The notes beneath the pieces were generated by a model. The model did no database searches and had not been told where the DNA came from. It worked only from the letters and a program-made list of their open reading frames with translations. The position numbers and the translations under genes are program-made. Below are positions 1-64,000 of a DNA stretch of 64,000 nucleotides, piece after piece. Position 1 is the stretch's first letter. The number at the start of each line of letters is the position of its first letter. Origin of the DNA: Opitutia bacterium (lineage in GTDB: Bacteria > Verrucomicrobiota > Verrucomicrobiia > Opitutales > Seribacteraceae); the NCBI GenBank assembly GCA_002686835.1, contig NYYP01000023.1:1-64000 (forward strand), read 5' to 3'.

Positions 1-1
1 A

Positions 2-1567
2 AACCCAGACTCCATGCATGCCGAACGGGTGGATGGATATAATCCTCTGGCCGTGGCCGATGCGATTAAGCGCAAGAAAGCATTGCTTGAGCAGGGCGAT
101 GGACCCGTTCTTCTGGAAACCATCACTTACCGCTATTCCGGACACTCCCCATCCGATGCATCTTCTTACCGGATCAAGGAAGAGATCGAAGCGTGGCAGG
201 CAATTGATCCTCTGGAAGCTTATGCCAAGGAAATCATTGATGCTGGCTTAGTAACCGCCGATCAGATCGATCAACGCAAGACACAGACCACTAAGGCGAT
301 GACTCAGGCATGTCGACTGGCATCAAGTTTGGAGATTTCTCCCCGTTTACCATCTGAAAAAATTGCGGGGCTTATGTTCTCCAAGCGTAAGGTAGAAAAT
401 TACGATCCCTCGCGGACACCAGAGCTTACTTTGCCTGCGGCCGAAAACCCAAGGGTACAAGCACTGGTAAAGAAATCACGGGCCGGAATCATCGACGGCA
501 AACCGGTTTCCAAAAACAAGGTATATCAATACCGCGATGCAATCTTCGAAGCTGCTTTTCATCGATTCCAGAATGATTCCACCCTGGTTGCTTACGGGGA
601 AGAAAATCGCGACTGGGGAGGTGCATTTGCCTGTTACCGTGGGTTGACTGAGTCCCTGCCTTACCATCGTTTGTTCAACTCTCCCATTTCCGAAGCCGCA
701 ATTGTTGGATCTGCGGTCGGATATGCTTTGTCCGGCGGCCGGGCCTTGGTCGAGTTGATGTATTGTGACTTTATGGGACGGGCGGGAGATGAAATATTTA
801 ACCAGCTGGCCAAGTGGCAAAGTATGTCCGCTTGTGTTTTGGAAATGCCCGTGGTTTTGCGCGTATCGGTGGGTTCAAAATATGGTGCCCAGCACTCTCA
901 GGATTGGTGTGCGATCTGTAATCATATTCCTGGCTTACAGGTTGTTTTCCCATCCACGCCCTATGATGCCAAGGGAATGCTCAATACCGCACTTGCTGGG
1001 AGCGACCCGGTGGTATTCTTTGAGAGCCAGCGCCTCTATGATATTGGTGAGCTCTTCGAAAAAGAAGTACCCGAGGGATATTACGAAGTGCCTTTCGGGC
1101 CTCCTGCCCAGCGCCGGGTGGGTAGTGATGTTACCATCATTACCGTGGGTGCCACGATGTACCGGGCACTGGAAGCCGCTGATATTCTGGAGCAAAAATA
1201 CGGCGTGACCGCAGATGTGTTTGATTGTCGTTCGATCACCCCGCTTGACTATGAACCACTGGTTGAATCGGTTCGCAAAACCGGCAAGGTCTTACTTTCT
1301 TCCGATGCCTGTGAACGTGGATCTGTGATGCAAGACATCGCTTCTAATCTTAGCCAACTGGCATTTGATGAACTGGATGCACCGCCCGTGGTTGTTGGTT
1401 CCCGCAATTGGATCACTCCATGTGCAGAGGTCGAAGAAGACTTCTTCCCCCAACCCGAGTGGATGATCGACGCGATTCATCAAAATATTATGCCTCTCCC
1501 CGGTCATGTGATGAGTACCAATCCGACCACCGGAGAATTGATCAAGCGATATAAGGAAGGGGTATAG
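2..1567 (+). CDS. 2-oxoacid dehydrogenase E1, alpha and beta subunits fused (5' truncated)
   Basis: This is the thiamine-diphosphate-dependent E1 component of a pyruvate/branched-chain/acetoin-type 2-oxoacid dehydrogenase. The frame is open to the left edge, so the true start lies outside the window and the ATG at 14 is internal. The first ~150 visible residues are the C-terminal part of E1 alpha ([11 protein letters not shown], then [10 protein letters not shown]). From about residue 168 an E1 beta domain follows ([40 protein letters not shown]), ending in the transketolase C-terminal domain. Alpha and beta are usually separate genes, so this is a fusion. The class II aldolase gene starts 19 bp downstream, which suggests one operon. 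The substrate cannot be told from sequence. No E2 or E3 gene is present in the visible part. Confidence 0.88.
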
Positions 1568-1586
1568 TTTTACACGGTTACTCAAA

Positions 1587-2321
1587 ATGAGTTATCTGGA
1601 AAAACATTCGGACAAGGTAGACACCTTTGTCGGTGTCTGCCATCACCTGGCTGCCAAACAGTATGTCACCGGACATGGTGGCAACCTGGCCTGGAAACTT
1701 GAGGAAGATGTTATCCTGATCACTCCGACCAAGCACAACAAGGGAGATGTAAGCCGGGACAATGTCGTGTTTATTAACCTTGCCGGGGAAACCATCGAGG
1801 GATCCGTTAAACCAACTGGTGAGACCCCCATGTATGTAAACTTCTTCCGTGAGCGCCCCGATGTACAGTCGGTGCTTCATTGCCACCCGCCCCACCTGAA
1901 TGCGTTTGCGATCTCGGATTCGAAGAACTATCACATGCGTCCTTTGTTTCCGGAAACAATTACTGAGGTAGGGCCCGTGCCTGTGGTTCCTTATGGGGAG
2001 CCATTGACTCAAAAATTGGCGGATAATTTTTTGCCATTTTTACCGAAGTACAATGGATTCCTCATGGAAAATCACGGCTATGTGTTTCTTACTCCGTGGG
2101 ATATTAAATGGGCTCAGATGTGCACAGACTTGTTAGAAATGACAGCGCTTCATATTATTCATGCCCGGAGTCTCGGAGGAAATATCAAGGAGATTGGTTA
2201 TGAAGATCTTCGGGATATGGGCAACATTATGAGTACCCGTGGTCTTCCATTACCCGGTGCTCCTGGCGAATGGAACAGCCTGGAGGAAATGTATTATCCG
2301 GACGGTCCACCTGCATCCTAA
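1587..2321 (+). CDS. class II aldolase/adducin family protein (sugar-phosphate aldolase)
   Basis: This is a 244-residue zinc-dependent class II aldolase of the FucA/RhaD/AraD fold. These enzymes cleave ketose 1-phosphates to DHAP plus an aldehyde, or epimerise ribulose 5-phosphate. Visible motifs are the phosphate-binding loop GHGGN (about residues 29-33), a Glu in TGETPMY (79), the zinc ligands of HCHPPH (98-103) and a third His in ENHGY (163). Length is slightly above the ~215 residues of FucA. It lies 19 bp after the E1 gene and 18 bp before the SorE-like gene. The neighbouring SorD/SorE-like reductases suggest a ketose-phosphate intermediate, but the exact sugar is an inference. Confidence 0.85.
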   Translation: MSYLEKHSDKVDTFVGVCHHLAAKQYVTGHGGNLAWKLEEDVILITPTKHNKGDVSRDNVVFINLAGETIEGSVKPTGETPMYVNFFRERPDVQSVLHCHPPHLNAFAISDSKNYHMRPLFPETITEVGPVPVVPYGEPLTQKLADNFLPFLPKYNGFLMENHGYVFLTPWDIKWAQMCTDLLEMTALHIIHARSLGGNIKEIGYEDLRDMGNIMSTRGLPLPGAPGEWNSLEEMYYPDGPPAS

Positions 2322-2339
2322 TTTCTTAGATTATATTTT

Positions 2340-4154
2340 ATGCCTACCACCAAGATTGATCGTGCCCGGGAACTCGCGGAGCGTGCCCGGACTTCTCATC
2401 ACGGGGTCTATCTCACTGGACCCAATCAGGTACAGGTCCTCGACGACGAACTACCTGAAAGTGCCTTAAATGGAGAGAACTATTTACTGGCCAGTTTTGG
2501 AAATTGCCGCTGTGCATCCGATGCCAAAGCAATCCGTCAGTTTGATGCTCATGCCCGGGTGCCATCCGGTACCGATCGCATTGCTCTTGGTCATGAAACC
2601 TTACAGCTCGTGCTCGAAGCACCTGAGGGATCCAATGTAAAATCTGGGGATGTGGTGGTGGTCACTCCAGGTCATGCCACCGAACCAATTGACCCACTTA
2701 CCTTTGAACCAAGTGATTCGGGTGTACTTTCGGCACTTGGGTATTCCTACCGTTACCTGGGTGGATTGCGTCAGTTCAATTTTGTCCCAGCTGGAGCCCC
2801 CGCTTATGTGAAAGCTCAGGGGTTTGGTGATTTTTTCAATGCGGTCAATCCTGCGGATACCACCAGTCTGGTAACCCTGGCTCATGCCGAGCCCTTTGCC
2901 TGCAATTACGGGACAAATAAGCACATCTATACTTTCGGGGAGGATGGTGAATTCCGTTACGGTGTGCCCCCGAAGGCAATCGTTGCCTACCTCTCTGGTA
3001 CAGCACGTATGGCCATGATCAACCTGACCATTGTGGCCAGTGTGCCCGACGAGGACTTACCTCCTGTTGTTTATATTACCGGTTCTCAGGCCAAGTTGGA
3101 TGAGATGGAAGAATATGCCCTGATCAAGGATTTGCGATTACGTGGAACCCGGGTGGTCCTGATTGACCGCAAGGACCCCGAAATCATTTCCAAACTCACT
3201 GAATTCGGGAAGCCTGCGGTGGTCTGGACCAATTATGCTTCCAGGGAAACCTATGAGCAGGCCAGTGCGATCATGGCAGAAGGGGGCAATCTGAACAGCT
3301 ATGCCGGAGCGGTGGATCCTGATCTTTCCTTTACTATGCCAATTGCGAAAGCACCTGCTTTTGATGATTTTGCAGAGGAAGCCCATTTCCAGATTGAGGA
3401 GATGCACCATAACCTTTCACCGAATGACTTGAACCGTCACCGTGGCCTGGCCAAAGACCCAAAGGTTGCCCTGCTTGGGTTTGAAGCTGGTTCAGCGAGA
3501 GAGGGTGCTTACCTAAATCAGCTTCCCGAAGGCACCGGAGTATTGCTATCCCTTGATGGGGAGGCCCGGGAAGGTTACAACACCTGTCTGCTTCAGGAGG
3601 GTGGGTTTACTGATGTATTTATTGCAGGTACCGGGGAGGATGCAGTTGCTGCGTATGCTGCGATCGAAACCCAGCTTGCCCGTTCTGCGGCAGTCAATTT
3701 TGTCGATGGCGATGCAAATGTACCCATTCGTTCGAAAAATGCTCATTATGTAACCCGTCATCAAATTTGCGGGAAAAATGTTCCCTGGTATATGACCAAT
3801 ACCTCTGAGCCCCATGCCGACGATATGCTTGTGCAGGCTTCTAGTCCGGTATCTTTTGACTGGATGGTCAAAGGAGTGTGCGGATTACAGAATGTTCCCA
3901 CCATGATGGAAGAGGTGGAAGCGACTCAGCCCTTTGGGTCCTTCTTTGCCTTTGCCGAACTGGAAGATCTTCCCTGGGTGGAAACCACCGCGTCTGCTTT
4001 CCGTGAAGCCGGCGAAAAAGTTGATGGGTCTGCCAAACAAGCACTCCTTGCTGGTGCGGATGCCCTGGCAATCAATAACGATGTCTGGGGAAGAAATGTG
4101 GAAGAAGCCCTGTACGAAGGGTATGGTCTGACCCATCCGCTCAATCTCGCATAG
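2340..4154 (+). CDS. SorE-like medium-chain dehydrogenase-related protein, 604 aa
   Basis: The first ~330 residues resemble the L-sorbose-1-phosphate reductase (SorE) branch of the MDR superfamily. There is a GroES-like N-terminus with GNCRCASDAKAIRQ and ALGHETLQLVLEAPEG, then GDVVVVTPGHA, an EPFACNYGTNKHIY segment, and a Rossmann-like region. The nucleotide-binding glycine motif is degenerate (LSGTARMAMINL, where GxGxxG would be expected). About 270 further residues form a C-terminal half that I do not recognise. Typical MDR enzymes are 340-410 residues, so this is unusually long. It sits between the aldolase and the SorD-like SDR (29 bp gap), the same pairing as SorE with SorD in sorbose operons. 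Loss of dehydrogenase activity is possible. Function is inferred only. Confidence 0.6.
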   Translation: MPTTKIDRARELAERARTSHHGVYLTGPNQVQVLDDELPESALNGENYLLASFGNCRCASDAKAIRQFDAHARVPSGTDRIALGHETLQLVLEAPEGSNVKSGDVVVVTPGHATEPIDPLTFEPSDSGVLSALGYSYRYLGGLRQFNFVPAGAPAYVKAQGFGDFFNAVNPADTTSLVTLAHAEPFACNYGTNKHIYTFGEDGEFRYGVPPKAIVAYLSGTARMAMINLTIVASVPDEDLPPVVYITGSQAKLDEMEEYALIKDLRLRGTRVVLIDRKDPEIISKLTEFGKPAVVWTNYASRETYEQASAIMAEGGNLNSYAGAVDPDLSFTMPIAKAPAFDDFAEEAHFQIEEMHHNLSPNDLNRHRGLAKDPKVALLGFEAGSAREGAYLNQLPEGTGVLLSLDGEAREGYNTCLLQEGGFTDVFIAGTGEDAVAAYAAIETQLARSAAVNFVDGDANVPIRSKNAHYVTRHQICGKNVPWYMTNTSEPHADDMLVQASSPVSFDWMVKGVCGLQNVPTMMEEVEATQPFGSFFAFAELEDLPWVETTASAFREAGEKVDGSAKQALLAGADALAINNDVWGRNVEEALYEGYGLTHPLNLA

Positions 4155-4183
4155 ATCAATTTTAATCAAAAAACACAAATATT

Positions 4184-5005
4184 ATGAGTTGGACAAATTT
4201 AGAAGGTAAAGTGGTGATCATAACGGGCGGAGCTGCCGGGATTGGACTGGCAGTTGCCCAGGGATTCGTGGAAGTCGGTGCCAAGGTAATGATTGCAGAT
4301 TTTGCCGAAGATGCCGGACAGAAAGCTGCCGAGGAAGTTTCCCAAAAGGGATCCGGAGAGGCTGCCTTTGCCCGTTGTGATGTCTCCAGCAAAGCGGATG
4401 TGGACGCCGTGGTTGCCAGGACAATTGAAAAGTGGGGCACAGTGGATGCACTGGTCAACAATGCGGGGATCAATATTCCACGCCTTCTCGTCGATCCAGC
4501 CGGTAAGGAAGAATTAACCGAGGATGTTTGGGACAAGGTATTTGCAGTGAATGTGAAGGGACAGTTCCTTTTTGCTCAGGCGGTGGCACGGGTCTTTTTT
4601 CAGCAGTCCAAACCTGGTGTGTTGATCAATATGTCATCCGAGTCCGGGCAGGAGGGAAGCGAAGGACAAAGCGTCTATGCTGCCACCAAGGCGGCTAATC
4701 ATAACCTTACCCGATCATGGGCGAAGGAATTGGGTAAGTCCAACATCCGTGTGGTCGGAGTGGCTCCCGGAATTATGGAAACCACGGGTATGCGCAGTCT
4801 CGCCTATGAGGAATCACTCGCTTACACCCGTGGGATTTCGGTGGAAGAATTACGCTCTAAATATGGCAGTGTATCTTCTATCCCTCTGGGTCGTAGTGGA
4901 AAGCTCACGGAAGTTGCAGATCTGGTTGTCTACCTGGCTTCTGACCGGGCATCTTACTTACACGGAACCACCGTAAATCTTTCTGGCGGTAAATCCCGGG
5001 GGTAG
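4184..5005 (+). CDS. SorD-like short-chain dehydrogenase (sorbitol-6-phosphate 2-dehydrogenase family)
   Basis: This is a 273-residue classical SDR expected to use NAD(H) to interconvert a polyol phosphate and a ketose phosphate. Motifs are TGGAAGIGLA near residue 14, an acidic residue after beta-2 (IADF) favouring NAD, NNAGIN, and the catalytic Ser and YAATK. The C-terminal half (VAPGIMETTGMRSLAYEESLAYTRG, then PLGRSGKLTEVADL and NLSGGKSRG) closely follows the SorD glucitol-6-phosphate dehydrogenase pattern rather than general FabG-type SDRs. It is the last gene of the E1-aldolase-SorE-like operon and is followed 19 bp later by a hairpin. The substrate is inferred from family resemblance. 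Confidence 0.8.
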   Translation: MSWTNLEGKVVIITGGAAGIGLAVAQGFVEVGAKVMIADFAEDAGQKAAEEVSQKGSGEAAFARCDVSSKADVDAVVARTIEKWGTVDALVNNAGINIPRLLVDPAGKEELTEDVWDKVFAVNVKGQFLFAQAVARVFFQQSKPGVLINMSSESGQEGSEGQSVYAATKAANHNLTRSWAKELGKSNIRVVGVAPGIMETTGMRSLAYEESLAYTRGISVEELRSKYGSVSSIPLGRSGKLTEVADLVVYLASDRASYLHGTTVNLSGGKSRG

Positions 5006-5024
5006 CATTTTATATTCTAATCAT

Positions 5025-5045
5025 CCTCTGATTGTGGGTCAGAGG
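5025..5045 (+). terminator. hairpin at the end of the sor-like operon
   Basis: A perfect 7-bp inverted repeat (CCTCTGA, 7-nt loop, TCAGAGG) begins 19 bp after the SorD-like stop codon. It is followed by an AT-rich stretch (gaagaataatttta) rather than a clean T run. It probably helps end transcription before the next gene, but it is an imperfect intrinsic terminator. Confidence 0.45.
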
Positions 5046-5116
5046 TGAAGAATAATTTTATCAGGTCTCATGTAATTTTACTTGTACGATAGAATTACCT
5101 AATTTTGCATAGTTGT

Positions 5117-6439
5117 ATGAATTCACGCCGCGCTTTCCTACGACTTGCATCCTCGTCCGTTTTTTTCCCCTATGTAGCCAAGACATCATGGGCTAAGGTA
5201 TCACCATCCAATCGTTTGTACCATGCAAGCTTTGGCGGGCAAGGCATGGCCAAAACGGATCTTAGAAAAATAGCCAGTCATTCCAATGTAACCGTACGGG
5301 CGATTGCTGAGATTGATCCATCCAGAAGAAAGCAAGCTCAGGCTCTTTTTAAGGAGGCAAAGATTTACGCAGATTGGCGGGAGATGTTGGAAAAGGAAGG
5401 AGACTCCCTCGACTCAGTCAATATATCCACCCCGGATCATATGCATGCACCACAAGCGATGTTGGCGATGCAAAAAGGGATTCATATTTATGGACAAAAG
5501 CCTCTCACCCATGGGGTGGCAGAATCGAGAGCACTGACAGAGTACGCCCGCAAGAATAAGATTATTACCCAAATGGGGATCCAATGCCACTCCACCCAGG
5601 AATACCGTACCGCCGTGCGGATTGTACATGATGGGATTATTGGAAAACTGGTGGAGGCTCATTCTTTTAGTGACAAAACCTGGGGAGACCCTGAACCACG
5701 ACCTGAGCGCAAAGATCAAATTCCTGCGGGGCTTGATTGGGATCAATGGGTTGGCCCGGCACCTTACCATGACTTTATCAAAGGATACTACCACCCAGGG
5801 AAATGGAGAAAGCGACTTGATTACGGAGGGGGTACTTTTGGGGATATGGGTTGTCACATTTATGATCCAACCTTCAAGGCACTTGGTCTGACATATCCCA
5901 TATCCTTAAGGTCGGAAGGACCTGTGCCAAACAAACACAACTGGGCAGTGGATGCAGTGGTTCATTATCTCTTTCCCAAGACTCCCCATTCTGAGGGTGA
6001 GCAACTTCCGGTCACTTGGTATGATGGTGCTGCCCGGCCTCCTTCCAGGATCTCCAGTTTGCTTGAAGGGAAGGCACTACCCAAGCAAGGTTCGGTTATT
6101 GTGGGGACCGAAGGGGTGATGTTGCTCCCTCATTTGGGTATGCCCAGTCTGTATCCGAAAAAGAAATTTTTGAAGTTTAAATTACCAGTAGTTAAAGGGT
6201 CCAATCACTGGCATGATTTTATTGATTCTGTTCTAGGTAGAAAGTCCCTGCCTTCAGCAAACTTTGATTATGCTGGGCCGCTCACTGAAACCGTTTTATT
6301 AGGAGGTATTGCATCCAGGTTTAAGGGAGAGGAACTGAAATGGAATGCCCCAGCACTCGAGTTTACGGGTCATGGCGCAGCCACATCTTTTGTACGCCGA
6401 AAATATCGGAGTGGCTGGGAAGTGGAAGGTCTTGGTTGA
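5117..6439 (+). CDS. Gfo/Idh/MocA family oxidoreductase with Tat signal
   Basis: This is an NAD(P)-dependent sugar or cyclitol oxidoreductase of the exported type common in Planctomycetota and Verrucomicrobiota. I chose the ATG at 5117 because it places the twin-arginine motif NSRRAFLRLASS at the N-terminus; the ORF track starts at an upstream TTG. After the Tat signal comes a Rossmann domain (FGGQGMA, then AIAEIDPSRR) with STPDHMHA. The usual EKP motif is replaced by GQKPL. The C-terminal domain has DYGGGTFGDMGCHIYDP. It is probably periplasmic. It follows the sor-like operon after ~110 bp with a hairpin between, so it is likely a separate unit. Substrate unknown; the nearby sulfatases suggest polysaccharide use. 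Confidence 0.82.
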   Translation: MNSRRAFLRLASSSVFFPYVAKTSWAKVSPSNRLYHASFGGQGMAKTDLRKIASHSNVTVRAIAEIDPSRRKQAQALFKEAKIYADWREMLEKEGDSLDSVNISTPDHMHAPQAMLAMQKGIHIYGQKPLTHGVAESRALTEYARKNKIITQMGIQCHSTQEYRTAVRIVHDGIIGKLVEAHSFSDKTWGDPEPRPERKDQIPAGLDWDQWVGPAPYHDFIKGYYHPGKWRKRLDYGGGTFGDMGCHIYDPTFKALGLTYPISLRSEGPVPNKHNWAVDAVVHYLFPKTPHSEGEQLPVTWYDGAARPPSRISSLLEGKALPKQGSVIVGTEGVMLLPHLGMPSLYPKKKFLKFKLPVVKGSNHWHDFIDSVLGRKSLPSANFDYAGPLTETVLLGGIASRFKGEELKWNAPALEFTGHGAATSFVRRKYRSGWEVEGLG

Positions 6440-6449
6440 GCCAAAAAAA

Positions 6450-6469
6450 AGCACCGAATGCACGGTGCT
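6450..6469 (-). terminator. intrinsic terminator, polarity fits the minus strand
   Basis: A 7-bp stem (AGCACCG, 6-nt loop, CGGTGCT) is directly preceded on the plus strand by eight A residues, which read as a T run after the stem on the minus strand. It lies ~155 bp past the stop of the minus-strand sulfatase and 10 bp past the stop of the plus-strand oxidoreductase. The T run favours termination of the sulfatase transcript. Plus-strand termination would be weaker (GTTAAAAAG follows). Confidence 0.65.
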
Positions 6470-6624
6470 GTTAAAAAGATTTAAAGCCTTAAGTCTGTCG
6501 ACCTTCCTTTACGAGTAGTAGCTTTTAATATTTTGTCGAAGGAGCAGTTCTTGTACTGAATATCTTTTGTATCGGTACTATACCCCCTTTTTTTTCCAAA
6601 TTCCAATTTTTCTTAAAATTTTTT

Positions 6625-8145
6625 TCAGGAAGGTTTATATCCCTGGGGAAGGTAGCTAATTTCGCGATCATTGGGAACGGCTTTTCCCGGTGTGCAACGG
6701 CCGTTACTGACTTCTTTTTCAAGCAGTTCCAATAGCTCTTTTACTTTCTTGGGTTTCTTAGTGAATAGATTGTTTTGCTCTGCTTTGTCCCTGTTAAGAT
6801 CAAACAGCTGCATGGGGGGCAACCCGGCCTTTCTTGCACCAGCTTCATTTGGTTGGCTCCAGCCGCCACTACCCGCTGACAGACAAAGTTTCCAATTGTT
6901 TTTACGAATAGCAAAAGATCCATCGATAGAATGACTAACCAAGGTGCTTCTTTGATTCTTTTGTTTGCCATCAAACAATGGCAATAAACTAAATGAGTCC
7001 TCTCCGGCCTGGTCGTCCATTTTCTTGCCGATTATACCTGCAAGGGTTGAGTATAGATCGGTCAGGCAAACCAAAGCCTTGCTGTGTTGTCCACGGTTGA
7101 TCCTGTTGGGCCAGCGGGCAATAAGAGGAACGCGGTGTCCACCTTCATGTATATCTGACTTGGATCCACGATATCCGCCACTCGGATCATGTCCAAAACT
7201 TTTGAGTTTCGGAAAATTAGCCTCCCGAGAACATCCATTATCACTGGTGAAAAAGACCAGCGTGTTGTCATCCATACCGGCACTTTTTAAGGCTTTGAAT
7301 AAATCACCCATATGATGATCCACTTGCATGACGAAGTCTGCATAGGGGTTCATCTTGCTCATTCCTTTGAAAGGAGGAACTGGCACAATCGGAGTATGCG
7401 GAGCGGGGAGGGGAAGATAGAGGAAAAAAGGTTTATTCTCATTTGCCCGCTCTTTTATGTAAGCAATACTTTTGTCAAACAGATGGGGAAGTACCTGATC
7501 GATTTCAAAATCGGGGGCAATTGGTCCATTCCTGTACCACCCATATGGATCTTTATTTTTATGTACTCCTTCTTCGCGATTGGGTATTGCGGTTGGTCGA
7601 CCGGTGTCCACCCAGACATACGGAGGCATATCCAGGGAACCACAATGTCCATAGTAATTGGTAAATCCATTGATATCCGGACCATTTTTGACCGGCTTGG
7701 AAAAATTGATGTTTTGCCAGCCGTTACCTGTCCGGTCCCAGTCCCAACCGAGGTGCCATTTGCCAATCATCTGGGTGTGGTATCCTGCTTTTTTTAATAG
7801 ATGCCCAACGGTTGCCCGACTTGCAGGAATTAAATGCTTACTGGTTCCGCCGAGTACTCCTCGGGCAAGACGCGACCTCCAGTTATAACGGCCTGTCAGC
7901 ACACCATAGCGGGTGGGTGTGCAAACGGAACTGGAGGTGTGGGCATCATGAAAAGTGAGCCCCTCATCCGCCATCTTTTGCAGGTGTGGAGTTTTGATTT
8001 TACAATCTTTATTGGTCGGAGAGACATCGCCGATCCCCAGATCGTCCGCTAGTACAAAGATGACATTAGGGTGATTGGTAGCTTCCGTGTTCCCGATAAG
8101 AAAACTAACCAAAGTAAAAAATAAAAATGAATATATGATTTTCAT
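6625..8145 (-). CDS. secreted sulfatase (FGly type, CTPTR motif)
   Basis: This is an S1-family formylglycine sulfatase that hydrolyses sulfate esters, probably on sulfated algal polysaccharides or glycans. A Sec signal peptide covers about residues 1-22 (IIYSFLFFTLVSFLIG). The mature protein starts with the metal-binding NVIFVLADDLG (DD near 34-35), followed by the maturation motif SSVCTPTRYGVLTGRY with the Cys near residue 75 to be converted to formylglycine. GKWHLGW and TSDNGCSREA complete the active site. Length of 506 residues is normal. It is transcribed divergently from the second sulfatase across a 148-bp gap. Substrate cannot be assigned. No sulfatase-maturing enzyme lies in the window. 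Confidence 0.93.
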   Translation of the reverse strand: MKIIYSFLFFTLVSFLIGNTEATNHPNVIFVLADDLGIGDVSPTNKDCKIKTPHLQKMADEGLTFHDAHTSSSVCTPTRYGVLTGRYNWRSRLARGVLGGTSKHLIPASRATVGHLLKKAGYHTQMIGKWHLGWDWDRTGNGWQNINFSKPVKNGPDINGFTNYYGHCGSLDMPPYVWVDTGRPTAIPNREEGVHKNKDPYGWYRNGPIAPDFEIDQVLPHLFDKSIAYIKERANENKPFFLYLPLPAPHTPIVPVPPFKGMSKMNPYADFVMQVDHHMGDLFKALKSAGMDDNTLVFFTSDNGCSREANFPKLKSFGHDPSGGYRGSKSDIHEGGHRVPLIARWPNRINRGQHSKALVCLTDLYSTLAGIIGKKMDDQAGEDSFSLLPLFDGKQKNQRSTLVSHSIDGSFAIRKNNWKLCLSAGSGGWSQPNEAGARKAGLPPMQLFDLNRDKAEQNNLFTKKPKKVKELLELLEKEVSNGRCTPGKAVPNDREISYLPQGYKPS

Positions 8146-8293
8146 GAAAAATAAAATTGGCTGATAAGTTTGAATTTACCCTGAATGAACTCATTGTTTT
8201 ATCCAACTAAGAAGTCTTAGATTCGTTAAAAATAATTTTCAACCAAGCTAGAATCTCCTCGAAAGATTAAGGGAGTGTATCAATATAAGTTAC

Positions 8294-9682
8294 ATGAAAT
8301 TGAATCAAATAATTCCTAGTGTTGAAAGGTTTATACTCCCTCTTTTGTGTTTGGTGCTTCCGTCCTTTTTAACCGCTCAGGAAAATACGAACCTGAATGT
8401 AATCGTTATTTTTACCGATGATCAGGGATACCAGGACCTTGGTTGCTTTGGTTCCCCTGATATACGCACGCCCCGTATTGATCAGATGGCAAAAGAAGGG
8501 ATGCGGTTGACCAGTTTTTATTCGGCCAATCCGGTATGCTCGGCGTCCCGCGCAGCCTTGCTGACAGGTTGCTACCCCAAACGGGTGCTCGCGGAAAAGA
8601 CAGTTCTTTTCCCCCGGGACAGGGAGGGACTCAATCCTGCAGAGACAACCATCGCAGACATGTTTAAAGAAGCCGGTTATGCAACCGCTTGCGTAGGCAA
8701 GTGGCACCTGGGTCACCATCCAGAATTTTTACCTACCCGCCAGGGATTCGATTCCTACTTTGGAATTCCTTATTCCAATGACATGAGCCATCCTGAGGGA
8801 ACCAAGCGCCCGAAATACGGACAATGGGACACTTACTGGAAGGATCGTCAAAGCAGTGCTCTATGGAAAACACCCCTGTTGAGGGATGAAGAAATTATCG
8901 AGCACCCAGTGGATCAAAGAATGATTACCCGACGCTATACCGATGAGGCTCTTTCCTTTATCCGTAAATCAAACGAACAATCTAAACCTTTCTTTTTGTA
9001 TCTCGCCCATAGTATGCCCCATGTTCCGTTGTATTTACCGGACACCCTGCACGATCCAAAATCACCTTATCCATACAGAGATGTGATTGAGCATATCGAT
9101 GAACAGGTTGGAAGGATTATAGACTTACTTGGCCAACTTCGGCTTACCCAAAACACCCTGGTAGTTTATACCTCGGACAATGGTCCATGGTTACGCTTTA
9201 AACATCATGGCGGGCAGGCACTTCCTTTGAGAGAAGGGAAGGGCACCACCTTTGAGGGAGGAATGCGGGTGCCCTGTGTGGTCTGGGGACCAGGAAGAAT
9301 ACAGGCAGGCTCAAAGTCAGACGAAATGATGTCCACCATCGATCTGTTGCCTACATTCTCCTCGTTGGCTGGGGTAAAGTTAAAAACCAATGGACCCATA
9401 GACGGACTGGATCAATCGGCTATGATTTTGGGCAATGGCCCCACTGTCCGTAATGAATTTTTATACTATGCCAGGAATCTGCAGGCGTTTAGGCAGGGAA
9501 ATTATAAGCTGCGTAAGATGGGTAAGTCTGTGCAGTTGTACGATCTATCCAAAGACATTGGAGAAAAAGAAAACCTGGCCGGCCAAAAGCCTGAGCTTGC
9601 CCAAAAACTTATTGCGAGAATGTCACAGTTGGACGAGGAAGTAACCTCAGGGATGAGGCCGATTGGCAGTCTGAAGCAATAA
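8294..9682 (+). CDS. secreted sulfatase (FGly type, CSASR motif)
   Basis: This second S1-family sulfatase has 462 residues and a signal peptide (LPLLCLVLPSFLTAQ, about residues 15-29). Metal and active-site motifs are NVIVIFTDDQGYQDLG and GKWHLGHH, with YTSDNGPWL further on. The formylglycine motif is NPVCSASRAALLTG, with Cys near residue 82. It has Ala where Pro is usual (C-x-A-x-R), a known tolerated variant. It is only distantly similar to the divergent neighbour, so the pair likely acts on different linkages of one substrate. The 3' end is convergent with the HDAC-like gene (15-bp gap). Confidence 0.93.
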   Translation: MKLNQIIPSVERFILPLLCLVLPSFLTAQENTNLNVIVIFTDDQGYQDLGCFGSPDIRTPRIDQMAKEGMRLTSFYSANPVCSASRAALLTGCYPKRVLAEKTVLFPRDREGLNPAETTIADMFKEAGYATACVGKWHLGHHPEFLPTRQGFDSYFGIPYSNDMSHPEGTKRPKYGQWDTYWKDRQSSALWKTPLLRDEEIIEHPVDQRMITRRYTDEALSFIRKSNEQSKPFFLYLAHSMPHVPLYLPDTLHDPKSPYPYRDVIEHIDEQVGRIIDLLGQLRLTQNTLVVYTSDNGPWLRFKHHGGQALPLREGKGTTFEGGMRVPCVVWGPGRIQAGSKSDEMMSTIDLLPTFSSLAGVKLKTNGPIDGLDQSAMILGNGPTVRNEFLYYARNLQAFRQGNYKLRKMGKSVQLYDLSKDIGEKENLAGQKPELAQKLIARMSQLDEEVTSGMRPIGSLKQ

Positions 9683-9697
9683 ACCAAAAAAAAGGGC

Positions 9698-10642
9698 TCA
9701 ATCGATCATTGCCTTCAGGTGGGAGACACATGCGGATGCCAAGCCTTTGAGGTTATAACCGCCTTCCAAAACCGATAAAACGCGACCCTCTGCATATTCA
9801 TCTGCCAGGAAACGAATTATCTTGGTAAGTTCGGCAAAATGAGCATCTTCCAGTAGAAAATCTCCCAGCGGGTCATCTTTTCGTGAATCAAAACCAGCGG
9901 AGATGATAATCAATTCAGGCTTAAAGCGGTTCATACGATGGACAAGATCATCGGCAAATGCATTTTCCACAATTTCAGAATGCCCGGATTGAGCGGGAAG
10001 AGGATGGTTTTTGGTGTAACCCAGTCCCTTTCCGGTACCAGTCTCTTCGCGACTGCCTGTACCCGGATACCATGGAGATTGATGGGTACTGAAAAAATAG
10101 ACTGATTCGTCCTCGTAAAAAATGTCCTGGGTTCCGTTGCCATGATGTACATCCCAGTCGACAATCAGTACCCTCCCCAAATCATGCTCAGACTGGGCAT
10201 GACGGGCGGCTACTGCAACATGATTGAATAGACAAAAGCCCATCCCTTTGGTGGGAGTGGCATGATGACCAGGTGGGCGGGTGAGGCAAAAAGCACGCTC
10301 CAGGGAACCAGTCATGATTTGATCAACTGCTCCGATAATACCACCAGTTGCCATTTGAGCGACCTTCCATGAATCCTCGCATACCATTGTATCCCCGGTG
10401 CTTAGCTGGACGGATCCTTTCTTAATATCCTCTTCCGCACGGGTGAGATAAGACTGGGAATGAACAAGTTTAAGCGATTGGCTGGTGCATAATGTTGGCT
10501 TCAACGACTCAACCTTATCCAATAAATTATGGGCCCGGATTGCCTTCATGGCTAACTTGGTTCGCTCGGGGCACTCGGGGTGACCAACACCGGTTTGATG
10601 GTCAAGGAATACGGGATCATGGAGTAACCCGCACCTTTTCAT
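9698..10642 (-). CDS. histone deacetylase / acetylpolyamine amidohydrolase family protein
   Basis: This 314-residue zinc-dependent deacetylase belongs to the arginase-deacetylase fold (HDAC, AcuC and acetylpolyamine amidohydrolase). Key features are RPPGHHATPTKGMGFC (active-site His pair), DWDVHHGNGTQDIFY (zinc ligands Asp and His), FFSTHQSPWYPGTG, SAGFDSRKDDPLGD and the C-terminal LEGGYNL. It is cytoplasmic, with no signal. It starts 3 bp after the carA stop codon, so the two are probably co-transcribed. The substrate in bacteria (acetylated lysine, polyamine or small molecule) cannot be decided from sequence. Confidence 0.88.
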   Translation of the reverse strand: MKRCGLLHDPVFLDHQTGVGHPECPERTKLAMKAIRAHNLLDKVESLKPTLCTSQSLKLVHSQSYLTRAEEDIKKGSVQLSTGDTMVCEDSWKVAQMATGGIIGAVDQIMTGSLERAFCLTRPPGHHATPTKGMGFCLFNHVAVAARHAQSEHDLGRVLIVDWDVHHGNGTQDIFYEDESVYFFSTHQSPWYPGTGSREETGTGKGLGYTKNHPLPAQSGHSEIVENAFADDLVHRMNRFKPELIIISAGFDSRKDDPLGDFLLEDAHFAELTKIIRFLADEYAEGRVLSVLEGGYNLKGLASACVSHLKAMID

Positions 10643-10645
10643 CGG

Positions 10646-11833
10646 TCATGCAGGGGCGAGCTTGGAGCGTTTGTGCTCGCTCACCAATTTATGGAAGGAA
10701 GTGAAAAGGAACTGGGCATCATTGGGCCCAGGGGCGGCTTCTGGGTGGTACTGCACGGAAAAGACAGGTTTTCCGTCAATGCGCATCCCGGAAACAGTAT
10801 TGTCGTTTAAATTGTATTCGGTAACCACCGCACCATTTGCTTCCAGGGCTTCCTTATCTGAAGCAAAACCATGGTTTTGTGAAGTAATGGAGACTTTTTC
10901 GCTCTCTACATTCCTGACCGGTTGGTTTCCTCCCCGGTGACCGAATTTCAATTTGTAAGTGGAAGCACCAATTGCATGGGTGAGCACCTGATGTCCAAGG
11001 CATATCCCGAAAATTGGATAGTCATCAATCAGTTCACGAATTGTCGAATGTGCATAATCAAGAGCGGAAGGATCTCCCGGACCATTGGATAAAAATATAG
11101 CATCGGGATTGTGAGACCGGGCCTCTTCCGCAGACGCATCCGCTGGAAGTACAGTCACCTGGAACCCGCTGTTTCGTAAGTTTCGATAGATTGCACGCTT
11201 GGCACCAAAATCAAAAGCGACCAGATGATGAACCTCGCCTGGGGTTTTCTCGGTAATGGAAAGTGAAGTGCCTGGGACTGAGAATGGCCTGCTCAAGTCT
11301 CCACCTGTATCCCATTCAAATGATTTCTCACAGGTCACTTCCTTAACAAAGTCGCGACCTACAATGCCTTCCCAGTTTTTAGCCTGGGCCAATGCCTCTT
11401 CATCCGAAATATCTTCCGTGCTCAGGCATGCCTTGAGGGCTCCATGTACCCGCAGACGTTTGGTCAAGGCACGGGTATCAATTCCCTCGATTCCGGGAAT
11501 GCCATGGTTTTCTAAATAGTCCGACAAATTACCGCTCGCCCGCCAGTTACTGACCACTGGACTGAGTTCACGCACAACAAAGCCGGCAACTTTTGGCCCG
11601 TCTGATTCTTCGTCTTCAGCATTAATACCATAATTTCCAATTTGTGGCGTGGTCATAGTCACAATCTGGCCAAAATAGGATGGATCGGTCAGGGTCTCCT
11701 GATAACCGGTCATTCCTGTATTGAAGACTGCTTCGCCGGAAACGGTAGCCTTTGCTCCGAATGCGAATCCGCGAAATATACTTCCATCCTCGAGTGCGAG
11801 AACGGCGTTTCTTGTTTTGGCTTGCCAACTCAT
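10646..11833 (-). CDS. carA: carbamoyl-phosphate synthase small subunit
   Basis: This is the glutamine amidotransferase subunit of carbamoyl-phosphate synthetase. It releases ammonia from glutamine for CarB, feeding pyrimidine and arginine synthesis. The N-terminal CPSase domain reads ALEDGSIFRGFAFG and GEAVFNTGMTGYQETLTDPSY. The class I GATase domain has SNGPGDPS, the catalytic Cys in FGICLGHQ and the His/Glu of QYHPEAAPGP. I prefer the ATG at 11833 (MSWQAKTRNAVLALE) to the ORF-track start 14 codons upstream, because family members begin close to the LEDG motif. carB is not in the window. The HDAC-like gene follows with a 3-bp gap. Confidence 0.95.
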   Translation of the reverse strand: MSWQAKTRNAVLALEDGSIFRGFAFGAKATVSGEAVFNTGMTGYQETLTDPSYFGQIVTMTTPQIGNYGINAEDEESDGPKVAGFVVRELSPVVSNWRASGNLSDYLENHGIPGIEGIDTRALTKRLRVHGALKACLSTEDISDEEALAQAKNWEGIVGRDFVKEVTCEKSFEWDTGGDLSRPFSVPGTSLSITEKTPGEVHHLVAFDFGAKRAIYRNLRNSGFQVTVLPADASAEEARSHNPDAIFLSNGPGDPSALDYAHSTIRELIDDYPIFGICLGHQVLTHAIGASTYKLKFGHRGGNQPVRNVESEKVSITSQNHGFASDKEALEANGAVVTEYNLNDNTVSGMRIDGKPVFSVQYHPEAAPGPNDAQFLFTSFHKLVSEHKRSKLAPA

Positions 11834-11980
11834 ATGGTCGGATATGCATGCTAGGGAAGAGGAAAAACAAGGCAAACCCGATTTATTCCCAATTCATCAG
11901 AAAATCAGCTAATTAACAAAATTTTGCTGATCTGAGTTTGACTATCCCAGTCTGTGACCCTAGCGAATGAAAGGATGGGA

Positions 11981-13789
11981 ATGAACAAGGAACTTTATGA
12001 TCGATCAAAAACTTGCAACATAGCGCTACTCAAGTGGTTGGATAAAATGGTTGAAATGTGCCAGCCTGCAAGTGTCCGTTGGTGTGACGGTTCGGACAAA
12101 GAATGGGACGAACTTTGCGGATTAATGATCGAAAATGGATCGATGATCCGATTGGATGAAAAGAAACGGCCAAACAGCTTTCTTGTCCGATCTGACCCAC
12201 GTGATGTTGCCCGGGTAGAGAGCCGAACCTATATTTGCAGTTACGGAAAAGAAGATGCCGGGCCCACCAATAACTGGGAGGAACCCCGCAAAATGCGGGC
12301 CAAGCTCAAGCGTCTTTTTAAGGGCTGTATGGAGGGTCGGGTGATGTACATAGTTCCCTTCTGTATGGGACCTCTAGGCTCACCAATTTCTCAGTATGGG
12401 GTGCAGGTGACCGATTCTCCATATGCCGTGCTCAATATGCGCATCATGACCAGGATGGGCCAGTCGGTTCTGGACTCCCTGGGAGAAAGAGACTTTTTTA
12501 TCCCCTGTTTGCATTCAGTAGGGATGCCGCTGAGCGAAGGAGTGGTGGATGTTCCATGGCCCTGTGATCCGGATAATACCTATATCGTGCACTTCCCCGA
12601 ACAGCGCACCATTGTATCATACGGAAGTGGATATGGAGGGAATGCCCTGTTGGGCAAGAAGTGTCTGGCCCTGCGAATTGCTTCTTGTATGGCCCGTGAT
12701 AATGAATGGATGGCCGAACATATGCTTATTTTGGGTGTGGAAAGTCCGGACGGCGAAAAAACCTATGTGGCAGGAGCATTTCCTAGTGCCTGTGGAAAGA
12801 CCAATATGGCTATGCTTGTGCCTCCCGACAGTATGGAGGGATGGAAAGTTACAACAGTTGGAGATGATATTGCCTGGCTCAAACCAGATGAGGAAAGCGG
12901 ACTCCGGGCGATTAACCCAGAAGCTGGATTTTTTGGTGTTGCACCCGGAACCTCATGGGAGACCAATCCCAATGCGATGGAATCGATGAAGCAAAATACC
13001 ATCTTTACCAATGTCGCCCTGACTGAGAATGGGGATGTTTGGTGGGAGGGCCTATCCAAAGAGGTGCCCGAAAGACTGACTGATTGGCGAGGGAATCCAT
13101 GGTCTCCTGATTCTGATACCCCAGCGGCACATCCAAATGCGAGATTTACCGCACCGGCATCTCAGTGCCCCACGATCGATGAGGACTGGGAAAACCCCGA
13201 GGGTGTACCCATCGCCGCCTTTGTTTTTGGTGGGCGAAGAATGTCTGATATTCCCCTGGTTTACCAATCCTTTAACTGGAATCATGGAGTCTACCTGGGA
13301 GCCACACTAGCCTCAGAAACAACTGCGGCGGCGGAAGGCAAGTTGGGCAACCTTCGCCGGGATCCTATGGCTATGCTACCGTTTTGTGGATACAATATGG
13401 GAGATTATTTCCGCCACTGGATAAGAATGGGCAAGCGTCTGGAGAACAAACCCAGAATTTTTCATGTGAATTGGTTCCGCAAAGATGAGAACGGGAAATT
13501 TCTCTGGCCTGGGTTTCGTGAAAATATGCGAGTTTTGCGTTGGATAGTCGAACGTACTTCAGGTAAAGCAAGGGCGGTAGAAGGCGTACTGGGATGGTCT
13601 CCCAGGAAGCAGGACTTGGATTGGTCAGGACTGGAGTTTCCCGACGAGCAGTGGGAAAGTTTGATGAAAATTGATACTGAGGAGTTACGCATGCAGACCC
13701 TCAGGCATGAAGAGTTATTTTTACAACTATCCGAATTTTTACCCAAAGAAATGCTCTTCGAAAGAGAACTCCTGGTATCAAGGCTGTGA
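11981..13789 (+). CDS. pckG: phosphoenolpyruvate carboxykinase (GTP)
   Basis: This is GTP-dependent PEP carboxykinase, converting oxaloacetate to PEP for gluconeogenesis. The kinase loop is [13 protein letters not shown]. Other hallmarks are [21 protein letters not shown] and the C-terminal [29 protein letters not shown], which separates the GTP family from the ATP family. Length is normal (~600 residues). I chose the ATG at 11981 ([10 protein letters not shown]) because AAGGA sits 5 bp before it. ATG 11975 and GTG 11954 are in-frame alternatives. It is monocistronic by layout, with a divergent carA upstream and a convergent ctaG downstream (7-bp gap). Confidence 0.95.
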
Positions 13790-13796
13790 TAATTTC

Positions 13797-14603
13797 TCAG
13801 GCAACTTTGCCGGCAACCGGTTGGCTTTTGGTCCACCGGTAAAAAATGGAAGCAAGTACACCTACTGAAACAGCCATATTAGCAATTTTCATGAGAACGC
13901 CACCTGCCTTTTGATCCTCGATAGGAGTAAGTTCCATGATCCGTTCTGCATAAAAATAAGTATCGTACAAAACATCTTTTGAAAAAGTGAGAATTGCAAA
14001 AATAGGAGTCTGTCCGAGCATCAGGGCAAGGATGTAAAGCATCTGGGGGCCGAAGGGAATCGATGGCAAGCGATCGGATGGAGCACAAATGGGCCACCAC
14101 ATTAATAAAGAGACAAAAAACATCGATAAGTGTTCAGCCATGTGAATTACTTTGTCGCGAATGGCAGCCTCGTAAAATACTCCGACATGCCAAAAAGAAA
14201 AAACCAGGGTGAAAAGAAGTCCTGCAATGATAGGGTGGGTGAGAAAACGCAGGCTCATTTCGATAATTGGCCGATTGGATAAAAAATGATCGACCAGTGG
14301 TTTGGGTAGTCCGAGCAAAATGAAAAGCGGGCAGATATACATTAGTATATTGTGCTGAATCATGTGGGCAGAAAAGAGAAAATTTTCTCCCAGTGGATCA
14401 AGTGGAGATCCTACAGCAAGGTAGAAAGTAATCAACCCCGAGGAAAACCAGGTCGAATAAGATACTAGGTTGGGCAACTCGGGACAGATATTTGCCCGAT
14501 AAGGGCCAATAAAGAGGGAGTAAACCCAGCCGACAAAGAGGATACCGCCTATGAGTGCTGGTTCGGTATGCCAGTGCAAAAGAGTAATGGGTGAGTTTTC
14601 CAT
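13797..14603 (-). CDS. ctaG: cytochrome c oxidase assembly protein, CtaG (caa3) type
   Basis: This 268-residue integral membrane protein matches the caa3_CtaG family, which is needed to assemble caa3-type oxidase in Bacillus. It is not the Cox11-type CtaG of Proteobacteria. Conserved family features are the His-rich transmembrane segments: FSAHMIQHNILMYI, FWHVGVFYEAAI and HMAEHLSMFF. About six to seven hydrophobic segments are visible. It is the last gene of the minus-strand oxidase operon, 62 bp after subunit IV. Its 3' end is convergent with pckG. Confidence 0.85.
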   Translation of the reverse strand: MENSPITLLHWHTEPALIGGILFVGWVYSLFIGPYRANICPELPNLVSYSTWFSSGLITFYLAVGSPLDPLGENFLFSAHMIQHNILMYICPLFILLGLPKPLVDHFLSNRPIIEMSLRFLTHPIIAGLLFTLVFSFWHVGVFYEAAIRDKVIHMAEHLSMFFVSLLMWWPICAPSDRLPSIPFGPQMLYILALMLGQTPIFAILTFSKDVLYDTYFYAERIMELTPIEDQKAGGVLMKIANMAVSVGVLASIFYRWTKSQPVAGKVA

Positions 14604-14665
14604 TTTAGAAAACTACATTCTACTGAGTCGCCCGCATCTTACAACCTGCGGGAGATGTGAAATGA

Positions 14666-15349
14666 TTATTGTGCTTCAGTCCAGAATGCTTCGGAGCGGA
14701 CTTTCAGACGAAAATCGGCAGCAGTGGCGTCTGCAGCAAGTAAAGCAACCGTTGACTCAACTATCTCTTCCTCACCCTCTGGATGAGACAAAAGGAAATA
14801 TGGATTTTCCGGATTTTTGGAATTAATTTCGATCATGTCCGCTCCACCGGTGATGTGGTAGGAGACTAAGTGTGGGATACTGTCTAATTTCTCCCAGTTT
14901 TTCGGTTGAAAACTTTTACCTGATTTCCGGTCAGATTTTGTTTGGTAGTATACACCTTTTTCCAAAACCACATCATTGGCTTTGTACTCATGATCTGCTT
15001 TCCACGAATTTTCAATCTTGGAAACTTCAAACTTTTCGACCACTGGATGGGCATCAGCCATGTAAATGACCGCGAAATAGGTTCCTAAAGCAATCACAAG
15101 GCCCATGAGGAACAATACCGTGTTTAAAAACTTATCCCACCGTAGGTGCATGAACCACCATATTACCCCGCAAAACTTGATAATGGAGGTAGCGAAAAGG
15201 ATACCAATGATTGATGCACTCTGGAAAGTTTGTACATAAATGATCACAATCTCTATGCCGGTGATAGCAACAAGGATCATGGAAAGATTAAAGAAGGTGA
15301 AAAAGCGTTTGCTTTCTTCTAAAACTGGATCTTCTGAATGTCCGCTCAT
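14666..15349 (-). CDS. cytochrome c oxidase subunit IV with extra soluble C-terminal domain
   Basis: The first ~100 residues are a prokaryotic oxidase subunit IV with three membrane segments and the conserved IIKFCGVIWWFMHLRWD (about residues 57-72). The usual protein is ~90-120 residues; this one has 227. Residues ~116-155 (SWKADHEYKANDVVLEKGVYYQ, ending QPKNWEKL) follow the spacing of CBM5/12-type modules: W..., Y...DVV...G.YY..., ...P..W. The remainder is acidic and unrecognised. By topology the tail should be on the periplasmic side, though this is inferred. The gene lies between coxC and ctaG in the operon. Confidence 0.8.
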   Translation of the reverse strand: MSGHSEDPVLEESKRFFTFFNLSMILVAITGIEIVIIYVQTFQSASIIGILFATSIIKFCGVIWWFMHLRWDKFLNTVLFLMGLVIALGTYFAVIYMADAHPVVEKFEVSKIENSWKADHEYKANDVVLEKGVYYQTKSDRKSGKSFQPKNWEKLDSIPHLVSYHITGGADMIEINSKNPENPYFLLSHPEGEEEIVESTVALLAADATAADFRLKVRSEAFWTEAQ

Positions 15350-15388
15350 AGTTCTAAAGTAATGATTTAAAGAGGGTTATTTTGGTAT

Positions 15389-16036
15389 TTAAAGGGCGTA
15401 CTCCATTAGATAAACAACCGGGAAAATGATAATCCATACGATATCAACGAAGTGCCAGTACAAACCGCAAATTTCCACATCCAGGGCATGGGCAGTACTC
15501 ATTTTCCCAGTGAATGAATAAGCCAACCAGCCAAGCAACCAAAACACACCGATTGCGACGTGTGTGCCGTGGGTCCCGGTTAATACATAAAAGGTGGATC
15601 CAAAAACATGGGGTTCACCGCGGTAGGTGGATAGGGTGAGTTCGTTGCCAGGAGCGTGTACGAAGTGGGTGAACTCGTATACCTGACAGGCAAGAAAGAT
15701 AGCTCCGAAAACAATCGTACCCAGGAGCATCCAGCGGGTACTTTTCAGGTTCCCTTTGTGAATCGCGGAGACAGCTAGTGCCATAAACAGTGAACTTGCA
15801 AGAAGAATGAATGTACTAAACGAAGTGAGCTCGATATCGAATACATCACGAATATCGAGGAAATTCCCACCGACTGTGGCAGATATTTTCCGATAGATCA
15901 AATGAGTGGAGATCAGGGTTCCGAAAAACATACAATCAGAACCAAGAAATGCCCACATAAGGACTTTTTTGTTAGGGATACCTGTACTCGTGACAGGTTC
16001 GTGATGTTCAAGGGCGTGGGCGCTAGCGTCGCTCAT
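15389..16036 (-). CDS. ctaE: cytochrome c oxidase subunit III
   Basis: This 215-residue protein is subunit III of the heme-copper oxidase, which stabilises subunit I and its proton pathway. It has five predicted membrane segments and the family motifs GSDCMFFGTLISTHLIY, FYVLTGTHGTHVAIGVFWL and GLYWHFVDIVWIIIFPVVYL. The five-helix form of ~200 residues fits caa3-type and short CoxC proteins. It sits 32 bp after subunit I and 39 bp before subunit IV in the same orientation. Confidence 0.93.
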   Translation of the reverse strand: MSDASAHALEHHEPVTSTGIPNKKVLMWAFLGSDCMFFGTLISTHLIYRKISATVGGNFLDIRDVFDIELTSFSTFILLASSLFMALAVSAIHKGNLKSTRWMLLGTIVFGAIFLACQVYEFTHFVHAPGNELTLSTYRGEPHVFGSTFYVLTGTHGTHVAIGVFWLLGWLAYSFTGKMSTAHALDVEICGLYWHFVDIVWIIIFPVVYLMEYAL

Positions 16037-16068
16037 ATTTTAATTTAGTTCAGATTGTTGAAATACGA

Positions 16069-18012
16069 TTATTCTTCCTCTTCTTTGGGAAACAAGTGGT
16101 AACCACCTGGACCTTCCAAAGCCCACATTATAATGCCAAATACCATAACTGCTCCACCGGCAATGGCTACTGTGTAATTGCGGACTAGTTCTCCGCTGGG
16201 ATCAATGTTGCGGTGGAAGAGCATACCCAAACATAACCCAAATAGTCCAAGTGCAGTTACGAGTGGCCACCATGAACGATCGGGCATGTGTACGCCATGG
16301 TCATCGAGTGGTTCTTTTTCGGAGTGGTTTTCCTTGGATCCATAGTTGTTTTCCCATGCTTGGTCTCTGGCCTTGATAATTGGCGTACGGGAGAAATTGT
16401 ATTCCTTTACAGGAGAAGAAAGGGTCCACTCCAAAGTGCGTGCGTCCCAGGGGTTTTTACCGGCTGGCTTCAACTTTTTATTAAAGAAGGAATTAACAAA
16501 CTGATAAATGCCGATAACTATTCCTACACCAAGAATGAAAGCACCGATAGTGGCGGCTTGATTCCACATTTCAAAGCCATGCCCCTCGTTGTAGGTATGA
16601 GTGCGGCGCGGTTGACCAATCATGCCAAGGTAGTGCATGGGAAAGAAAGTAAGGTTGAACCCGATGAACATAAGGGTGAACACGAATTTACCTAATTTTT
16701 CATTCATTAACCGACCAGACATTTTGGGGAGCCAGAAATAAAACCCACAATAAAGACCAAAAAGAGCACCACCGATTAGGACATAATGGAAATGGGCTAC
16801 CACAAAGTAAGAATCCTGGTGCTGGGCATCGATCGGTACAGATGAGTGCATGATCCCGGTAAAACCACCAATCATGAACATGGTAATAAATCCAAGGGCA
16901 AATAGCATAGGCGTATCAAAGCGGATACGCCCACCCCACATTGTGCCAATCCAATTGAAAATCTTAACCCCCGTTGGAATTGCAATCAGCATGGTAAGCA
17001 TAGCAAAGGCCGAGGTGGCGACCACACCCATTCCAGTAGTAAACATATGATGACTCCACACCGCAAATCCCATGAAGCCGATAATCGCTCCAGAAAATAC
17101 GATCAGTCCGTATCCAAAAAGAGGTTTGCGGGAGAAAACAGGAATCACTTCCGAGACAATACCCATGGCGGGAAGGATAAGAATGTAAACTTCAGGGTGA
17201 CCAAAAATCCAGAACAGATGCTGCCAAAGGTGTGGCTTTCCTCCTTCGAGGAAGTCAAAGAAGTTGGTGCCATAAGTACGGTCAAACATCAATTCAACAA
17301 GGGCGATAGTGATTGCAGGGAATGCAAGAATGATCAGAAAGCTGACAATTAGAGTCATCCAGGTAAAGACAGGAAGCCTCATCATGGTCATGCCTGGTGC
17401 ACGCATATTGATAATCGTGGTGATAAAGTTGAAGGAGGCTAATAGGGAAGCGACTCCAAGAATTTGCAGCGAGAAAATCCAAAAATCTGGCCCCATATCA
17501 CCAATAACTTCAGCAAATCTGGTATCTGTGAGTGGGGCATAGCCAAACCAACCAATTGCAGGAGAACCGCCGGTAAAAAACCAACTTAGATTAAGAACTA
17601 GACCTCCAACAATAAAGCACCAGAGACTCAGCGTGTTCATTCTGGGAAAAGCGACATCCCGTGCCCCAATCTGCAGGGGCATGACGAAATTGAAGAACGC
17701 AGCACTGAGTGGCATGATTACCAGAAACACCATGGTTGTTCCGTGCATGGTAAACATCTGGTTGTATTCCCTGTTTGTCAGCACGGTCATGTTATGATCC
17801 CAAAGTTGTGAACGAATCAGAAGGGCTTCGATTCCTCCGACTATGAGAAAGAACAAAGCGGTAAGTCCGTACATCAGGCCGATTTTTTTGTGGTCGATAG
17901 TGGTCAACCAGTCAATCAGACCAGTGGTGTGTTGTCCGGGTCTGGGAAAAACTTGGGTCTTTGCCTTATTTTCAGTGTCTGGGGAGAGATACTTGATTGA
18001 TTCGGTAGCCAT
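16069..18012 (-). CDS. ctaD: cytochrome c oxidase subunit I
   Basis: This is the catalytic heme-copper subunit (heme a, heme a3 and CuB) of an A-type oxidase that reduces oxygen and pumps protons. Visible hallmarks are FTMHGTTMVFL (heme a ligand), the FGHPEVYIL segment with the CuB His and cross-linked Tyr and the A1-type Glu, the WSHHMFTTG His pair, and HFHYVLIGG carrying the heme ligands. There are about 12 core membrane helices plus two at the C-terminus after a hydrophilic linker. At 647 residues it is longer than the ~550 of classic CoxA, matching caa3-type proteins. It follows coxB by 36 bp. Confidence 0.96.
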   Translation of the reverse strand: MATESIKYLSPDTENKAKTQVFPRPGQHTTGLIDWLTTIDHKKIGLMYGLTALFFLIVGGIEALLIRSQLWDHNMTVLTNREYNQMFTMHGTTMVFLVIMPLSAAFFNFVMPLQIGARDVAFPRMNTLSLWCFIVGGLVLNLSWFFTGGSPAIGWFGYAPLTDTRFAEVIGDMGPDFWIFSLQILGVASLLASFNFITTIINMRAPGMTMMRLPVFTWMTLIVSFLIILAFPAITIALVELMFDRTYGTNFFDFLEGGKPHLWQHLFWIFGHPEVYILILPAMGIVSEVIPVFSRKPLFGYGLIVFSGAIIGFMGFAVWSHHMFTTGMGVVATSAFAMLTMLIAIPTGVKIFNWIGTMWGGRIRFDTPMLFALGFITMFMIGGFTGIMHSSVPIDAQHQDSYFVVAHFHYVLIGGALFGLYCGFYFWLPKMSGRLMNEKLGKFVFTLMFIGFNLTFFPMHYLGMIGQPRRTHTYNEGHGFEMWNQAATIGAFILGVGIVIGIYQFVNSFFNKKLKPAGKNPWDARTLEWTLSSPVKEYNFSRTPIIKARDQAWENNYGSKENHSEKEPLDDHGVHMPDRSWWPLVTALGLFGLCLGMLFHRNIDPSGELVRNYTVAIAGGAVMVFGIIMWALEGPGGYHLFPKEEEE

Positions 18013-18048
18013 AGCAATTTTAGGTTAGGCGGTTCTGGAAATGTTTGG

Positions 18049-19440
18049 TTAAGATTGTCCGAGCAGGTAAGCAATGAGTTGGTCTACCTTTTCGTCATCA
18101 TTTTCTAGGTTGCGAAGAGGGTGTCGATCGTCCACGCCCTCACCGTTCCACATAAGGTTTCCATATTTAATATCATTGGAATTTTTAAGCCATTTGGAGA
18201 GGCTTTCCTCATCATTGCGCATCCAGCCTGCAGCCAAAGAAGTCCTAAGACCGTACAATGTAAGATTGGGGCCTTTGGCACCGAGACCTGTACGATTTAC
18301 CGCGTGGCATTGAACACACTGGAGAGACGCAAATAACTGTTTCCCTATCTCATAGTCGTCAGAATGAGCCTTTTCCCAGGCACCTGGATTGAGTTGCGGG
18401 GATTGTCCGGGGGCAATTTGGCGGATGGAGCGGTATTCACGATTCGAACCAGAGCCTAGTTTGGGATCAGCAAAAGATACAAGAGAACCCTTTTCGTAGG
18501 AGGACTGGGGATCATAGGATTTTGTGGCAAGGTTGGGATTTTGAGCGTTCTGAAAACGCTTAACCCATTTGTCAAAATCCTCATCTGTTTGGGCAAGAGC
18601 ACGGAAAGACATGTAAGCATGAGAGTTTCCGCAATACTCGGCGCATTGGCCATAGAACAATCCTCCAACAGGCTCAAATTCATCAGTGAACTTTTGTTTG
18701 GCAAATACTTTGGCCCGCATTTCTCCATCATGAACGGATGGCATAGCCGTGGCAGCATCCGCATCCCCAATAATTTTGCTTTGGTCTGCAATAAACCACA
18801 TGAAATTTTCCTGACCGGGCATCAGGTCCATTTTACCGGCAAGCTTGGGAACCCAAAAACTATGGATTACATCTTCCGTACGGAGGTTGATTCGAACTGC
18901 CTTGGAGGCGGGGAAAACCAATTCGTTGGCTGTAACAATTCCAAACTGGGGATATTCAAAAACCCAGAAAAATCTCTTTCCAGTAACATTAACGGTAATT
19001 GCACCATCGATCTGACTACGGTCGAGCCCGAGTTTTTCCAATGATTCAGTGTCATTGGCATCAGGTACACGGTTGAGCAAGACTATCCCTTGAAGTGTGG
19101 GCACTGCCAAAATGACAAGAATGATAGAGGAGGCGATGATCAGACCAGTCTCAACCATCGAGTTGCCGTGAGATTGCGGAGGCACTTCTTTTGCTTCCTC
19201 GGCAGTCTTTGCCCGATACCGCCAAAGTACATAAAGCAAACATCCACCAACTGCACAAAATAGAAAAATGGTAATCCATACAGAAAGCATGAACACATCG
19301 TATTGATTTTGTGACACCAGACCCTTGGGGTCCAGGGCAGATTGTTTGTGGTCGATTCGGGAACAACTACCTGCGAGAATGAGAAAAATCCCGATTATAA
19401 AATGAGGGATGGAGATGAACTTACGGAAGATGGGTGTCAT
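18049..19440 (-). CDS. ctaC: cytochrome c oxidase subunit II with C-terminal cytochrome c domain
   Basis: This is the CuA subunit that receives electrons from cytochrome c. A signal-like N-terminus with a possible lipobox (LAGSC, Cys 26) is followed by two membrane helices near residues 48-72 and 98-122. The CuA site is complete: VIHSFW (His 193), GQCAEYCGNSHAYM (Cys 266, Cys 270, His 274, Met 277). A fused class I cytochrome c domain carries CVQCH at 375-379, which makes this a caa3-type subunit II. About 40 residues are inserted between the ENFMWF strand and the CuA loop. It is second in the operon, 8 bp after ctaB. Confidence 0.95.
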   Translation of the reverse strand: MTPIFRKFISIPHFIIGIFLILAGSCSRIDHKQSALDPKGLVSQNQYDVFMLSVWITIFLFCAVGGCLLYVLWRYRAKTAEEAKEVPPQSHGNSMVETGLIIASSIILVILAVPTLQGIVLLNRVPDANDTESLEKLGLDRSQIDGAITVNVTGKRFFWVFEYPQFGIVTANELVFPASKAVRINLRTEDVIHSFWVPKLAGKMDLMPGQENFMWFIADQSKIIGDADAATAMPSVHDGEMRAKVFAKQKFTDEFEPVGGLFYGQCAEYCGNSHAYMSFRALAQTDEDFDKWVKRFQNAQNPNLATKSYDPQSSYEKGSLVSFADPKLGSGSNREYRSIRQIAPGQSPQLNPGAWEKAHSDDYEIGKQLFASLQCVQCHAVNRTGLGAKGPNLTLYGLRTSLAAGWMRNDEESLSKWLKNSNDIKYGNLMWNGEGVDDRHPLRNLENDDEKVDQLIAYLLGQS

Positions 19441-19448
19441 GGTTGGTT

Positions 19449-20420
19449 TTATAAATATCTGTCTACAACTAGAGCGGCAAAAAGAAGAGGTAAGTAAATG
19501 ATGGTAACGAAAAATAACTTTTTGGCGGTAAGATCACGATCGGGCGAGGTAAGAAAACGAACCGCAGGAATAAGTAAGTAAAGAGATAAGACCACCGAAG
19601 ATGCAAAATAAAATATACCAGGCCGTGATTGCTCGATGGGCAAAATGTAGGGGCAGAATACAAATAGTGTTAGAAGAAAGGAATAAATCAGGCTTTTGCG
19701 AGCCAATGATCTTCCTTCAGGGTCTCCCAATTGGTGGAGTTTGAACCCGCCCTTGGAGTAATCCTCCCTGAAATTCCAGGCGATCGCCATAAAATGCGGG
19801 AGTTGCCAGGCAAAGAGAATGCCAAATAAAATCCAGCCATATGTGGTTGGTGCACCTTCTGCAGCCACCCAACCAATCAACGGGGGCAAGGCTCCCGAAA
19901 CTGCTCCGACTTCCGTGGCGTAGGGACTACGCTTTTTCATAGGGGTGTAAAGCAGGAGGTAGATTGCTAAAGTGGCAAGCGTGAGGATAGCAGCCCATTG
20001 GTTGGTGCCAGTCCAAAGTATATATATACCAAGAGAAGAAAGGATGATGCCGAATGCGACCGCAAATTCCGGGCTGATAAGACCGGACGGAAGCGGGCGG
20101 GATGCAGTTCTCGCCATTTGGGCGTCCTCATACCGTTCCATCCATTGATTGAGTGCAGCCGCTCCGCCGGCGGCAAGTGCAGTGCCGATTGTAAGGGAGA
20201 CGAATATGGACAAGTCAGACTGCAGCGGTTCACGCACAAGGTAGCCGAGCGAAGCAGTGAAAACAGAAAGCAGGCTAAGTCTCGGTTTTGTCAATTCGTA
20301 CATTCCATGCAGGGAAAATCCCGGCGTACTTGAAAGCGAGCCGGGGTGGGGCTTAGCTGGTATGGGTTTTCCTAGACTCACGTCAGTAGAATTTCTAATG
20401 GTTCGATTATGATTAAGCAA
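19449..20420 (-). CDS. ctaB: protoheme IX farnesyltransferase (heme O synthase)
   Basis: This UbiA-family membrane prenyltransferase adds a farnesyl group to heme B, giving heme O for the aa3 oxidase encoded next to it. The prenyl-diphosphate motif is LNQWMERYEDAQMARTASRPLPSG, and about nine helices are visible. The ORF-track start is a TTG. The proline-rich first 39 residues are not typical, and the ATG at 20303 (MYELTKPRLSLL) would give a more usual 284-residue protein, so the start is uncertain. It is the first gene of the minus-strand oxidase operon; ctaC follows after 8 bp. No ctaA is visible. Confidence 0.93.
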   Translation of the reverse strand: MLNHNRTIRNSTDVSLGKPIPAKPHPGSLSSTPGFSLHGMYELTKPRLSLLSVFTASLGYLVREPLQSDLSIFVSLTIGTALAAGGAAALNQWMERYEDAQMARTASRPLPSGLISPEFAVAFGIILSSLGIYILWTGTNQWAAILTLATLAIYLLLYTPMKKRSPYATEVGAVSGALPPLIGWVAAEGAPTTYGWILFGILFAWQLPHFMAIAWNFREDYSKGGFKLHQLGDPEGRSLARKSLIYSFLLTLFVFCPYILPIEQSRPGIFYFASSVVLSLYLLIPAVRFLTSPDRDLTAKKLFFVTIIYLPLLFAALVVDRYL

Positions 20421-20595
20421 ACAAAAGCAATCAAGGTGATAGCTATATTATTATACATTGAAAGCTCAGCTTATAATTCGTTGCAGTTTCGTTAACTTTA
20501 CCTTGGTTGACCCTTGTGTTCATAATACTGATCCAATCTGGTGTAAATTATACAAAGGCATGGCCTTTCTCTAATTGAAATTGCCTGAATGATGA

Positions 20596-21546
20596 ATGCC
20601 CGATAAGAAGAATAGCGTGAAATTTCTTGCTCATACACTGTTGTTAGCTGGCAGCTTGTTCCTTTTTTCTTGCGATAAACCGGGCACCGCCTCAGTGAAG
20701 CATTTTTCCCTCAAGAGTGAAGAATTAAGGGGGCGGGTAATTGAAGCGGATCTTAACAACAGCATGGTTAGGGTGGAGGTTCTTGCCTGTGGAGAGGGGT
20801 TGTCAAAAGAATGGGGCGGATATTCTGGTTTTGAGAAGTCATTTGCAGTGCAACCAGGTGATCTTAACTTACTACGGAACCCAAACACTTTCCGGGCCAC
20901 GACCCAACAAACATTTACCCCTACGCAAGGGGCTGGTTATTTGCTGACCTATGTTTGGCCGGACGATCGTTCAGAAAGAATCAGGGTAAACAATGTAAAC
21001 CGTCTTCTTAGAAGAGATACTTTAAGCATGGGTGACAGTATGATTCGTTCCGTTGGAGATACTCTCCCGCCTTTTGCTCTTTACGACCAGGACGGCGAGG
21101 TTCTCACGACTGATTATTTCGATGGTTCTGTAACCGTACTGAATTTTATCTTTACCCGATGTTCTATTGCGGAAATGTGCCCTGCTTCGACCCTTAGAAT
21201 GAAAAAATTGCAACGTCTGGCCAAGCAGACCAAAGTTCAACATGTAAAGTTTCTTTCAATCACCCTGGATCCTGACTTTGACACGCCAGGCGTTCTTAAG
21301 TCCTATGCCCGGGCTTATGATTTGGATGAGGAAAACTTCCGCTTGGGCACAGCGAATAAAGCAACCATTGACGATCTTACCCGGCAATTTGGTATTTTCC
21401 GCAAAAATGTGGATGATTTGCCTTTGGATCACACCATGCGGACTATGATCATTAATTCAAAGCGACAAATCATTTACCAGTTTCCAGGCAGTCAATGGTC
21501 CGCAGAAGATTTCTTGTCCCGCCTGCCTGAAGGAGTGGAAGGATAA
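20596..21546 (+). CDS. SCO1/SenC family copper chaperone lipoprotein
   Basis: SCO proteins deliver copper to the CuA site of oxidase subunit II. The N-terminus carries a lipobox (LFLFSC, Cys 26). A thioredoxin-like SCO domain occupies about residues 150-316, with FTRCSIAEMCP. The copper cysteines are at 189 and 195, a C-x5-C spacing instead of the classic C-x3-C, and the third ligand His 279 is in PLDHTMR. Residues ~35-140 form an extra N-terminal region beginning LRGRVIEADLNNSMVRVEV. This looks like a degenerate CusF-type beta-barrel without obvious metal ligands. The gene is divergent from ctaB and 10 bp upstream of the HLHP protein. Confidence 0.88.
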   Translation: MPDKKNSVKFLAHTLLLAGSLFLFSCDKPGTASVKHFSLKSEELRGRVIEADLNNSMVRVEVLACGEGLSKEWGGYSGFEKSFAVQPGDLNLLRNPNTFRATTQQTFTPTQGAGYLLTYVWPDDRSERIRVNNVNRLLRRDTLSMGDSMIRSVGDTLPPFALYDQDGEVLTTDYFDGSVTVLNFIFTRCSIAEMCPASTLRMKKLQRLAKQTKVQHVKFLSITLDPDFDTPGVLKSYARAYDLDEENFRLGTANKATIDDLTRQFGIFRKNVDDLPLDHTMRTMIINSKRQIIYQFPGSQWSAEDFLSRLPEGVEG

Positions 21547-21556
21547 AATAATAACT

Positions 21557-22465
21557 ATGAAAAATTTACTTTCATCCAAGTACTCCCCCATGTTTCTGAT
21601 GGTTCCGTTTGTGGCCTTATATTTGATTGTTCGTTCCTTGCCTGTTGAACAATGTGACTTTCTGCATGAGGAAACCTACAATTTGGAGGGGGAACTTGAT
21701 TATTGTGGCCCTGGAGACACTGGGTTTATTGATCTTTCCTTACGTAAGTGGCCCATGAGCCTAAACTTCCGACCACTTGATACCTTGGAAATTGGCAAGC
21801 CCTGCCGTTTTGAGATGAATATTAAACAGGCGGATGGATCACCTTTGAGTGAGGATGATGTGGCACTTAGTCATTCCCAGAAAATCCATCTGCTTGCGAT
21901 CGATCCAAGCCTGGCAGATTATCAGCACCTACACCCCCAAGCTGATCCTCTATTTAAGGGTATTTGGCGGTTTAAACTCACTCCGAAAAAAGCGGGAAAT
22001 TACCGGGTCTATCTAGACTTGATCCCTCTGCGAAGCCCGCGCCGTGTTCTGCTGGGTGCATCATTCACAGTGCCGGGAGATGTGGGCAACCTTTCCCTGT
22101 CCGAAGGGGGGGGCGTCTACTCCGTGAATGATCGGACATTCAGGATTGAGTCTATTGGCGGGAATGGGTCTGATTCCGAAATTCTTCTGAGATTCACCGC
22201 ACAAGACAAGGAAGGGGATGACCTGCCATTGAGGCCGGTTATGGGAGCCTTTGCCCATTTGGTTGCTTTTGAACCGAATACCGATGGATTTGCCCATTTA
22301 CACCCCTTGGAGTATGAACCGCCTCAGTCCGCGGAAGAAACTAGAGCAGGACCTTTAACTTTTAGTTTTAAATCCCCCGCAAACGGGCATTACAGGTTGT
22401 GGGCCCAAATCAAAGTGGCTGAGGATGAAGAGGAAAGTTTCCTGCCCTTTGATTTAAAGATCTGA
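21557..22465 (+). CDS. membrane-anchored protein with two HLHP domains, possible metal handling
   Basis: I do not recognise a named family with confidence. The 302-residue protein has an N-terminal membrane anchor (about residues 11-27), then two related beta-rich units. Unit one has KIHLLAIDPSLADYQHLHPQ (His 111, HLHP at 124-127) and GNYRVYLDL. Unit two has FAHLVAFEPNTDGFAHLHPL (His 234, HLHP at 247-250) and GHYRLWAQI. The repeated His spacing suggests metal binding. It is 10 bp after the SCO gene and probably co-transcribed, so a role in copper delivery or oxidase maturation is plausible but inferred. The 3' end is convergent with folA (3-bp gap). Confidence 0.7.
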   Translation: MKNLLSSKYSPMFLMVPFVALYLIVRSLPVEQCDFLHEETYNLEGELDYCGPGDTGFIDLSLRKWPMSLNFRPLDTLEIGKPCRFEMNIKQADGSPLSEDDVALSHSQKIHLLAIDPSLADYQHLHPQADPLFKGIWRFKLTPKKAGNYRVYLDLIPLRSPRRVLLGASFTVPGDVGNLSLSEGGGVYSVNDRTFRIESIGGNGSDSEILLRFTAQDKEGDDLPLRPVMGAFAHLVAFEPNTDGFAHLHPLEYEPPQSAEETRAGPLTFSFKSPANGHYRLWAQIKVAEDEEESFLPFDLKI

Positions 22466-22468
22466 GAA

Positions 22469-22954
22469 TTACTGTTCCGGGATACGAACCCATCTTCGTA
22501 AAAGAAAGTGTTCATTTTCTTCCAAAGTCTCTAAGGGTTCAAATCTGGATTTGTATTCGGGAAAGAATGCGTCCCCATCAGGAACCTTCTGCCGGACTTC
22601 AGTGAGGAAGAGTTCATGGCAAAGTGGCAGGGTTAGTGTATAAATCTCCCCACCCCCAATGATGAATAAAGTCTTTTCGGGCGAAAGAGTTGCCCTGACT
22701 TCATCGAGAGATCGAAAAACCTGCATGCCATCCTCTGCCTGGGAGGTCCTGCTTAGTACCCAGTTTTGTCTTCCCGGTAAAGGTCCGGGCAGGGAGTCCC
22801 AGGTCTTTCTACCCATGAGAATAGTGCTGCCCATGGTGATTTTTTTAAACCATTTGAGATCACCAGGGAGACGCCATGGCAAATCGCCTTTTCTGCCAAT
22901 TACCCCATCCTCAGAGATCGCAACAATGGCTTTGTATGGAAACGATGAGTTCAC
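22469..22954 (-). CDS. folA: dihydrofolate reductase
   Basis: This enzyme reduces dihydrofolate to tetrahydrofolate with NADPH. It has 161 residues, a normal length, with [32 protein letters not shown] (Trp of the M20-loop region and the catalytic acid) and [17 protein letters not shown]. The cofactor-site IIGGGEIY comes further on. Its ATG overlaps the thyA stop codon as ATGA, so it is translationally coupled to thyA. The two enzymes form the thymidylate cycle. Confidence 0.96.
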
Positions 22955-23748
22955 ACAGCTATTGGTGCTTTGATGGTGGGATGGGGGTCGTAGTCCACCA
23001 GCTCGAAATCTTCAAACCGAAAGTCAGTAATTTCTTTTTGATCTCCATGAATGAGCATGGTTGGCTTGGGTCGGGGCTCACGAGACAGCTGGAGCTCAGC
23101 TTGCTCCCGATGATTTGCATAAAGGTGTAAGTCTCCAAAGGTATGAACAAATTCATGAGCCTGCAAATCACAGATTTTGGCGATCATCATGGTTAAGAGG
23201 GCATAAGATGCGATATTAAAGGGAACGCCAAGGAAAAGATCGGCACTCCTTTGGTAGAGCTGACAACTTAACCTGCCATCAGCCACATAGAACTGAAAAA
23301 GAGCATGACAGGGAGGCAGGGCCATGAGATGGAGCTCTCCTGGGTTCCAGGCACAGACAAGGTGTCGGCGACTGTCTGGTTGTTGGCGGATGGAGCGAAT
23401 AACCTCATCAATTTGGTTGATTGATCCACTGCCGTCGGGCTTATTCCAGTCAGTCCACTGGGCTCCATAAACCCTACCCAAATCACCGTTTTCATCGGCC
23501 CATTCATCCCAGATACTGACCCTGTTCTCGTTAAGGTATTTTACATTTGTGTCCCCTTGAAGAAACCAGAGGAGTTCATAAATGATGGAGCGAAGATGTA
23601 ATTTTTTTGTGGTCAGCAGAGGGAAGCCGTCGTGCAGGGAAAACCTTGCCTGTTCACCAAAAACTGACCAAGTGCCCGTACCCGTACGGTCATCTCGGTA
23701 AACACCATGATCAATGATGCGTTGCAACATATTTAAATAAGTCTTCAT
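22951..23748 (-). CDS. thyA: thymidylate synthase
   Basis: This methylates dUMP to dTMP using methylene-tetrahydrofolate. The catalytic Cys lies in [13 protein letters not shown]; other signatures are [46 protein letters not shown] and [11 protein letters not shown] chose the ATG at 23748 ([15 protein letters not shown]), which matches the usual ThyA N-terminus; the ORF track starts nine codons upstream. At 265 residues it is typical. folA follows with an ATGA overlap. Confidence 0.97.
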
Positions 23749-23785
23749 CAGCTGGGTGGGATCATTCTTGATCAAAAGTGATTAA

Positions 23786-24628
23786 ATGCATATTGTTTTA
23801 TTTATGAGCGGTTACGGAAAGTCGAGGCTATCCTTCGTCTTTTGTGTGCTGTTCCTTTTTGGCTCCACCAATCTGTCCGCTCAGTTGAAGGCAAATGATT
23901 TTACCAAACGGGTGGGAATTTTTGACGGGAAAATGAGTTCATTAAGTGGTCGTGCGTCCAAATTTAACCGTGTCAGTTCTTCTTCTTACCGCCGAATTTC
24001 TGTGGAGGAGTGGCCTGCTCATTTTTCTCCCTTTGGGGGAAAAAGATTTCCCATGGGTTCAGCAAAGATTTGGGGAGGTGAGAGGGTTCCCTCATCCAGA
24101 ATGGAGATCAAGACACCATTGAATGATCAAATTGCCAATGAGACTTCGCAACGGGCAACGAATCAAAATCTGAGTAAGCACGACCCTGCGGCCAATGCGG
24201 TCGAGTTTCGGGATGCCTATTATGCCCGCCTGAATGACCGGGTGGATGAGTGGATGGAAAAAGTCAACAACATGTCCCTTCAGGATATTAACCGATATCA
24301 ATTTCGGCGTGGCCGATCGAAAGAACCGGGTTTTCCCGTGCAGCGCGCAGGAGCTGCTGGCATGAAAGATGCCCGCAGAGAATCAACTGTAAGAAGCAGT
24401 GGCTTACCTTCAGCCCCTGAGGCATCTGCAGTCGGCAACAATCAATACTGGATGGGACCCAGAAAAATAAATAACACAAGTTCTTCAATCGGTTTGGGCC
24501 AAGATACCAAGGTCCAAAGGCAAGCTCCATCTTTACGGACCAATCCATCGAAGCAAAATTTTAAGGCCAGCCCAAAGCCCATCCTGGGTCCCAAGACCAT
24601 TCGTGTTGAAGTAGGTGGGTCGGAATGA
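23786..24628 (+). CDS. secreted hypothetical protein, basic and Ser/Arg-rich
   Basis: I do not recognise this 280-residue protein. A probable signal peptide is visible (SFVFCVLFLFGSTNLSAQ). The mature part is rich in Ser, Arg, Asn and Pro and largely low complexity. Two better-defined patches are EEWPAHFSPFGGKRFPMGSAKIW and a helical FRDAYYARLNDRVDEWMEKVNNMSLQDINRYQFRRGR. It starts 37 bp from the divergent thyA and ends 57 bp before tRNA-Val. Periplasmic or envelope location is inferred from the signal only. No catalytic motif is visible. Confidence 0.7.
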   Translation: MHIVLFMSGYGKSRLSFVFCVLFLFGSTNLSAQLKANDFTKRVGIFDGKMSSLSGRASKFNRVSSSSYRRISVEEWPAHFSPFGGKRFPMGSAKIWGGERVPSSRMEIKTPLNDQIANETSQRATNQNLSKHDPAANAVEFRDAYYARLNDRVDEWMEKVNNMSLQDINRYQFRRGRSKEPGFPVQRAGAAGMKDARRESTVRSSGLPSAPEASAVGNNQYWMGPRKINNTSSSIGLGQDTKVQRQAPSLRTNPSKQNFKASPKPILGPKTIRVEVGGSE

Positions 24629-24635
24629 TTCACGC

Positions 24636-24663
24636 TTGCCACAACCCGCCAGATTCTTACTTT
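24636..24663 (+). promoter_or_regulatory. possible sigma70-like promoter of tRNA-Val
   Basis: TTGCCA and TACTTT are separated by 16 bp and end 22 bp before the tRNA-Val 5' end. The -35 box is good and the -10 box poor, so this is only a weak candidate. Confidence 0.3.
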
Positions 24664-24685
24664 AGTACCTTTTAAATTTAGTAAC

Positions 24686-24762
24686 GGACGGCTAGCTCAG
24701 TTGGTTAGAGCGACTGGTTTACACCCAGTAGGTCACAGGTTCGAGTCCTGTGCCGTCCACCA
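24686..24762 (+). tRNA. tRNA-Val (anticodon TAC)
   Basis: The acceptor stem GGACGGC/GCCGTCC pairs perfectly. The D arm is GCTC...GAGC. The anticodon stem ACTGG/CCAGT holds the loop TTTACAC, giving anticodon TAC (valine, GTA). The T arm has the canonical GGTTCGAGTCC. The discriminator A and a genomically encoded CCA end the 77-nt gene. It lies between the secreted hypothetical protein and ilvH. Confidence 0.97.
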
Positions 24763-24786
24763 TAACTTTCCCCATAACCAAATTCT

Positions 24787-25272
24787 ATGCGCCACGTCAT
24801 TTCCGTTCTAGTAGAAAATAAATTCGGAGTTCTTGCCCGGATTGCCGGTCTTTTCAGCGGGCGTGGTTTTAATATAGACACACTTAATGTTGCTCCCACT
24901 CATTCAGATGGCCGTTCCCGAATAACTGCCACTCTTAATGGAGATGAGAAAGCCCTCGATCAATGTATTAAGCAATTGGACAAGCTGGTCGATGTCATCC
25001 AAGTGGAAAATTACCATGGGGATGAGGCAGTGGGAAGAGAGTTGGTATTGCTCAAAGTGGATGCCAACTCCAAAACACGTCCTGAAATTACTCAGATATG
25101 CGATGTTTTTCGCGGAAAAATAATCGATGTGGCTCCCGCCAGCCTGATCATCGAGGCGACGGGGAATGAAAACAAAATCAAAGCATTTTTGAACCTGCTC
25201 GAATCGTTTGGGGTCACCGAGCTTGCCCGTACCGGTGTGGTCTCCCTTAGGCGAGGGTTGAGCGAAGAATAA
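24787..25272 (+). CDS. ilvH: acetolactate synthase small (regulatory) subunit
   Basis: This ACT-domain regulatory subunit activates the large acetolactate synthase subunit and confers valine feedback inhibition. The N-terminal ACT domain reads HVISVLVENKFGVLARIAGLFSGRGFNIDTLNVAPT. The C-terminal half has the family pattern RELVLLKVDA and EATGNENKIKAFLNLL, ending in TGVVSLRRG. Length of 161 residues is typical. The large subunit ilvB is not adjacent. ilvC follows after 53 bp, giving a branched-chain amino acid pair. No Shine-Dalgarno sequence is visible. Confidence 0.95.
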   Translation: MRHVISVLVENKFGVLARIAGLFSGRGFNIDTLNVAPTHSDGRSRITATLNGDEKALDQCIKQLDKLVDVIQVENYHGDEAVGRELVLLKVDANSKTRPEITQICDVFRGKIIDVAPASLIIEATGNENKIKAFLNLLESFGVTELARTGVVSLRRGLSEE

Positions 25273-25325
25273 TTTATAATCGAAACGATAATCCATATAT
25301 AACCTGGTAATCCCAAAAAAGTAAA

Positions 25326-26354
25326 ATGCCTGCGAAAGTATACACGCACAAAGAGGCGAAAATCACCCCTCTAAAAAAGAAAACGCTCGCCGTCATCGGT
25401 TACGGCTCTCAAGGACATGCTCATGCCCTTAATTTAAAGGAGAGCGGATTAAATGTAATCATCGGTTTGTACAAAGGAAGCAAATCTATTCGGGTCGCAA
25501 AGCGACATGGATTTGAAGTTTTTGAAGTTGCAGAAGCGGTGCAGAAAGCCGATGTGATCATGATTGGAGTGCCGGACATGAAGCAGGCGGAAGTCTATGA
25601 TTCAGAGATCAAACCGAACCTTTCCAAAGGCAAAACCCTTTTGTTTACCCACGGATTTGCCATACATTTTGGACTGATCAAACCACCCCGCGGAGTCAGT
25701 GTGATCATGGTTGCACCCAAGGGACCAGGTCACTTGGTTCGATCACAATTTAAAGAAGGCAAAGGCGTACCCGCATTATTTGCTGTTCTCAAGGGATCAT
25801 CCAAAGATTCCAAAAAAATCGCCCTTGCCTGGGCAGCGGGAGTTGGCGGGGCAAGAGCAGGTATTCTTGAGACCACATTTAAGGAAGAAACAGAAACCGA
25901 TTTGTTCGGGGAGCAGGCTGTTCTATGTGGGGGGGCATCTGCCTTAGTGCAGGCTGGTTTTGAAACTTTGGTTGAAGCAGGCTATGCTCCTGAAATGGCC
26001 TACTTCGAATGTTTGCATGAGCTAAAACTCATTGTTGATCTGATGATTGAGTCTGGCATTGCCGGCATGCGGTTTTCGGTCTCCGAAACAGCCAAGTATG
26101 GGGACATTACCCGTGGGCCCCGCGTGGTGAACGCCAATGTTAAGAAATCCATGAAGTCCATTCTTAAGGAAATACAAAGCGGTAAGTTTGCCAAGGAGTG
26201 GATTAAGGAACACCAGGCAGGATTGCCCAACTACAACAAATTACTTCAGGACGGGGAAAATCATCCAATTGAAGTGACCGGTAGAAGTTTACGTGCCGTC
26301 ATGCCGTGGATACCCAAGAAAAATATCAAGGGGGCACAGGCTTCCTATTCTTGA
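25326..26354 (+). CDS. ilvC: ketol-acid reductoisomerase
   Basis: This enzyme isomerises and reduces acetolactate or acetohydroxybutyrate in valine, leucine and isoleucine synthesis. The Rossmann loop is [19 protein letters not shown], followed by the cofactor-specificity loop GLYKGSKS. Other markers are [23 protein letters not shown] and the magnesium/substrate-site [15 protein letters not shown]-like segment (seen here as [15 protein letters not shown]). It is the short class I form (342 residues). It lies 53 bp after ilvH. Confidence 0.97.
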
Positions 26355-26437
26355 TATTATTTTCCAAGGTTGGGTTTAAGGGAAAATACCCAACGGGGAT
26401 CATTAGGATGTTCCCTTGACCTTGTGCGAAGAACAAA

Positions 26438-27292
26438 ATGAGTAAGCCACTTGTTTTAGCAACAAGAAGGAGTCCTTTGGCTATGTGCCAAGCGGAGTTG
26501 GTTGCTGGCAGGATTGTAGAAAAGACCGGTCAGGAAGTTGTTCTTTTGCCCATGCTTACAACTGGAGACAGGCAGTCACAGTGGTCGCTGGAACAGTCTG
26601 GAGGAAAAGGTTTGTTTACCAAAGAACTCGAGCAAGCACTTCTGGACGGTCGGGCCGATCTGGCTGTTCATAGTGCCAAGGATATGCCCACTGAAATGCC
26701 TGATAATCTTGGATTGGTTGCCTTTCTTCCTCGCGAAGACCCAGTTGATATTTTTGTATGCAAGGAAGGCGTGGCTCAGCCCAAAATTATTGCTACGGGA
26801 AGTCCACGCAGAAGAGCACAGGCGACCAAGCTGTTTCCTGAGGCAAAATGGATAGAACTTCGTGGAAATGTCGAGACCAGGCTGAGAAAAATTTCCCAAG
26901 GAGTTGAAGCAGAAGCCACACTCCTTGCTGCTGCCGGGTTGAAAAGACTTAAGATAGATCATTTTCCCGGTTTGTCTTTTCGCCGATTAAGCCTGCAAGA
27001 AATGGTTCCTGCTCCTGGTCAGGGAGCGATCGCAGTTCAGGCACGGGTTGGGCATAGCCAAGAATATGACAAAATTAATGATGGCCAGACTGAAAATGCG
27101 GTAAAAATTGAGCGGGCTGTGCTTAACGCATTTGGCGGAGGCTGCCAGGTCGCACTGGGTGCAAATTATTGTGGCTCAACCGATCAGCTAAGCTTTTTTC
27201 ACGAGAAATGTGGAATAAAAAGCTTGAGGATTGCCGGGAGAGCACAAACAGATTGGATGGATGAATTGACCGGATGGACGAAGAACAAATAA
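26438..27292 (+). CDS. hemC: hydroxymethylbilane synthase (porphobilinogen deaminase)
   Basis: This enzyme joins four porphobilinogens into hydroxymethylbilane. Its markers are LATRRSPLAMCQAE, TTGDR, FTKELEQALLDGRADLAVHSAKDMPTE, GTGSPRRRAQ-type sequence (here ATGSPRRRAQ) and GNVETRLRK. The cofactor-attachment Cys is in FGGGCQVALGA. At 284 residues it is slightly short at the C-terminus compared with the ~310 of E. coli. The last 19 bp overlap the start of the CobA-HemD fusion, so the two are translationally coupled. Confidence 0.95.
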   Translation: MSKPLVLATRRSPLAMCQAELVAGRIVEKTGQEVVLLPMLTTGDRQSQWSLEQSGGKGLFTKELEQALLDGRADLAVHSAKDMPTEMPDNLGLVAFLPREDPVDIFVCKEGVAQPKIIATGSPRRRAQATKLFPEAKWIELRGNVETRLRKISQGVEAEATLLAAAGLKRLKIDHFPGLSFRRLSLQEMVPAPGQGAIAVQARVGHSQEYDKINDGQTENAVKIERAVLNAFGGGCQVALGANYCGSTDQLSFFHEKCGIKSLRIAGRAQTDWMDELTGWTKNK

Positions 27293-28833
27293 GAGAAGGA
27301 ATCGTATACCTTGTGGGGGCAGGTCCGGGAGATCCTGGTTTACTCACCCTCAGAGCCCGTTCCCTTATCGAGACCTGTGATGTATTGGTGTTTGATCATC
27401 TAGCCAATCGGAGGCTGCACGATTGGGCGTCACCAGAATGCGAACGGATTGATGTCGGGAAAAGTCCGGGCCGGCACACAATGGAACAGTCAGAGATTGG
27501 AGAAATCCTCGTACAAAAAGCAAAAGACGGGTTACGAGTCGTTCGGCTAAAGGGTGGAGATCCATTTGTCTTTGGTCGGTGTGCCGAAGAAATGCTTACC
27601 TTGGATAAAGCCGGAATAACATACGAAGTGGTGCCAGGAGTAACGGCGGCTCTGGCTTGTGCTGCCTATGCGGGTATCCCTCTTTCCCACCGAGATTTTG
27701 GTTCCTCAATTTCCTTTCTTACTGGTCATGAGGATGTGGCCAAGGAATCTCTAAGGGTTAATTTTAGCAAGTTTGCAGAAGTGGGTGGTACTCTTTGTAT
27801 TTACATGGGCATGAGTAAAATGGAAGAAATTGTGGACAAACTTATCGCAGGCGGTCTTCCCGAAGACAGACCGGCAGCGATTGTTTCCCATGGTACTTTG
27901 CCCAGGCAGCAAAAAGTTTTAGCTCCCTTGAAGGATCTCGTCTCCCGTGCCAAAGAAGAACAATTGGGTGCTCCTGCCATTATCTTTGTTGGAAATTCAA
28001 TTGGACTGGCCCGATCCGCCACCTGGTTTGAGCAAAAGCCCTTACATGGAAGGCGTTTCGCCCTGACTCGGGCGAGCGGTCAGCAAAGCAAGATGCGCGA
28101 AGCATTGGAAGCCCAGGGTGCCGAAGTCCTTGAACTGCCTTTGATTAAAGTCGAACCATCTGAGGATCGTACACTTATTGCTGAAGTAATGGCAGGGATT
28201 GCCACCTATGAGTGGGTGGTGTTCACCAGTGCAAACGGAGCCAGGGAATTTATGAAACTTTTCTTTCGAGCCTTTGCGGATATCAGAAGTTTTGGTCCGA
28301 TGAGAATTGCCTGCGTAGGGAAGTCGACTGCAGAAGTTTTTCAAGCACTTCAATTAAATGTTGAACTCATTGCAAAAGACTCAACCGCAGAGGGAATGGC
28401 CAAGGAATTGGTGGCGACTGACAGTCTGGACAGTGCCAATGTCTTGGTTGTTTCCGGAAACAGGAACCGAGAAATTATGGTTGATATTTTAGAAGGAGTC
28501 GGTCGGGCAATTGTAGATACATTACCAGTTTATGAGACCGATTTTTCCGATGTGCTCGATGCACCTGATTTTGAAAAATTTAAAAAGGAAGGGGCGGACG
28601 CAATTATTTTCACAAGTTCATCGACAGCTCTTTCGTATGTGGAGCAATCAGATGATATTGTATTGGAAGAGAATGCGCGTTTGCCAATGCTTTGCAGCTT
28701 CGGACCCCAGACAACCCGGACATTGGAGGAGAATGAAATGATTGTCGGTCTGGAGTCTTCCCATCCCAGCATCGAGGGGTTAACCTATTCTTTGATCGAG
28801 CATTTTTCGGGTCCTTCCCCATGTCAACATTAG
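27274..28833 (+). CDS. uroporphyrinogen-III C-methyltransferase / uroporphyrinogen-III synthase fusion
   Basis: This is a bifunctional tetrapyrrole enzyme. Residues ~8-245 are a SUMT (CobA) domain with YLVGAGPGDPGLLTLRA, VVRLKGGDPFVFGR and VPGVTAALACAAYAGIPLSHR. From about residue 255 a HemD domain begins (GRRFALTRASGQQSKMREALEAQGAEV) with FTSANGAREF, which cyclises hydroxymethylbilane. The same polypeptide then makes precorrin-2 for siroheme or cobalamin. Such fusions occur in several phyla, including Verrucomicrobiota. It overlaps hemC upstream by 19 bp and trpF downstream by 13 bp. Confidence 0.93.
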   Translation: MDEEQIREGIVYLVGAGPGDPGLLTLRARSLIETCDVLVFDHLANRRLHDWASPECERIDVGKSPGRHTMEQSEIGEILVQKAKDGLRVVRLKGGDPFVFGRCAEEMLTLDKAGITYEVVPGVTAALACAAYAGIPLSHRDFGSSISFLTGHEDVAKESLRVNFSKFAEVGGTLCIYMGMSKMEEIVDKLIAGGLPEDRPAAIVSHGTLPRQQKVLAPLKDLVSRAKEEQLGAPAIIFVGNSIGLARSATWFEQKPLHGRRFALTRASGQQSKMREALEAQGAEVLELPLIKVEPSEDRTLIAEVMAGIATYEWVVFTSANGAREFMKLFFRAFADIRSFGPMRIACVGKSTAEVFQALQLNVELIAKDSTAEGMAKELVATDSLDSANVLVVSGNRNREIMVDILEGVGRAIVDTLPVYETDFSDVLDAPDFEKFKKEGADAIIFTSSSTALSYVEQSDDIVLEENARLPMLCSFGPQTTRTLEENEMIVGLESSHPSIEGLTYSLIEHFSGPSPCQH

Positions 28834-29462
28834 TTAAGTTTTGCGGCATTACCCGTTCATCTGATGCCCAACTGTGCATTGATCTAGGGGCTGATGCCCT
28901 TGGATTTATTTTCCATCCTCAATCCCCTCGCAATCTTTCCCTTCCTCAGTTTCAGAATCTTCAGGCCACGGTTGATTTCAAAACCTGTGTAAAGGTTGCA
29001 GTAGCAGTTTCTCCGGATGTGCGACTGGTGAATGAATTTATCGATGCAGGATTTGAGAAGTTCCAATTTCATTATCCTGCGGAACTGCCGATCCAAAAAA
29101 TCTCGGAATGGTCGAGTTTGGTCGGTCGAGAAAATCTCTGGCTGGCCCCTCGTTTAAAACCATCTGAGCAGATGGTGGAGAGTTCGATGGAATTTGCCAA
29201 TGTCGTGCTTATTGATGCCTATTCCCAGGAGACATTCGGTGGCACAGGGAAACGGGCAGATTGGTCAAGGTTCGTTCAGTTGAAAAAACAGTTTACTGAC
29301 CATCAATGGTTTTTGGCGGGTGGATTGAGCCCGAACAATTTACAGGAGGCCATTTTGAATACCGCTCCTGATGGGCTTGATTTGAACAGTGGAGTAGAGA
29401 TTGAGCCTGGAAAAAAGGATAAAGAAAAAATTTACCAAGTATTTTCCCTTTTAAGCAAATAG
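28821..29462 (+). CDS. trpF: phosphoribosylanthranilate isomerase
   Basis: This TIM-barrel enzyme carries out the third committed step of tryptophan synthesis. The N-terminal VKFCGITRSSDAQLCIDLGADALGFIFHPQSPR contains the catalytic Cys. The general acid Asp appears in NVVLIDAYSQETFGGTGKRADW. The phosphate site is FLAGGLSPNN and GLDLNSGVE, where the family usually has DVSSGVE. Length of 213 residues is normal. Its start overlaps the CobA-HemD end by 13 bp, although the pathway is unrelated. Other trp genes are not in the window. Confidence 0.93.
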   Translation: MSTLVKFCGITRSSDAQLCIDLGADALGFIFHPQSPRNLSLPQFQNLQATVDFKTCVKVAVAVSPDVRLVNEFIDAGFEKFQFHYPAELPIQKISEWSSLVGRENLWLAPRLKPSEQMVESSMEFANVVLIDAYSQETFGGTGKRADWSRFVQLKKQFTDHQWFLAGGLSPNNLQEAILNTAPDGLDLNSGVEIEPGKKDKEKIYQVFSLLSK

Positions 29463-29481
29463 ACCAGGCAGTGTACCAGTA

Positions 29482-30867
29482 TTACCTGAATTGCTTTGCC
29501 AGTTTGGCCAATTGTTTTGGATCCATTCCTTCAAGGTCAGGTAATCCTCCACCGCCTCCCCCAAAGGCGTTCATTAATTGCTTCATTTTTCCGCCCTTCA
29601 TTTTCCTCATCATTTTTTGCATCTGAGAAAATTGTTTTATGAGCAGATTGACATCTCGAATCTGAACCCCGGCTCCATCAGCAATTCTTTTTCTTCGGGA
29701 GCCACCAATGATTCGGGGAATCTTGCGCTCCTGTTTAGTCATGGAGAGAATAATAGCCTCATGTCTGCCCAGGGCAGCTTCCTCCTTATCGCCAACTTGG
29801 ACTTTTCCCATGCCAGGTAGCATTTGGGCAATTGAACCCATGGACCCAAGTTTTTTCATCTGTCTCATTTGGGAGAGGAAATCATCAAAATCGAATTCTG
29901 CTTTGAGCATTTTTTCAGCCATTCGGGCAGACTCTTCCTCATCAAAATGCTCTTGTGCTTTTTCCACCAAGGATACCACATCTCCCATCCCCAGGATCCG
30001 GGATGCCAGCCGGTCTGGATGAAAAGCTTCCAACTCATCCATTTTTTCACCGGTCCCTAAAAATTTGATCGGTGCTCCAGTCACTTTTTTCATGGAGAGG
30101 GCGGCACCCCCCCGGGCATCCCCGTCAATTTTGGTAAGAATAATCCCGGTGAGTCCTAACCTTTCGTGAAAGGTCTTGGCCACATTGACTGCTTCCTGGC
30201 CGAGGGCGGAATCGGAAACTAATAAAATTTCATGTGGATTAATTTCTCGTTTTAAATGTTCCAGTTCATCTACCAGTTCATCGTCGATCTGCAAGCGACC
30301 AGCGGTATCAAAAATCACCAAGTCTGAGTTCAGGGACTTTGATTTTTCCCAGCCCTCGCGGGCAATGGCGGAAACATCTTTGCTCTCCCGATCTAGGTGG
30401 CAGGAGAAATTTTCTTGCTTTGCCAAAAATTCCAACTGGTCAATTGCAGCCGGTCGGTAGACATCACAAGCAACCAGCATTGGTTTGCGTCCATCTTTGC
30501 CCAAATGCTTGGCCAGCTTGGCTGATGTTGTGGTTTTTCCTGCACCATGCAGACCAACCATTAGAACCCTAAGTGGACGATCATCCCGTAGCTGAGAATT
30601 CCCTTCCCCAAGAAGTTTGACCAGCTCATCATTGATTATTTTTATCACCTGTTGAGCAGGTGATACTGACTTGAGGACTTCCTGGCCAACGCAGGCGCCT
30701 TTGACTTCCTCAATAAATTCTCTGGCAACCTTGAAGTGAACATCTGCGGATAGTAAAGCCTTGCGAACTTCGGTTAGGGCATCGGAAATATTATCCTCTG
30801 TGAGTTTACTTTTTCCTCCTAGGGATCGTAAAACATTGCTTAGTTTGTCTGTTAAATTTTCGAACAT
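29482..30867 (-). CDS. ffh: signal recognition particle protein Ffh
   Basis: This GTPase binds 4.5S RNA and signal sequences for co-translational targeting. The N domain begins [27 protein letters not shown]. The G domain has [24 protein letters not shown] and [10 protein letters not shown]. The M domain carries the RNA-binding [26 protein letters not shown] and Met-rich helices. I chose the ATG at 30867 (MFENLTDKL) because family members start there; the ORF track adds 25 residues. Divergent from serA. The SRP RNA gene was not found in the window. Confidence 0.97.
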
Positions 30868-30993
30868 GGAACTGCCTATCATGACATTGAGGGAAGGCTG
30901 GGGAAAGCCAGAAATCTTGATGCTTCCTTTACGCGTTGCCAAATTCTCTAATTAAACTAGTTTCTTTTTTTTCCCTTTATAATTTACCACCCA

Positions 30994-32589
30994 ATGAAGA
31001 TTCTTGTCGCGGATCGTATTTCTCCACTCGGAGTTGAGTATTTGAAAAAGCAAGACGGTTTTGATGTAATCGAGGCCTATGGTTCATCCCCTGAAGAGGT
31101 GATTGAACATGCCAAAGATGTTTCTGCAATCATTGTCCGTAGTGATACCCGGGTAACCCGTGAGGTAATGGAGGCAGCTCCTTTGCTCAAAGCTGTTGGC
31201 CGGGCAGGCGTAGGAGTCGACAATATTGATATTGATGCGGCCACGGAAAGGGGAGTGATCGTGATGAACACTCCAGGCGGAAATACAATCGCCACGGCCG
31301 AACTTACTTTCACTCACATGCTTTGCGGAACCCGTCCGGTTGTTCGTGGAGCTACGGGCATGCGTGAGGGTAAATGGGAAAGAAAACAGCTTAAAGGTGC
31401 GGAGTTGAGAAATAAAACCCTTGCGGTTTTAGGCTTGGGGAGAATTGGGGCTGAGGTAGCCAAGCGGGCACAGGCATTTGAGATGACCGTTATTGCCTAT
31501 GATCCTTATCTGACAGAGGAGAGGGCCAAGGAGTTGGAAATCGAAAAAGTCGATCTGGATGGTGCTTTTTCCCAGGCGGATTACATCACCGTTCACATGC
31601 CAATGACGCCAGAAACCAAGGGTATGGTTGATGAGGCTGCTTTTGCGAAAATGAAAGATGGCGTACGTGTATTTAATTGTGCACGGGGTGGGATTATTAA
31701 AGAATCCGCATTGGTTGATGCGTTAAAGAGCGGAAAAGTGGCGGCGGCTGGCCTGGATGTGTATGAGCAAGAACCTTTGCCTGAAGATCATGAGTTCCGT
31801 AGTCTCGAAAATTTAAATCTCACCCCCCACTTGGGAGCCTCCACCGAAGAGGCACAGGAAAGTGTTGGGGTAGAAATTGCCGAGGCCATAGCTGAAGTAC
31901 TGGAAGGGGGGCGAATTCGCAATGCCATCAATATGCCATCAATTGACCCCAAAGATTTACAAACCCTCAGTCCATATTTGGAGCTATGTATGCGACTTGG
32001 CTCATTTGCCCGACAAGCAGTACAGGAGACCGTCCAGTCCCTGCACATTACTTACTGGGGAGGAATGATCGAATTTGACACCATCCCTCTGACCCGTGCC
32101 GTTCAAAAAGGATGGCTAAAAGGGATAGCTGGGGACGAGGGAGTCAATGATGTCAATGCACCATACAAGATTAAGGCCCTGGGCATTAAGGTAGAGACCA
32201 CTAAGTCATCTTCGGCTGTCGATTACAATGAGCTCATAGAAGTGCGTACAATCGATACCAAGGGCAAGGAGCAGTCAGTGCGAGGAACCATCATTGGTAA
32301 AAATGCAGACCCCAGAATTGTTGAGGTGGACGGGGAAGCAATCGAAGCCCGCCCAGTGGATACTTTGCTTGTTGTGCGCAATTTGGATAAGCCAGGAATT
32401 GTGGGCAAGGTGGGAACTATTCTTGGAGAATTTGGAGTAAATATTGCCAATATGTCACTGAGTCGTCCTGAAGGATCGGAGTCTGCTCTTACGATTCTTG
32501 AATTGGACAATGAGCCCAGTAATGAGGTACTGGAAAAATTAGTCGCTGACCCTGATATTGAGGAAGCCAGGGTATCGCGTCAGAAATAA
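30994..32589 (+). CDS. serA: D-3-phosphoglycerate dehydrogenase
   Basis: This NAD-dependent enzyme opens serine synthesis from 3-phosphoglycerate. The substrate domain starts [16 protein letters not shown]. The Rossmann fold has [16 protein letters not shown] and the active-site [14 protein letters not shown]. It is the long form (531 residues) with an intervening ASB domain and a C-terminal ACT domain ([29 protein letters not shown]), so serine feedback is likely. A TATAAT at 30978-30983 lies only 10 bp before the ATG, which hints at a very short leader. It heads a plus-strand run to the GT9-like gene. Confidence 0.96.
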
Positions 32590-32622
32590 CTCTCTTAAAA
32601 AAACTTTGTTCCTAATCTAAGT

Positions 32623-33261
32623 ATGCTAAGCATTGAAACCATAGCCGTTCTCATCATCGGTTATTTGATAGGATCGATTCCATGGGCCGTCATCATAGCC
32701 AAGCGCTCAGGTGTTGATATTTTTACGGTTGGAAGTGGGAACCCTGGTGCAACCAATGTATTGCGAACGCTTGGCAAATCGAAGGGTTACCTGGTTTTCT
32801 TTCTTGATTTTTGCAAGGGACTGTTAGCTGTATGGTGGTTTCATTTACCCTTGTTTTCCTTTTCCGGAGATGCGTCCCTGGGATTATGGAGTTTGCCGGC
32901 CGCAGTGATCGGTCACACTTATCCAATCTTTACTGGTTTTCGGGGGGGCAAGGGCGTGGCAACGGCCATGGGAGGATTACTCGGTTTGATGCCTGCCTGT
33001 TTACTGGTGGGATTATTTGTTTGGGTCCTTACCTTCTATCTGACCAAATATGTTGCGGTTGCATCCATTGCATTTGGATTGAGTTTGCCAGTCTGTACCC
33101 TTGTTTTTTCTTTAAATGATGATGGCGGGCTGGGAAAAACCTTTCTCGCTTTCCTCGTCATGGGTTGGATCATTTGGAGACACCGTTCAAACTTGGCACG
33201 GTTACGGGCAGGAACTGAAAATCGTTTTGAAAAAAAGACGAGAGAAAAGCCCAGGTTTTAA
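32623..33261 (+). CDS. plsY: glycerol-3-phosphate acyltransferase PlsY
   Basis: This integral membrane enzyme transfers acyl groups from acyl-phosphate to glycerol 3-phosphate, the first step of phospholipid synthesis. Family motifs are YLIGSIPWAVIIAKRSGVDIFTVGSGNPGATNVLRTLGKSKG, FTGFRGGKGVATAMGG and WRHRSNLARLRAGTENRF. Five membrane segments are visible and the length of 212 residues is normal. It sits 33 bp after serA and 12 bp before hom, so it is probably co-transcribed with amino acid genes. Confidence 0.95.
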   Translation: MLSIETIAVLIIGYLIGSIPWAVIIAKRSGVDIFTVGSGNPGATNVLRTLGKSKGYLVFFLDFCKGLLAVWWFHLPLFSFSGDASLGLWSLPAAVIGHTYPIFTGFRGGKGVATAMGGLLGLMPACLLVGLFVWVLTFYLTKYVAVASIAFGLSLPVCTLVFSLNDDGGLGKTFLAFLVMGWIIWRHRSNLARLRAGTENRFEKKTREKPRF

Positions 33262-33273
33262 AACATTGAGAAA

Positions 33274-34608
33274 ATGAGCACACAAACAAACAGTTCTCTT
33301 AAAAAGATCCGTGTTGGTATTTTGGGTTTTGGTACGGTGGGGCAGGGAACCTGGAAACACCTGCAGGAAAATGCACATTTCTGGCCAAAAATTTTAGGGG
33401 TTGAGCTTATCCCATCCAGAGCCTCGGTCCGTTCGTTGGACAAGGAACGTCCAGTGGAAATTAGTAAGGACCAGCTAACCACGGATTCGGCGTCAATCGT
33501 AGATGATCCCAATATAGATTTGGTTTGCGAATTAATGGGCGGAGTGGAAGAAGCCAAATTATTGACCCTGCGTGCCTTTGCCCAGGGCAAGTCCGTGGTA
33601 ACAGCCAACAAGGCTCTGATCTGCGAGCATGGAGAAGAGTTATTCAGGGCGGCGGAGGAGGCTGGGGTAGGCTATGGATTTGAAGCGAGTGTGGCCGGAG
33701 GCATTCCTATAATTAAGGTTTTGCGTGAAAGCTTGGTATCGAATGAATTTCCTCTCATTTATGGTATTCTCAATGGAACTTCGAACTACATCCTCACCCG
33801 TATGGAAAAAGAGGGGGCAAGTTTTGAAGAGGTGCTAGGGGATGCCCGGCAGCTTGGCTATGTGGAAGCAGATGAAGCCTTGGATCTAGATGGGGTGGAT
33901 GCAGCACACAAGGCCGTTATACTTGCTTATTTGGCTCATGGAATATGGGTCAATTTAAGTGAAGTAACAGTGGAAGGAATCCGTCGTATATCGAACGAGG
34001 ACTTGCAAGCGGCTGAAAATCTGAGTTGCCGAATCAAACTCATTGGCGTGATTCGGAGAAATTTTACCAACGATCATGTTGCCGTGGCAGTACATCCCGC
34101 CTTGATCCCTATTGAGGAGACCATTGCCCGAACGGATGGGGTGCACAATGGCGTTTGCTTGAACGGTTCGGTTGTGGGTACGGTTGTTCTCACTGGTCGT
34201 GGAGCTGGCCAAGACCCCACCGCTAGTTCTGTGATTTCAGATCTTGTTGATGTTGTCAAAGGAGTGAATGGAATTTCTTCCTTACCCAAATTGGTCCATG
34301 TTTCCCCGGAGCAATGCCAGCCTGCAACGCCGGATGAGATTGAGGGTCGGTTTTATTTGCGGCTGGCGGTGGATGACCGGCCTGGTCAATTGGCAAAAGT
34401 GGCTGAGTGTTTGGCTGATCGGGGAATTAGCCTGGCAACCGTTTCACAAACTCCGCATGAGAAGGATAAACCAGCCAGTTTAATTCTTACCACCCATCAA
34501 ACCAATGAACATTCAATTGCTCAGGCACTTGCCCAATTAAAAGAATTGCCCGGGGTGGTGGACGATCCGGTTCTTTTCCGAATGTTTGATCCCAACGGAA
34601 TGTCCTAA
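33274..34608 (+). CDS. hom: homoserine dehydrogenase
   Basis: This enzyme reduces aspartate semialdehyde to homoserine for threonine and methionine. The N-terminal nucleotide site is VGILGFGTVGQGTWKHL. The catalytic region has GGIPIIKVLRESLVSNEFPLIYGILNGTSNYILTRM and DLDGVDAAHKAVILA. A C-terminal ACT domain (VDDRPGQLAKVAECLADRGISLATV) suggests threonine feedback. Length of 444 residues matches the Bacillus-like form. lysC begins 1 bp after its stop. Confidence 0.96.
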   Translation: MSTQTNSSLKKIRVGILGFGTVGQGTWKHLQENAHFWPKILGVELIPSRASVRSLDKERPVEISKDQLTTDSASIVDDPNIDLVCELMGGVEEAKLLTLRAFAQGKSVVTANKALICEHGEELFRAAEEAGVGYGFEASVAGGIPIIKVLRESLVSNEFPLIYGILNGTSNYILTRMEKEGASFEEVLGDARQLGYVEADEALDLDGVDAAHKAVILAYLAHGIWVNLSEVTVEGIRRISNEDLQAAENLSCRIKLIGVIRRNFTNDHVAVAVHPALIPIEETIARTDGVHNGVCLNGSVVGTVVLTGRGAGQDPTASSVISDLVDVVKGVNGISSLPKLVHVSPEQCQPATPDEIEGRFYLRLAVDDRPGQLAKVAECLADRGISLATVSQTPHEKDKPASLILTTHQTNEHSIAQALAQLKELPGVVDDPVLFRMFDPNGMS

Positions 34609-34609
34609 T

Positions 34610-35824
34610 ATGAATGTGGTGGTACAAAAATATGGAGGAACATCAGTTGCTGATGTTGAGCGGATAAAAAAGGTTGCCCGACGGGTTAAAGCAACGCTTG
34701 ATTCCGGCAGTGGTGTATTGGTGGTTGTATCTGCCCGTGCGGGTGTAACCAACCAATTAATCGAGCGGGCCAAAGCCATTCAAAAAAGTCCATCCGAGCG
34801 TGAGCTTGATATGCTCATGACCTGCGGAGAGCAGGAAACTATCGCTTTGCTTTGTATGGCCCTTCATGCAATCGATGTGCCGGCGATTTCGAGGACTGGT
34901 TGGCAGGTTGGTATTGTAACGGAGGGATTACATGCCAAGTCGCGCATCAGGGAAGTCAAAGGGGGAGATTTGCGCAAACAATTGCGAGCAGGAAATGTGG
35001 TAGTTGTTGCTGGTTTTCAGGGTATAAACGAAAGCGGGGATGTGACTACTTTTGGACGAGGTGGCTCTGACCTTAGTGCAATAGCCTTGGCTGGGTCTTT
35101 ACGTGCTAAGGGTTGTCAGATATACACTGATGTCGAAGGAGTATACACTGCTGATCCCCGAATTGTTCCAGATGCCCGAAAAATTCAGGAGATCAATTAC
35201 GAAGAGATGTTAGAGCTCGCCAGCAGTGGATCGAAAGTCATGCAGACCCGTGCAGTCGAATTTGCTCAGAAGCACAATATCCCTTTTGAAGTCCGTTCAA
35301 GTTTTTCCAAAAAATCCGGAACCATGGTAAAAAAGAAAGTAAAATCATTGGAGGATATGCTGGTAAGCGGCGTAGCCACAGACAAGAACCAAGTCCGCAT
35401 AAGTGTGACCGAACTACCCGACCGGCCTGGAGCGGCCGCAGCAGTATTTAAAGTGATGGCGGAGGCAGGAGTTGTGGTCGATATGATCATTCAGAATGTG
35501 GGCCGTCAGGGCCTGGCTAACCTTTCCTTTACTGTGCCTACTGAAGATGCATTTCGTGCAGAAAAAGCCCTCAAAGAACATTTTGCAGATGTTAATGGAG
35601 GTAAGCTTGGGAAAAGCACAAATATCATAAAAGTCTCAGTGGTTGGGGTAGGGATGAGATCGCATTCCGGGGTTGCCGCCACATTTTTTGACGCCTTAGC
35701 GGAAGCTGGTATCAATATGCTCATGATCAGTACATCTGAGATCAAAATCTCGGTCGCGGTTGAACCAGACAACGGTGATGAGGCAACAAGGGTTGCCCAT
35801 CAAGCATTCGGTCTGGGTAAATAA
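34610..35824 (+). CDS. lysC: aspartate kinase
   Basis: This enzyme phosphorylates aspartate, the entry to lysine, threonine and methionine synthesis. The kinase domain begins VVQKYGGTSVADVERIKKVA and carries TFGRGGSDLSAIALA and TDVEGVYTADPR. Two ACT domains close the C-terminus (VTELPDRPGAAAAVFKVMAEAGV and VGVGMRSHSGVAATFFDALAEAGINMLMISTSEIKIS), indicating allosteric control. I start it at ATG 34610 (MNVVVQKYGG), one base after the hom stop; the ORF track begins inside hom. thrC follows after 10 bp. Confidence 0.97.
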   Translation: MNVVVQKYGGTSVADVERIKKVARRVKATLDSGSGVLVVVSARAGVTNQLIERAKAIQKSPSERELDMLMTCGEQETIALLCMALHAIDVPAISRTGWQVGIVTEGLHAKSRIREVKGGDLRKQLRAGNVVVVAGFQGINESGDVTTFGRGGSDLSAIALAGSLRAKGCQIYTDVEGVYTADPRIVPDARKIQEINYEEMLELASSGSKVMQTRAVEFAQKHNIPFEVRSSFSKKSGTMVKKKVKSLEDMLVSGVATDKNQVRISVTELPDRPGAAAAVFKVMAEAGVVVDMIIQNVGRQGLANLSFTVPTEDAFRAEKALKEHFADVNGGKLGKSTNIIKVSVVGVGMRSHSGVAATFFDALAEAGINMLMISTSEIKISVAVEPDNGDEATRVAHQAFGLGK

Positions 35825-35834
35825 TTTATTAGAA

Positions 35835-37211
35835 ATGCGCTACCTGAGTACGCGCGGAGGGACAGAACCGGTTGGTTTTTGTGAGGCTGTTGCTCAAGGG
35901 CTGGCCCCGGATGGCGGACTTTATCTTCCCGAAAAATTTCCAGATCTTTCCGGGAAAGTGGAAGAATGGTCCGAGCTTTCCTACCCAAATCTATGTCATG
36001 CATTTTTTCAGCACTTTGCCACAGATTTGCCTGAGGATGATCTGTATGAGGCTATTCGTATGGCTTATTGCGGATTTTCTCATCCTGAAACAGCCCCCCT
36101 TGTCCAATTAAATGAACATTGGCAGGTTCTGGAACTTTTTCATGGGCCTACTTTAGCTTTTAAAGATTTTGCCCTGCAGTTGCTGGGTAATTTGTATGAA
36201 TTACAGATCAAAAGAAGTGGCCGTGATCTATGTATTTTAGGGGCCACATCCGGGGATACCGGTGCAGCTGCCATTTCGGGATTACTCGGCAAAAAAGGGG
36301 TGAAGGTATTCATATTATATCCAGATGGGAAGGTCTCTCCCTTGCAGGAAAGACAGATGACCTGCACGGGCGCAGATAATGTCTTTCCTCTCGCGATTGA
36401 AGGTACCTTTGATGATGCACAGCGAACGGTCAAAGAATTATTTGGAGACCTTTCCTTTCGTGACTCCATTGGTTTGTCAGCGGTTAATTCGATTAACTTA
36501 GCCAGAATACTGGCACAGTCAGTCTATTATTTATACGCATGGCTTAGGCTCAGTCCGGATGTTCGTGAAAGCACAACATTTGTGGTTCCGACCGGTAATT
36601 TTGGGAATGTATTTGCTGGCTGGTTGCTCACCAGGATGGGAATCAAGATGGGTGGCTTTCGGGTGGCCACTAACCAGAATGATGTATTGCACCGATTGTT
36701 CGGATCCGGGGAATATCAATTAGGGGAAGTATCTCCGAGCCTCGCTCCATCGATGGATATTCAGGTGGCATCCAATTTTGAAAGGCTCCTGTTTTATTTT
36801 TTAGATGGTAATGCTGACCGGGTGCGTGAAGTAATGAAGACATTCCGGGATACGGGTAGGTATGAGTTTGAAAAATTCTCCATTCCTGGATTTTCAAGTT
36901 CCTCGACCACAGATAATGAAATTCCTCAGATTATTACAAAAATCTGGAATGAGCACAATTATCTGGCTGATCCACATACAGCTTGTGCTTTCAAGGATTT
37001 GTCCAACCATGATCCAGCGGTAATTTTGGCGACTGCACATCCAGCAAAATTTCCACAGGTTTTTGAGGATGCCGGTTTGACCAGACCTACATCCCCGATT
37101 CTCGAAGACTTGCTCCACCAGTCGCCAATTAAATATCCATTGCAGGTGAATTCATCGGCAGTTCGCTCCTTTATCGAGCAAAAGTTAAATCCGCTTTCTT
37201 CAGGTTCCTGA
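35835..37211 (+). CDS. thrC: threonine synthase
   Basis: This PLP enzyme converts O-phosphohomoserine to threonine. The N-terminus MRYLSTRGGTEPVGFCEAVAQGLAPDGGLYLPE is typical of the E. coli-like subgroup. The PLP lysine is in LFHGPTLAFKDFALQLLG, with ILGATSGDTGAAAI and VPTGNFGNVFAGW further on. I chose the ATG at 35835, after lysC ends; the ORF track start lies within lysC. The order hom-lysC-thrC gives a compact threonine unit, although thrB is absent from it. Confidence 0.96.
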   Translation: MRYLSTRGGTEPVGFCEAVAQGLAPDGGLYLPEKFPDLSGKVEEWSELSYPNLCHAFFQHFATDLPEDDLYEAIRMAYCGFSHPETAPLVQLNEHWQVLELFHGPTLAFKDFALQLLGNLYELQIKRSGRDLCILGATSGDTGAAAISGLLGKKGVKVFILYPDGKVSPLQERQMTCTGADNVFPLAIEGTFDDAQRTVKELFGDLSFRDSIGLSAVNSINLARILAQSVYYLYAWLRLSPDVRESTTFVVPTGNFGNVFAGWLLTRMGIKMGGFRVATNQNDVLHRLFGSGEYQLGEVSPSLAPSMDIQVASNFERLLFYFLDGNADRVREVMKTFRDTGRYEFEKFSIPGFSSSSTTDNEIPQIITKIWNEHNYLADPHTACAFKDLSNHDPAVILATAHPAKFPQVFEDAGLTRPTSPILEDLLHQSPIKYPLQVNSSAVRSFIEQKLNPLSSGS

Positions 37212-37241
37212 AAATTATCGACTTTGGGTCGTATATAAGAA

Positions 37242-38060
37242 ATGAAACCAAGGATGGTATTCCTGAGGGGTGGGGGACTTGGTGATTTTATCTTAACCTT
37301 ACCACTGCTCAAACTTGCTCATCTTGAGCAATTTCCTGTTACCCTCTATGCACGTCCTTCTTATTTAGAACTTTTGGGTAGCGAATGGGATTGGTTGGAT
37401 GTTGAGGATTTGGACGAACTGTCGGGTAATCCACCGCCCTATATCAGAGGTTGTATTGCCGTTAGTTTTTGGACGGATCCAGGATGGTACCAGGAATTGA
37501 TACACGCAGGTGCAATTGCAGTTCACCAGATCAATCCCCGACCGTTGAGTGGGAAGCATTTTGTCATCCAGTCGTCTGCAAACATGGAGTGGGTAATTTC
37601 AGAGGACTTTTTTAAAAAACCATTACTTGGTAATTGTTGGGCTGGGGGTGAAAACACTCTATGGATTCACCCGGGAAGTGGGGGAGGGAGTAAAAATTTG
37701 CCCATCGGGCATTTTATAGACTATGCCCATCAATGGCTAGATCGGGATAGATGCAAAAATGTAATTTTTTCTTTTGGGGAAGCGGATAAAGATCGGTTGA
37801 GTAAGATAAAATCCTCCGCGATTAGTAAAGATCCAAGAACTTCGATTATTCAACCACCAACGATTTTAGGTCTTTGTGATCAGTTGACGAAACGGGCGGA
37901 CAAATTTGTGGGCAACGATTCAGGCCCCGGGCATTTGGCAGCAAGTCTGGGTATACCCGTTGAAATTGGTTTTACCAACACATCAGAATCGGTGTGGCGA
38001 CCAATTGGCCCAAGGGTAAAAACCTATTTCTGGGACTCAGACTCCAGCAAAATCTTATAG
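37242..38060 (+). CDS. glycosyltransferase family 9-like protein
   Basis: This 272-residue protein resembles the ADP-heptose:LPS heptosyltransferase (GT9, GT-B fold) family. The N-terminus MVFLRGGGLGDFILTLPLLKLAH and the C-terminal donor site FVGNDSGPGHLAASLGIPVEIGFTNTSESVWRPIG are diagnostic, with WIHPGSGGGSKN between. It is shorter than typical heptosyltransferases (~340 residues). It would act at the cytoplasmic face on lipid-linked saccharides, but the substrate is unknown. It starts 30 bp after thrC. Its last 37 bp overlap the 3' end of the convergent cimA. Confidence 0.75.
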   Translation: MKPRMVFLRGGGLGDFILTLPLLKLAHLEQFPVTLYARPSYLELLGSEWDWLDVEDLDELSGNPPPYIRGCIAVSFWTDPGWYQELIHAGAIAVHQINPRPLSGKHFVIQSSANMEWVISEDFFKKPLLGNCWAGGENTLWIHPGSGGGSKNLPIGHFIDYAHQWLDRDRCKNVIFSFGEADKDRLSKIKSSAISKDPRTSIIQPPTILGLCDQLTKRADKFVGNDSGPGHLAASLGIPVEIGFTNTSESVWRPIGPRVKTYFWDSDSSKIL

Positions 38061-39610
38061 GTCACAGAATCCACCAACGCTTCCCAACTGGCGTTGATTA
38101 CATTGTCGCTCACTCCAACTGTTCCCCAGGTGGAGTGTCCATCAGATGACTCCACATGAACGCGGGTGATGGCATTAGTGCCCTGATTGCTTTCAAGAAT
38201 GCGAACTTTAAAATCTACCAAAGTAACTTGGGAAATATAAGGAAAGTCTTTGACCAATGCCTTTCTCAGAGCATGGTCTAAAGCCGAGACTGGTCCGTTG
38301 CCCTCAGCAACAACATGGTGAGTTTCTCCCTTAATGCGTAACTTTACGGTGGCTTCAGATGTGACTCCATCTTCCTGGATCATACCCTCCACACCGACAT
38401 GGTATCGCAAAACCTCGAAGGCAAGATCCTCACCACGCAGAAACCTACGGAGCAGCAGATCAAAGGAAGCATCGGCAGATTCAAACTCATACCCCTTGAA
38501 CTCCAGGGACTTTAATTCTTCAAGAAAGGACTTCATTTCTGGAGAGCGGCCGTCAACATCCATGCCCATCTCTTTGGCTTTGAGCATGATACTGCTCCGT
38601 CCGGACATATCTGAAACTAAAACGCGTGTGCGGTTACCCACGGTTGCCGGATCGATATGTTCGTAACTCCGTGTTGATTTTGATGCAGCATCAGCATGCA
38701 CACCCCCTTTGTGGGCAAAGGATGCAGCTCCTACATAAGGGGCACGAATATCAGGTCTTAAGTTGGTTGAGTCGTCGATAAAAAGGGACAAGTCCCTTAG
38801 CTTGGAAAGATTTTTACCACAGTTGGTCGATCGATCCATCTTTAATTGAAGGTTGGGAATAATGGTGGTGAGGTTCGCATTTCCATTGCGTTCACCATAA
38901 CCATTCATGGTGCCCTGGACCATTACAGCACCAGCTTCCACCCCAGCTAAACTGACTGCCACGCCAACTCCGGCATCATTGTGGCAGTGTACCCCAATTT
39001 TGGAATCAGGAAAATGATCAACAACAGTTTGGGTGATCTGGTGAAAAGGAGTTACCAGTTTCCCCCCATTTGTCTCACAAAGGGTGAGAAAATCTGCACC
39101 ACCTCTCTGGGCACCCTCAAGAGTGGAAAGAGCATACTCTGGATTGTCGGTGTAGCCGTCAAAAAAATGCTCTGCATCATAGATCACTTCTTTTCCCTGT
39201 TCCTTGAGGTATCTGACTGTGTCTTCAATCATTTGCAGGTTTTCTTCAGGCGTGGTCCGTAGAACATCTGTCACATGAAGGAGCCAAGACTTCCCAAAGA
39301 TGGTCACAACCGGGGTATTGGCATCAAGGAGAAGTTTTACCTGTGCATCATCCTCAACCGCCGTCTTGGCACGCCTGGTGGAACCAAAAGCGGCAACCTT
39401 AGCATGGTTTAAACTCAGGTCAGTGGCTTGTTCAAAAAAAGCCATATCTCGGGGGTTACTGCCTGGCCATCCACCCTCAATGTAATCCACCCCAAATTGG
39501 TCAAGCTTTTGTGCAACCCGAAGCTTGGAAGCTACAGTGAAAGATACGCCTTCTGCCTGTGAGCCATCTCGCAAAGTTGTGTCGTATATCAGAACATGCT
39601 GATTATTCAT
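38024..39610 (-). CDS. cimA: citramalate synthase
   Basis: This condenses pyruvate and acetyl-CoA to (R)-citramalate, the threonine-independent route to 2-oxobutyrate and isoleucine. The DRE-TIM metallolyase barrel starts LIYDTTLRDGSQAEGVSFT; HCHNDAGVGVAVSLAGVEAGA and GYGERNGNANL are present. A C-terminal regulatory LeuA dimer-type domain (VTLVDFKVRILESNQGTNAITRVHVES) gives 528 residues, as in the CimA/TIGR00977 group rather than LeuA. Threonine dehydratase is not in the window. Convergent overlap of 37 bp with the GT9-like gene. Confidence 0.9.
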   Translation of the reverse strand: MNNQHVLIYDTTLRDGSQAEGVSFTVASKLRVAQKLDQFGVDYIEGGWPGSNPRDMAFFEQATDLSLNHAKVAAFGSTRRAKTAVEDDAQVKLLLDANTPVVTIFGKSWLLHVTDVLRTTPEENLQMIEDTVRYLKEQGKEVIYDAEHFFDGYTDNPEYALSTLEGAQRGGADFLTLCETNGGKLVTPFHQITQTVVDHFPDSKIGVHCHNDAGVGVAVSLAGVEAGAVMVQGTMNGYGERNGNANLTTIIPNLQLKMDRSTNCGKNLSKLRDLSLFIDDSTNLRPDIRAPYVGAASFAHKGGVHADAASKSTRSYEHIDPATVGNRTRVLVSDMSGRSSIMLKAKEMGMDVDGRSPEMKSFLEELKSLEFKGYEFESADASFDLLLRRFLRGEDLAFEVLRYHVGVEGMIQEDGVTSEATVKLRIKGETHHVVAEGNGPVSALDHALRKALVKDFPYISQVTLVDFKVRILESNQGTNAITRVHVESSDGHSTWGTVGVSDNVINASWEALVDSVTYKILLESESQK

Positions 39611-39688
39611 GGTGCTGAATGAATTTAAATAGGGGAAAGATATGATCTGTTTTGCTGATTAGAAGTAATAAGCAATTTAGGTATAAAA

Positions 39689-41308
39689 ATGCTTTCCTTC
39701 TCCGTTCTTGGCAACGGCAAAGCTTTGCTTGTATGCTCAGTTGCAGTGAATCAAATCTCAGGAAATCAGTTAGGACTAGAAATTTTTCATTCGTTAAGAA
39801 AGCAGGTATTTAGTCCTTTACTGGTAGATTATGGACTTCCAGTTCCTCGAACTTTTACTCGGGGAGTGGTCCTTGCTCTATCTCTTGGCCTAATAAAAAT
39901 TCTTAACCAAAAAAAGGTAGGCAAAAGAGTTGGAGTTATTCTTCCCCCAGGGATTGGAGGATTTGTTGCCAACATTGCAATCATTCTAAGTGGCCGCATA
40001 CCAGTGAATTTAAATTTCACTCTTGGCTCGGAGATAAATAAATACCTGCTTAACTCCACCGGTATTAATGCAATTCTTACTGCATCCAAGATGATAGAAA
40101 AGTTTCCGGATTTTCCTTGGACAGAAGAAATCATCCTTGTCGATAACTATCTTTTAAGTTCAGCGAAAAGACCGTTTTCTATTTTTTTAGAAATCATAAA
40201 AGCAAAATTCTTTCCTTACGGTTTAGTGAGAAAATATCAGATTTCACAAAAGGGAGGGCATGAGTTGGCTACGATTTTATTCACCAGTGGTAGTTCGGGA
40301 ATGCCCAAGGGGGTTATGCTATCTCACGAGAATATCCTTAAGAACTGCAAACAGCTTTTTGATTTGGAACTGTTTGATGACAGGCCAAATGTTCTGGTCA
40401 ATCTACCTCTTTTTCACAGTTTTGGATTTACTGTTGGTATGATTTTTTCGGTTCTCCGCGGGTTACCCCTTGCGTGCACTGCCAATCCACTTGACCACAA
40501 GTTGAACCTGAAAGTAATTCAGAAAGAAAAAATCAAAACCCTTTTAGGGACCCCGACTTTTCTTCGAGGGTATTTGAAGAGAGCGAAAAATAATGAATTA
40601 TCCAGCATCAAATATGTTGTGGCAGGAGCCGAAAAAAGTCCGGAAGAATTTCGCTTAAGATGGGAAAAAGTTGCGAACTGTGATTACTTGGAAGGATATG
40701 GTTTAACCGAGGCATCTCCTGCCATTTCTTTTAATCTTCCCGGTAGGGGGAAAAGAAATGGTTCCGTGGGTAGATTGCTCAAGGGAGTATCTTGTAAAAC
40801 TTTAGATATCGACTCTGGTAAGGAAACGAATTTGTCGGATGGAGGGATTCTCTGTTTTCGTGGCCAAAATATTTTCGCAGGTTATTTGAACAATCAGGAA
40901 AAAACTTCATCAGTTTTGGATACTGAAGGCTGGTTTAAAACGGGAGACCTTGGGAGGATCGATGAGGATGGTTTTTTGTGGATTGAGGGAAGGGTATCCA
41001 GGTTTTCCAAAATCGGTGGCGAGATGGTTTCTCATCAAAAAGTGGAAGAAGCAATCAACAAGATCTTAGGGTTGTGTACGGAAGAAGATTTACAACTTGT
41101 GGTATCCGCCCGTGAAAATATTCAAAAAGGCGAACAGCTAGTAGTGGTAACTACTTTAGCTTTAAACCTCCAGGATTTAAAAAAAGCACTAAGGGAGCAA
41201 GGACTTCCCAATCTGTGGATACCCCAAGAAATAATGTTATTGAAAGAGATACCTCTTCTTCCCACAGGCAAAGTAAACTGGAAAGAGATTAGGAGTGAAA
41301 TTGCTTAA
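39689..41308 (+). CDS. AMP-binding acyl-ACP/acyl-CoA ligase family protein
   Basis: This is an ANL-superfamily adenylate-forming enzyme of 539 residues. It most resembles the acyl-ACP synthetase half of Aas. The ATP loop is ILFTSGSSGMPKGVMLSHENI; later come EGYGLTEASPAIS, FKTGDLGRIDEDGFLWIEGR and the C-terminal catalytic Lys in LPTGKVNWKEI. No acyltransferase domain is fused to it. Probable role is activation of fatty acids for phospholipid repair or uptake, though the substrate is inferred. Codon usage looks more AT-rich than the cimA side, and the gene ends 50 bp from tRNA-Lys. An AGG lies upstream of the ATG. Confidence 0.8.
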   Translation: MLSFSVLGNGKALLVCSVAVNQISGNQLGLEIFHSLRKQVFSPLLVDYGLPVPRTFTRGVVLALSLGLIKILNQKKVGKRVGVILPPGIGGFVANIAIILSGRIPVNLNFTLGSEINKYLLNSTGINAILTASKMIEKFPDFPWTEEIILVDNYLLSSAKRPFSIFLEIIKAKFFPYGLVRKYQISQKGGHELATILFTSGSSGMPKGVMLSHENILKNCKQLFDLELFDDRPNVLVNLPLFHSFGFTVGMIFSVLRGLPLACTANPLDHKLNLKVIQKEKIKTLLGTPTFLRGYLKRAKNNELSSIKYVVAGAEKSPEEFRLRWEKVANCDYLEGYGLTEASPAISFNLPGRGKRNGSVGRLLKGVSCKTLDIDSGKETNLSDGGILCFRGQNIFAGYLNNQEKTSSVLDTEGWFKTGDLGRIDEDGFLWIEGRVSRFSKIGGEMVSHQKVEEAINKILGLCTEEDLQLVVSARENIQKGEQLVVVTTLALNLQDLKKALREQGLPNLWIPQEIMLLKEIPLLPTGKVNWKEIRSEIA

Positions 41309-41358
41309 TTCTAATAGCCTTCTCCAGTAAAAGCGGGGAGTCTTGGTATTTTTAGACT

Positions 41359-41434
41359 TGGTAGGCCGGCCGGGACTCGAACCCGGAACCAATGGCTTAA
41401 AAGGCCACTGCTCTACCGATTGAGCTACCGACCC
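41359..41434 (-). tRNA. tRNA-Lys (anticodon TTT)
   Basis: Read on the minus strand, the acceptor stem GGGTCGG pairs with CCGGCCT (two G-U pairs). The D arm is GCTC...GAGC. The anticodon stem GTGGC/GCCAT holds the loop CTTTTAA, giving TTT (lysine). The T arm contains GGTTCGAGTCC. A discriminator A and an encoded CCA end the 76-nt gene at 41359. It sits at the edge of an AT-rich accessory stretch. Confidence 0.97.
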
Positions 41435-41745
41435 GCAGAGTAAGCTAAATAGTAATATAGAAGGTGCTTGGGTTCGTCAACGATCAACGATTAGTGGGGA
41501 GAATCTAAAAAAATTCCAAAAATTCTACCTATTTACGCCATATGTTTGAACCTTTCAGTCCTATGACACTTTGCGTCCTATTAATTGAGATTGAAAGAGG
41601 TATTATGGGATAATGACAAGTAGCTATAGATTAGAATATTTTAAGTTGGCTATTGTCTACTATTAGTGGAGTGCCCGGCTGATTTAGACTGCCCCCAAAA
41701 AACAAGTCAAATAAAGGTGCAGATTGTTACCAAACTTATCTACTG
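41435..41745. other. 311-bp non-coding gap between tRNA-Lys and the accessory genes
   Basis: I see no supported gene in this AT-rich gap. The left end holds the tRNA-Lys promoter. The rest is the region downstream of the minus-strand 228-residue protein. No clear terminator, repeat or copy of the tRNA 3' end was found by eye. Confidence 0.5.
41452..41480 (-). promoter_or_regulatory. sigma70-like promoter of tRNA-Lys
   Basis: On the minus strand TTGACG (5 of 6 to consensus) is followed after 17 bp by TATTAC (4 of 6). The -10 box ends 17 bp before the tRNA 5' end, which places a start site about 7-10 nt upstream of the mature tRNA. Confidence 0.55.
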
Positions 41746-42432
41746 TCACATATCTTGGTTTGCTTCACCATTTTCATTTTCCATTTCGCCTAACCCCTCC
41801 TCCTGCTTTTTTGAAAGAGGAAAAGTGATCGGGTTCCACTTGTATGACCAGCGATTGTATTCTTCAAATACAAGTATTTCTAAGTGCTTATTAAACCATT
41901 CTGTCATTTGATGGACATGATTGTTTAGCGTTTCATATTTTTCAGAAAGCAATTGGTTCTCTCTTTCTATTTCCGCAATTTGGGCAAGACGCTTTTGCTG
42001 TTTTGCAAGGTGCTCTGCAACTGGATCGGGTTTGGAATTGTGTTCTAATGGAGTGTTTACTGTTTCGTCTAGGGATGGGGAATCAATAGCTTCCTCTTCT
42101 TTTTCGGATTGAGGTTTTTCAGTTTTGATCTCGGTTGGTTCAGGTTCGGGTTCCGGGAAATCTATGTCCGGTATGGGTTCAGGCAGAGGAGTAAGATCAG
42201 GCTTTTCCAAAAAAGGCTTATTGGGGTCTGAAAAGGCTTGGGTGAAACAGTCCTTTTCCTCATCCGAGAGGTTTTTAAAAGGAAGTTGCTTGATAAAAGA
42301 ATAGGCCAGTTGAGCCAGAGCATTCTCCGGACTGTATGCCATAAAAAATTTATCTACAGATAAGCCTCCATTGAAAGAACATTTGAACTTATATTCAATA
42401 AGGTCGGGCCCACGTTCTTTCTTTTTTTTCAT
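41746..42432 (-). CDS. hypothetical protein, DL[IF]EY/EYNRW family, long linker form
   Basis: I do not recognise the family. The ~228-residue cytoplasmic protein has a conserved N-terminal block, DLIEYKFKCSFNG...DKFFMAYSPENALAQLAYSFIKQL, then a Pro/Glu-rich linker (LPEPIPDIDFPEPEPEPTE). A coiled-coil-prone stretch (KQQKRLAQIAEIERENQLLSEKYETLNNH) follows, then a C-terminal block, LEILVFEEYNRWSYKWNPITFPLSKK. Both end blocks recur in the next gene, so the two are paralogs in tandem. I start it at ATG 42432 (MKKKKERG); the ORF track uses a TTG further up. No enzyme motif is visible. Confidence is in the gene being real, not in a function. Confidence 0.65.
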   Translation of the reverse strand: MKKKKERGPDLIEYKFKCSFNGGLSVDKFFMAYSPENALAQLAYSFIKQLPFKNLSDEEKDCFTQAFSDPNKPFLEKPDLTPLPEPIPDIDFPEPEPEPTEIKTEKPQSEKEEEAIDSPSLDETVNTPLEHNSKPDPVAEHLAKQQKRLAQIAEIERENQLLSEKYETLNNHVHQMTEWFNKHLEILVFEEYNRWSYKWNPITFPLSKKQEEGLGEMENENGEANQDM

Positions 42433-42508
42433 TGGACTGTTAAACAATTAAATAAATGTTTTCTAATTTGACCGTTATAGGTTAGGCCATTTTTGCCAAC
42501 TGAAACCC

Positions 42509-42961
42509 TCATTCGGGAGTCATTTCTTCAAGAGGCAAGCGTAAGGAATACCAACGATTTGCCCAACGATTGTATTCATCAAATTGGATAAGCTCGATCC
42601 GTTCATTCATCTCCTGAACTATTGATATAAATGAATCAGACGTCTTTTGGTTGATACCAGGGGTGAGTTCATTTTGTTCCTTTGAGTCATTGGAATCTGT
42701 ATTTTCTGCAATTTTAAATTTAGGTGATTGCAATGAATGATCGTATAATTTGACAAATTCCCTGGCGATAATGAACTCTTGCTTGAGGTAAGTCTTGCGG
42801 TCAAAAAGAGATTTCAGCATAGCGTAGGCGAACATACCCAGAGCATCCCTTGCATTGTGTGCCAAGTAAAACCTTTCGGCAATAGTGGCACGTTGATCCA
42901 CTCTAAAGAAGATTCTATACTCAAATAGGTCCGCGGGCTTTTCTTTGGATTTTGTGGGCAT
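42509..42961 (-). CDS. hypothetical protein, DL[IF]EY/EYNRW family, short form
   Basis: This 150-residue protein is a paralog of the next gene downstream. Its N-terminal block is DLFEYRIFFRVDQRATIAERFYLAHNARDALGMFAYAMLKSL and its C-terminal block is IELIQFDEYNRWANRWYSLRLPLEEM. The central linker is shorter and lacks the Pro/Glu repeats. The shared pattern is [DL-x-EY], a basic or aromatic strand, an A-LA/FAY helix, and EYNRW-x4-W near the end. The gap to the longer paralog is 76 bp, on the same strand, so they may be co-transcribed. It is divergent from the 162-residue orphan. Function unknown. Confidence 0.65.
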   Translation of the reverse strand: MPTKSKEKPADLFEYRIFFRVDQRATIAERFYLAHNARDALGMFAYAMLKSLFDRKTYLKQEFIIAREFVKLYDHSLQSPKFKIAENTDSNDSKEQNELTPGINQKTSDSFISIVQEMNERIELIQFDEYNRWANRWYSLRLPLEEMTPE

Positions 42962-43208
42962 TGCAAATTATAGTTTAATAAAAGCACAAAATTATGCATT
43001 CACAAGAAAACTCGTTTATTAAAACAGTTAACATATTTTCACTTATCATTTTGTATATTTTCTTTCGAACGATTTAACAAATCGGTGATTAGTTGTTGGT
43101 AGTTCAGCACCCTTCGATCAGAGGCAAATCTTTGTGCCATCATCCAAAGATATTAATCAGAAAATTCGGTTGCTAGATAGGCAACAATTAGGATGATGTA
43201 ACAACCCC

Positions 43209-43697
43209 ATGAACAGAGCAGTCGAAATTATCAATTCATTACGTGCAGGTATGGAAACCATGCTTGAGAACGACAGTACCAGAAGGGTAAACAGTCTGCG
43301 AATGTTTAACTTTGAAAAAAACCGGGTGTCTTTACGAATGGAAGTAATTGACCACGAACATGTAAGTCATCCTATGGGAATGATCGATGTGACGGAGTAC
43401 CCAACTGGAGGCGGTAACCAACCCAGTTGCAACTGTCTAATGACTGAGTTGGTAACTGGTAAGTCTCAGAAGTTAGTTCTCAAGCTACACAACCAGGATC
43501 AAAAGAAGATCGAATGTTCCAAAGTTTTTAACTTTTTCAGAAAGGTGCTTCATCTTCCGGAAGTGAACCAACCTGAACATTTTGCTGGGAGTTCTCCCGT
43601 TCCTGTTGTTGAAGAATCGCAACCCGTAGATAAAAGTGCCAATATGTTTCCTCCTGTTGATGGGAAAATCCCGGACAGTCCGAGAGGTGCTCAGTAA
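43209..43697 (+). CDS. hypothetical protein, 162 aa, orphan
   Basis: I do not recognise this protein. It starts MNRAVEIINSLRAGMETML and has a compact N-terminal part of about 120 residues (VSLRMEVIDHEHVSHPMGMIDVTEYPTGGG, then QPSCNCLMTELVTG). The C-terminal tail is Pro/Ser/Val-rich and probably disordered. No signal peptide or membrane segment is visible. It is divergent from the tandem paralogs across 247 bp and convergent with the M16 peptidase (6-bp gap). The 247-bp upstream gap is AT-rich and presumably holds both promoters. Confidence 0.55.
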   Translation: MNRAVEIINSLRAGMETMLENDSTRRVNSLRMFNFEKNRVSLRMEVIDHEHVSHPMGMIDVTEYPTGGGNQPSCNCLMTELVTGKSQKLVLKLHNQDQKKIECSKVFNFFRKVLHLPEVNQPEHFAGSSPVPVVEESQPVDKSANMFPPVDGKIPDSPRGAQ

Positions 43698-43703
43698 GAG
43701 AGA

Positions 43704-46619
43704 TTATCTCCGGAAGAGAGAGAATCCTTTTATGGATTTTACTTCTCCAAACTGTTCGAGTGCTTCCATGTCAATTTTTTCTGAATCTCCAACAATGGAA
43801 AAAAGAATAGGTTTTTGTTGGATTTTGGAAGTGTAGAAATCGCTCAAGCTTTCCAAACTAGCATTGGCTAGTTTTTCAAACCGATGTTTTCGTGGGTCCA
43901 TCTCCAACCCGAGTGCATCTACATCGTAAACAAATCGTGGAATAGAACGAGAAGTAAGCGGATTTGTTCGGTAGGTACTCAGCAGCGAGGAATGGGCCGA
44001 TGCCCAACGGTTCTCATTCAGGGGCATTTGTCTTAATAGACCAAGAAAAGCGTGCACCGCATCCAATGTCTTGTCTGCTTGGCATCCAATTGATCCGACC
44101 AGTACATTTTCTTCATCGGGACGGGAAGGAGTGAAAAAGCGAGCCCATGCGGAGTATGCCAATGCCCTGGCTTCACGAAGTTCCTGAAAGACTAATCCGG
44201 CCATTCCACCGCCAAAGTATTCATTAAATAACTGGACGGAGGGGGTGATCGATTCATCGAGTAATCCGCAAGAGAATTCGAGCCTGACCTGGGCCTGGGC
44301 CATTTCTTTGTGCAAAAAGAAGACCTGATCTTTTGGTGGGGTGATCGAGCGGTTAGGGGATACTTGATTAGGCTGATGGACCGGTTCAGCGGAGAGGAAG
44401 GTTTGGTTGATTATTGACAAAACATCCTCCGGAGTTCGGGGACCGAAGTATAGAATTGTACGAGGAGAGCCAACCGCTTGGGCGAGAAAATTTGTCAGGT
44501 CAGAAACTGTGGATGCATTTAATTCATGATCAGACGCTCTTTTGAGATAGCGGGAATTTTCACCATAACGGTGAAAATGGGCCAAGGCATGGGTGAGGGC
44601 GTTAGGGTCTTTTTGTTCATCATCCCTCTCCGAAAGTATTATCTTTTTGGTTAGGTCCCAAATCTCGTCATTGGATTTTGGATTGAGCAAATGCTCCTGA
44701 GCTAATGCGATTGAAGGTGCAAAGTTTTCATCCAGTCCATTGAGGCCAAAATTGGAGAAGTGTTCTTGTACCCCAAATGCAAAATCAGTCCCGAGTTTGT
44801 ACCATTCAATCTTCAAATGTTCCGAGTCCAAAGTGCCAGCACCGGCACGATCAAGCATTCTTTTGGCGTAGGATAACATGGGTTGGTGATCAAACCCCAT
44901 CTCCATCCTGACTTCTAAATTAAATAAGTCATTGAGAGGGTTGTATGCATGAATTAGTCGAACTCCAGAGGCCACCTGATGAATAGAGTAGTCACTCCCG
45001 TTTTGGAGGAATTTAGGAGTCAATGGATTGTATGGCATCTGTTCAACCTCCTGCATGAATGGCGATTCTTTATTTGGATCGATCGACAGAGCGTCAATAG
45101 GCGGTTTTTCAATGGAGGGCAAATTATGCTGTTCATCTATGCGAAAACCGACGACATAATCAGAGCCGTAATATTTTTGGGCCACCATGATAATGTCTTC
45201 TTTGGTTACTTTTTCCAAATCGCTGATCTCATTGAGGGTTACATTCCAATCGACAAAGGCGAGAAATGTATCTCTCAAAAGCTCTACCCGCTTGTCATTT
45301 CTTTCATAATTTTCTTTTTCACGTTTCTTAAAATCATTGATTACGGCATCAAGAATCCACTCTTCAAAGTCTCCCTTTTTGATACGCTCAATTTGTGCAA
45401 GTAGCAGGCTTTCCACCTCTTCGAGGCTTTGGCCATCCTTGGGAATGCCATAAAGATAGTGAGCTCCATAATCGTTTAAGTTTTGTGGATAGCATCCTGC
45501 AGCACGGACTTTTTGCTTCTCGACCAGGTTGAGATTAATTAGACCAGCGACTGAATTATCAAGAATCATATCGACCAAACGAAGGGCGGCGTAATCAGGG
45601 TGGTGTTTGGGAGCGGTGCGAAAAGCAAGCACTACCTGCTCTTCACCAAGATATTCAACTTGGACAAATTCCCGTCCCTTAAGTGGTTTTTCTTCCCATT
45701 TCGGTTCTGCCCTGAGAGGAGAATTGCTTGTCCAGGAAGAGAAATATTTTTCGATGGTTGCAAATGTTTCTTCGGGTTTCAAATCTCCCGAAATACAGAT
45801 TGCCATATTTTCAGGAACATAGTGCTGCTGGTAAAATTTTTCGATGGCATAGATGGAGGGGTTCTTGAGGTGTTCCACTGTACCAAGGGTGGATTGTTGC
45901 CCATATGGATGCACCTTGTAGAGTAAATCATTGACCGCCCGATAGATGAGCCGATGTTTATTGTCAATCGCACGGTTTTTCTCCTCATATACCGTTTCAA
46001 GTTCAGTATGAAAAAGCCGGAAAACAGGGCGGGCAAACCGTTCACTCTCTATCTTTGCCCATTGCTCCAGGCGGTTGGATGGTAAATCTACTTTGTAGAC
46101 AGTTTCCTCATGCCATGTATGAGCATTTAATCCTTTTGCTCCCATGTCGCTGTAGACCCGGTCCATTTCATTGGGAATGGCAAGCTTGGATGCTCGGGTA
46201 GATAAGGAGTTTATTTGCTTATAAATACTGGCCCTTCTTGTCTCGTTTTGTTCAGTGGCTCTTTTTTCATAAAGATCACTGATTTCAGCAAGGATGGGCT
46301 CCTCGGCAGCATAGTCCTCGGTTCCAAATGACTGCGTGCCTTTGAACAGGAGATGTTCCAAATAGTGGGCTAATCCGGTGTTAGTCGCCGGATCATGTTT
46401 ACTTCCTGCCCGGGTTACTATTTCAGCATAGAAGCGTGGCTCTTCAGAGTTTGGACTAAGGTAAACGGTCAAACCGTTTTCGAGGTTCTTTTGCAAAACT
46501 TGCATGGAAGATTCAGTTGATTTAGAGGGAGAATAATTGGATTTTTCAGAAGGTGCACAGGAAACAAGTGCAAAACTCGCAAGAATTAAATTTGTGGAGC
46601 GTTGGAGCATTGACTTCAT
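43704..46619 (-). CDS. M16 family zinc metallopeptidase lipoprotein (insulinase/pitrilysin-like)
   Basis: This large M16 peptidase has about 970 residues and two tandem M16 units. The inverted zinc motif is HYLEHLLFKGTQSFG, with the distal Glu in the ETVYEEKNRAID segment. The C-terminal half (LEFSCGLLDESITPSVQLFNEYFGGGMAGLVFQELREARALAYSA) is the inactive-type repeat typical of the family. I chose ATG 46619 (MKSMLQRSTNLILASFALVSCAP), which puts a lipobox (LVSC) at residue 21; the ORF-track ATG at 46673 is an alternative. It is probably anchored in the periplasm or outer membrane. Role inferred: peptide turnover. Confidence 0.9.
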   Translation of the reverse strand: MKSMLQRSTNLILASFALVSCAPSEKSNYSPSKSTESSMQVLQKNLENGLTVYLSPNSEEPRFYAEIVTRAGSKHDPATNTGLAHYLEHLLFKGTQSFGTEDYAAEEPILAEISDLYEKRATEQNETRRASIYKQINSLSTRASKLAIPNEMDRVYSDMGAKGLNAHTWHEETVYKVDLPSNRLEQWAKIESERFARPVFRLFHTELETVYEEKNRAIDNKHRLIYRAVNDLLYKVHPYGQQSTLGTVEHLKNPSIYAIEKFYQQHYVPENMAICISGDLKPEETFATIEKYFSSWTSNSPLRAEPKWEEKPLKGREFVQVEYLGEEQVVLAFRTAPKHHPDYAALRLVDMILDNSVAGLINLNLVEKQKVRAAGCYPQNLNDYGAHYLYGIPKDGQSLEEVESLLLAQIERIKKGDFEEWILDAVINDFKKREKENYERNDKRVELLRDTFLAFVDWNVTLNEISDLEKVTKEDIIMVAQKYYGSDYVVGFRIDEQHNLPSIEKPPIDALSIDPNKESPFMQEVEQMPYNPLTPKFLQNGSDYSIHQVASGVRLIHAYNPLNDLFNLEVRMEMGFDHQPMLSYAKRMLDRAGAGTLDSEHLKIEWYKLGTDFAFGVQEHFSNFGLNGLDENFAPSIALAQEHLLNPKSNDEIWDLTKKIILSERDDEQKDPNALTHALAHFHRYGENSRYLKRASDHELNASTVSDLTNFLAQAVGSPRTILYFGPRTPEDVLSIINQTFLSAEPVHQPNQVSPNRSITPPKDQVFFLHKEMAQAQVRLEFSCGLLDESITPSVQLFNEYFGGGMAGLVFQELREARALAYSAWARFFTPSRPDEENVLVGSIGCQADKTLDAVHAFLGLLRQMPLNENRWASAHSSLLSTYRTNPLTSRSIPRFVYDVDALGLEMDPRKHRFEKLANASLESLSDFYTSKIQQKPILFSIVGDSEKIDMEALEQFGEVKSIKGFSLFRR

Positions 46620-46687
46620 CAGGGTTGTAAAAAGGCTAATTTTTTTAAAAAGTAAAGGAATCCTATAAATCATTTTGTCTTAAACCA

Positions 46688-47092
46688 ATGAAATTCAAAT
46701 TTTACGAATACGAAAAGTGCTCAACTTGTAAGAAAGCCCGCAATTGGATGGATTCCCGTGGTATAAATTACGAAAGAATTCCCATTCGTGAACAAACCCC
46801 CACCAAGAAAGAATTACTTGAGTTGCTGGAAGGGCACCAAGGGAAAGTAAAGAAATTATTTAATACATCGAGCAAGGACTATCGGGACCCCAAGATAAAG
46901 GATTCCCTCCCTGGCTTGTCCCAGGATGATATGATAGATCTTCTTACTGCACGGGGAAACTTAATCAAGCGACCTATTTTAATTGGTAAGAATATCGCCT
47001 TGCAGGGTTTTAATCCAGAAGAGTGGGGGAAACTTGACTTGATGGAATCAGAAATTTGCGGGGAATGTCCTAAAGTGGTTGTAGGAAAGTGA
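46688..47092 (+). CDS. Spx/ArsC family thioredoxin-fold protein
   Basis: This 134-residue protein belongs to the ArsC/Spx/MgsR/YffB family. The N-terminal redox motif is YEKCSTCKKARNWMDSRGI (CxxC), and the C-terminal half has LIKRPILIGKN, as in YffB and Spx. The canonical ArsC residues for arsenate cannot be confirmed, so neither arsenate reduction nor RNA polymerase binding is supported. Two more cysteines occur near the end (EICGECPK). It is divergent from the M16 gene. Confidence 0.8.
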   Translation: MKFKFYEYEKCSTCKKARNWMDSRGINYERIPIREQTPTKKELLELLEGHQGKVKKLFNTSSKDYRDPKIKDSLPGLSQDDMIDLLTARGNLIKRPILIGKNIALQGFNPEEWGKLDLMESEICGECPKVVVGK

Positions 47093-47127
47093 GCATTTCT
47101 CTATTTTTAATATGCTTTTTGTATTAG

Positions 47128-47499
47128 ATGAAAAAATTACCTGAGATTTGGAATGAATTTGTCAATGCTGGCAGAGTGGATGAAGTCTGCTCGCTTTATG
47201 CCAAGGATGCACGACTACTTGCCACTTTTGCAGCTGTGCCCGTAGATGATGAAGCGGGCATCCGTGCCTATTTTGAGGGATTTACATCGCGGGAGGGAGC
47301 TGGGGTTTCCTTTGACCAAGAGGGTGCCCGCAGGCAAGAGGTCGGTGATCAGGTTTTTTTGTACACTGGTACCTACACTTTTTTTCATGGCGGGACCGGG
47401 CAAAACCATCGGTTTCCTGCAAGGTATTCTTTTTTAGTGGATGAGAAGGAAGATCCTAAAATTCTTCACCATCACTCCTCCCTGATTCCAACCGGGTAG
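47128..47499 (+). CDS. NTF2-like (SnoaL/DUF4440-type) protein
   Basis: This 123-residue protein fits the cystatin-like NTF2 fold. It starts with a helix (LPEIWNEFVNAGRVDEVCSLYAKDARLLATFA) and has VGDQVFLYTGTYTF and the C-terminal ILHHHSSLIP typical of the CaMKII-association/SgcJ group. No signal peptide. Such proteins are small ligand-binding or isomerase-like units; no substrate can be assigned. It lies 35 bp after the Spx-like gene. Confidence 0.75.
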   Translation: MKKLPEIWNEFVNAGRVDEVCSLYAKDARLLATFAAVPVDDEAGIRAYFEGFTSREGAGVSFDQEGARRQEVGDQVFLYTGTYTFFHGGTGQNHRFPARYSFLVDEKEDPKILHHHSSLIPTG

Positions 47500-47538
47500 A
47501 GTTCACCCCTTATCTTATCAATCCAACTCACCAAAGAC

Positions 47539-47775
47539 ATGCTATCCCCAAAGCAAACCCTGGACACATATTATTTGGAAGCTCGTCGTGACTTGCTCGA
47601 AGTGGCGGCCTTGCTCGATCGTTATGATGAGGCAGTCAACCGGGCAGGGGGACCGGCTGATGATGAGAGCAGACTCAAAGTCCTGAGGGAAGCCATGGAA
47701 GTGCTCGCTCAGGGCGATCATCCTCAACCTAATCGTACTGAATTGCTCCTCGAGCATTTCTCCAAAATTAACTAA
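47539..47775 (+). CDS. small conserved hypothetical protein, 78 aa
   Basis: This acidic, helical 78-residue protein (DTYYLEARRDLLEVAALLDRYDEAVNR) is unrecognised. It lies 14 bp upstream of the TatD-type hydrolase in the same direction, so the two are likely co-transcribed. It is much shorter than EboA of ebo clusters. No catalytic motif is visible. Confidence 0.6.
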   Translation: MLSPKQTLDTYYLEARRDLLEVAALLDRYDEAVNRAGGPADDESRLKVLREAMEVLAQGDHPQPNRTELLLEHFSKIN

Positions 47776-47789
47776 AGAGGCCTTATCTA

Positions 47790-48611
47790 ATGCAAATAAT
47801 ACAGCCTCATTACCACGCCATTGCACGGACGGCACAGGATTATGAACGTATGGCGATGTCCGGAGTTGTTGCGGTTTGTGAACCCGCTTTTTGGGCGGGC
47901 TTCGACCGTAGACATCCTGAAACATTTATTGACTACTTTGCCCAAATCTCAGAATTTGAACCAACGCGGGCTGCTGAGTTTGGTATCCGCCACTTTTGCT
48001 GGGTTGCAGTTAACCCTAAAGAAGCAGAAAATACTGAACTTACCCAAGAGGTTCTCCGTCAAATGCCCGAATTTTTGGGGAAACCAAACTGCCTGGGAGT
48101 GGGTGAGACTGGGTTGCACAAGTCCACACAAAATGAAATTGCAGCACTGGAGGCTCATGTTGAATTGGCAATGAAGCATGATCAACTAGTCTTAATTCAT
48201 ACCCCCCATTTATCTGACAAAGCTCATGGGACTAAAACCGTGTTGGAAGTATTGGCAGGTATGGATGTGAATCCTGACAAGATCTGGATCGATCATGTTG
48301 AAGAACAAACGATCGAATGGGTATTGGACGCTGGATACTGGGCGGGAATGACACTTTATCCAGTTACCAAGTGCAGTCCGCGCCGAGCCGTTGATATTTT
48401 GGAAAAATATTCTACTGAACGTTTGTTGGTCAATTCTTCTGCAGACTGGGGACCGAGCGATCCTTTTACCTTGCAGGAATGTATTGTTGATTTCCGGAAA
48501 CGTGGCCACTCTTTGCAGGAAGCTGTGGAAATCTTTCACAACAATCCTTGTCGATTTCTTGGTCAAAATCCAAAGTGGGATATTAAACCGATCCAAATTT
48601 CAGAATCCTAA
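47790..48611 (+). CDS. TatD-family metal-dependent hydrolase, ebo-cluster type
   Basis: This 273-residue TIM-barrel amidohydrolase is related to TatD DNases. The first metal motif is PHYHAIARTAQDYERMAMSGV, where the usual D-x-H-x-H is reduced to P-H-Y-H. Further marks are VVAVCEPAFWAGF, GVGETGLHKSTQNEIAALEAHVELA, LIHTPH, WIDHVEEQTIEWVLDAGYWAGMTLYP and VNSSADWGPSDP. This pattern matches the TatD-like proteins found in ebo gene clusters rather than E. coli TatD. No UbiA or dehydroquinate synthase-like partner is adjacent. A good ribosome-binding site (AGAGG) precedes the ATG. Function unknown. Confidence 0.8.
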   Translation: MQIIQPHYHAIARTAQDYERMAMSGVVAVCEPAFWAGFDRRHPETFIDYFAQISEFEPTRAAEFGIRHFCWVAVNPKEAENTELTQEVLRQMPEFLGKPNCLGVGETGLHKSTQNEIAALEAHVELAMKHDQLVLIHTPHLSDKAHGTKTVLEVLAGMDVNPDKIWIDHVEEQTIEWVLDAGYWAGMTLYPVTKCSPRRAVDILEKYSTERLLVNSSADWGPSDPFTLQECIVDFRKRGHSLQEAVEIFHNNPCRFLGQNPKWDIKPIQISES

Positions 48612-48626
48612 TTTGGGAGCAAGCTA

Positions 48627-50036
48627 ATGGCTCTGCGTTTGTATGATACCATGTCCCGTGAAGTGCGGGATGTCTTTGCGATGGACGGGAAATCGGTACG
48701 ATTTTACTGCTGTGGACCTACTGTATACGGTCCAGCTCATGTGGGAAATTTTAGAACTTTTGTTTTACAGGATGTTTTTCGCCGCACTTTGGAGACGGGT
48801 GGCACGAAGACTTATCACGCCCGCAATCTCACGGATGTCGACGATAAAACTATAAGGGAATCTCAGGGAGAAGGTATCAGCCTTAGTGAATTCACTGATC
48901 GTTGGACAAAACGGTTTTTGCAGGATTGTGATCAACTAAATCTGTTGAGTCCTCATATCCAGCCATCTGCGGTAGATCATGTTCCCGAACAGATTGCCTT
49001 AATCGAACGATTGATTGAGGGGGGGAAGGCGTATCAGGCACCAGATAGATCCGTATATTTCAAGGTTGATGCCTTTGAAGGCTATGGATCGTTATCAAGG
49101 TTGGCGGAACGCCAAATTACCACCTCCAATGCAAACAGGGAAAGCTCTGATGAATACGATCGTGATTCTGCTGCAGATTTCGCTCTATGGAAAGCCCGTC
49201 GACCAGAAGATGGGGCCAATTTCTGGGAGTCTCCATGGGGAGAAGGAAGACCAGGCTGGCATATCGAATGTAGTGCCATTTGTTTAAAGCATTTAGGTGA
49301 GAGTTTTGATTTACACTCGGGGGGCGTGGACTTGGTTTTTCCTCATCATGAAAATGAAATAGCCCAAGTTGAGTCGGTAACATGCAAAACTTTTGCCAGG
49401 CATTGGTTTCACATTGCTCATCTTATGGTGGAGGGAACCAAAATGAGCAAATCTTTGGGCAACCTATACACATTGGACGACATCCGAGCCCGTGGCCACA
49501 CCGCCGAGGAGGTGAGGTATGTACTCTTGTCCGGGAGTTATCGACAACCCCTAAACTTTACCTTTGATTCGCTTAAGGCTGCTGGCAAAGCATTAAAGAA
49601 AATTTCGGACTTTTCCTCGCGAATAGAATTTAGAGATGAGGAAAACCGTATTGAACTCGCAACCAGATTTGGGCCTTTTCAGGCTGTTCAGGATGCGATT
49701 CTTAATGATCTTAACACAGCCGATGCCTTGGGTAAATTGTTTGGATTGATGCGCGAACTTTCGGAAGCTTGGGATAAAGGAGACTTCCAGCAAAACCAGG
49801 AGGCTAAGCAATCCTTACATGAGGGATTTCGTGCTGTTTTGGATTTGTTTGGGTTTAGTTTGAAACAAAAGGTGCAGGCTGAAGTACCCGAGGATGTGAT
49901 ATCATGGGCAAAAGAACGGTGGGAGGCAAAACAGTCCAAGGACTGGGTGACCGCTGATCTTTTTCGTGATAAAATCCAACAGGCTGGGTGGATTATTAAA
50001 GACAGCAAAGACACCTACGAACTAAGCAAATCATAG
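48627..50036 (+). CDS. cysS: cysteinyl-tRNA synthetase
   Basis: This class Ia synthetase charges tRNA-Cys. Zinc and active-site motifs are YCCGPTVYGPAHVGNFRTFVLQDVF (HIGH equivalent HVGN), GWHIECSAIC, HSGGVDLVFPHHENEIAQ and TKMSKSLGN. At 469 residues it has the usual anticodon-binding helical domain (WAKERWEAKQSKDWVTADLFRDKIQQAGW). It starts 15 bp after the TatD-type gene. GGGAG lies upstream of the ATG. Confidence 0.97.
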   Translation: MALRLYDTMSREVRDVFAMDGKSVRFYCCGPTVYGPAHVGNFRTFVLQDVFRRTLETGGTKTYHARNLTDVDDKTIRESQGEGISLSEFTDRWTKRFLQDCDQLNLLSPHIQPSAVDHVPEQIALIERLIEGGKAYQAPDRSVYFKVDAFEGYGSLSRLAERQITTSNANRESSDEYDRDSAADFALWKARRPEDGANFWESPWGEGRPGWHIECSAICLKHLGESFDLHSGGVDLVFPHHENEIAQVESVTCKTFARHWFHIAHLMVEGTKMSKSLGNLYTLDDIRARGHTAEEVRYVLLSGSYRQPLNFTFDSLKAAGKALKKISDFSSRIEFRDEENRIELATRFGPFQAVQDAILNDLNTADALGKLFGLMRELSEAWDKGDFQQNQEAKQSLHEGFRAVLDLFGFSLKQKVQAEVPEDVISWAKERWEAKQSKDWVTADLFRDKIQQAGWIIKDSKDTYELSKS

Positions 50037-50103
50037 TCCACACTCTAAAGTTTGTACTAACGGTTCTTCAAGGAAGTTAAGCAGTCTTTGCAAATATGCT
50101 TTT

Positions 50104-50976
50104 ATGAATGATTTAAAAATAAGCACACTCGGAAGCCGTTCCTCCAAATGGGGTGAAGGGCCCATCTACTGGAAAGATCATTTACTCTATGTCGACATAG
50201 AGGGTCATTCCTTAATCCGCCTGAATCCTGAAACTCAAGAGGAGGAGGTTTGGGGGATGAGGGAAAGAATCGGCACAGTGGTTCCGACTCTGGGCGAAGA
50301 TTTTATCTGTGCTGGAGATTCGGGCATCTATCGATTCGATCCCTCGAGGAATCAAAAAACAAACCTGGCTGACCCAGAAGCAAATAAAAGACCAGACAAT
50401 CGTTTCAATGATGGCAAATGTGATCCTCGTGGCCGCTTGTGGGCAGGCACGATTAGTACAATAAAGAAAGTGGGAGATGCCAACCTCTACCTACTTGATC
50501 AATCTGGCGTGCTGACTTTGAAGGTTAGCGGAGTGACCAACTCAAATGGAATTTGCTGGAATGCGTCCAAAACTCAGATGTATTACATTGATACACCGAC
50601 ACAAAAAATCATCAGCTTTGAATATGACGATGAAAATGGAAACCTTGGAGATTCTCATGTTGCGGTAAATTTCGCTCAATTAAAAGAGGAGGGTTCTCCT
50701 GATGGCATGACCATAGATCAGGACGGAATGCTCTGGGTGGCGATGTGTCATGGCGGTTCCGTATTACGGCTTGATCCCCATTCAGGTGAACTTTTACAGA
50801 AAGTAGAACTTCCTTGTGTTGAAACCACTGCCTGTGCTTTTGGTGGAAAAAACCTGGATCGATTGTTTGTTACCACTGGTCATCATAAAACCTTAGTTGA
50901 GAAAGATGCGGGAAAGGTTTTTGCTATCGATGGCCTGGGGTTATGCGGTATACCAGCCTCTCCATACCTCGGATAA
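50104..50976 (+). CDS. SMP-30/gluconolactonase/LRE family protein
   Basis: This is a six-bladed beta-propeller lactonase of 290 residues. Metal-site elements are WGEGPIYWKDHLLYVDIEG, RFNDGKCDPRGRLWAGT, VTNSNGICWNASKTQMYYIDTPTQKI and GSPDGMTIDQDGMLWVA. It hydrolyses sugar lactones such as glucono- or xylonolactone. It is cytoplasmic, with no signal. It heads a plus-strand sugar cluster with an SDR, a ribose-type ABC importer and an XylB-type kinase, so it may act after a sugar dehydrogenase. Confidence 0.87.
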   Translation: MNDLKISTLGSRSSKWGEGPIYWKDHLLYVDIEGHSLIRLNPETQEEEVWGMRERIGTVVPTLGEDFICAGDSGIYRFDPSRNQKTNLADPEANKRPDNRFNDGKCDPRGRLWAGTISTIKKVGDANLYLLDQSGVLTLKVSGVTNSNGICWNASKTQMYYIDTPTQKIISFEYDDENGNLGDSHVAVNFAQLKEEGSPDGMTIDQDGMLWVAMCHGGSVLRLDPHSGELLQKVELPCVETTACAFGGKNLDRLFVTTGHHKTLVEKDAGKVFAIDGLGLCGIPASPYLG

Positions 50977-51066
50977 TAATAGGTCATAAATCGATATGAT
51001 AAGGGCAGAAATTGATATATAAAATTAGTTTGATATATCAAATAATCAGCTCTAGATCATTTATTT

Positions 51067-51822
51067 ATGAGTTTTTCTTTAACTAATCGGGTTGCCCTGA
51101 TTACAGGAAGTACCAGAGGTCTTGGACTGGGTATTGCTGAATGTCTCGCTGCTGCCGGTGCCAAGATTGCTCTAAACTATTACGGGAATCGGGAAGTCGC
51201 AGAACAGGCCAGGGAATCCTTGCTTAGCTGCGGCACGCAGGTCATGTTGGTCCGGGCTAATGTTACGGATAAGGAACAGGTTAGCTCGATGGTGGATGCA
51301 GTGGAACAAAAATTTGGATCGCTGGACATAATCGTTCCCAATGCCACTGGGCCACAGCCGCAGAAGCCTATTGAGCAATACGATGCTGATTTTTACCGTG
51401 AAATGTACGAATTTTTTGTGCTCAGCCCGTTTCTTCTGGCCCAGGCTGCACTACCTGGAATGAAACAGCGGGGTTGGGGAAGAATAATTAATATTACCAG
51501 TGAGGTGTACCATGCTTCAGTTCCCCAGTTTACCGCCTATGTTGCGGCCAAGGGTGGGCAGATCGGTTGGAGCCGTAGTTTAGCCGTAGAACTTGCATCA
51601 TCTGGGATTACGGTCAACACCGTCGCTCCGGGGTGGATTCCCACTGATCGTCATGCCAATGATCCGCAGGAAGACAAAGATGCATACCTGGAAACGATTC
51701 CAATGGGTCGTTGGGGAACCCCTAAAGATGTTGGGGATGCGGTTCGTTTTTTTGCTTCGGAAGATTCATCTTTTATCACTGGTCAGACACTTTGCGTAAA
51801 TGGTGGACGCACACCTTGGTAA
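51067..51822 (+). CDS. short-chain dehydrogenase/reductase (FabG-like)
   Basis: This 251-residue classical SDR has TGSTRGLGLGIAECLAAAGA, an NATGP motif in place of NNAG, the catalytic Ser in NITSEVYHAS, YVAAKGG (YxxxK) and VNTVAPGWIPTDRH. ITGQTLCVNGGRTPW ends it. The coenzyme-binding loop suggests NADP or NAD without certainty. It lies 90 bp after the SMP-30 gene and 41 bp before the sugar-binding lipoprotein, which makes a sugar or polyol dehydrogenase likely. A non-sugar role is possible. Confidence 0.85.
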   Translation: MSFSLTNRVALITGSTRGLGLGIAECLAAAGAKIALNYYGNREVAEQARESLLSCGTQVMLVRANVTDKEQVSSMVDAVEQKFGSLDIIVPNATGPQPQKPIEQYDADFYREMYEFFVLSPFLLAQAALPGMKQRGWGRIINITSEVYHASVPQFTAYVAAKGGQIGWSRSLAVELASSGITVNTVAPGWIPTDRHANDPQEDKDAYLETIPMGRWGTPKDVGDAVRFFASEDSSFITGQTLCVNGGRTPW

Positions 51823-51863
51823 TTCTTGACCATTTCTCAACCAGCCCTCCTGATAGTAATATT

Positions 51864-52901
51864 ATGAAAATTAAGTATGCCCTTACTTGTGCGTTTCTCT
51901 CTTTCAGTCTGTTCTTTTTTGCAGGTTGTGGTGGAGATGGAACCTCTTCCCAATCGGATGCCCCATCTTTCGCTTATGTAACCAACGGGATTGACCCCTT
52001 TTGGGATTTATGTGCTGCTGGGGTTCGCATTGCTGAGAAAGAATTTGGAGTAAGTTGTGAAGTTTTAATGCCCCCCAAAGGTGTGGTGGACCAAAAGAGA
52101 ATGATGGAGGCAATGTTAGCAAAAGGAATTGATGGAGTTGCCGTAAGTCCGATCGACGCAGATAACCAGACGCCTTTTCTCAATGAAGTTTGTCAGAATA
52201 CCATTCTGATTACTCAGGATGCAGATGCACCGAAAAGCGACCGTTTGGTATACATTGGCACCAATAATTACAAAGCGGGCAGGGCACTTGGTGGGTTAGT
52301 GAAATCCGCCATACCTGATGGTGGGGAAGTTATGATTTTTGTCGGTCGACTGGAACAATTAAATGCCCGTCAGCGCCGTCAGGGAGTGATCGATGAATTG
52401 CTTGAACGTCCCATGCAGGATTTGGATCAGGTTAAGTTTGACTCTGTTGATTCGGTGAACTTATCCGCCGAAGGATCCAAGTATGTGATCGTGGATACCC
52501 GCACGGATAATTTTGACAAAGCCAAAGCGAAAAGTAATGCCGAAGACGCTATGACCAAGTACAAGGACTTGAAATGCATGGTGGGATTGTTTGCCTATAA
52601 TCCACCTGCTTGTATCGACGCAATCAAAGAGGCAAATAAACTGGGTCAAATTAAGGTATGTGGATTCGATGAACAGGATGCCCTTCTTCAGGCGATTCAG
52701 GATGGGCATGCCCATGGTACGATTAGTCAGCAACCATGGGAATATGGATATGAGTCGATCAAAATGCTCAAGTCGATTTACGAGGGTGAGCAACCTGCAA
52801 ACAAATACTTCGAACTTCCTTTCCTAGTGGTTGATAAAAGCAATATTAAAGAGTTCTGGGAGAAGAAAAAGAAGATGGCCGAACTCGGCAAACAGGGTTG
52901 A
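51864..52901 (+). CDS. sugar ABC transporter substrate-binding lipoprotein (ribose/xylose type)
   Basis: This is a periplasmic binding protein of the Peripla_BP_4 (RbsB/XylF) family. I start it at ATG 51864 (MKIKYALTCAFLSFSLFFFAGCGGDG), giving a lipobox (FFAGC) at residue 22; the ORF track start is upstream in an unrelated frame extension. The core reads FAYVTNGIDPFWDLCAAGVRIAEKEFGVSCEVLMPPKG, GVAVSPIDADNQTPFLNEV, YIGTNNYKAGRALGGLVK and CGFDEQDALLQAIQDGHAHGTISQQPWEYGYESIKML. It lies directly before the ATPase and permease genes. The sugar is unknown. Confidence 0.93.
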   Translation: MKIKYALTCAFLSFSLFFFAGCGGDGTSSQSDAPSFAYVTNGIDPFWDLCAAGVRIAEKEFGVSCEVLMPPKGVVDQKRMMEAMLAKGIDGVAVSPIDADNQTPFLNEVCQNTILITQDADAPKSDRLVYIGTNNYKAGRALGGLVKSAIPDGGEVMIFVGRLEQLNARQRRQGVIDELLERPMQDLDQVKFDSVDSVNLSAEGSKYVIVDTRTDNFDKAKAKSNAEDAMTKYKDLKCMVGLFAYNPPACIDAIKEANKLGQIKVCGFDEQDALLQAIQDGHAHGTISQQPWEYGYESIKMLKSIYEGEQPANKYFELPFLVVDKSNIKEFWEKKKKMAELGKQG

Positions 52902-52904
52902 CAG

Positions 52905-54413
52905 ATGGGAGCAGTTTCCTCCCCATATTTGGAAGTCAAAGAACTTCGAAAAAGCTTTCCTGGGGTCTTGGCGCTCAAAGGGGTTTCTTTATCCTTGGCT
53001 GAGGGTGAAGTACTTGCTCTCATTGGGGAAAATGGGGCAGGAAAAAGTACTTTGATGAAAATTCTTGCAGGGGTACAGCCTGCAGACGAAGGAGACTTTC
53101 AGGTCAAAGGAGAAGCGGTATCTTTTCGCTCGGTTAATGATGCAATGGATAAGGGAATTGCCCTGATTCACCAGGAACTGAATCTTTGTGGTAACCTCGA
53201 TCTTGCATCTAACGTATTTCTTGGAAGGGAACCAACCAGGGGTGGATTAATTGACGAACCCACCATGCGCAGGGAGGCAAGAAAGTATTTGGATTTGGTT
53301 GGGCTTGATTTGCCTGTGGAAACCATTGCCGGTTCTCTCCCGATTGGTAAACAACAACTTGTTGAAATTGCCAAAGCCTTGTCCTCAAATGCCCGTGTAT
53401 TAATAATGGATGAACCCACAAGTAGTTTGTCTCAAAAAGAAACCGAGACTTTATTTGGTGTGGTTAAAGACCTCCGCGAAAAAGGTATTAGTGTCATTTA
53501 TATTTCCCATCGTCTTGGAGAAGTAATTGAACTAGCAGACCGCGTAACTGTTTTTCGGGACGGTGAAAATGCCGGAGATCTCGCAGGTGATGAGATAAAT
53601 CACAACAATATGGTCAAGTTAATGGTGGGGCGTGATCTAAGTGAGTTTTATGACCGCAAGGTTCACGAATCAGGTTCTATTGTATTGAATGTTGATCAAG
53701 TTTGCACTCCTGCTTTTCCTGCATCTTCCCTCTCCCTGGAAGTAAAATCTGGCGAAATTGTGGGAATTGCCGGACTGGTTGGTGCGGGACGAACTGAACT
53801 GTTGCAGACGATCTTTGGAGTCACTCCCGCCCTTGCTGGCACCATAGAAATTTGCGGAGAATTGCTTGCATTAGATAATCCCAGAACAGCGATCAAAGCT
53901 GGAATTGCCCTTGCTCCGGAGGATCGTAAGCAACATGGCCTGGTCTTACCGATGTCAGTCCGGGAAAACACCAGTTTGCCCAGCCTCAAGAGAGACGCTA
54001 ACCGTGGATGGTTGAATGATGCAGCCGAAGCAAAAGTTACCAATACAGCGGTTAAGTCTATGAAGATTAAAACTCCCACTAATGAACAAATTGCCCGTTT
54101 TCTGTCTGGGGGAAATCAGCAAAAAATCGTCTTAGGTAAATGGTTGGCAATGAAACCAAAACTGCTGATGTTAGACGAACCAACCCGGGGAATTGACATT
54201 GGGGCAAAAAGGGAAATTTACAAACTTATGGAAAAGTTGGCGGGTGAGGGAATGGCTATCTTGTTTGTTTCCAGCGAGATGGAAGAGATCTTGGGAATGG
54301 CAGACCGTGCCTATGTGATGCACGAAGGGACTATTGCCGGCGAACTGGACAGGGATCAGTTAAGTGAAGAATCAATCATGCATTTAGCTACCGGAAACTT
54401 GGTAGCTGCATAA
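52905..54413 (+). CDS. sugar ABC transporter ATP-binding protein (RbsA/XylG type)
   Basis: This 502-residue protein carries two fused nucleotide-binding domains, as in RbsA and XylG. The first has GENGAGKSTLMKILAGVQPAD, VLIMDEPTSSLSQKE and IYISHRLGEVIELADRVTVFRDG. The second has the degenerate Walker A GLVGAGRTELLQTIFG, the signature LSGGNQQKIVLGKWL and LMLDEPTRGIDIGAK. It starts 3 bp after the binding-protein stop and powers sugar import with the permease that follows. Confidence 0.96.
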   Translation: MGAVSSPYLEVKELRKSFPGVLALKGVSLSLAEGEVLALIGENGAGKSTLMKILAGVQPADEGDFQVKGEAVSFRSVNDAMDKGIALIHQELNLCGNLDLASNVFLGREPTRGGLIDEPTMRREARKYLDLVGLDLPVETIAGSLPIGKQQLVEIAKALSSNARVLIMDEPTSSLSQKETETLFGVVKDLREKGISVIYISHRLGEVIELADRVTVFRDGENAGDLAGDEINHNNMVKLMVGRDLSEFYDRKVHESGSIVLNVDQVCTPAFPASSLSLEVKSGEIVGIAGLVGAGRTELLQTIFGVTPALAGTIEICGELLALDNPRTAIKAGIALAPEDRKQHGLVLPMSVRENTSLPSLKRDANRGWLNDAAEAKVTNTAVKSMKIKTPTNEQIARFLSGGNQQKIVLGKWLAMKPKLLMLDEPTRGIDIGAKREIYKLMEKLAGEGMAILFVSSEMEEILGMADRAYVMHEGTIAGELDRDQLSEESIMHLATGNLVAA

Positions 54414-54428
54414 AGCAACCAGTCTATT

Positions 54429-55433
54429 ATGAAGAAGAATATATTAGGTATTTTTATCCTCTTGGTGGCGATATTTGTGATTACCGCAATGATCAATCCA
54501 AAGTTTTTGAACGCGTACAACATGCAAAACCTCATCAAGTGGTCCAGCTTATATGCGGTAATGAGCCTGGGGGTTGCATTTGTTATCATTACCGGAGGAA
54601 TTGATCTTTCAATTGGATCGGTGGTTGGATTAGTCGCGGTTGTGCTATCGATCTGTTTAAAGCTTGAGGGAATGGATCCGTGGAGTGCAATTGGCATAAC
54701 TCTTGCCCTTTCTCTTCTGATTGGATTTCTACATGGCGTTTTGATTACAAAAGCAAAGGTTCAGCCCTTTGTGGTCACCCTGTGTGGATTGCTGGTTTAT
54801 CGAAGTATGGGCCGATGGCTAACGGACAATCAATCGATTGGACCGATACCACTTGAGGGGGATGCGGGATATGCCAATCTTGAGCAAATTCAGGGTCTTG
54901 ACTTCGTTTTTAGTGGGAAGATTGCGATCGGTTCATTCAATTTACCTACCCCTGCCATATTCCTTTTTGTACTCTGTATAGCCGCAGCCATATTTTTAAG
55001 GCGCACAATTTGGGGCCGCTATTTGTTCGCCTTGGGAAATAATGAGGAGGGCACACGTTACAGTGGGATTGATACAGACCGTATGAAAATCCTAGCCTAT
55101 GTTCTTTGCTCTTTCTTTGCCGGAATTGCCGGGATTCTCTTTGCCTTTGAGCTCGACTCTGTGCAACCGGCACAGACCGGAGAGTTTTACGAACTTTATG
55201 CAATTGCCGCCGCTGTCTTGGGCGGTTGCAGTTTGCGGGGAGGAGAGGGTACGGTTCTTGGTGTGGTTATCGCTGCAGCAGTTATCCGGTTGATTTATAA
55301 CTCAATCAATATGGTAGGCATATCGACTCACTTGGAATTTGGTATTTTGGGCCTGGTGATTCTTCTGGGGGTCATTGGGGATGAATTCCTCAAGAAGACT
55401 GTTGCCCGAAAACAGGCAGCACAAAAGGCTTAA
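54429..55433 (+). CDS. sugar ABC transporter permease (RbsC type)
   Basis: This 334-residue membrane protein matches the RbsC/XylH permease family, with eight to ten hydrophobic helices. Signatures are GVAFVIITGGIDLSIGSVVGL, YLFALGNNEEGTRYSGIDTDRMKILAYVLCSFFAGIAGILFA and AAVLGGCSLRGGEGTVLGVVIAA. It ends 4 bp inside the convergent SelW-like gene. It is the third gene of the transporter set and lies 15 bp after the ATPase. Confidence 0.95.
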   Translation: MKKNILGIFILLVAIFVITAMINPKFLNAYNMQNLIKWSSLYAVMSLGVAFVIITGGIDLSIGSVVGLVAVVLSICLKLEGMDPWSAIGITLALSLLIGFLHGVLITKAKVQPFVVTLCGLLVYRSMGRWLTDNQSIGPIPLEGDAGYANLEQIQGLDFVFSGKIAIGSFNLPTPAIFLFVLCIAAAIFLRRTIWGRYLFALGNNEEGTRYSGIDTDRMKILAYVLCSFFAGIAGILFAFELDSVQPAQTGEFYELYAIAAAVLGGCSLRGGEGTVLGVVIAAAVIRLIYNSINMVGISTHLEFGILGLVILLGVIGDEFLKKTVARKQAAQKA

Positions 55434-55726
55434 TCTGATCTGTCTACATGTCCGAGATCTCTCTGCGGGCATATTTTATCTCTTATTCTTTTCTTTAATT
55501 CCTTTACCTGGGGAAAGCCCTTTTCTTTTTTTCTGCACCAAATCAGATCATCCCCGATCCTAACCTGAAACAACCCGGGTTGTTCCTTTGCTGGTTGTAA
55601 TACAACGGATTCGAGTTCGTTGGTAAAAGAAGATAATATTTCCTGAGCAAACCAGCCTGCCCGCAACATCCATCCACAGGCCGGGCAATATGAAATTTGA
55701 ACCGATGAAAGTCCACCCTCCTTCAT
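55430..55726 (-). CDS. SelT/SelW/SelH family (Rdx) protein, Cys form
   Basis: This 98-residue thioredoxin-like protein has the N-terminal redox motif VQISYCPACGWMLRAGWFAQEILSSF and LQPAKEQPGLFQVRIGDDLIWCRKKEKGFPQVKELKKRIRD. It is the cysteine-containing (not selenocysteine) Rdx form. The reaction is unknown; a redox role is inferred from CxxC. Its last four bases overlap the permease stop region on the other strand. Confidence 0.85.
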   Translation of the reverse strand: MKEGGLSSVQISYCPACGWMLRAGWFAQEILSSFTNELESVVLQPAKEQPGLFQVRIGDDLIWCRKKEKGFPQVKELKKRIRDKICPQRDLGHVDRSD

Positions 55727-55850
55727 GACCTTACTTTATTCATTCTTTGATTGGTATTTCATAAAAGTATATTAGGGCAAGAATGGATTGATGATTTCCT
55801 TGTAGTCATTCAAGTTGCCAAGCCATCCATCGTACTTTTGAAATGGTTTT

Positions 55851-57362
55851 ATGAATTTTATTGGAATCGATGTTGGCACCTCTTCAATCAAGGCGTTATT
55901 GGTTGGCCCGAATGGCAATGTTCTTGCCACTAGCAATCCGGAATATCCCTTTCAAACTCCTGCTCCACTCTGTGCTGAGACCGACCCAGATGTTTGGTGG
56001 GATGCAACCTGTAGAGCTTTACGGGAATTACTACAGTCCGTTGACTCAGGATCAATATCCGGAATTGGTTTAACAGGGCAGATGCACGGTCTTGTCCTGC
56101 TTGATGAAAAGGGTTTACCCCTTCGCCCCTGTATCATGTGGAACGATCAACGTTCTTTTCAGGAATGTGAAGAAATGACTGAAAAGATAGGGGCCGCGGA
56201 GGTTTTACGAATCACAGGTAACCCCATTCTTGCGGGATTTACTGCCCCAAAATTGCGGTGGGTGGAAAAAAATGAGCCTGAAATTTTTGCAAGAATATCA
56301 AAGGTATTATTGCCCAAGGATTTTATCCGTTATCGATTGACCGGAGAGTTTTATTCCGAAATGTCAGACGCATCCGGTACCTCAATGCTTAATGTTGGTG
56401 AGAGGAAGTGGTCAGAGGAAATCCTCGCAGCGATGGGATGGCCAAAGGCATGGTTGCCAGAACTTACCGAATCTACGGTGGCGTCTGCAAAGGTTTCACC
56501 GGATGCAAGCGAGCTAACCGGCTTAGCAGTAGACACCCCGGTGATTGCTGGAGGAGGAGATCAGGCAGCTCAGGCAGTAGGGTGTGGAATTGTTCATGAG
56601 GGAATGGTATCAGCAACTCTGGGGACCAGTGGGGTGGTATTTGCACAAAGTGATCAATACCGCGTAGAGCCAGAAGGCAAACTGCATGCATTTTGCCATG
56701 CCGTTCCTGGAAAGTGGCATCTAATGGGAGTCATGCTTTCTGCAGCCGGTTCTTTCCAGTGGTACAAGAATCAACTGGGCAAGGAGGAACAAGTAAGGGA
56801 AGAATGTGGGGAAGGGAATGCCTATGATTTATTAACTCAATCAGCGACCACTGTTGATCCTGGCTGTGAGGGCTTAGTTTTTCTGCCCTATCTTTCCGGC
56901 GAGCGTACTCCTTATCCAGACCCTCATGCCCGGGGAGCTTTTGTCGGCATGACCTTGCGACATAGTAAAGCGCATTTAACCCGTGCGGTTTTGGAGGGAG
57001 TTAGTTATGGCCTTAAGGATTCTCTTTCTCTGATGCAGGAATTAGGGATTCGGCCATCAAAAATTATTTTGTCTGGCGGAGGCGCAAGGTCAGAACTTTG
57101 GAAACAAATGCTGGCAGATATCTTTGAAACATCCTGTTGCCTGGTAAATGCCACCGAGGGAGCAGCTTATGGTGCGGCACTTCTTGCTGCAGTTGGTTGT
57201 GGATCACTTCCTAGTGTGGAAGATGCATCCAGGGAGTGGATAAGGGAAACCGAACAGGTTGAAACGGGGCCTAATTTTTCAGAATATAAGAAAAATTATG
57301 GTATCTATCAGGATTTATATCCTGCACTGAAAAAAACATTTTATAATCTTTCCGAGGAATGA
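55851..57362 (+). CDS. xylB: xylulokinase-type FGGY carbohydrate kinase
   Basis: This 503-residue FGGY kinase phosphorylates D-xylulose or a related ketose. The ATPase fold starts FIGIDVGTSSIKALLVG. GLTGQMHGLVLLDEKGLPLRPCIMWNDQRS matches XylB closely. ATLGTSGVVFA, LPYLSGERTPYPDPHARGAFVG and LSGGGARSELWKQMLADIF follow. With the ABC importer, SDR and lactonase upstream it forms a pentose or polyol module. The methyltransferase gene starts on its stop codon (ATGA). Confidence 0.9.
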   Translation: MNFIGIDVGTSSIKALLVGPNGNVLATSNPEYPFQTPAPLCAETDPDVWWDATCRALRELLQSVDSGSISGIGLTGQMHGLVLLDEKGLPLRPCIMWNDQRSFQECEEMTEKIGAAEVLRITGNPILAGFTAPKLRWVEKNEPEIFARISKVLLPKDFIRYRLTGEFYSEMSDASGTSMLNVGERKWSEEILAAMGWPKAWLPELTESTVASAKVSPDASELTGLAVDTPVIAGGGDQAAQAVGCGIVHEGMVSATLGTSGVVFAQSDQYRVEPEGKLHAFCHAVPGKWHLMGVMLSAAGSFQWYKNQLGKEEQVREECGEGNAYDLLTQSATTVDPGCEGLVFLPYLSGERTPYPDPHARGAFVGMTLRHSKAHLTRAVLEGVSYGLKDSLSLMQELGIRPSKIILSGGGARSELWKQMLADIFETSCCLVNATEGAAYGAALLAAVGCGSLPSVEDASREWIRETEQVETGPNFSEYKKNYGIYQDLYPALKKTFYNLSEE

Positions 57363-58117
57363 CTGCAGGTATGGCAAACGAGGGAGCGAGCCAGGTATAT
57401 GAATCGGATCGCTCTTTGGGAGAATACCTGCTTTTTCACTATGGCTCCGATGATGAGCAATTTCCTTGGCAGGAAGGTCCGGGAGAAGCCCTGGGTTTTC
57501 CCAGGCGAAGTGTGGAAGAACTAATTGATTGGGAATCTTCGGTTGGAAGTGCGTTGGATCTTGGGTGTGCGGTTGGGAAAAGTAGTTTTGTACTTTCTGA
57601 GATTGCTCAAGAAGTGGTTGGTATTGACTTTTCAAAATCTTTCATAGGTGCGGCACAATCCATTCTGCAAAACGGAAAATTATGCTACCAATATCATGAA
57701 GAGGGCACCCGCTGGAAAGAAGGTGTGGTTACCATTGAACATATACCCCAAAACCTGACCTTTGAGGTTGGGGATGCCTGTAATTTGCGGGAGGACATGA
57801 AACCTTTCGATTTGTTGCATGCAGCCAACCTGCTCTGTCGTTTACCAGACCCAATGAGTTTGCTTACCCGTTTGCCTGATCTGGTTGTTCCAGGAGGGCA
57901 GTTAATCCTTACCACTCCCTTTACCTGGCTCGAGGAGTTTACTCCCCGGGAGAAATGGCTCAATGGGGAAGAATCAGGACGTGGCTTAATCAAGGTGCTC
58001 AATCAATCATTTGATTTGGAACTGGAAAAAAATCTTCCCTTTCTTATCCGAGAACATCGTAGAAAGTTCCAATACACAGTTGCCCTGGGTATGCGATGGA
58101 GAAGGAGGAAGTCTTGA
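57359..58117 (+). CDS. stand-alone OvoA-type methyltransferase (4-mercaptohistidine N1-methyltransferase-like)
   Basis: This 252-residue SAM methyltransferase matches the C-terminal domain of OvoA, which methylates 4-mercaptohistidine in ovothiol synthesis. Diagnostic stretches are YESDRSLGEYLLFHYG, EALGFPRRSVEELIDW, the SAM loop ALDLGCAVGKSSFVLSE, VVGIDFSKSFIGAAQ, LLHAANLLCRLPDP and PFTWLEEFTPREKWL. OvoA usually has an N-terminal sulfoxide synthase, which is absent here and elsewhere in the window. It overlaps the xylB stop by ATGA and the next start codon by TGATG. Ovothiol activity is an inference; a related small-molecule substrate is possible. Confidence 0.78.
   Translation: MTAGMANEGASQVYESDRSLGEYLLFHYGSDDEQFPWQEGPGEALGFPRRSVEELIDWESSVGSALDLGCAVGKSSFVLSEIAQEVVGIDFSKSFIGAAQSILQNGKLCYQYHEEGTRWKEGVVTIEHIPQNLTFEVGDACNLREDMKPFDLLHAANLLCRLPDPMSLLTRLPDLVVPGGQLILTTPFTWLEEFTPREKWLNGEESGRGLIKVLNQSFDLELEKNLPFLIREHRRKFQYTVALGMRWRRRKS
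58102..58109 (+). promoter_or_regulatory. strong Shine-Dalgarno site fixing the start of the 97-aa protein
   Basis: AAGGAGGA lies 7 bp before the ATG at 58117 and inside the end of the methyltransferase gene. It is one of few strong ribosome-binding sites in the window and supports ATG 58117 over the ORF-track ATG at 58096. Confidence 0.7.
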
Positions 58118-58410
58118 TGAAAGCTGCCGAATTTCTACATTCGATCGAATCAGATCCCCAGCCAGATTCTACCCTATGTGTTGAGTTGCAGGCTTTGTGG
58201 TGGGTCAAGAAAGGAGACTGGGAAAGAGCCCATGATCTTGCTCAGGATGCCGGAAGTATGGAGGGCGACTGGATTCATGCCTATCTTCATCGTGTGGAGG
58301 GCGATCTGGGAAATGCTTCCTACTGGTACTCTCGTGCTGGGAAGCCTGTCTGCAGACAAGAGTTATCCACAGAATGGCAAAATATAATGGTTGAAGTACT
58401 CGATAAATGA
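58117..58410 (+). CDS. small conserved hypothetical protein, 97 aa
   Basis: This is a short helical protein whose core, LQALWWVKKGDWERAHDLAQDAGSMEGDWIHAYLHRVEGDLGNASYWYSRAGKPVCRQEL, is a conserved signature I have seen in uncharacterised bacterial proteins. It resembles a single TPR-like helix pair. I start it at ATG 58117, not 58096, because AGGAGG sits correctly before it. Its ATG overlaps the methyltransferase stop (TGATG) and its stop overlaps the rodA start (ATGA), so it is translationally linked to both. No function is known to me. Confidence 0.75.
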   Translation: MKAAEFLHSIESDPQPDSTLCVELQALWWVKKGDWERAHDLAQDAGSMEGDWIHAYLHRVEGDLGNASYWYSRAGKPVCRQELSTEWQNIMVEVLDK

Positions 58411-59627
58411 GTGAACATTCTGCCTCTTTAGATAAAGATTTTCTTATTCGAAAAGAAAATACCTGGGATTGGGTCACTCCCATTTGCCTGCTTGTTTTGA
58501 GTATAATGAGTGTGGTGTTTATTCATTCAGCCCAGGCATATGGGGGGGGCAATTATTGGAAAATGCAGATTGTATGGTGTGTTATTGGATTTTCTCTCTA
58601 CGGGGCGGTATCGGTTATCAATTACCAGCTATGGATGAGATATGCTCATATCTTTTATTTTTTGGTACTCATTGGGTTACTACTGGTTTTTGCAGGTCCC
58701 ACGATTTATGGTGCCAGAAGATGGATTGATTTTGGGTTATTTAAAGTGCAGCCATCTGAGGTTGCAAAATGGTCTACCATGATATTTGGAGCCAGTTTAC
58801 TGGCTCGTTCAAAGGTTGGGGATATGCAGGATTCCCTCAAAGGAATACTAAAAGTGGCTGCCTGTTTTGGCTTGCCAATGTTCTTGATTTTTTTACAGCC
58901 GGATTTAGGCTCTACTATGGTTTTCCCACCTATTGCATTTTCACTTTTATACGTCGCCCGCATGCCAACTAAATTTTTTGTTTCTACGTTTGTCGTATTC
59001 GTAGTTTTGCTTGGTTTGTTGAGCTTCGATTTATTTCATTACTATCAATATAAACTAGAGAATCCAAAACCCTCGGATGCCGTGGTGGCATACGAGGAAA
59101 CCTCATTACTTCCTCTCAAGGATTATCAACGCAAACGCATTCTTACCTTTGTTGCGCCCGAAGTAGAAGACCCACACGGTGTGGGCTCCAACTGGAATCG
59201 CATCCAAGCTCTTATCGCAGTAGCCACTGGTGGTTTATCCGGTAAAGGGTTGGGGGAAGGGATGCAAGCAAAGCTCGGATATTTGCCGACCGCAGTTGCC
59301 CACAATGATTTTATTTTTGCAGTGATTGCGGAAGAATCAGGACTACTTGGTGGTGGTTTGGCGATTGGCATGCTCTGTCTCGTAGTATTTGGTTGCCTAA
59401 GGGTAGCTACAATGGCTGCGGATCGGTTCGGTGCCATGCTTGCTGTTGGAGTTTCCGTCCTTTTGATGACTCATGTATTCATCAATATCGGAATGACCAT
59501 TGGCATTACACCAATCACAGGGCTACCCTTACCATTTTTAAGTTATGGTGGGTCCTTCATGGTGGTGTGCTTCTTGATGCTTGGTATGGTACAGAGTGTT
59601 TTTCGTTACCGAAACACCGTGCTATGA
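58407..59627 (+). CDS. rodA: rod-shape-determining peptidoglycan polymerase RodA (SEDS family)
   Basis: This 406-residue membrane glycosyltransferase polymerises lipid II along the cell wall. About ten helices are visible. SEDS features include GARRWIDFGLFKVQPSEVAKWSTMIFGASLLAR, FLQPDLGSTMVFPPI, the large extracellular loop with RIQALIAVATGGLSGKGLGEGMQAKLGYLPTAVAHNDFIFAVIAEESG, and GITPITGLPLPFLSYGGSFM. It overlaps the 97-residue gene by ATGA. The RNase E/G-family gene follows, an arrangement often seen near mre/rod genes. Confidence 0.94.
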   Translation: MSEHSASLDKDFLIRKENTWDWVTPICLLVLSIMSVVFIHSAQAYGGGNYWKMQIVWCVIGFSLYGAVSVINYQLWMRYAHIFYFLVLIGLLLVFAGPTIYGARRWIDFGLFKVQPSEVAKWSTMIFGASLLARSKVGDMQDSLKGILKVAACFGLPMFLIFLQPDLGSTMVFPPIAFSLLYVARMPTKFFVSTFVVFVVLLGLLSFDLFHYYQYKLENPKPSDAVVAYEETSLLPLKDYQRKRILTFVAPEVEDPHGVGSNWNRIQALIAVATGGLSGKGLGEGMQAKLGYLPTAVAHNDFIFAVIAEESGLLGGGLAIGMLCLVVFGCLRVATMAADRFGAMLAVGVSVLLMTHVFINIGMTIGITPITGLPLPFLSYGGSFMVVCFLMLGMVQSVFRYRNTVL

Positions 59628-59690
59628 AATCATTTTTTGCAGAGATGTACTTTGATCGGTTGAGGTTTGGATTTTCCAACATCTCTAATC

Positions 59691-61466
59691 ATGGCCAGAA
59701 GAAACAGGCGTAAACTCGCATCCAAAAATAATTCAAAACACGCAGATAAAAACAATCAGGGTGATGCTTTACCCGAGAATGATTTAAGTTCTGCTCCCCA
59801 GGAAAAGCCCCCTATCTTAATTGATAAAAAGGAATTAAGGGACTCGGCACTTGAACGGGCTAAGAACCGACCTATTCGTGAGCGAATAATGGCTTTTTTC
59901 CGCAGGGAAAAAAATCAGGATTACAAGGAAATTATCATTAATACTGAAGCCCTGGAGCGCAGGGTTGCAATGATGGAGAATGGAATTCTCCAAGCCTTCG
60001 ATATCGAACGCTTAGACAAGGACCGAATGGTCGGGGCAATCTTCAAAGGCAAGGTGCAAAACCTTGAGGCTGGGCTGAAAGCGGCGTTCGTAGATATTGG
60101 TCAGGAGAAAAATGCATTTTTGCACTACTGGGACATGTTGCCCGGTGCAAATAATGACCCATCTGTTGAGATCGTTCGAGAGAACAAGAAGAAATCGAGT
60201 GGTAAAAATGAAGCAAAATCTGTCGGGGATATACCGCGAGTTTTTCCGATTGGTTCAGAAATTGTGGTTCAAATCACAAAAGCCCAGATTGGTAGTAAAG
60301 GTCCACGGACCACAACTAACCTATCTTTACCAGGTCGATTTTTGGTACTTATGCCCTATGCTGGCCAATGTGGAATCTCCCGCAAAATTGAGGATCGTGC
60401 GGAGAGAAAAAGACTGAAGCGTATAATCGGGAATCTATCCTTGCGCGAGGGTATGGGCGTGATTATACGCACGGTTGGTCAGAATAAACCCGAGCGTTTT
60501 TTCGTGAGGGATTTACATATTCTCATGCAGCAATGGGATCAAATTGAAGCCCGGATCAAAAACGAAAAAGACCCCTGTTTACTCTATGAAGAACCAGACT
60601 TGATCGGATTAACTGCTCGTGATTTTCTGACCGACGATGTCGATCGTGTACAGATTGATAATCGCAATGACTACACCCGCCTGATCGAGACTATCCAAAG
60701 AATTTCCCCAAAGTCGAAGGCGAAAGTGGCTTTATTTGAAGAGGAAATCCCGATTTTTCAAAGATTTAATGTCGAGCGACAGATTGAACAGACATTTATG
60801 AGGCGGGTGAAACTCCCTTCCGGTGGAGAAATTGTGATGGAAGAGACCGAGGCACTGGTGTCAATCGACATCAATACAGGTAGTCACAAGGGTAACCGTA
60901 AAGATGGCAAAAACTTCATTTTACAAGCCAATTTAGAAGCGGCTGTGGAAGTCGCCCGGCAAATGAGGTTACGCAATCTTGGCGGACTGGTCATTATTGA
61001 TTTTATCGACATGAAAAACCGTGGCGACCAGCGCAAGGTGTTTCAAAAGATGAAAAACGCGATGTCAGACGACAAAGCGAAGCATAATATTTTACCGATT
61101 TCAGAGCTCGGGATTATGCAAATCACTCGTCAAAGGCACGATGAGAGCAATGCGAGTGGAGTTTACGAATCCTGCCCCTATTGCAAAGGGCGTGGAATTA
61201 TTAAGTCACCCCGCTCAGTGAGTATCGAGATTCAGAGATTAGTATCCAGTGCCGTCAGACGGGTAAAAGCAGAAACTCAACAGTCTATCAAATTAAAGGT
61301 ATATTTACACCCGTCGGTGCTGCGCAGATTACGCGGGCCGGATGCATCGCTACTCACTAAGCTGGAAAAAAACTATGATTTACAAATTAGTTTTGAAGGT
61401 GCGGAGAGCTATCACATGGAAAATTATAAAGTGGTGGACGAGTCCACCCAGAAAGAAATTCGCTAA
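59691..61466 (+). CDS. rng: RNase E/G family ribonuclease
   Basis: This endoribonuclease has an N-terminal basic tail, then an S1 domain split by an insertion ([34 protein letters not shown]). The catalytic core carries [54 protein letters not shown], with the magnesium-site aspartates. The zinc-link CPYCKGRG follows. Length of ~592 residues, without the RNase E degradosome tail, suits RNase G or a short RNase E. I start it at ATG 59691 (MARRNRRK); the ORF track adds eight codons from a TTG. It follows rodA by 63 bp. Confidence 0.93.
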
Positions 61467-61482
61467 TCTGTAATCTTATCTC

Positions 61483-63231
61483 ATGCGTGTCCTTGCAGCC
61501 TTTGATAAATTCAAGGATTCTTTCTCAGCGGAACAGGCGTGCTCATTGGTTGAGAGTACAGCTGGTGAGTTCTCTCCAAATGTAGAAGTTGTTTCATGTC
61601 CGCTTACGGATGGGGGAGAAGGTTTCGTCGACATTCTAATCAGTAAATGCCGTGGAGACTTAATTGAGGTAAAAGCGAGAGACTCTTTGGGCAGACCCCG
61701 AGAGGCAGCCGTGGGAATGGTTCCCATTGATCAATTGAGCAACGAAGTTCGTTCGTTGTTGGGCCTTCCTGAGTCTGGGAAACTTGCAATCATTGAAATG
61801 GCTTCGGTCTGTGGACTGGGCGATCTTGATCTTGCACAAAGAGATCCCTGGAATACTACAACCCTTGGCATTGGAGACCTACTCCTTTTTGGGAAGGAAC
61901 AAAAAGCAGACTTTATCCTTCTTGGCATTGGGGGGAGTTCGACAAATGATGCTGGGATAGGTGCCTTGTGTGCTTTGGGGTTGGCATTAAAGAAAGCCTC
62001 AGGGGAATCGGTTGACTATCCCAGTCCAAGTACCTGGGCAGATATTGCAACTTGGGATAGATCTTCCATTGTAAGCCTACCTCCTTTGATTATTGCGTGC
62101 GATGTAGATAACCCGCTGCTTGGCAGCGAGGGTGCAACTGCTCAATTTGGCCCCCAGAAAGGCTTGCCACCTGAAAGTGTTGCCCCTCTCGAAAATGCGA
62201 TGAATGAAATGGTTGTCCAATTGGAAAAAGTATTTCCTCATGCTTCTGCCTTGGCCAAATCCCCTGGTGCAGGAGCTGCGGGTGGAATCGGTTTTGGTTT
62301 GTCGTTGGTGGGTGAAGTTAAACTTGTACAAGGGTTTGAGTTGGTTTCCCAATGGTTGAGTCTAAAGAAGGAAGTGAATGAATCGGATTTAATTTTAACA
62401 GGAGAGGGCCGTTTTGACTCTACTTCCTGGCGAGGCAAAGGCCCATTTGAAATTCTATCTATGGCCAAACGGGCTAATAAAAAAGCAATTCTTTTGTGTG
62501 GTTCGCTCGATCCACATTTGGAGCGAAAAACGCAGGAGGAGTTTCCCAATCACAAGTTTATTCCTTTTGCTAAAAGTTCATGGAAATTGGCAAAAAACCT
62601 CAAGCATGGTCCCAAATTATTCAGGGAAGCCTGTCGCAATATTTTTGAAGACCTGTTCAAGGGTACTAGCTTAGAGTGTCCTATTGTTAAAGAAGCAAGA
62701 TTTAAGAGGATTCGTAGGTTAAAGAAGTTTCTGCGGCCTTTACCCCGAAGATCCAATGTTCACCGGTATCCAGTTCTAAAGTGGTTTGCGGATACTGCAT
62801 ACCAAAGATCATTTCTTTGGTCCTTTAAGGGAGGGCCTATACAAGCTGCCCTATTTTGGGGTATCTGGATTTCGATGCTTCCCATTGTTGGGATCCAAAT
62901 GATTGTCGTATTTTTTGTTTCGCTGTTTGTTCGTGCTAATTTGCCTCTAATTGTGGCACTGCAATGGATATCCAATCCTCTGACTATGGGCCCGATCTAT
63001 TTTGCAGATTATAAAATAGGTATGACTCTGTTGAAGTTGATCGGGGTGAGTTATCCAAAAAATAAGTTGCTTAGCCCAGAATATGATTGGGCTGAGTTCT
63101 CATATAAAGAGTTACTCAGACTGATTGATACTTTTCCACCGATGTTTTTAGGTGGATCTGTTTTGGGTATCTCTTTTGGTGTTTCCACGGTCTTTCTTTA
63201 CAAAATTTTGAGGAAGTTCTACAAAAATTGA
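61483..63231 (+). CDS. glycerate kinase fused to a C-terminal DUF2062 membrane domain
   Basis: Residues ~1-390 are a GarK/GlxK-type glycerate kinase: [82 protein letters not shown] and [17 protein letters not shown]. From about residue 400 a basic linker leads to a DUF2062 region (about 440-580) with hydrophobic segments near 453-480, 487-505 and 550-575, and [21 protein letters not shown]. One uninterrupted frame joins both halves, so I see no stop or frameshift. The fusion would tether the kinase to the membrane. A role for DUF2062 is unknown. Confidence 0.85.
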
Positions 63232-63245
63232 ATCAGGAATTAAGT

Positions 63246-64000
63246 ATGCATCATATTGTCACAAGGTTTCAGAAATACTTCTCTATTTTATTGGGTCTAA
63301 GCGTTCTCTTCCTTTCGTCCCTTTGCTCATTTGCTGGAACGAAGATCAAACTGGGAATTGATCATTTGGAGGATCTCAATTTTAGCGTTCTTTCCGGGAA
63401 GAGGGTTGGCCTGCTTACTCACCCTGCTGGTGTGAACTCTAGCGGAAGAAGTACAGTGCTTGTATTGCACCACGCTAAAGAGGTTAACCTTGTTTCATTG
63501 TTCGGTCCGGAGCATGGAATTTACGGGGATGAAAAAGCATCGGTGCCAGTTGATGATAAAATCGACCATCGAACCAATTTACCTGTGTATTCACTCTATG
63601 GGAAATTTAGAAAACCAACCCCTAAAATGTTGGCAGATTTGGACTGCCTGGTCGTTGACCTTCAAGATGTCGGAGTCCGTTGTTATACCTATGTGAGTTG
63701 CATGCGTTATGTAATTGAGGCATGCTTTGAAGCGGGGGTGGAAGTCGTGGTTTTGGATAGGCCAAACCCTTTGGGCGGATTAAAAATGGCGGGCCCGATG
63801 ATCGATCGCGAGTGGATCAGTTATGTTGGGGCTTTTCCAATGCCATTTGTTCATGGCATGACAATCGCTGAGCTTGCCCTTTGGTCTAAGAAAACTGCTG
63901 GAATCTTAAAGATTGAAGAATCAGTTCGCAAAAAAGGTAAGCTCACCTTGATTCCCATGAAAGGGTGGAGGAGAAATATGACTTGGCCGAGCACTGGTCT
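63246..64000 (+). CDS. DUF1343 / NamZ-like exo-beta-N-acetylmuramidase family protein (3' truncated)
   Basis: This gene is absent from the ORF track because it runs off the right edge. The ATG at 63246 has AGGA eight to ten bases upstream. A signal peptide ([21 protein letters not shown]) precedes [111 protein letters not shown] and [11 protein letters not shown]. These are the conserved blocks of the DUF1343/NamZ family, which removes N-acetylmuramic acid from peptidoglycan fragments. The 251 codons seen cover roughly the first two-thirds. Confidence 0.9.

Follow-up and report, generated by a model that had tools for sequence, protein, structure and literature searches.

Organisation of the locus

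The window, a stretch of 64,000 nucleotides at the start of contig NYYP01000023.1 of an Opitutia bacterium, holds at positions 61483–63231 a single open frame that runs from the ATG at 61483 to the TGA ending at 63231 and comprises 582 codons. Pfam assigns residues 3–389 of the product to Gly_kinase (E 5.4e-95; 318.9 bits, cut-off 23.3) and residues 438–580 to DUF2062 (PF09835; E 1.1e-25; 90.8 bits, cut-off 27.4; profile positions 6–141 of 147). A first-pass annotation, made from the letters of the DNA and its open reading frames, had described a complete GarK-type kinase running in frame into DUF2062, and both the frame and the two domains are as claimed. In the source genome (2.16 Mb, 46 contigs) DUF2062 and this type of kinase each occur once, namely in the fused gene. 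The AlphaFold model of the full fused protein has a pLDDT of 91.5. Residues 391–450 score 61–78, so that the placement of the kinase relative to DUF2062 is not predicted.

Throughout the family a conserved row of genes is found, namely xylB, a methyltransferase gene, a small ORF, rodA, RNase E/G, glycerate kinase, DUF2062 and namZ, and the fused and the split copies belong to this same operon. Other families of the order have segments of it (rodA, RNase G, kinase and/or DUF2062, namZ). In the window, the genes of the block at 55851–63998 are tightly packed, stop and start overlapping at 57359 and again at 58407, and they travel together across the family. Coordinates are given in Table 1.

Table 1. 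Features of the glycerate kinase–DUF2062 locus; positions refer to the window.
Feature	Position	Strand	Basis
FGGY (xylulokinase-type) gene, first in the conserved block	55851..57362	+	PF00370/PF02782
Methyltransferase gene of the conserved block	57359..58117	+	PF13847 and others
rodA/ftsW-type gene, operon neighbour	58407..59627	+	PF01098
RNase E/G gene, upstream neighbour, 16 bp gap	59667..61466	+	PF10150; order conserved in family
Fused gene, glycerate kinase + DUF2062, 582 aa	61483..63231	+	ORF; Pfam; orthologues fused over their full length at 5 further complete loci of the genus and in G013
Class II glycerate 2-kinase domain (most likely functional), residues 1–393, including native C-terminal helix 376–393	61483..62661	+	Gly_kinase; TIGR00045; 57/57 invariant residues; Foldseek 1to6 and 3cwc
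Junction of ~8 residues (~394–401), GTSLECPI; kinase stop and DUF2062 start lie here in split relatives	62662..62685	+	Junctions of split relatives; alignment by eye
Basic N-terminal region of DUF2062, residues ~402–437	62686..62793	+	Conserved in stand-alone DUF2062 proteins
DUF2062 membrane domain (predicted), residues 438–582	62794..63228	+	PF09835, E 1.1e-25; hydrophobic blocks 453–496 and 554–573; AF2 model, pLDDT 85
namZ (exo-N-acetylmuramidase) gene, downstream neighbour, cut by the window end	63247..63998	+	PF07075; ATG 15 bp past the fusion stop

The fusion is shared by the whole genus

The genus consists of uncultured Opitutales bacteria, and the junction is open in all eight of its genomes. 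Six of them, that of the window included, read through from end to end, and the other five complete fused proteins are 60–71% identical to the window protein. In G001 contig ends cut the locus within the kinase. A frame break inside the kinase near residue 283 was seen in G007 (L028, G007:C4:68000-84000, 7579-8749), where it represents either an assembly error or an early pseudogene; the DUF2062 junction of this copy is open.

Start codons around the junction were inspected relative to the RFKRIRR motif. In the window the stretch that begins 25 residues ahead of the motif and ends 58 residues behind it has no in-frame ATG, GTG or TTG, and the first in-frame start, an ATG, falls within the first hydrophobic helix. 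The same pattern was found in G005, no start is present near the junction in G006, G001 and G007, and in G003, G002 and G004 a TTG or GTG lies 9–17 codons 5' of the motif. Most fused copies thus lack a start from which DUF2062 could be translated, and in these its production as a separate protein is hardly possible.

The assemblies are drafts, and a single-base slip could join the frames in split relatives; an assembly or sequencing artefact linking two genes with an overlap of a few bases therefore had to be considered. We give it next to no credence. The eight assemblies of the genus agree, the junction sequence varies between species yet stays open, and the window, G005, G006, G001 and G007 have no DUF2062 start in the fused frame near the junction. 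A sequencing slip is ruled out by the eight assemblies together with the absence of a DUF2062 start from most fused frames. Neither the frameshift nor the missed stop that the first-pass annotation had considered near position 62680 is present, all eight genomes being open there, and its further concern, that homologues might always occur as two genes, was not borne out, since the genus carries the fusion as a fixed feature. It is real and inherited.

A probable second fusion in a sister genus

The gene is also fused in G013, a species of a sister genus in which the fusion is known from a single assembly. Its junction differs in sequence from that of the genus and contains no alternative start in any frame, except for an ATG inside the conserved body of DUF2062. 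In a tree of seven operon proteins, which takes in both the kinase and the DUF2062 halves themselves, G013 groups with the split G021 and G332 with a support of 100/100. Forcing all fused copies into one clade costs 110 log units (p-AU 0.0003), and at least two changes are required on the tree. In a tree calculated from RodA and RNase G alone, G013 again fell beside G021/G332, but less strongly supported. These sequences are most simply explained by two fusions, and fusion probably happened twice; the alternative, a single fusion that was later undone in G021/G332, would require a stop and a start to arise anew and the frame to shift.

Several candidates for fusions elsewhere were discarded. 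Outside the family, the sequences of G248, G157 and G381 read as two genes; the match in G651 contains a stop. In G323 and G325 the two are in frame but contain a stop. No further fusions were found among the matches listed from 388 genomes of the phylum. Other phyla were covered through a scan with the window protein over one genome per species for 84,980 species, which reaches close relatives only; its only matches were relatives of the same genus.

Loss of the gene boundary

In the rest of the family the kinase and DUF2062 genes are adjacent, separate and on one strand wherever both lie on one contig with a readable boundary. At this boundary they mostly have an ATGA or GTGA stop–start overlap in another frame, or lie a few tens of bases apart. 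In G020 the N-terminus of the separate DUF2062 protein is MTSMECPKEKELRFKRIRR; the fused junction resembles it, and GTSLECP of the fused protein can be aligned by eye with MTSMECP, the start of the stand-alone protein. This resemblance indicates that the boundary was lost with the DUF2062 coding sequence kept whole. Residues ~402–437, which had been taken for a basic linker, are therefore DUF2062's own N-terminus, a region that the stand-alone genes conserve as well. The fusion is the loss of the stop and start at the old gene boundary.

In G325 (L080), G323 (L081), G248 (L082) and G157 (L083), both genes share a frame and are kept apart by no more than a short gap and one or a few stops, so that few changes would fuse them.

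The kinase half

The kinase half matches TIGR00045, the NCBIfam glycerate kinase model, with 282.2 bits (cut-off 168.45). In 42 split kinases from the order and class, 57 columns are invariant to 95% or more. The kinase half of the window has the conserved residue in all 57, and the remaining complete fused copies do so in 55–57. Foldseek superimposed the kinase on 1to6 (E 4.7e-31; TM 0.86 by target) and 3cwc (E 1.3e-31). Within the genus, dN amounts to 0.25–0.47 for the kinase and 0.08–0.16 for DUF2062, with synonymous sites near saturation. With dN well below dS, or dS saturated, in both halves, both are under purifying selection, and DUF2062 more strongly so.

From this conservation the fused kinase is most likely a functional class II glycerate 2-kinase (GarK/GlxK; PF02595, TIGR00045; structures 1to6 and 3cwc). 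It shares the full domain, the conserved motifs and the fold with this class and differs from it in the addition of a C-terminal membrane domain. In E. coli, 2-phosphoglycerate is the product of both glycerate kinases (PMC4378991). A homologue of tartronate semialdehyde reductase, a candidate source of glycerate, is present in the source genome but scores below the equivalog cut-off.

The DUF2062 half

Hydropathy shows a long hydrophobic block at residues 453–496 and another at 554–573, while the AlphaFold2 model of DUF2062 (pLDDT 85) breaks the first block into several helices. The three hydrophobic segments of the first-pass annotation are thus a fair reading of a topology that may differ in detail. 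Ahead of the first block, 15 K+R stand against 3 D+E, and according to the positive-inside rule the N-terminus, and hence the kinase, would be cytosolic.

DUF2062 is 77–86% identical within the fused genus. The median ratio of kinase to DUF2062 distances is 2.2 for fused copies and 1.6 and 2.2 for split ones; as DUF2062 is the more conserved half in fused and split copies alike, the pattern of constraint has not been visibly changed by the fusion.

No relatives of DUF2062 were found in the PDB by sequence or fold, and no description of its function was found in the literature searched. Kinship with the DedA/VTT lipid transporters (PF09335) found no profile support, the hhalign probability being <1% with DUF2062 alignments of 35 and of 117 rows; the idea came from PMC7818093, a paper found for PF09835 whose main text makes no mention of it. 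The gene neighbours of DUF2062 in 60 loci of the class are mixed; elsewhere in the class than at this locus they are scattered, and at most 2–3 of 43 share a family.

Stand-alone DUF2062 proteins (PF09835) occur in bacteria and archaea. The fused copy keeps the whole of such a protein, including the basic N-terminus, but has lost its own start codon and would be made only as the C-terminal half of the kinase fusion. The Brucella type IV effector BspA is also a DUF2062 protein (PMC3738490). The DUF2062 part matches the BspA model NF047382 weakly (21.5 bits, cut-off 300), and there is no reason to expect the same role for the fused DUF2062.

Interpretation of the fusion

When adjacent, co-directional operon genes lose a stop/start overlap, the two products are made as one, at a ratio of 1:1. 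The present case shares the adjacency, the common direction, the lost overlap and the 1:1 product with such fusions in general. What sets it apart is the domain pair: the architecture of kinase plus DUF2062 was not found described in the literature searched. As an event, the fusion is ordinary.

We consider it likely that an ordinary fusion of operon neighbours has given rise to a two-domain, membrane-held glycerate 2-kinase in which DUF2062 keeps its own role. In an old Opitutales operon, the gene for a glycerate 2-kinase would already have been followed directly by that for DUF2062. The stop/start boundary would have been lost in the ancestor of the genus, and apparently again in G013, leaving an obligatory two-domain protein. 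Its N-terminal half would be a class II glycerate 2-kinase in the cytosol, probably active as judged by its conserved residues, and DUF2062, with its own role retained, would attach it to the inner membrane; membrane location and topology are those suggested by hydropathy and charge. The fusion would fix both a 1:1 stoichiometry and the membrane location of the kinase. The proposal of a membrane-tethered glycerate kinase thereby gains support as probable, with a membrane location deduced from the DUF2062 half.

A fixed and apparently repeated fusion offers a handle on the widespread DUF2062 membrane family. As a tag for one side of the membrane, the kinase half could act as a built-in topology reporter for DUF2062. 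Apart from this, the locus shows cleanly how operon neighbours with a stop/start overlap become fused, which is of value chiefly to annotators.

Anchor or functional partner

DUF2062 might be a mere membrane anchor that localises the kinase, if the fusion had deprived it of its own function. The fusion supplies a location for free, and the charge distribution (15 K+R against 3 D+E) would fit a cytosolic kinase. An anchor would, however, be expected to drift, and in the fused genus, as in the split relatives, DUF2062 has changed less than the kinase. This makes the anchor reading highly improbable.

A closer relation was put forward in the first-pass annotation, by which the fusion could couple glycerate phosphorylation to a transport or membrane step. 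On this view glycerate, a phosphoglycerate or a membrane precursor would be moved by DUF2062 and then trapped or fed at the membrane by the kinase fused to it. The conserved adjacency of the two genes in several families of the order agrees with this. Two apparently independent fusions and a long-standing adjacency would also be expected of cooperating proteins, and within Opitutales a weak co-occurrence was obtained (34 genomes with both, 8 with DUF2062 only, 4 with the kinase only, 6 with neither; p=0.016, uncorrected for relatedness). Against it, the families are independent across the class, where among 286 genomes 121 have both, 76 DUF2062 only, 49 the kinase only and 40 neither (Fisher p=0.36). 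Moreover, either one can persist in the operon when its partner is missing: G033 (L049) has kept RNase G–DUF2062–namZ with no match to a glycerate kinase, and G026 (L051) has kept RNase G–kinase–namZ, where the protein search found no DUF2062. The only kinase neighbour in the 60 DUF2062 loci of the class lies in an Opitutales genome, so that the loci examined give no gene link between DUF2062 and glycerate kinase outside the order. The other operon members mostly suggest cell wall and RNA work, not glycerate, and no solved relative of DUF2062 was found.

On balance such coupling is not supported, and we regard it as unlikely. The same low probability is given to its wider form, a membrane-tethered glycerate 2-kinase that cooperates with DUF2062, for example in vectorial phosphorylation or in the metabolic control of an envelope step beside RodA/NamZ, with the fusion having been selected twice. 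The evidence is against a strict link between kinase and DUF2062, while a looser benefit of co-location may exist. G033 and G026 belong to other families of the order, and the operon neighbours stay in place there where the kinase or DUF2062 is missing.
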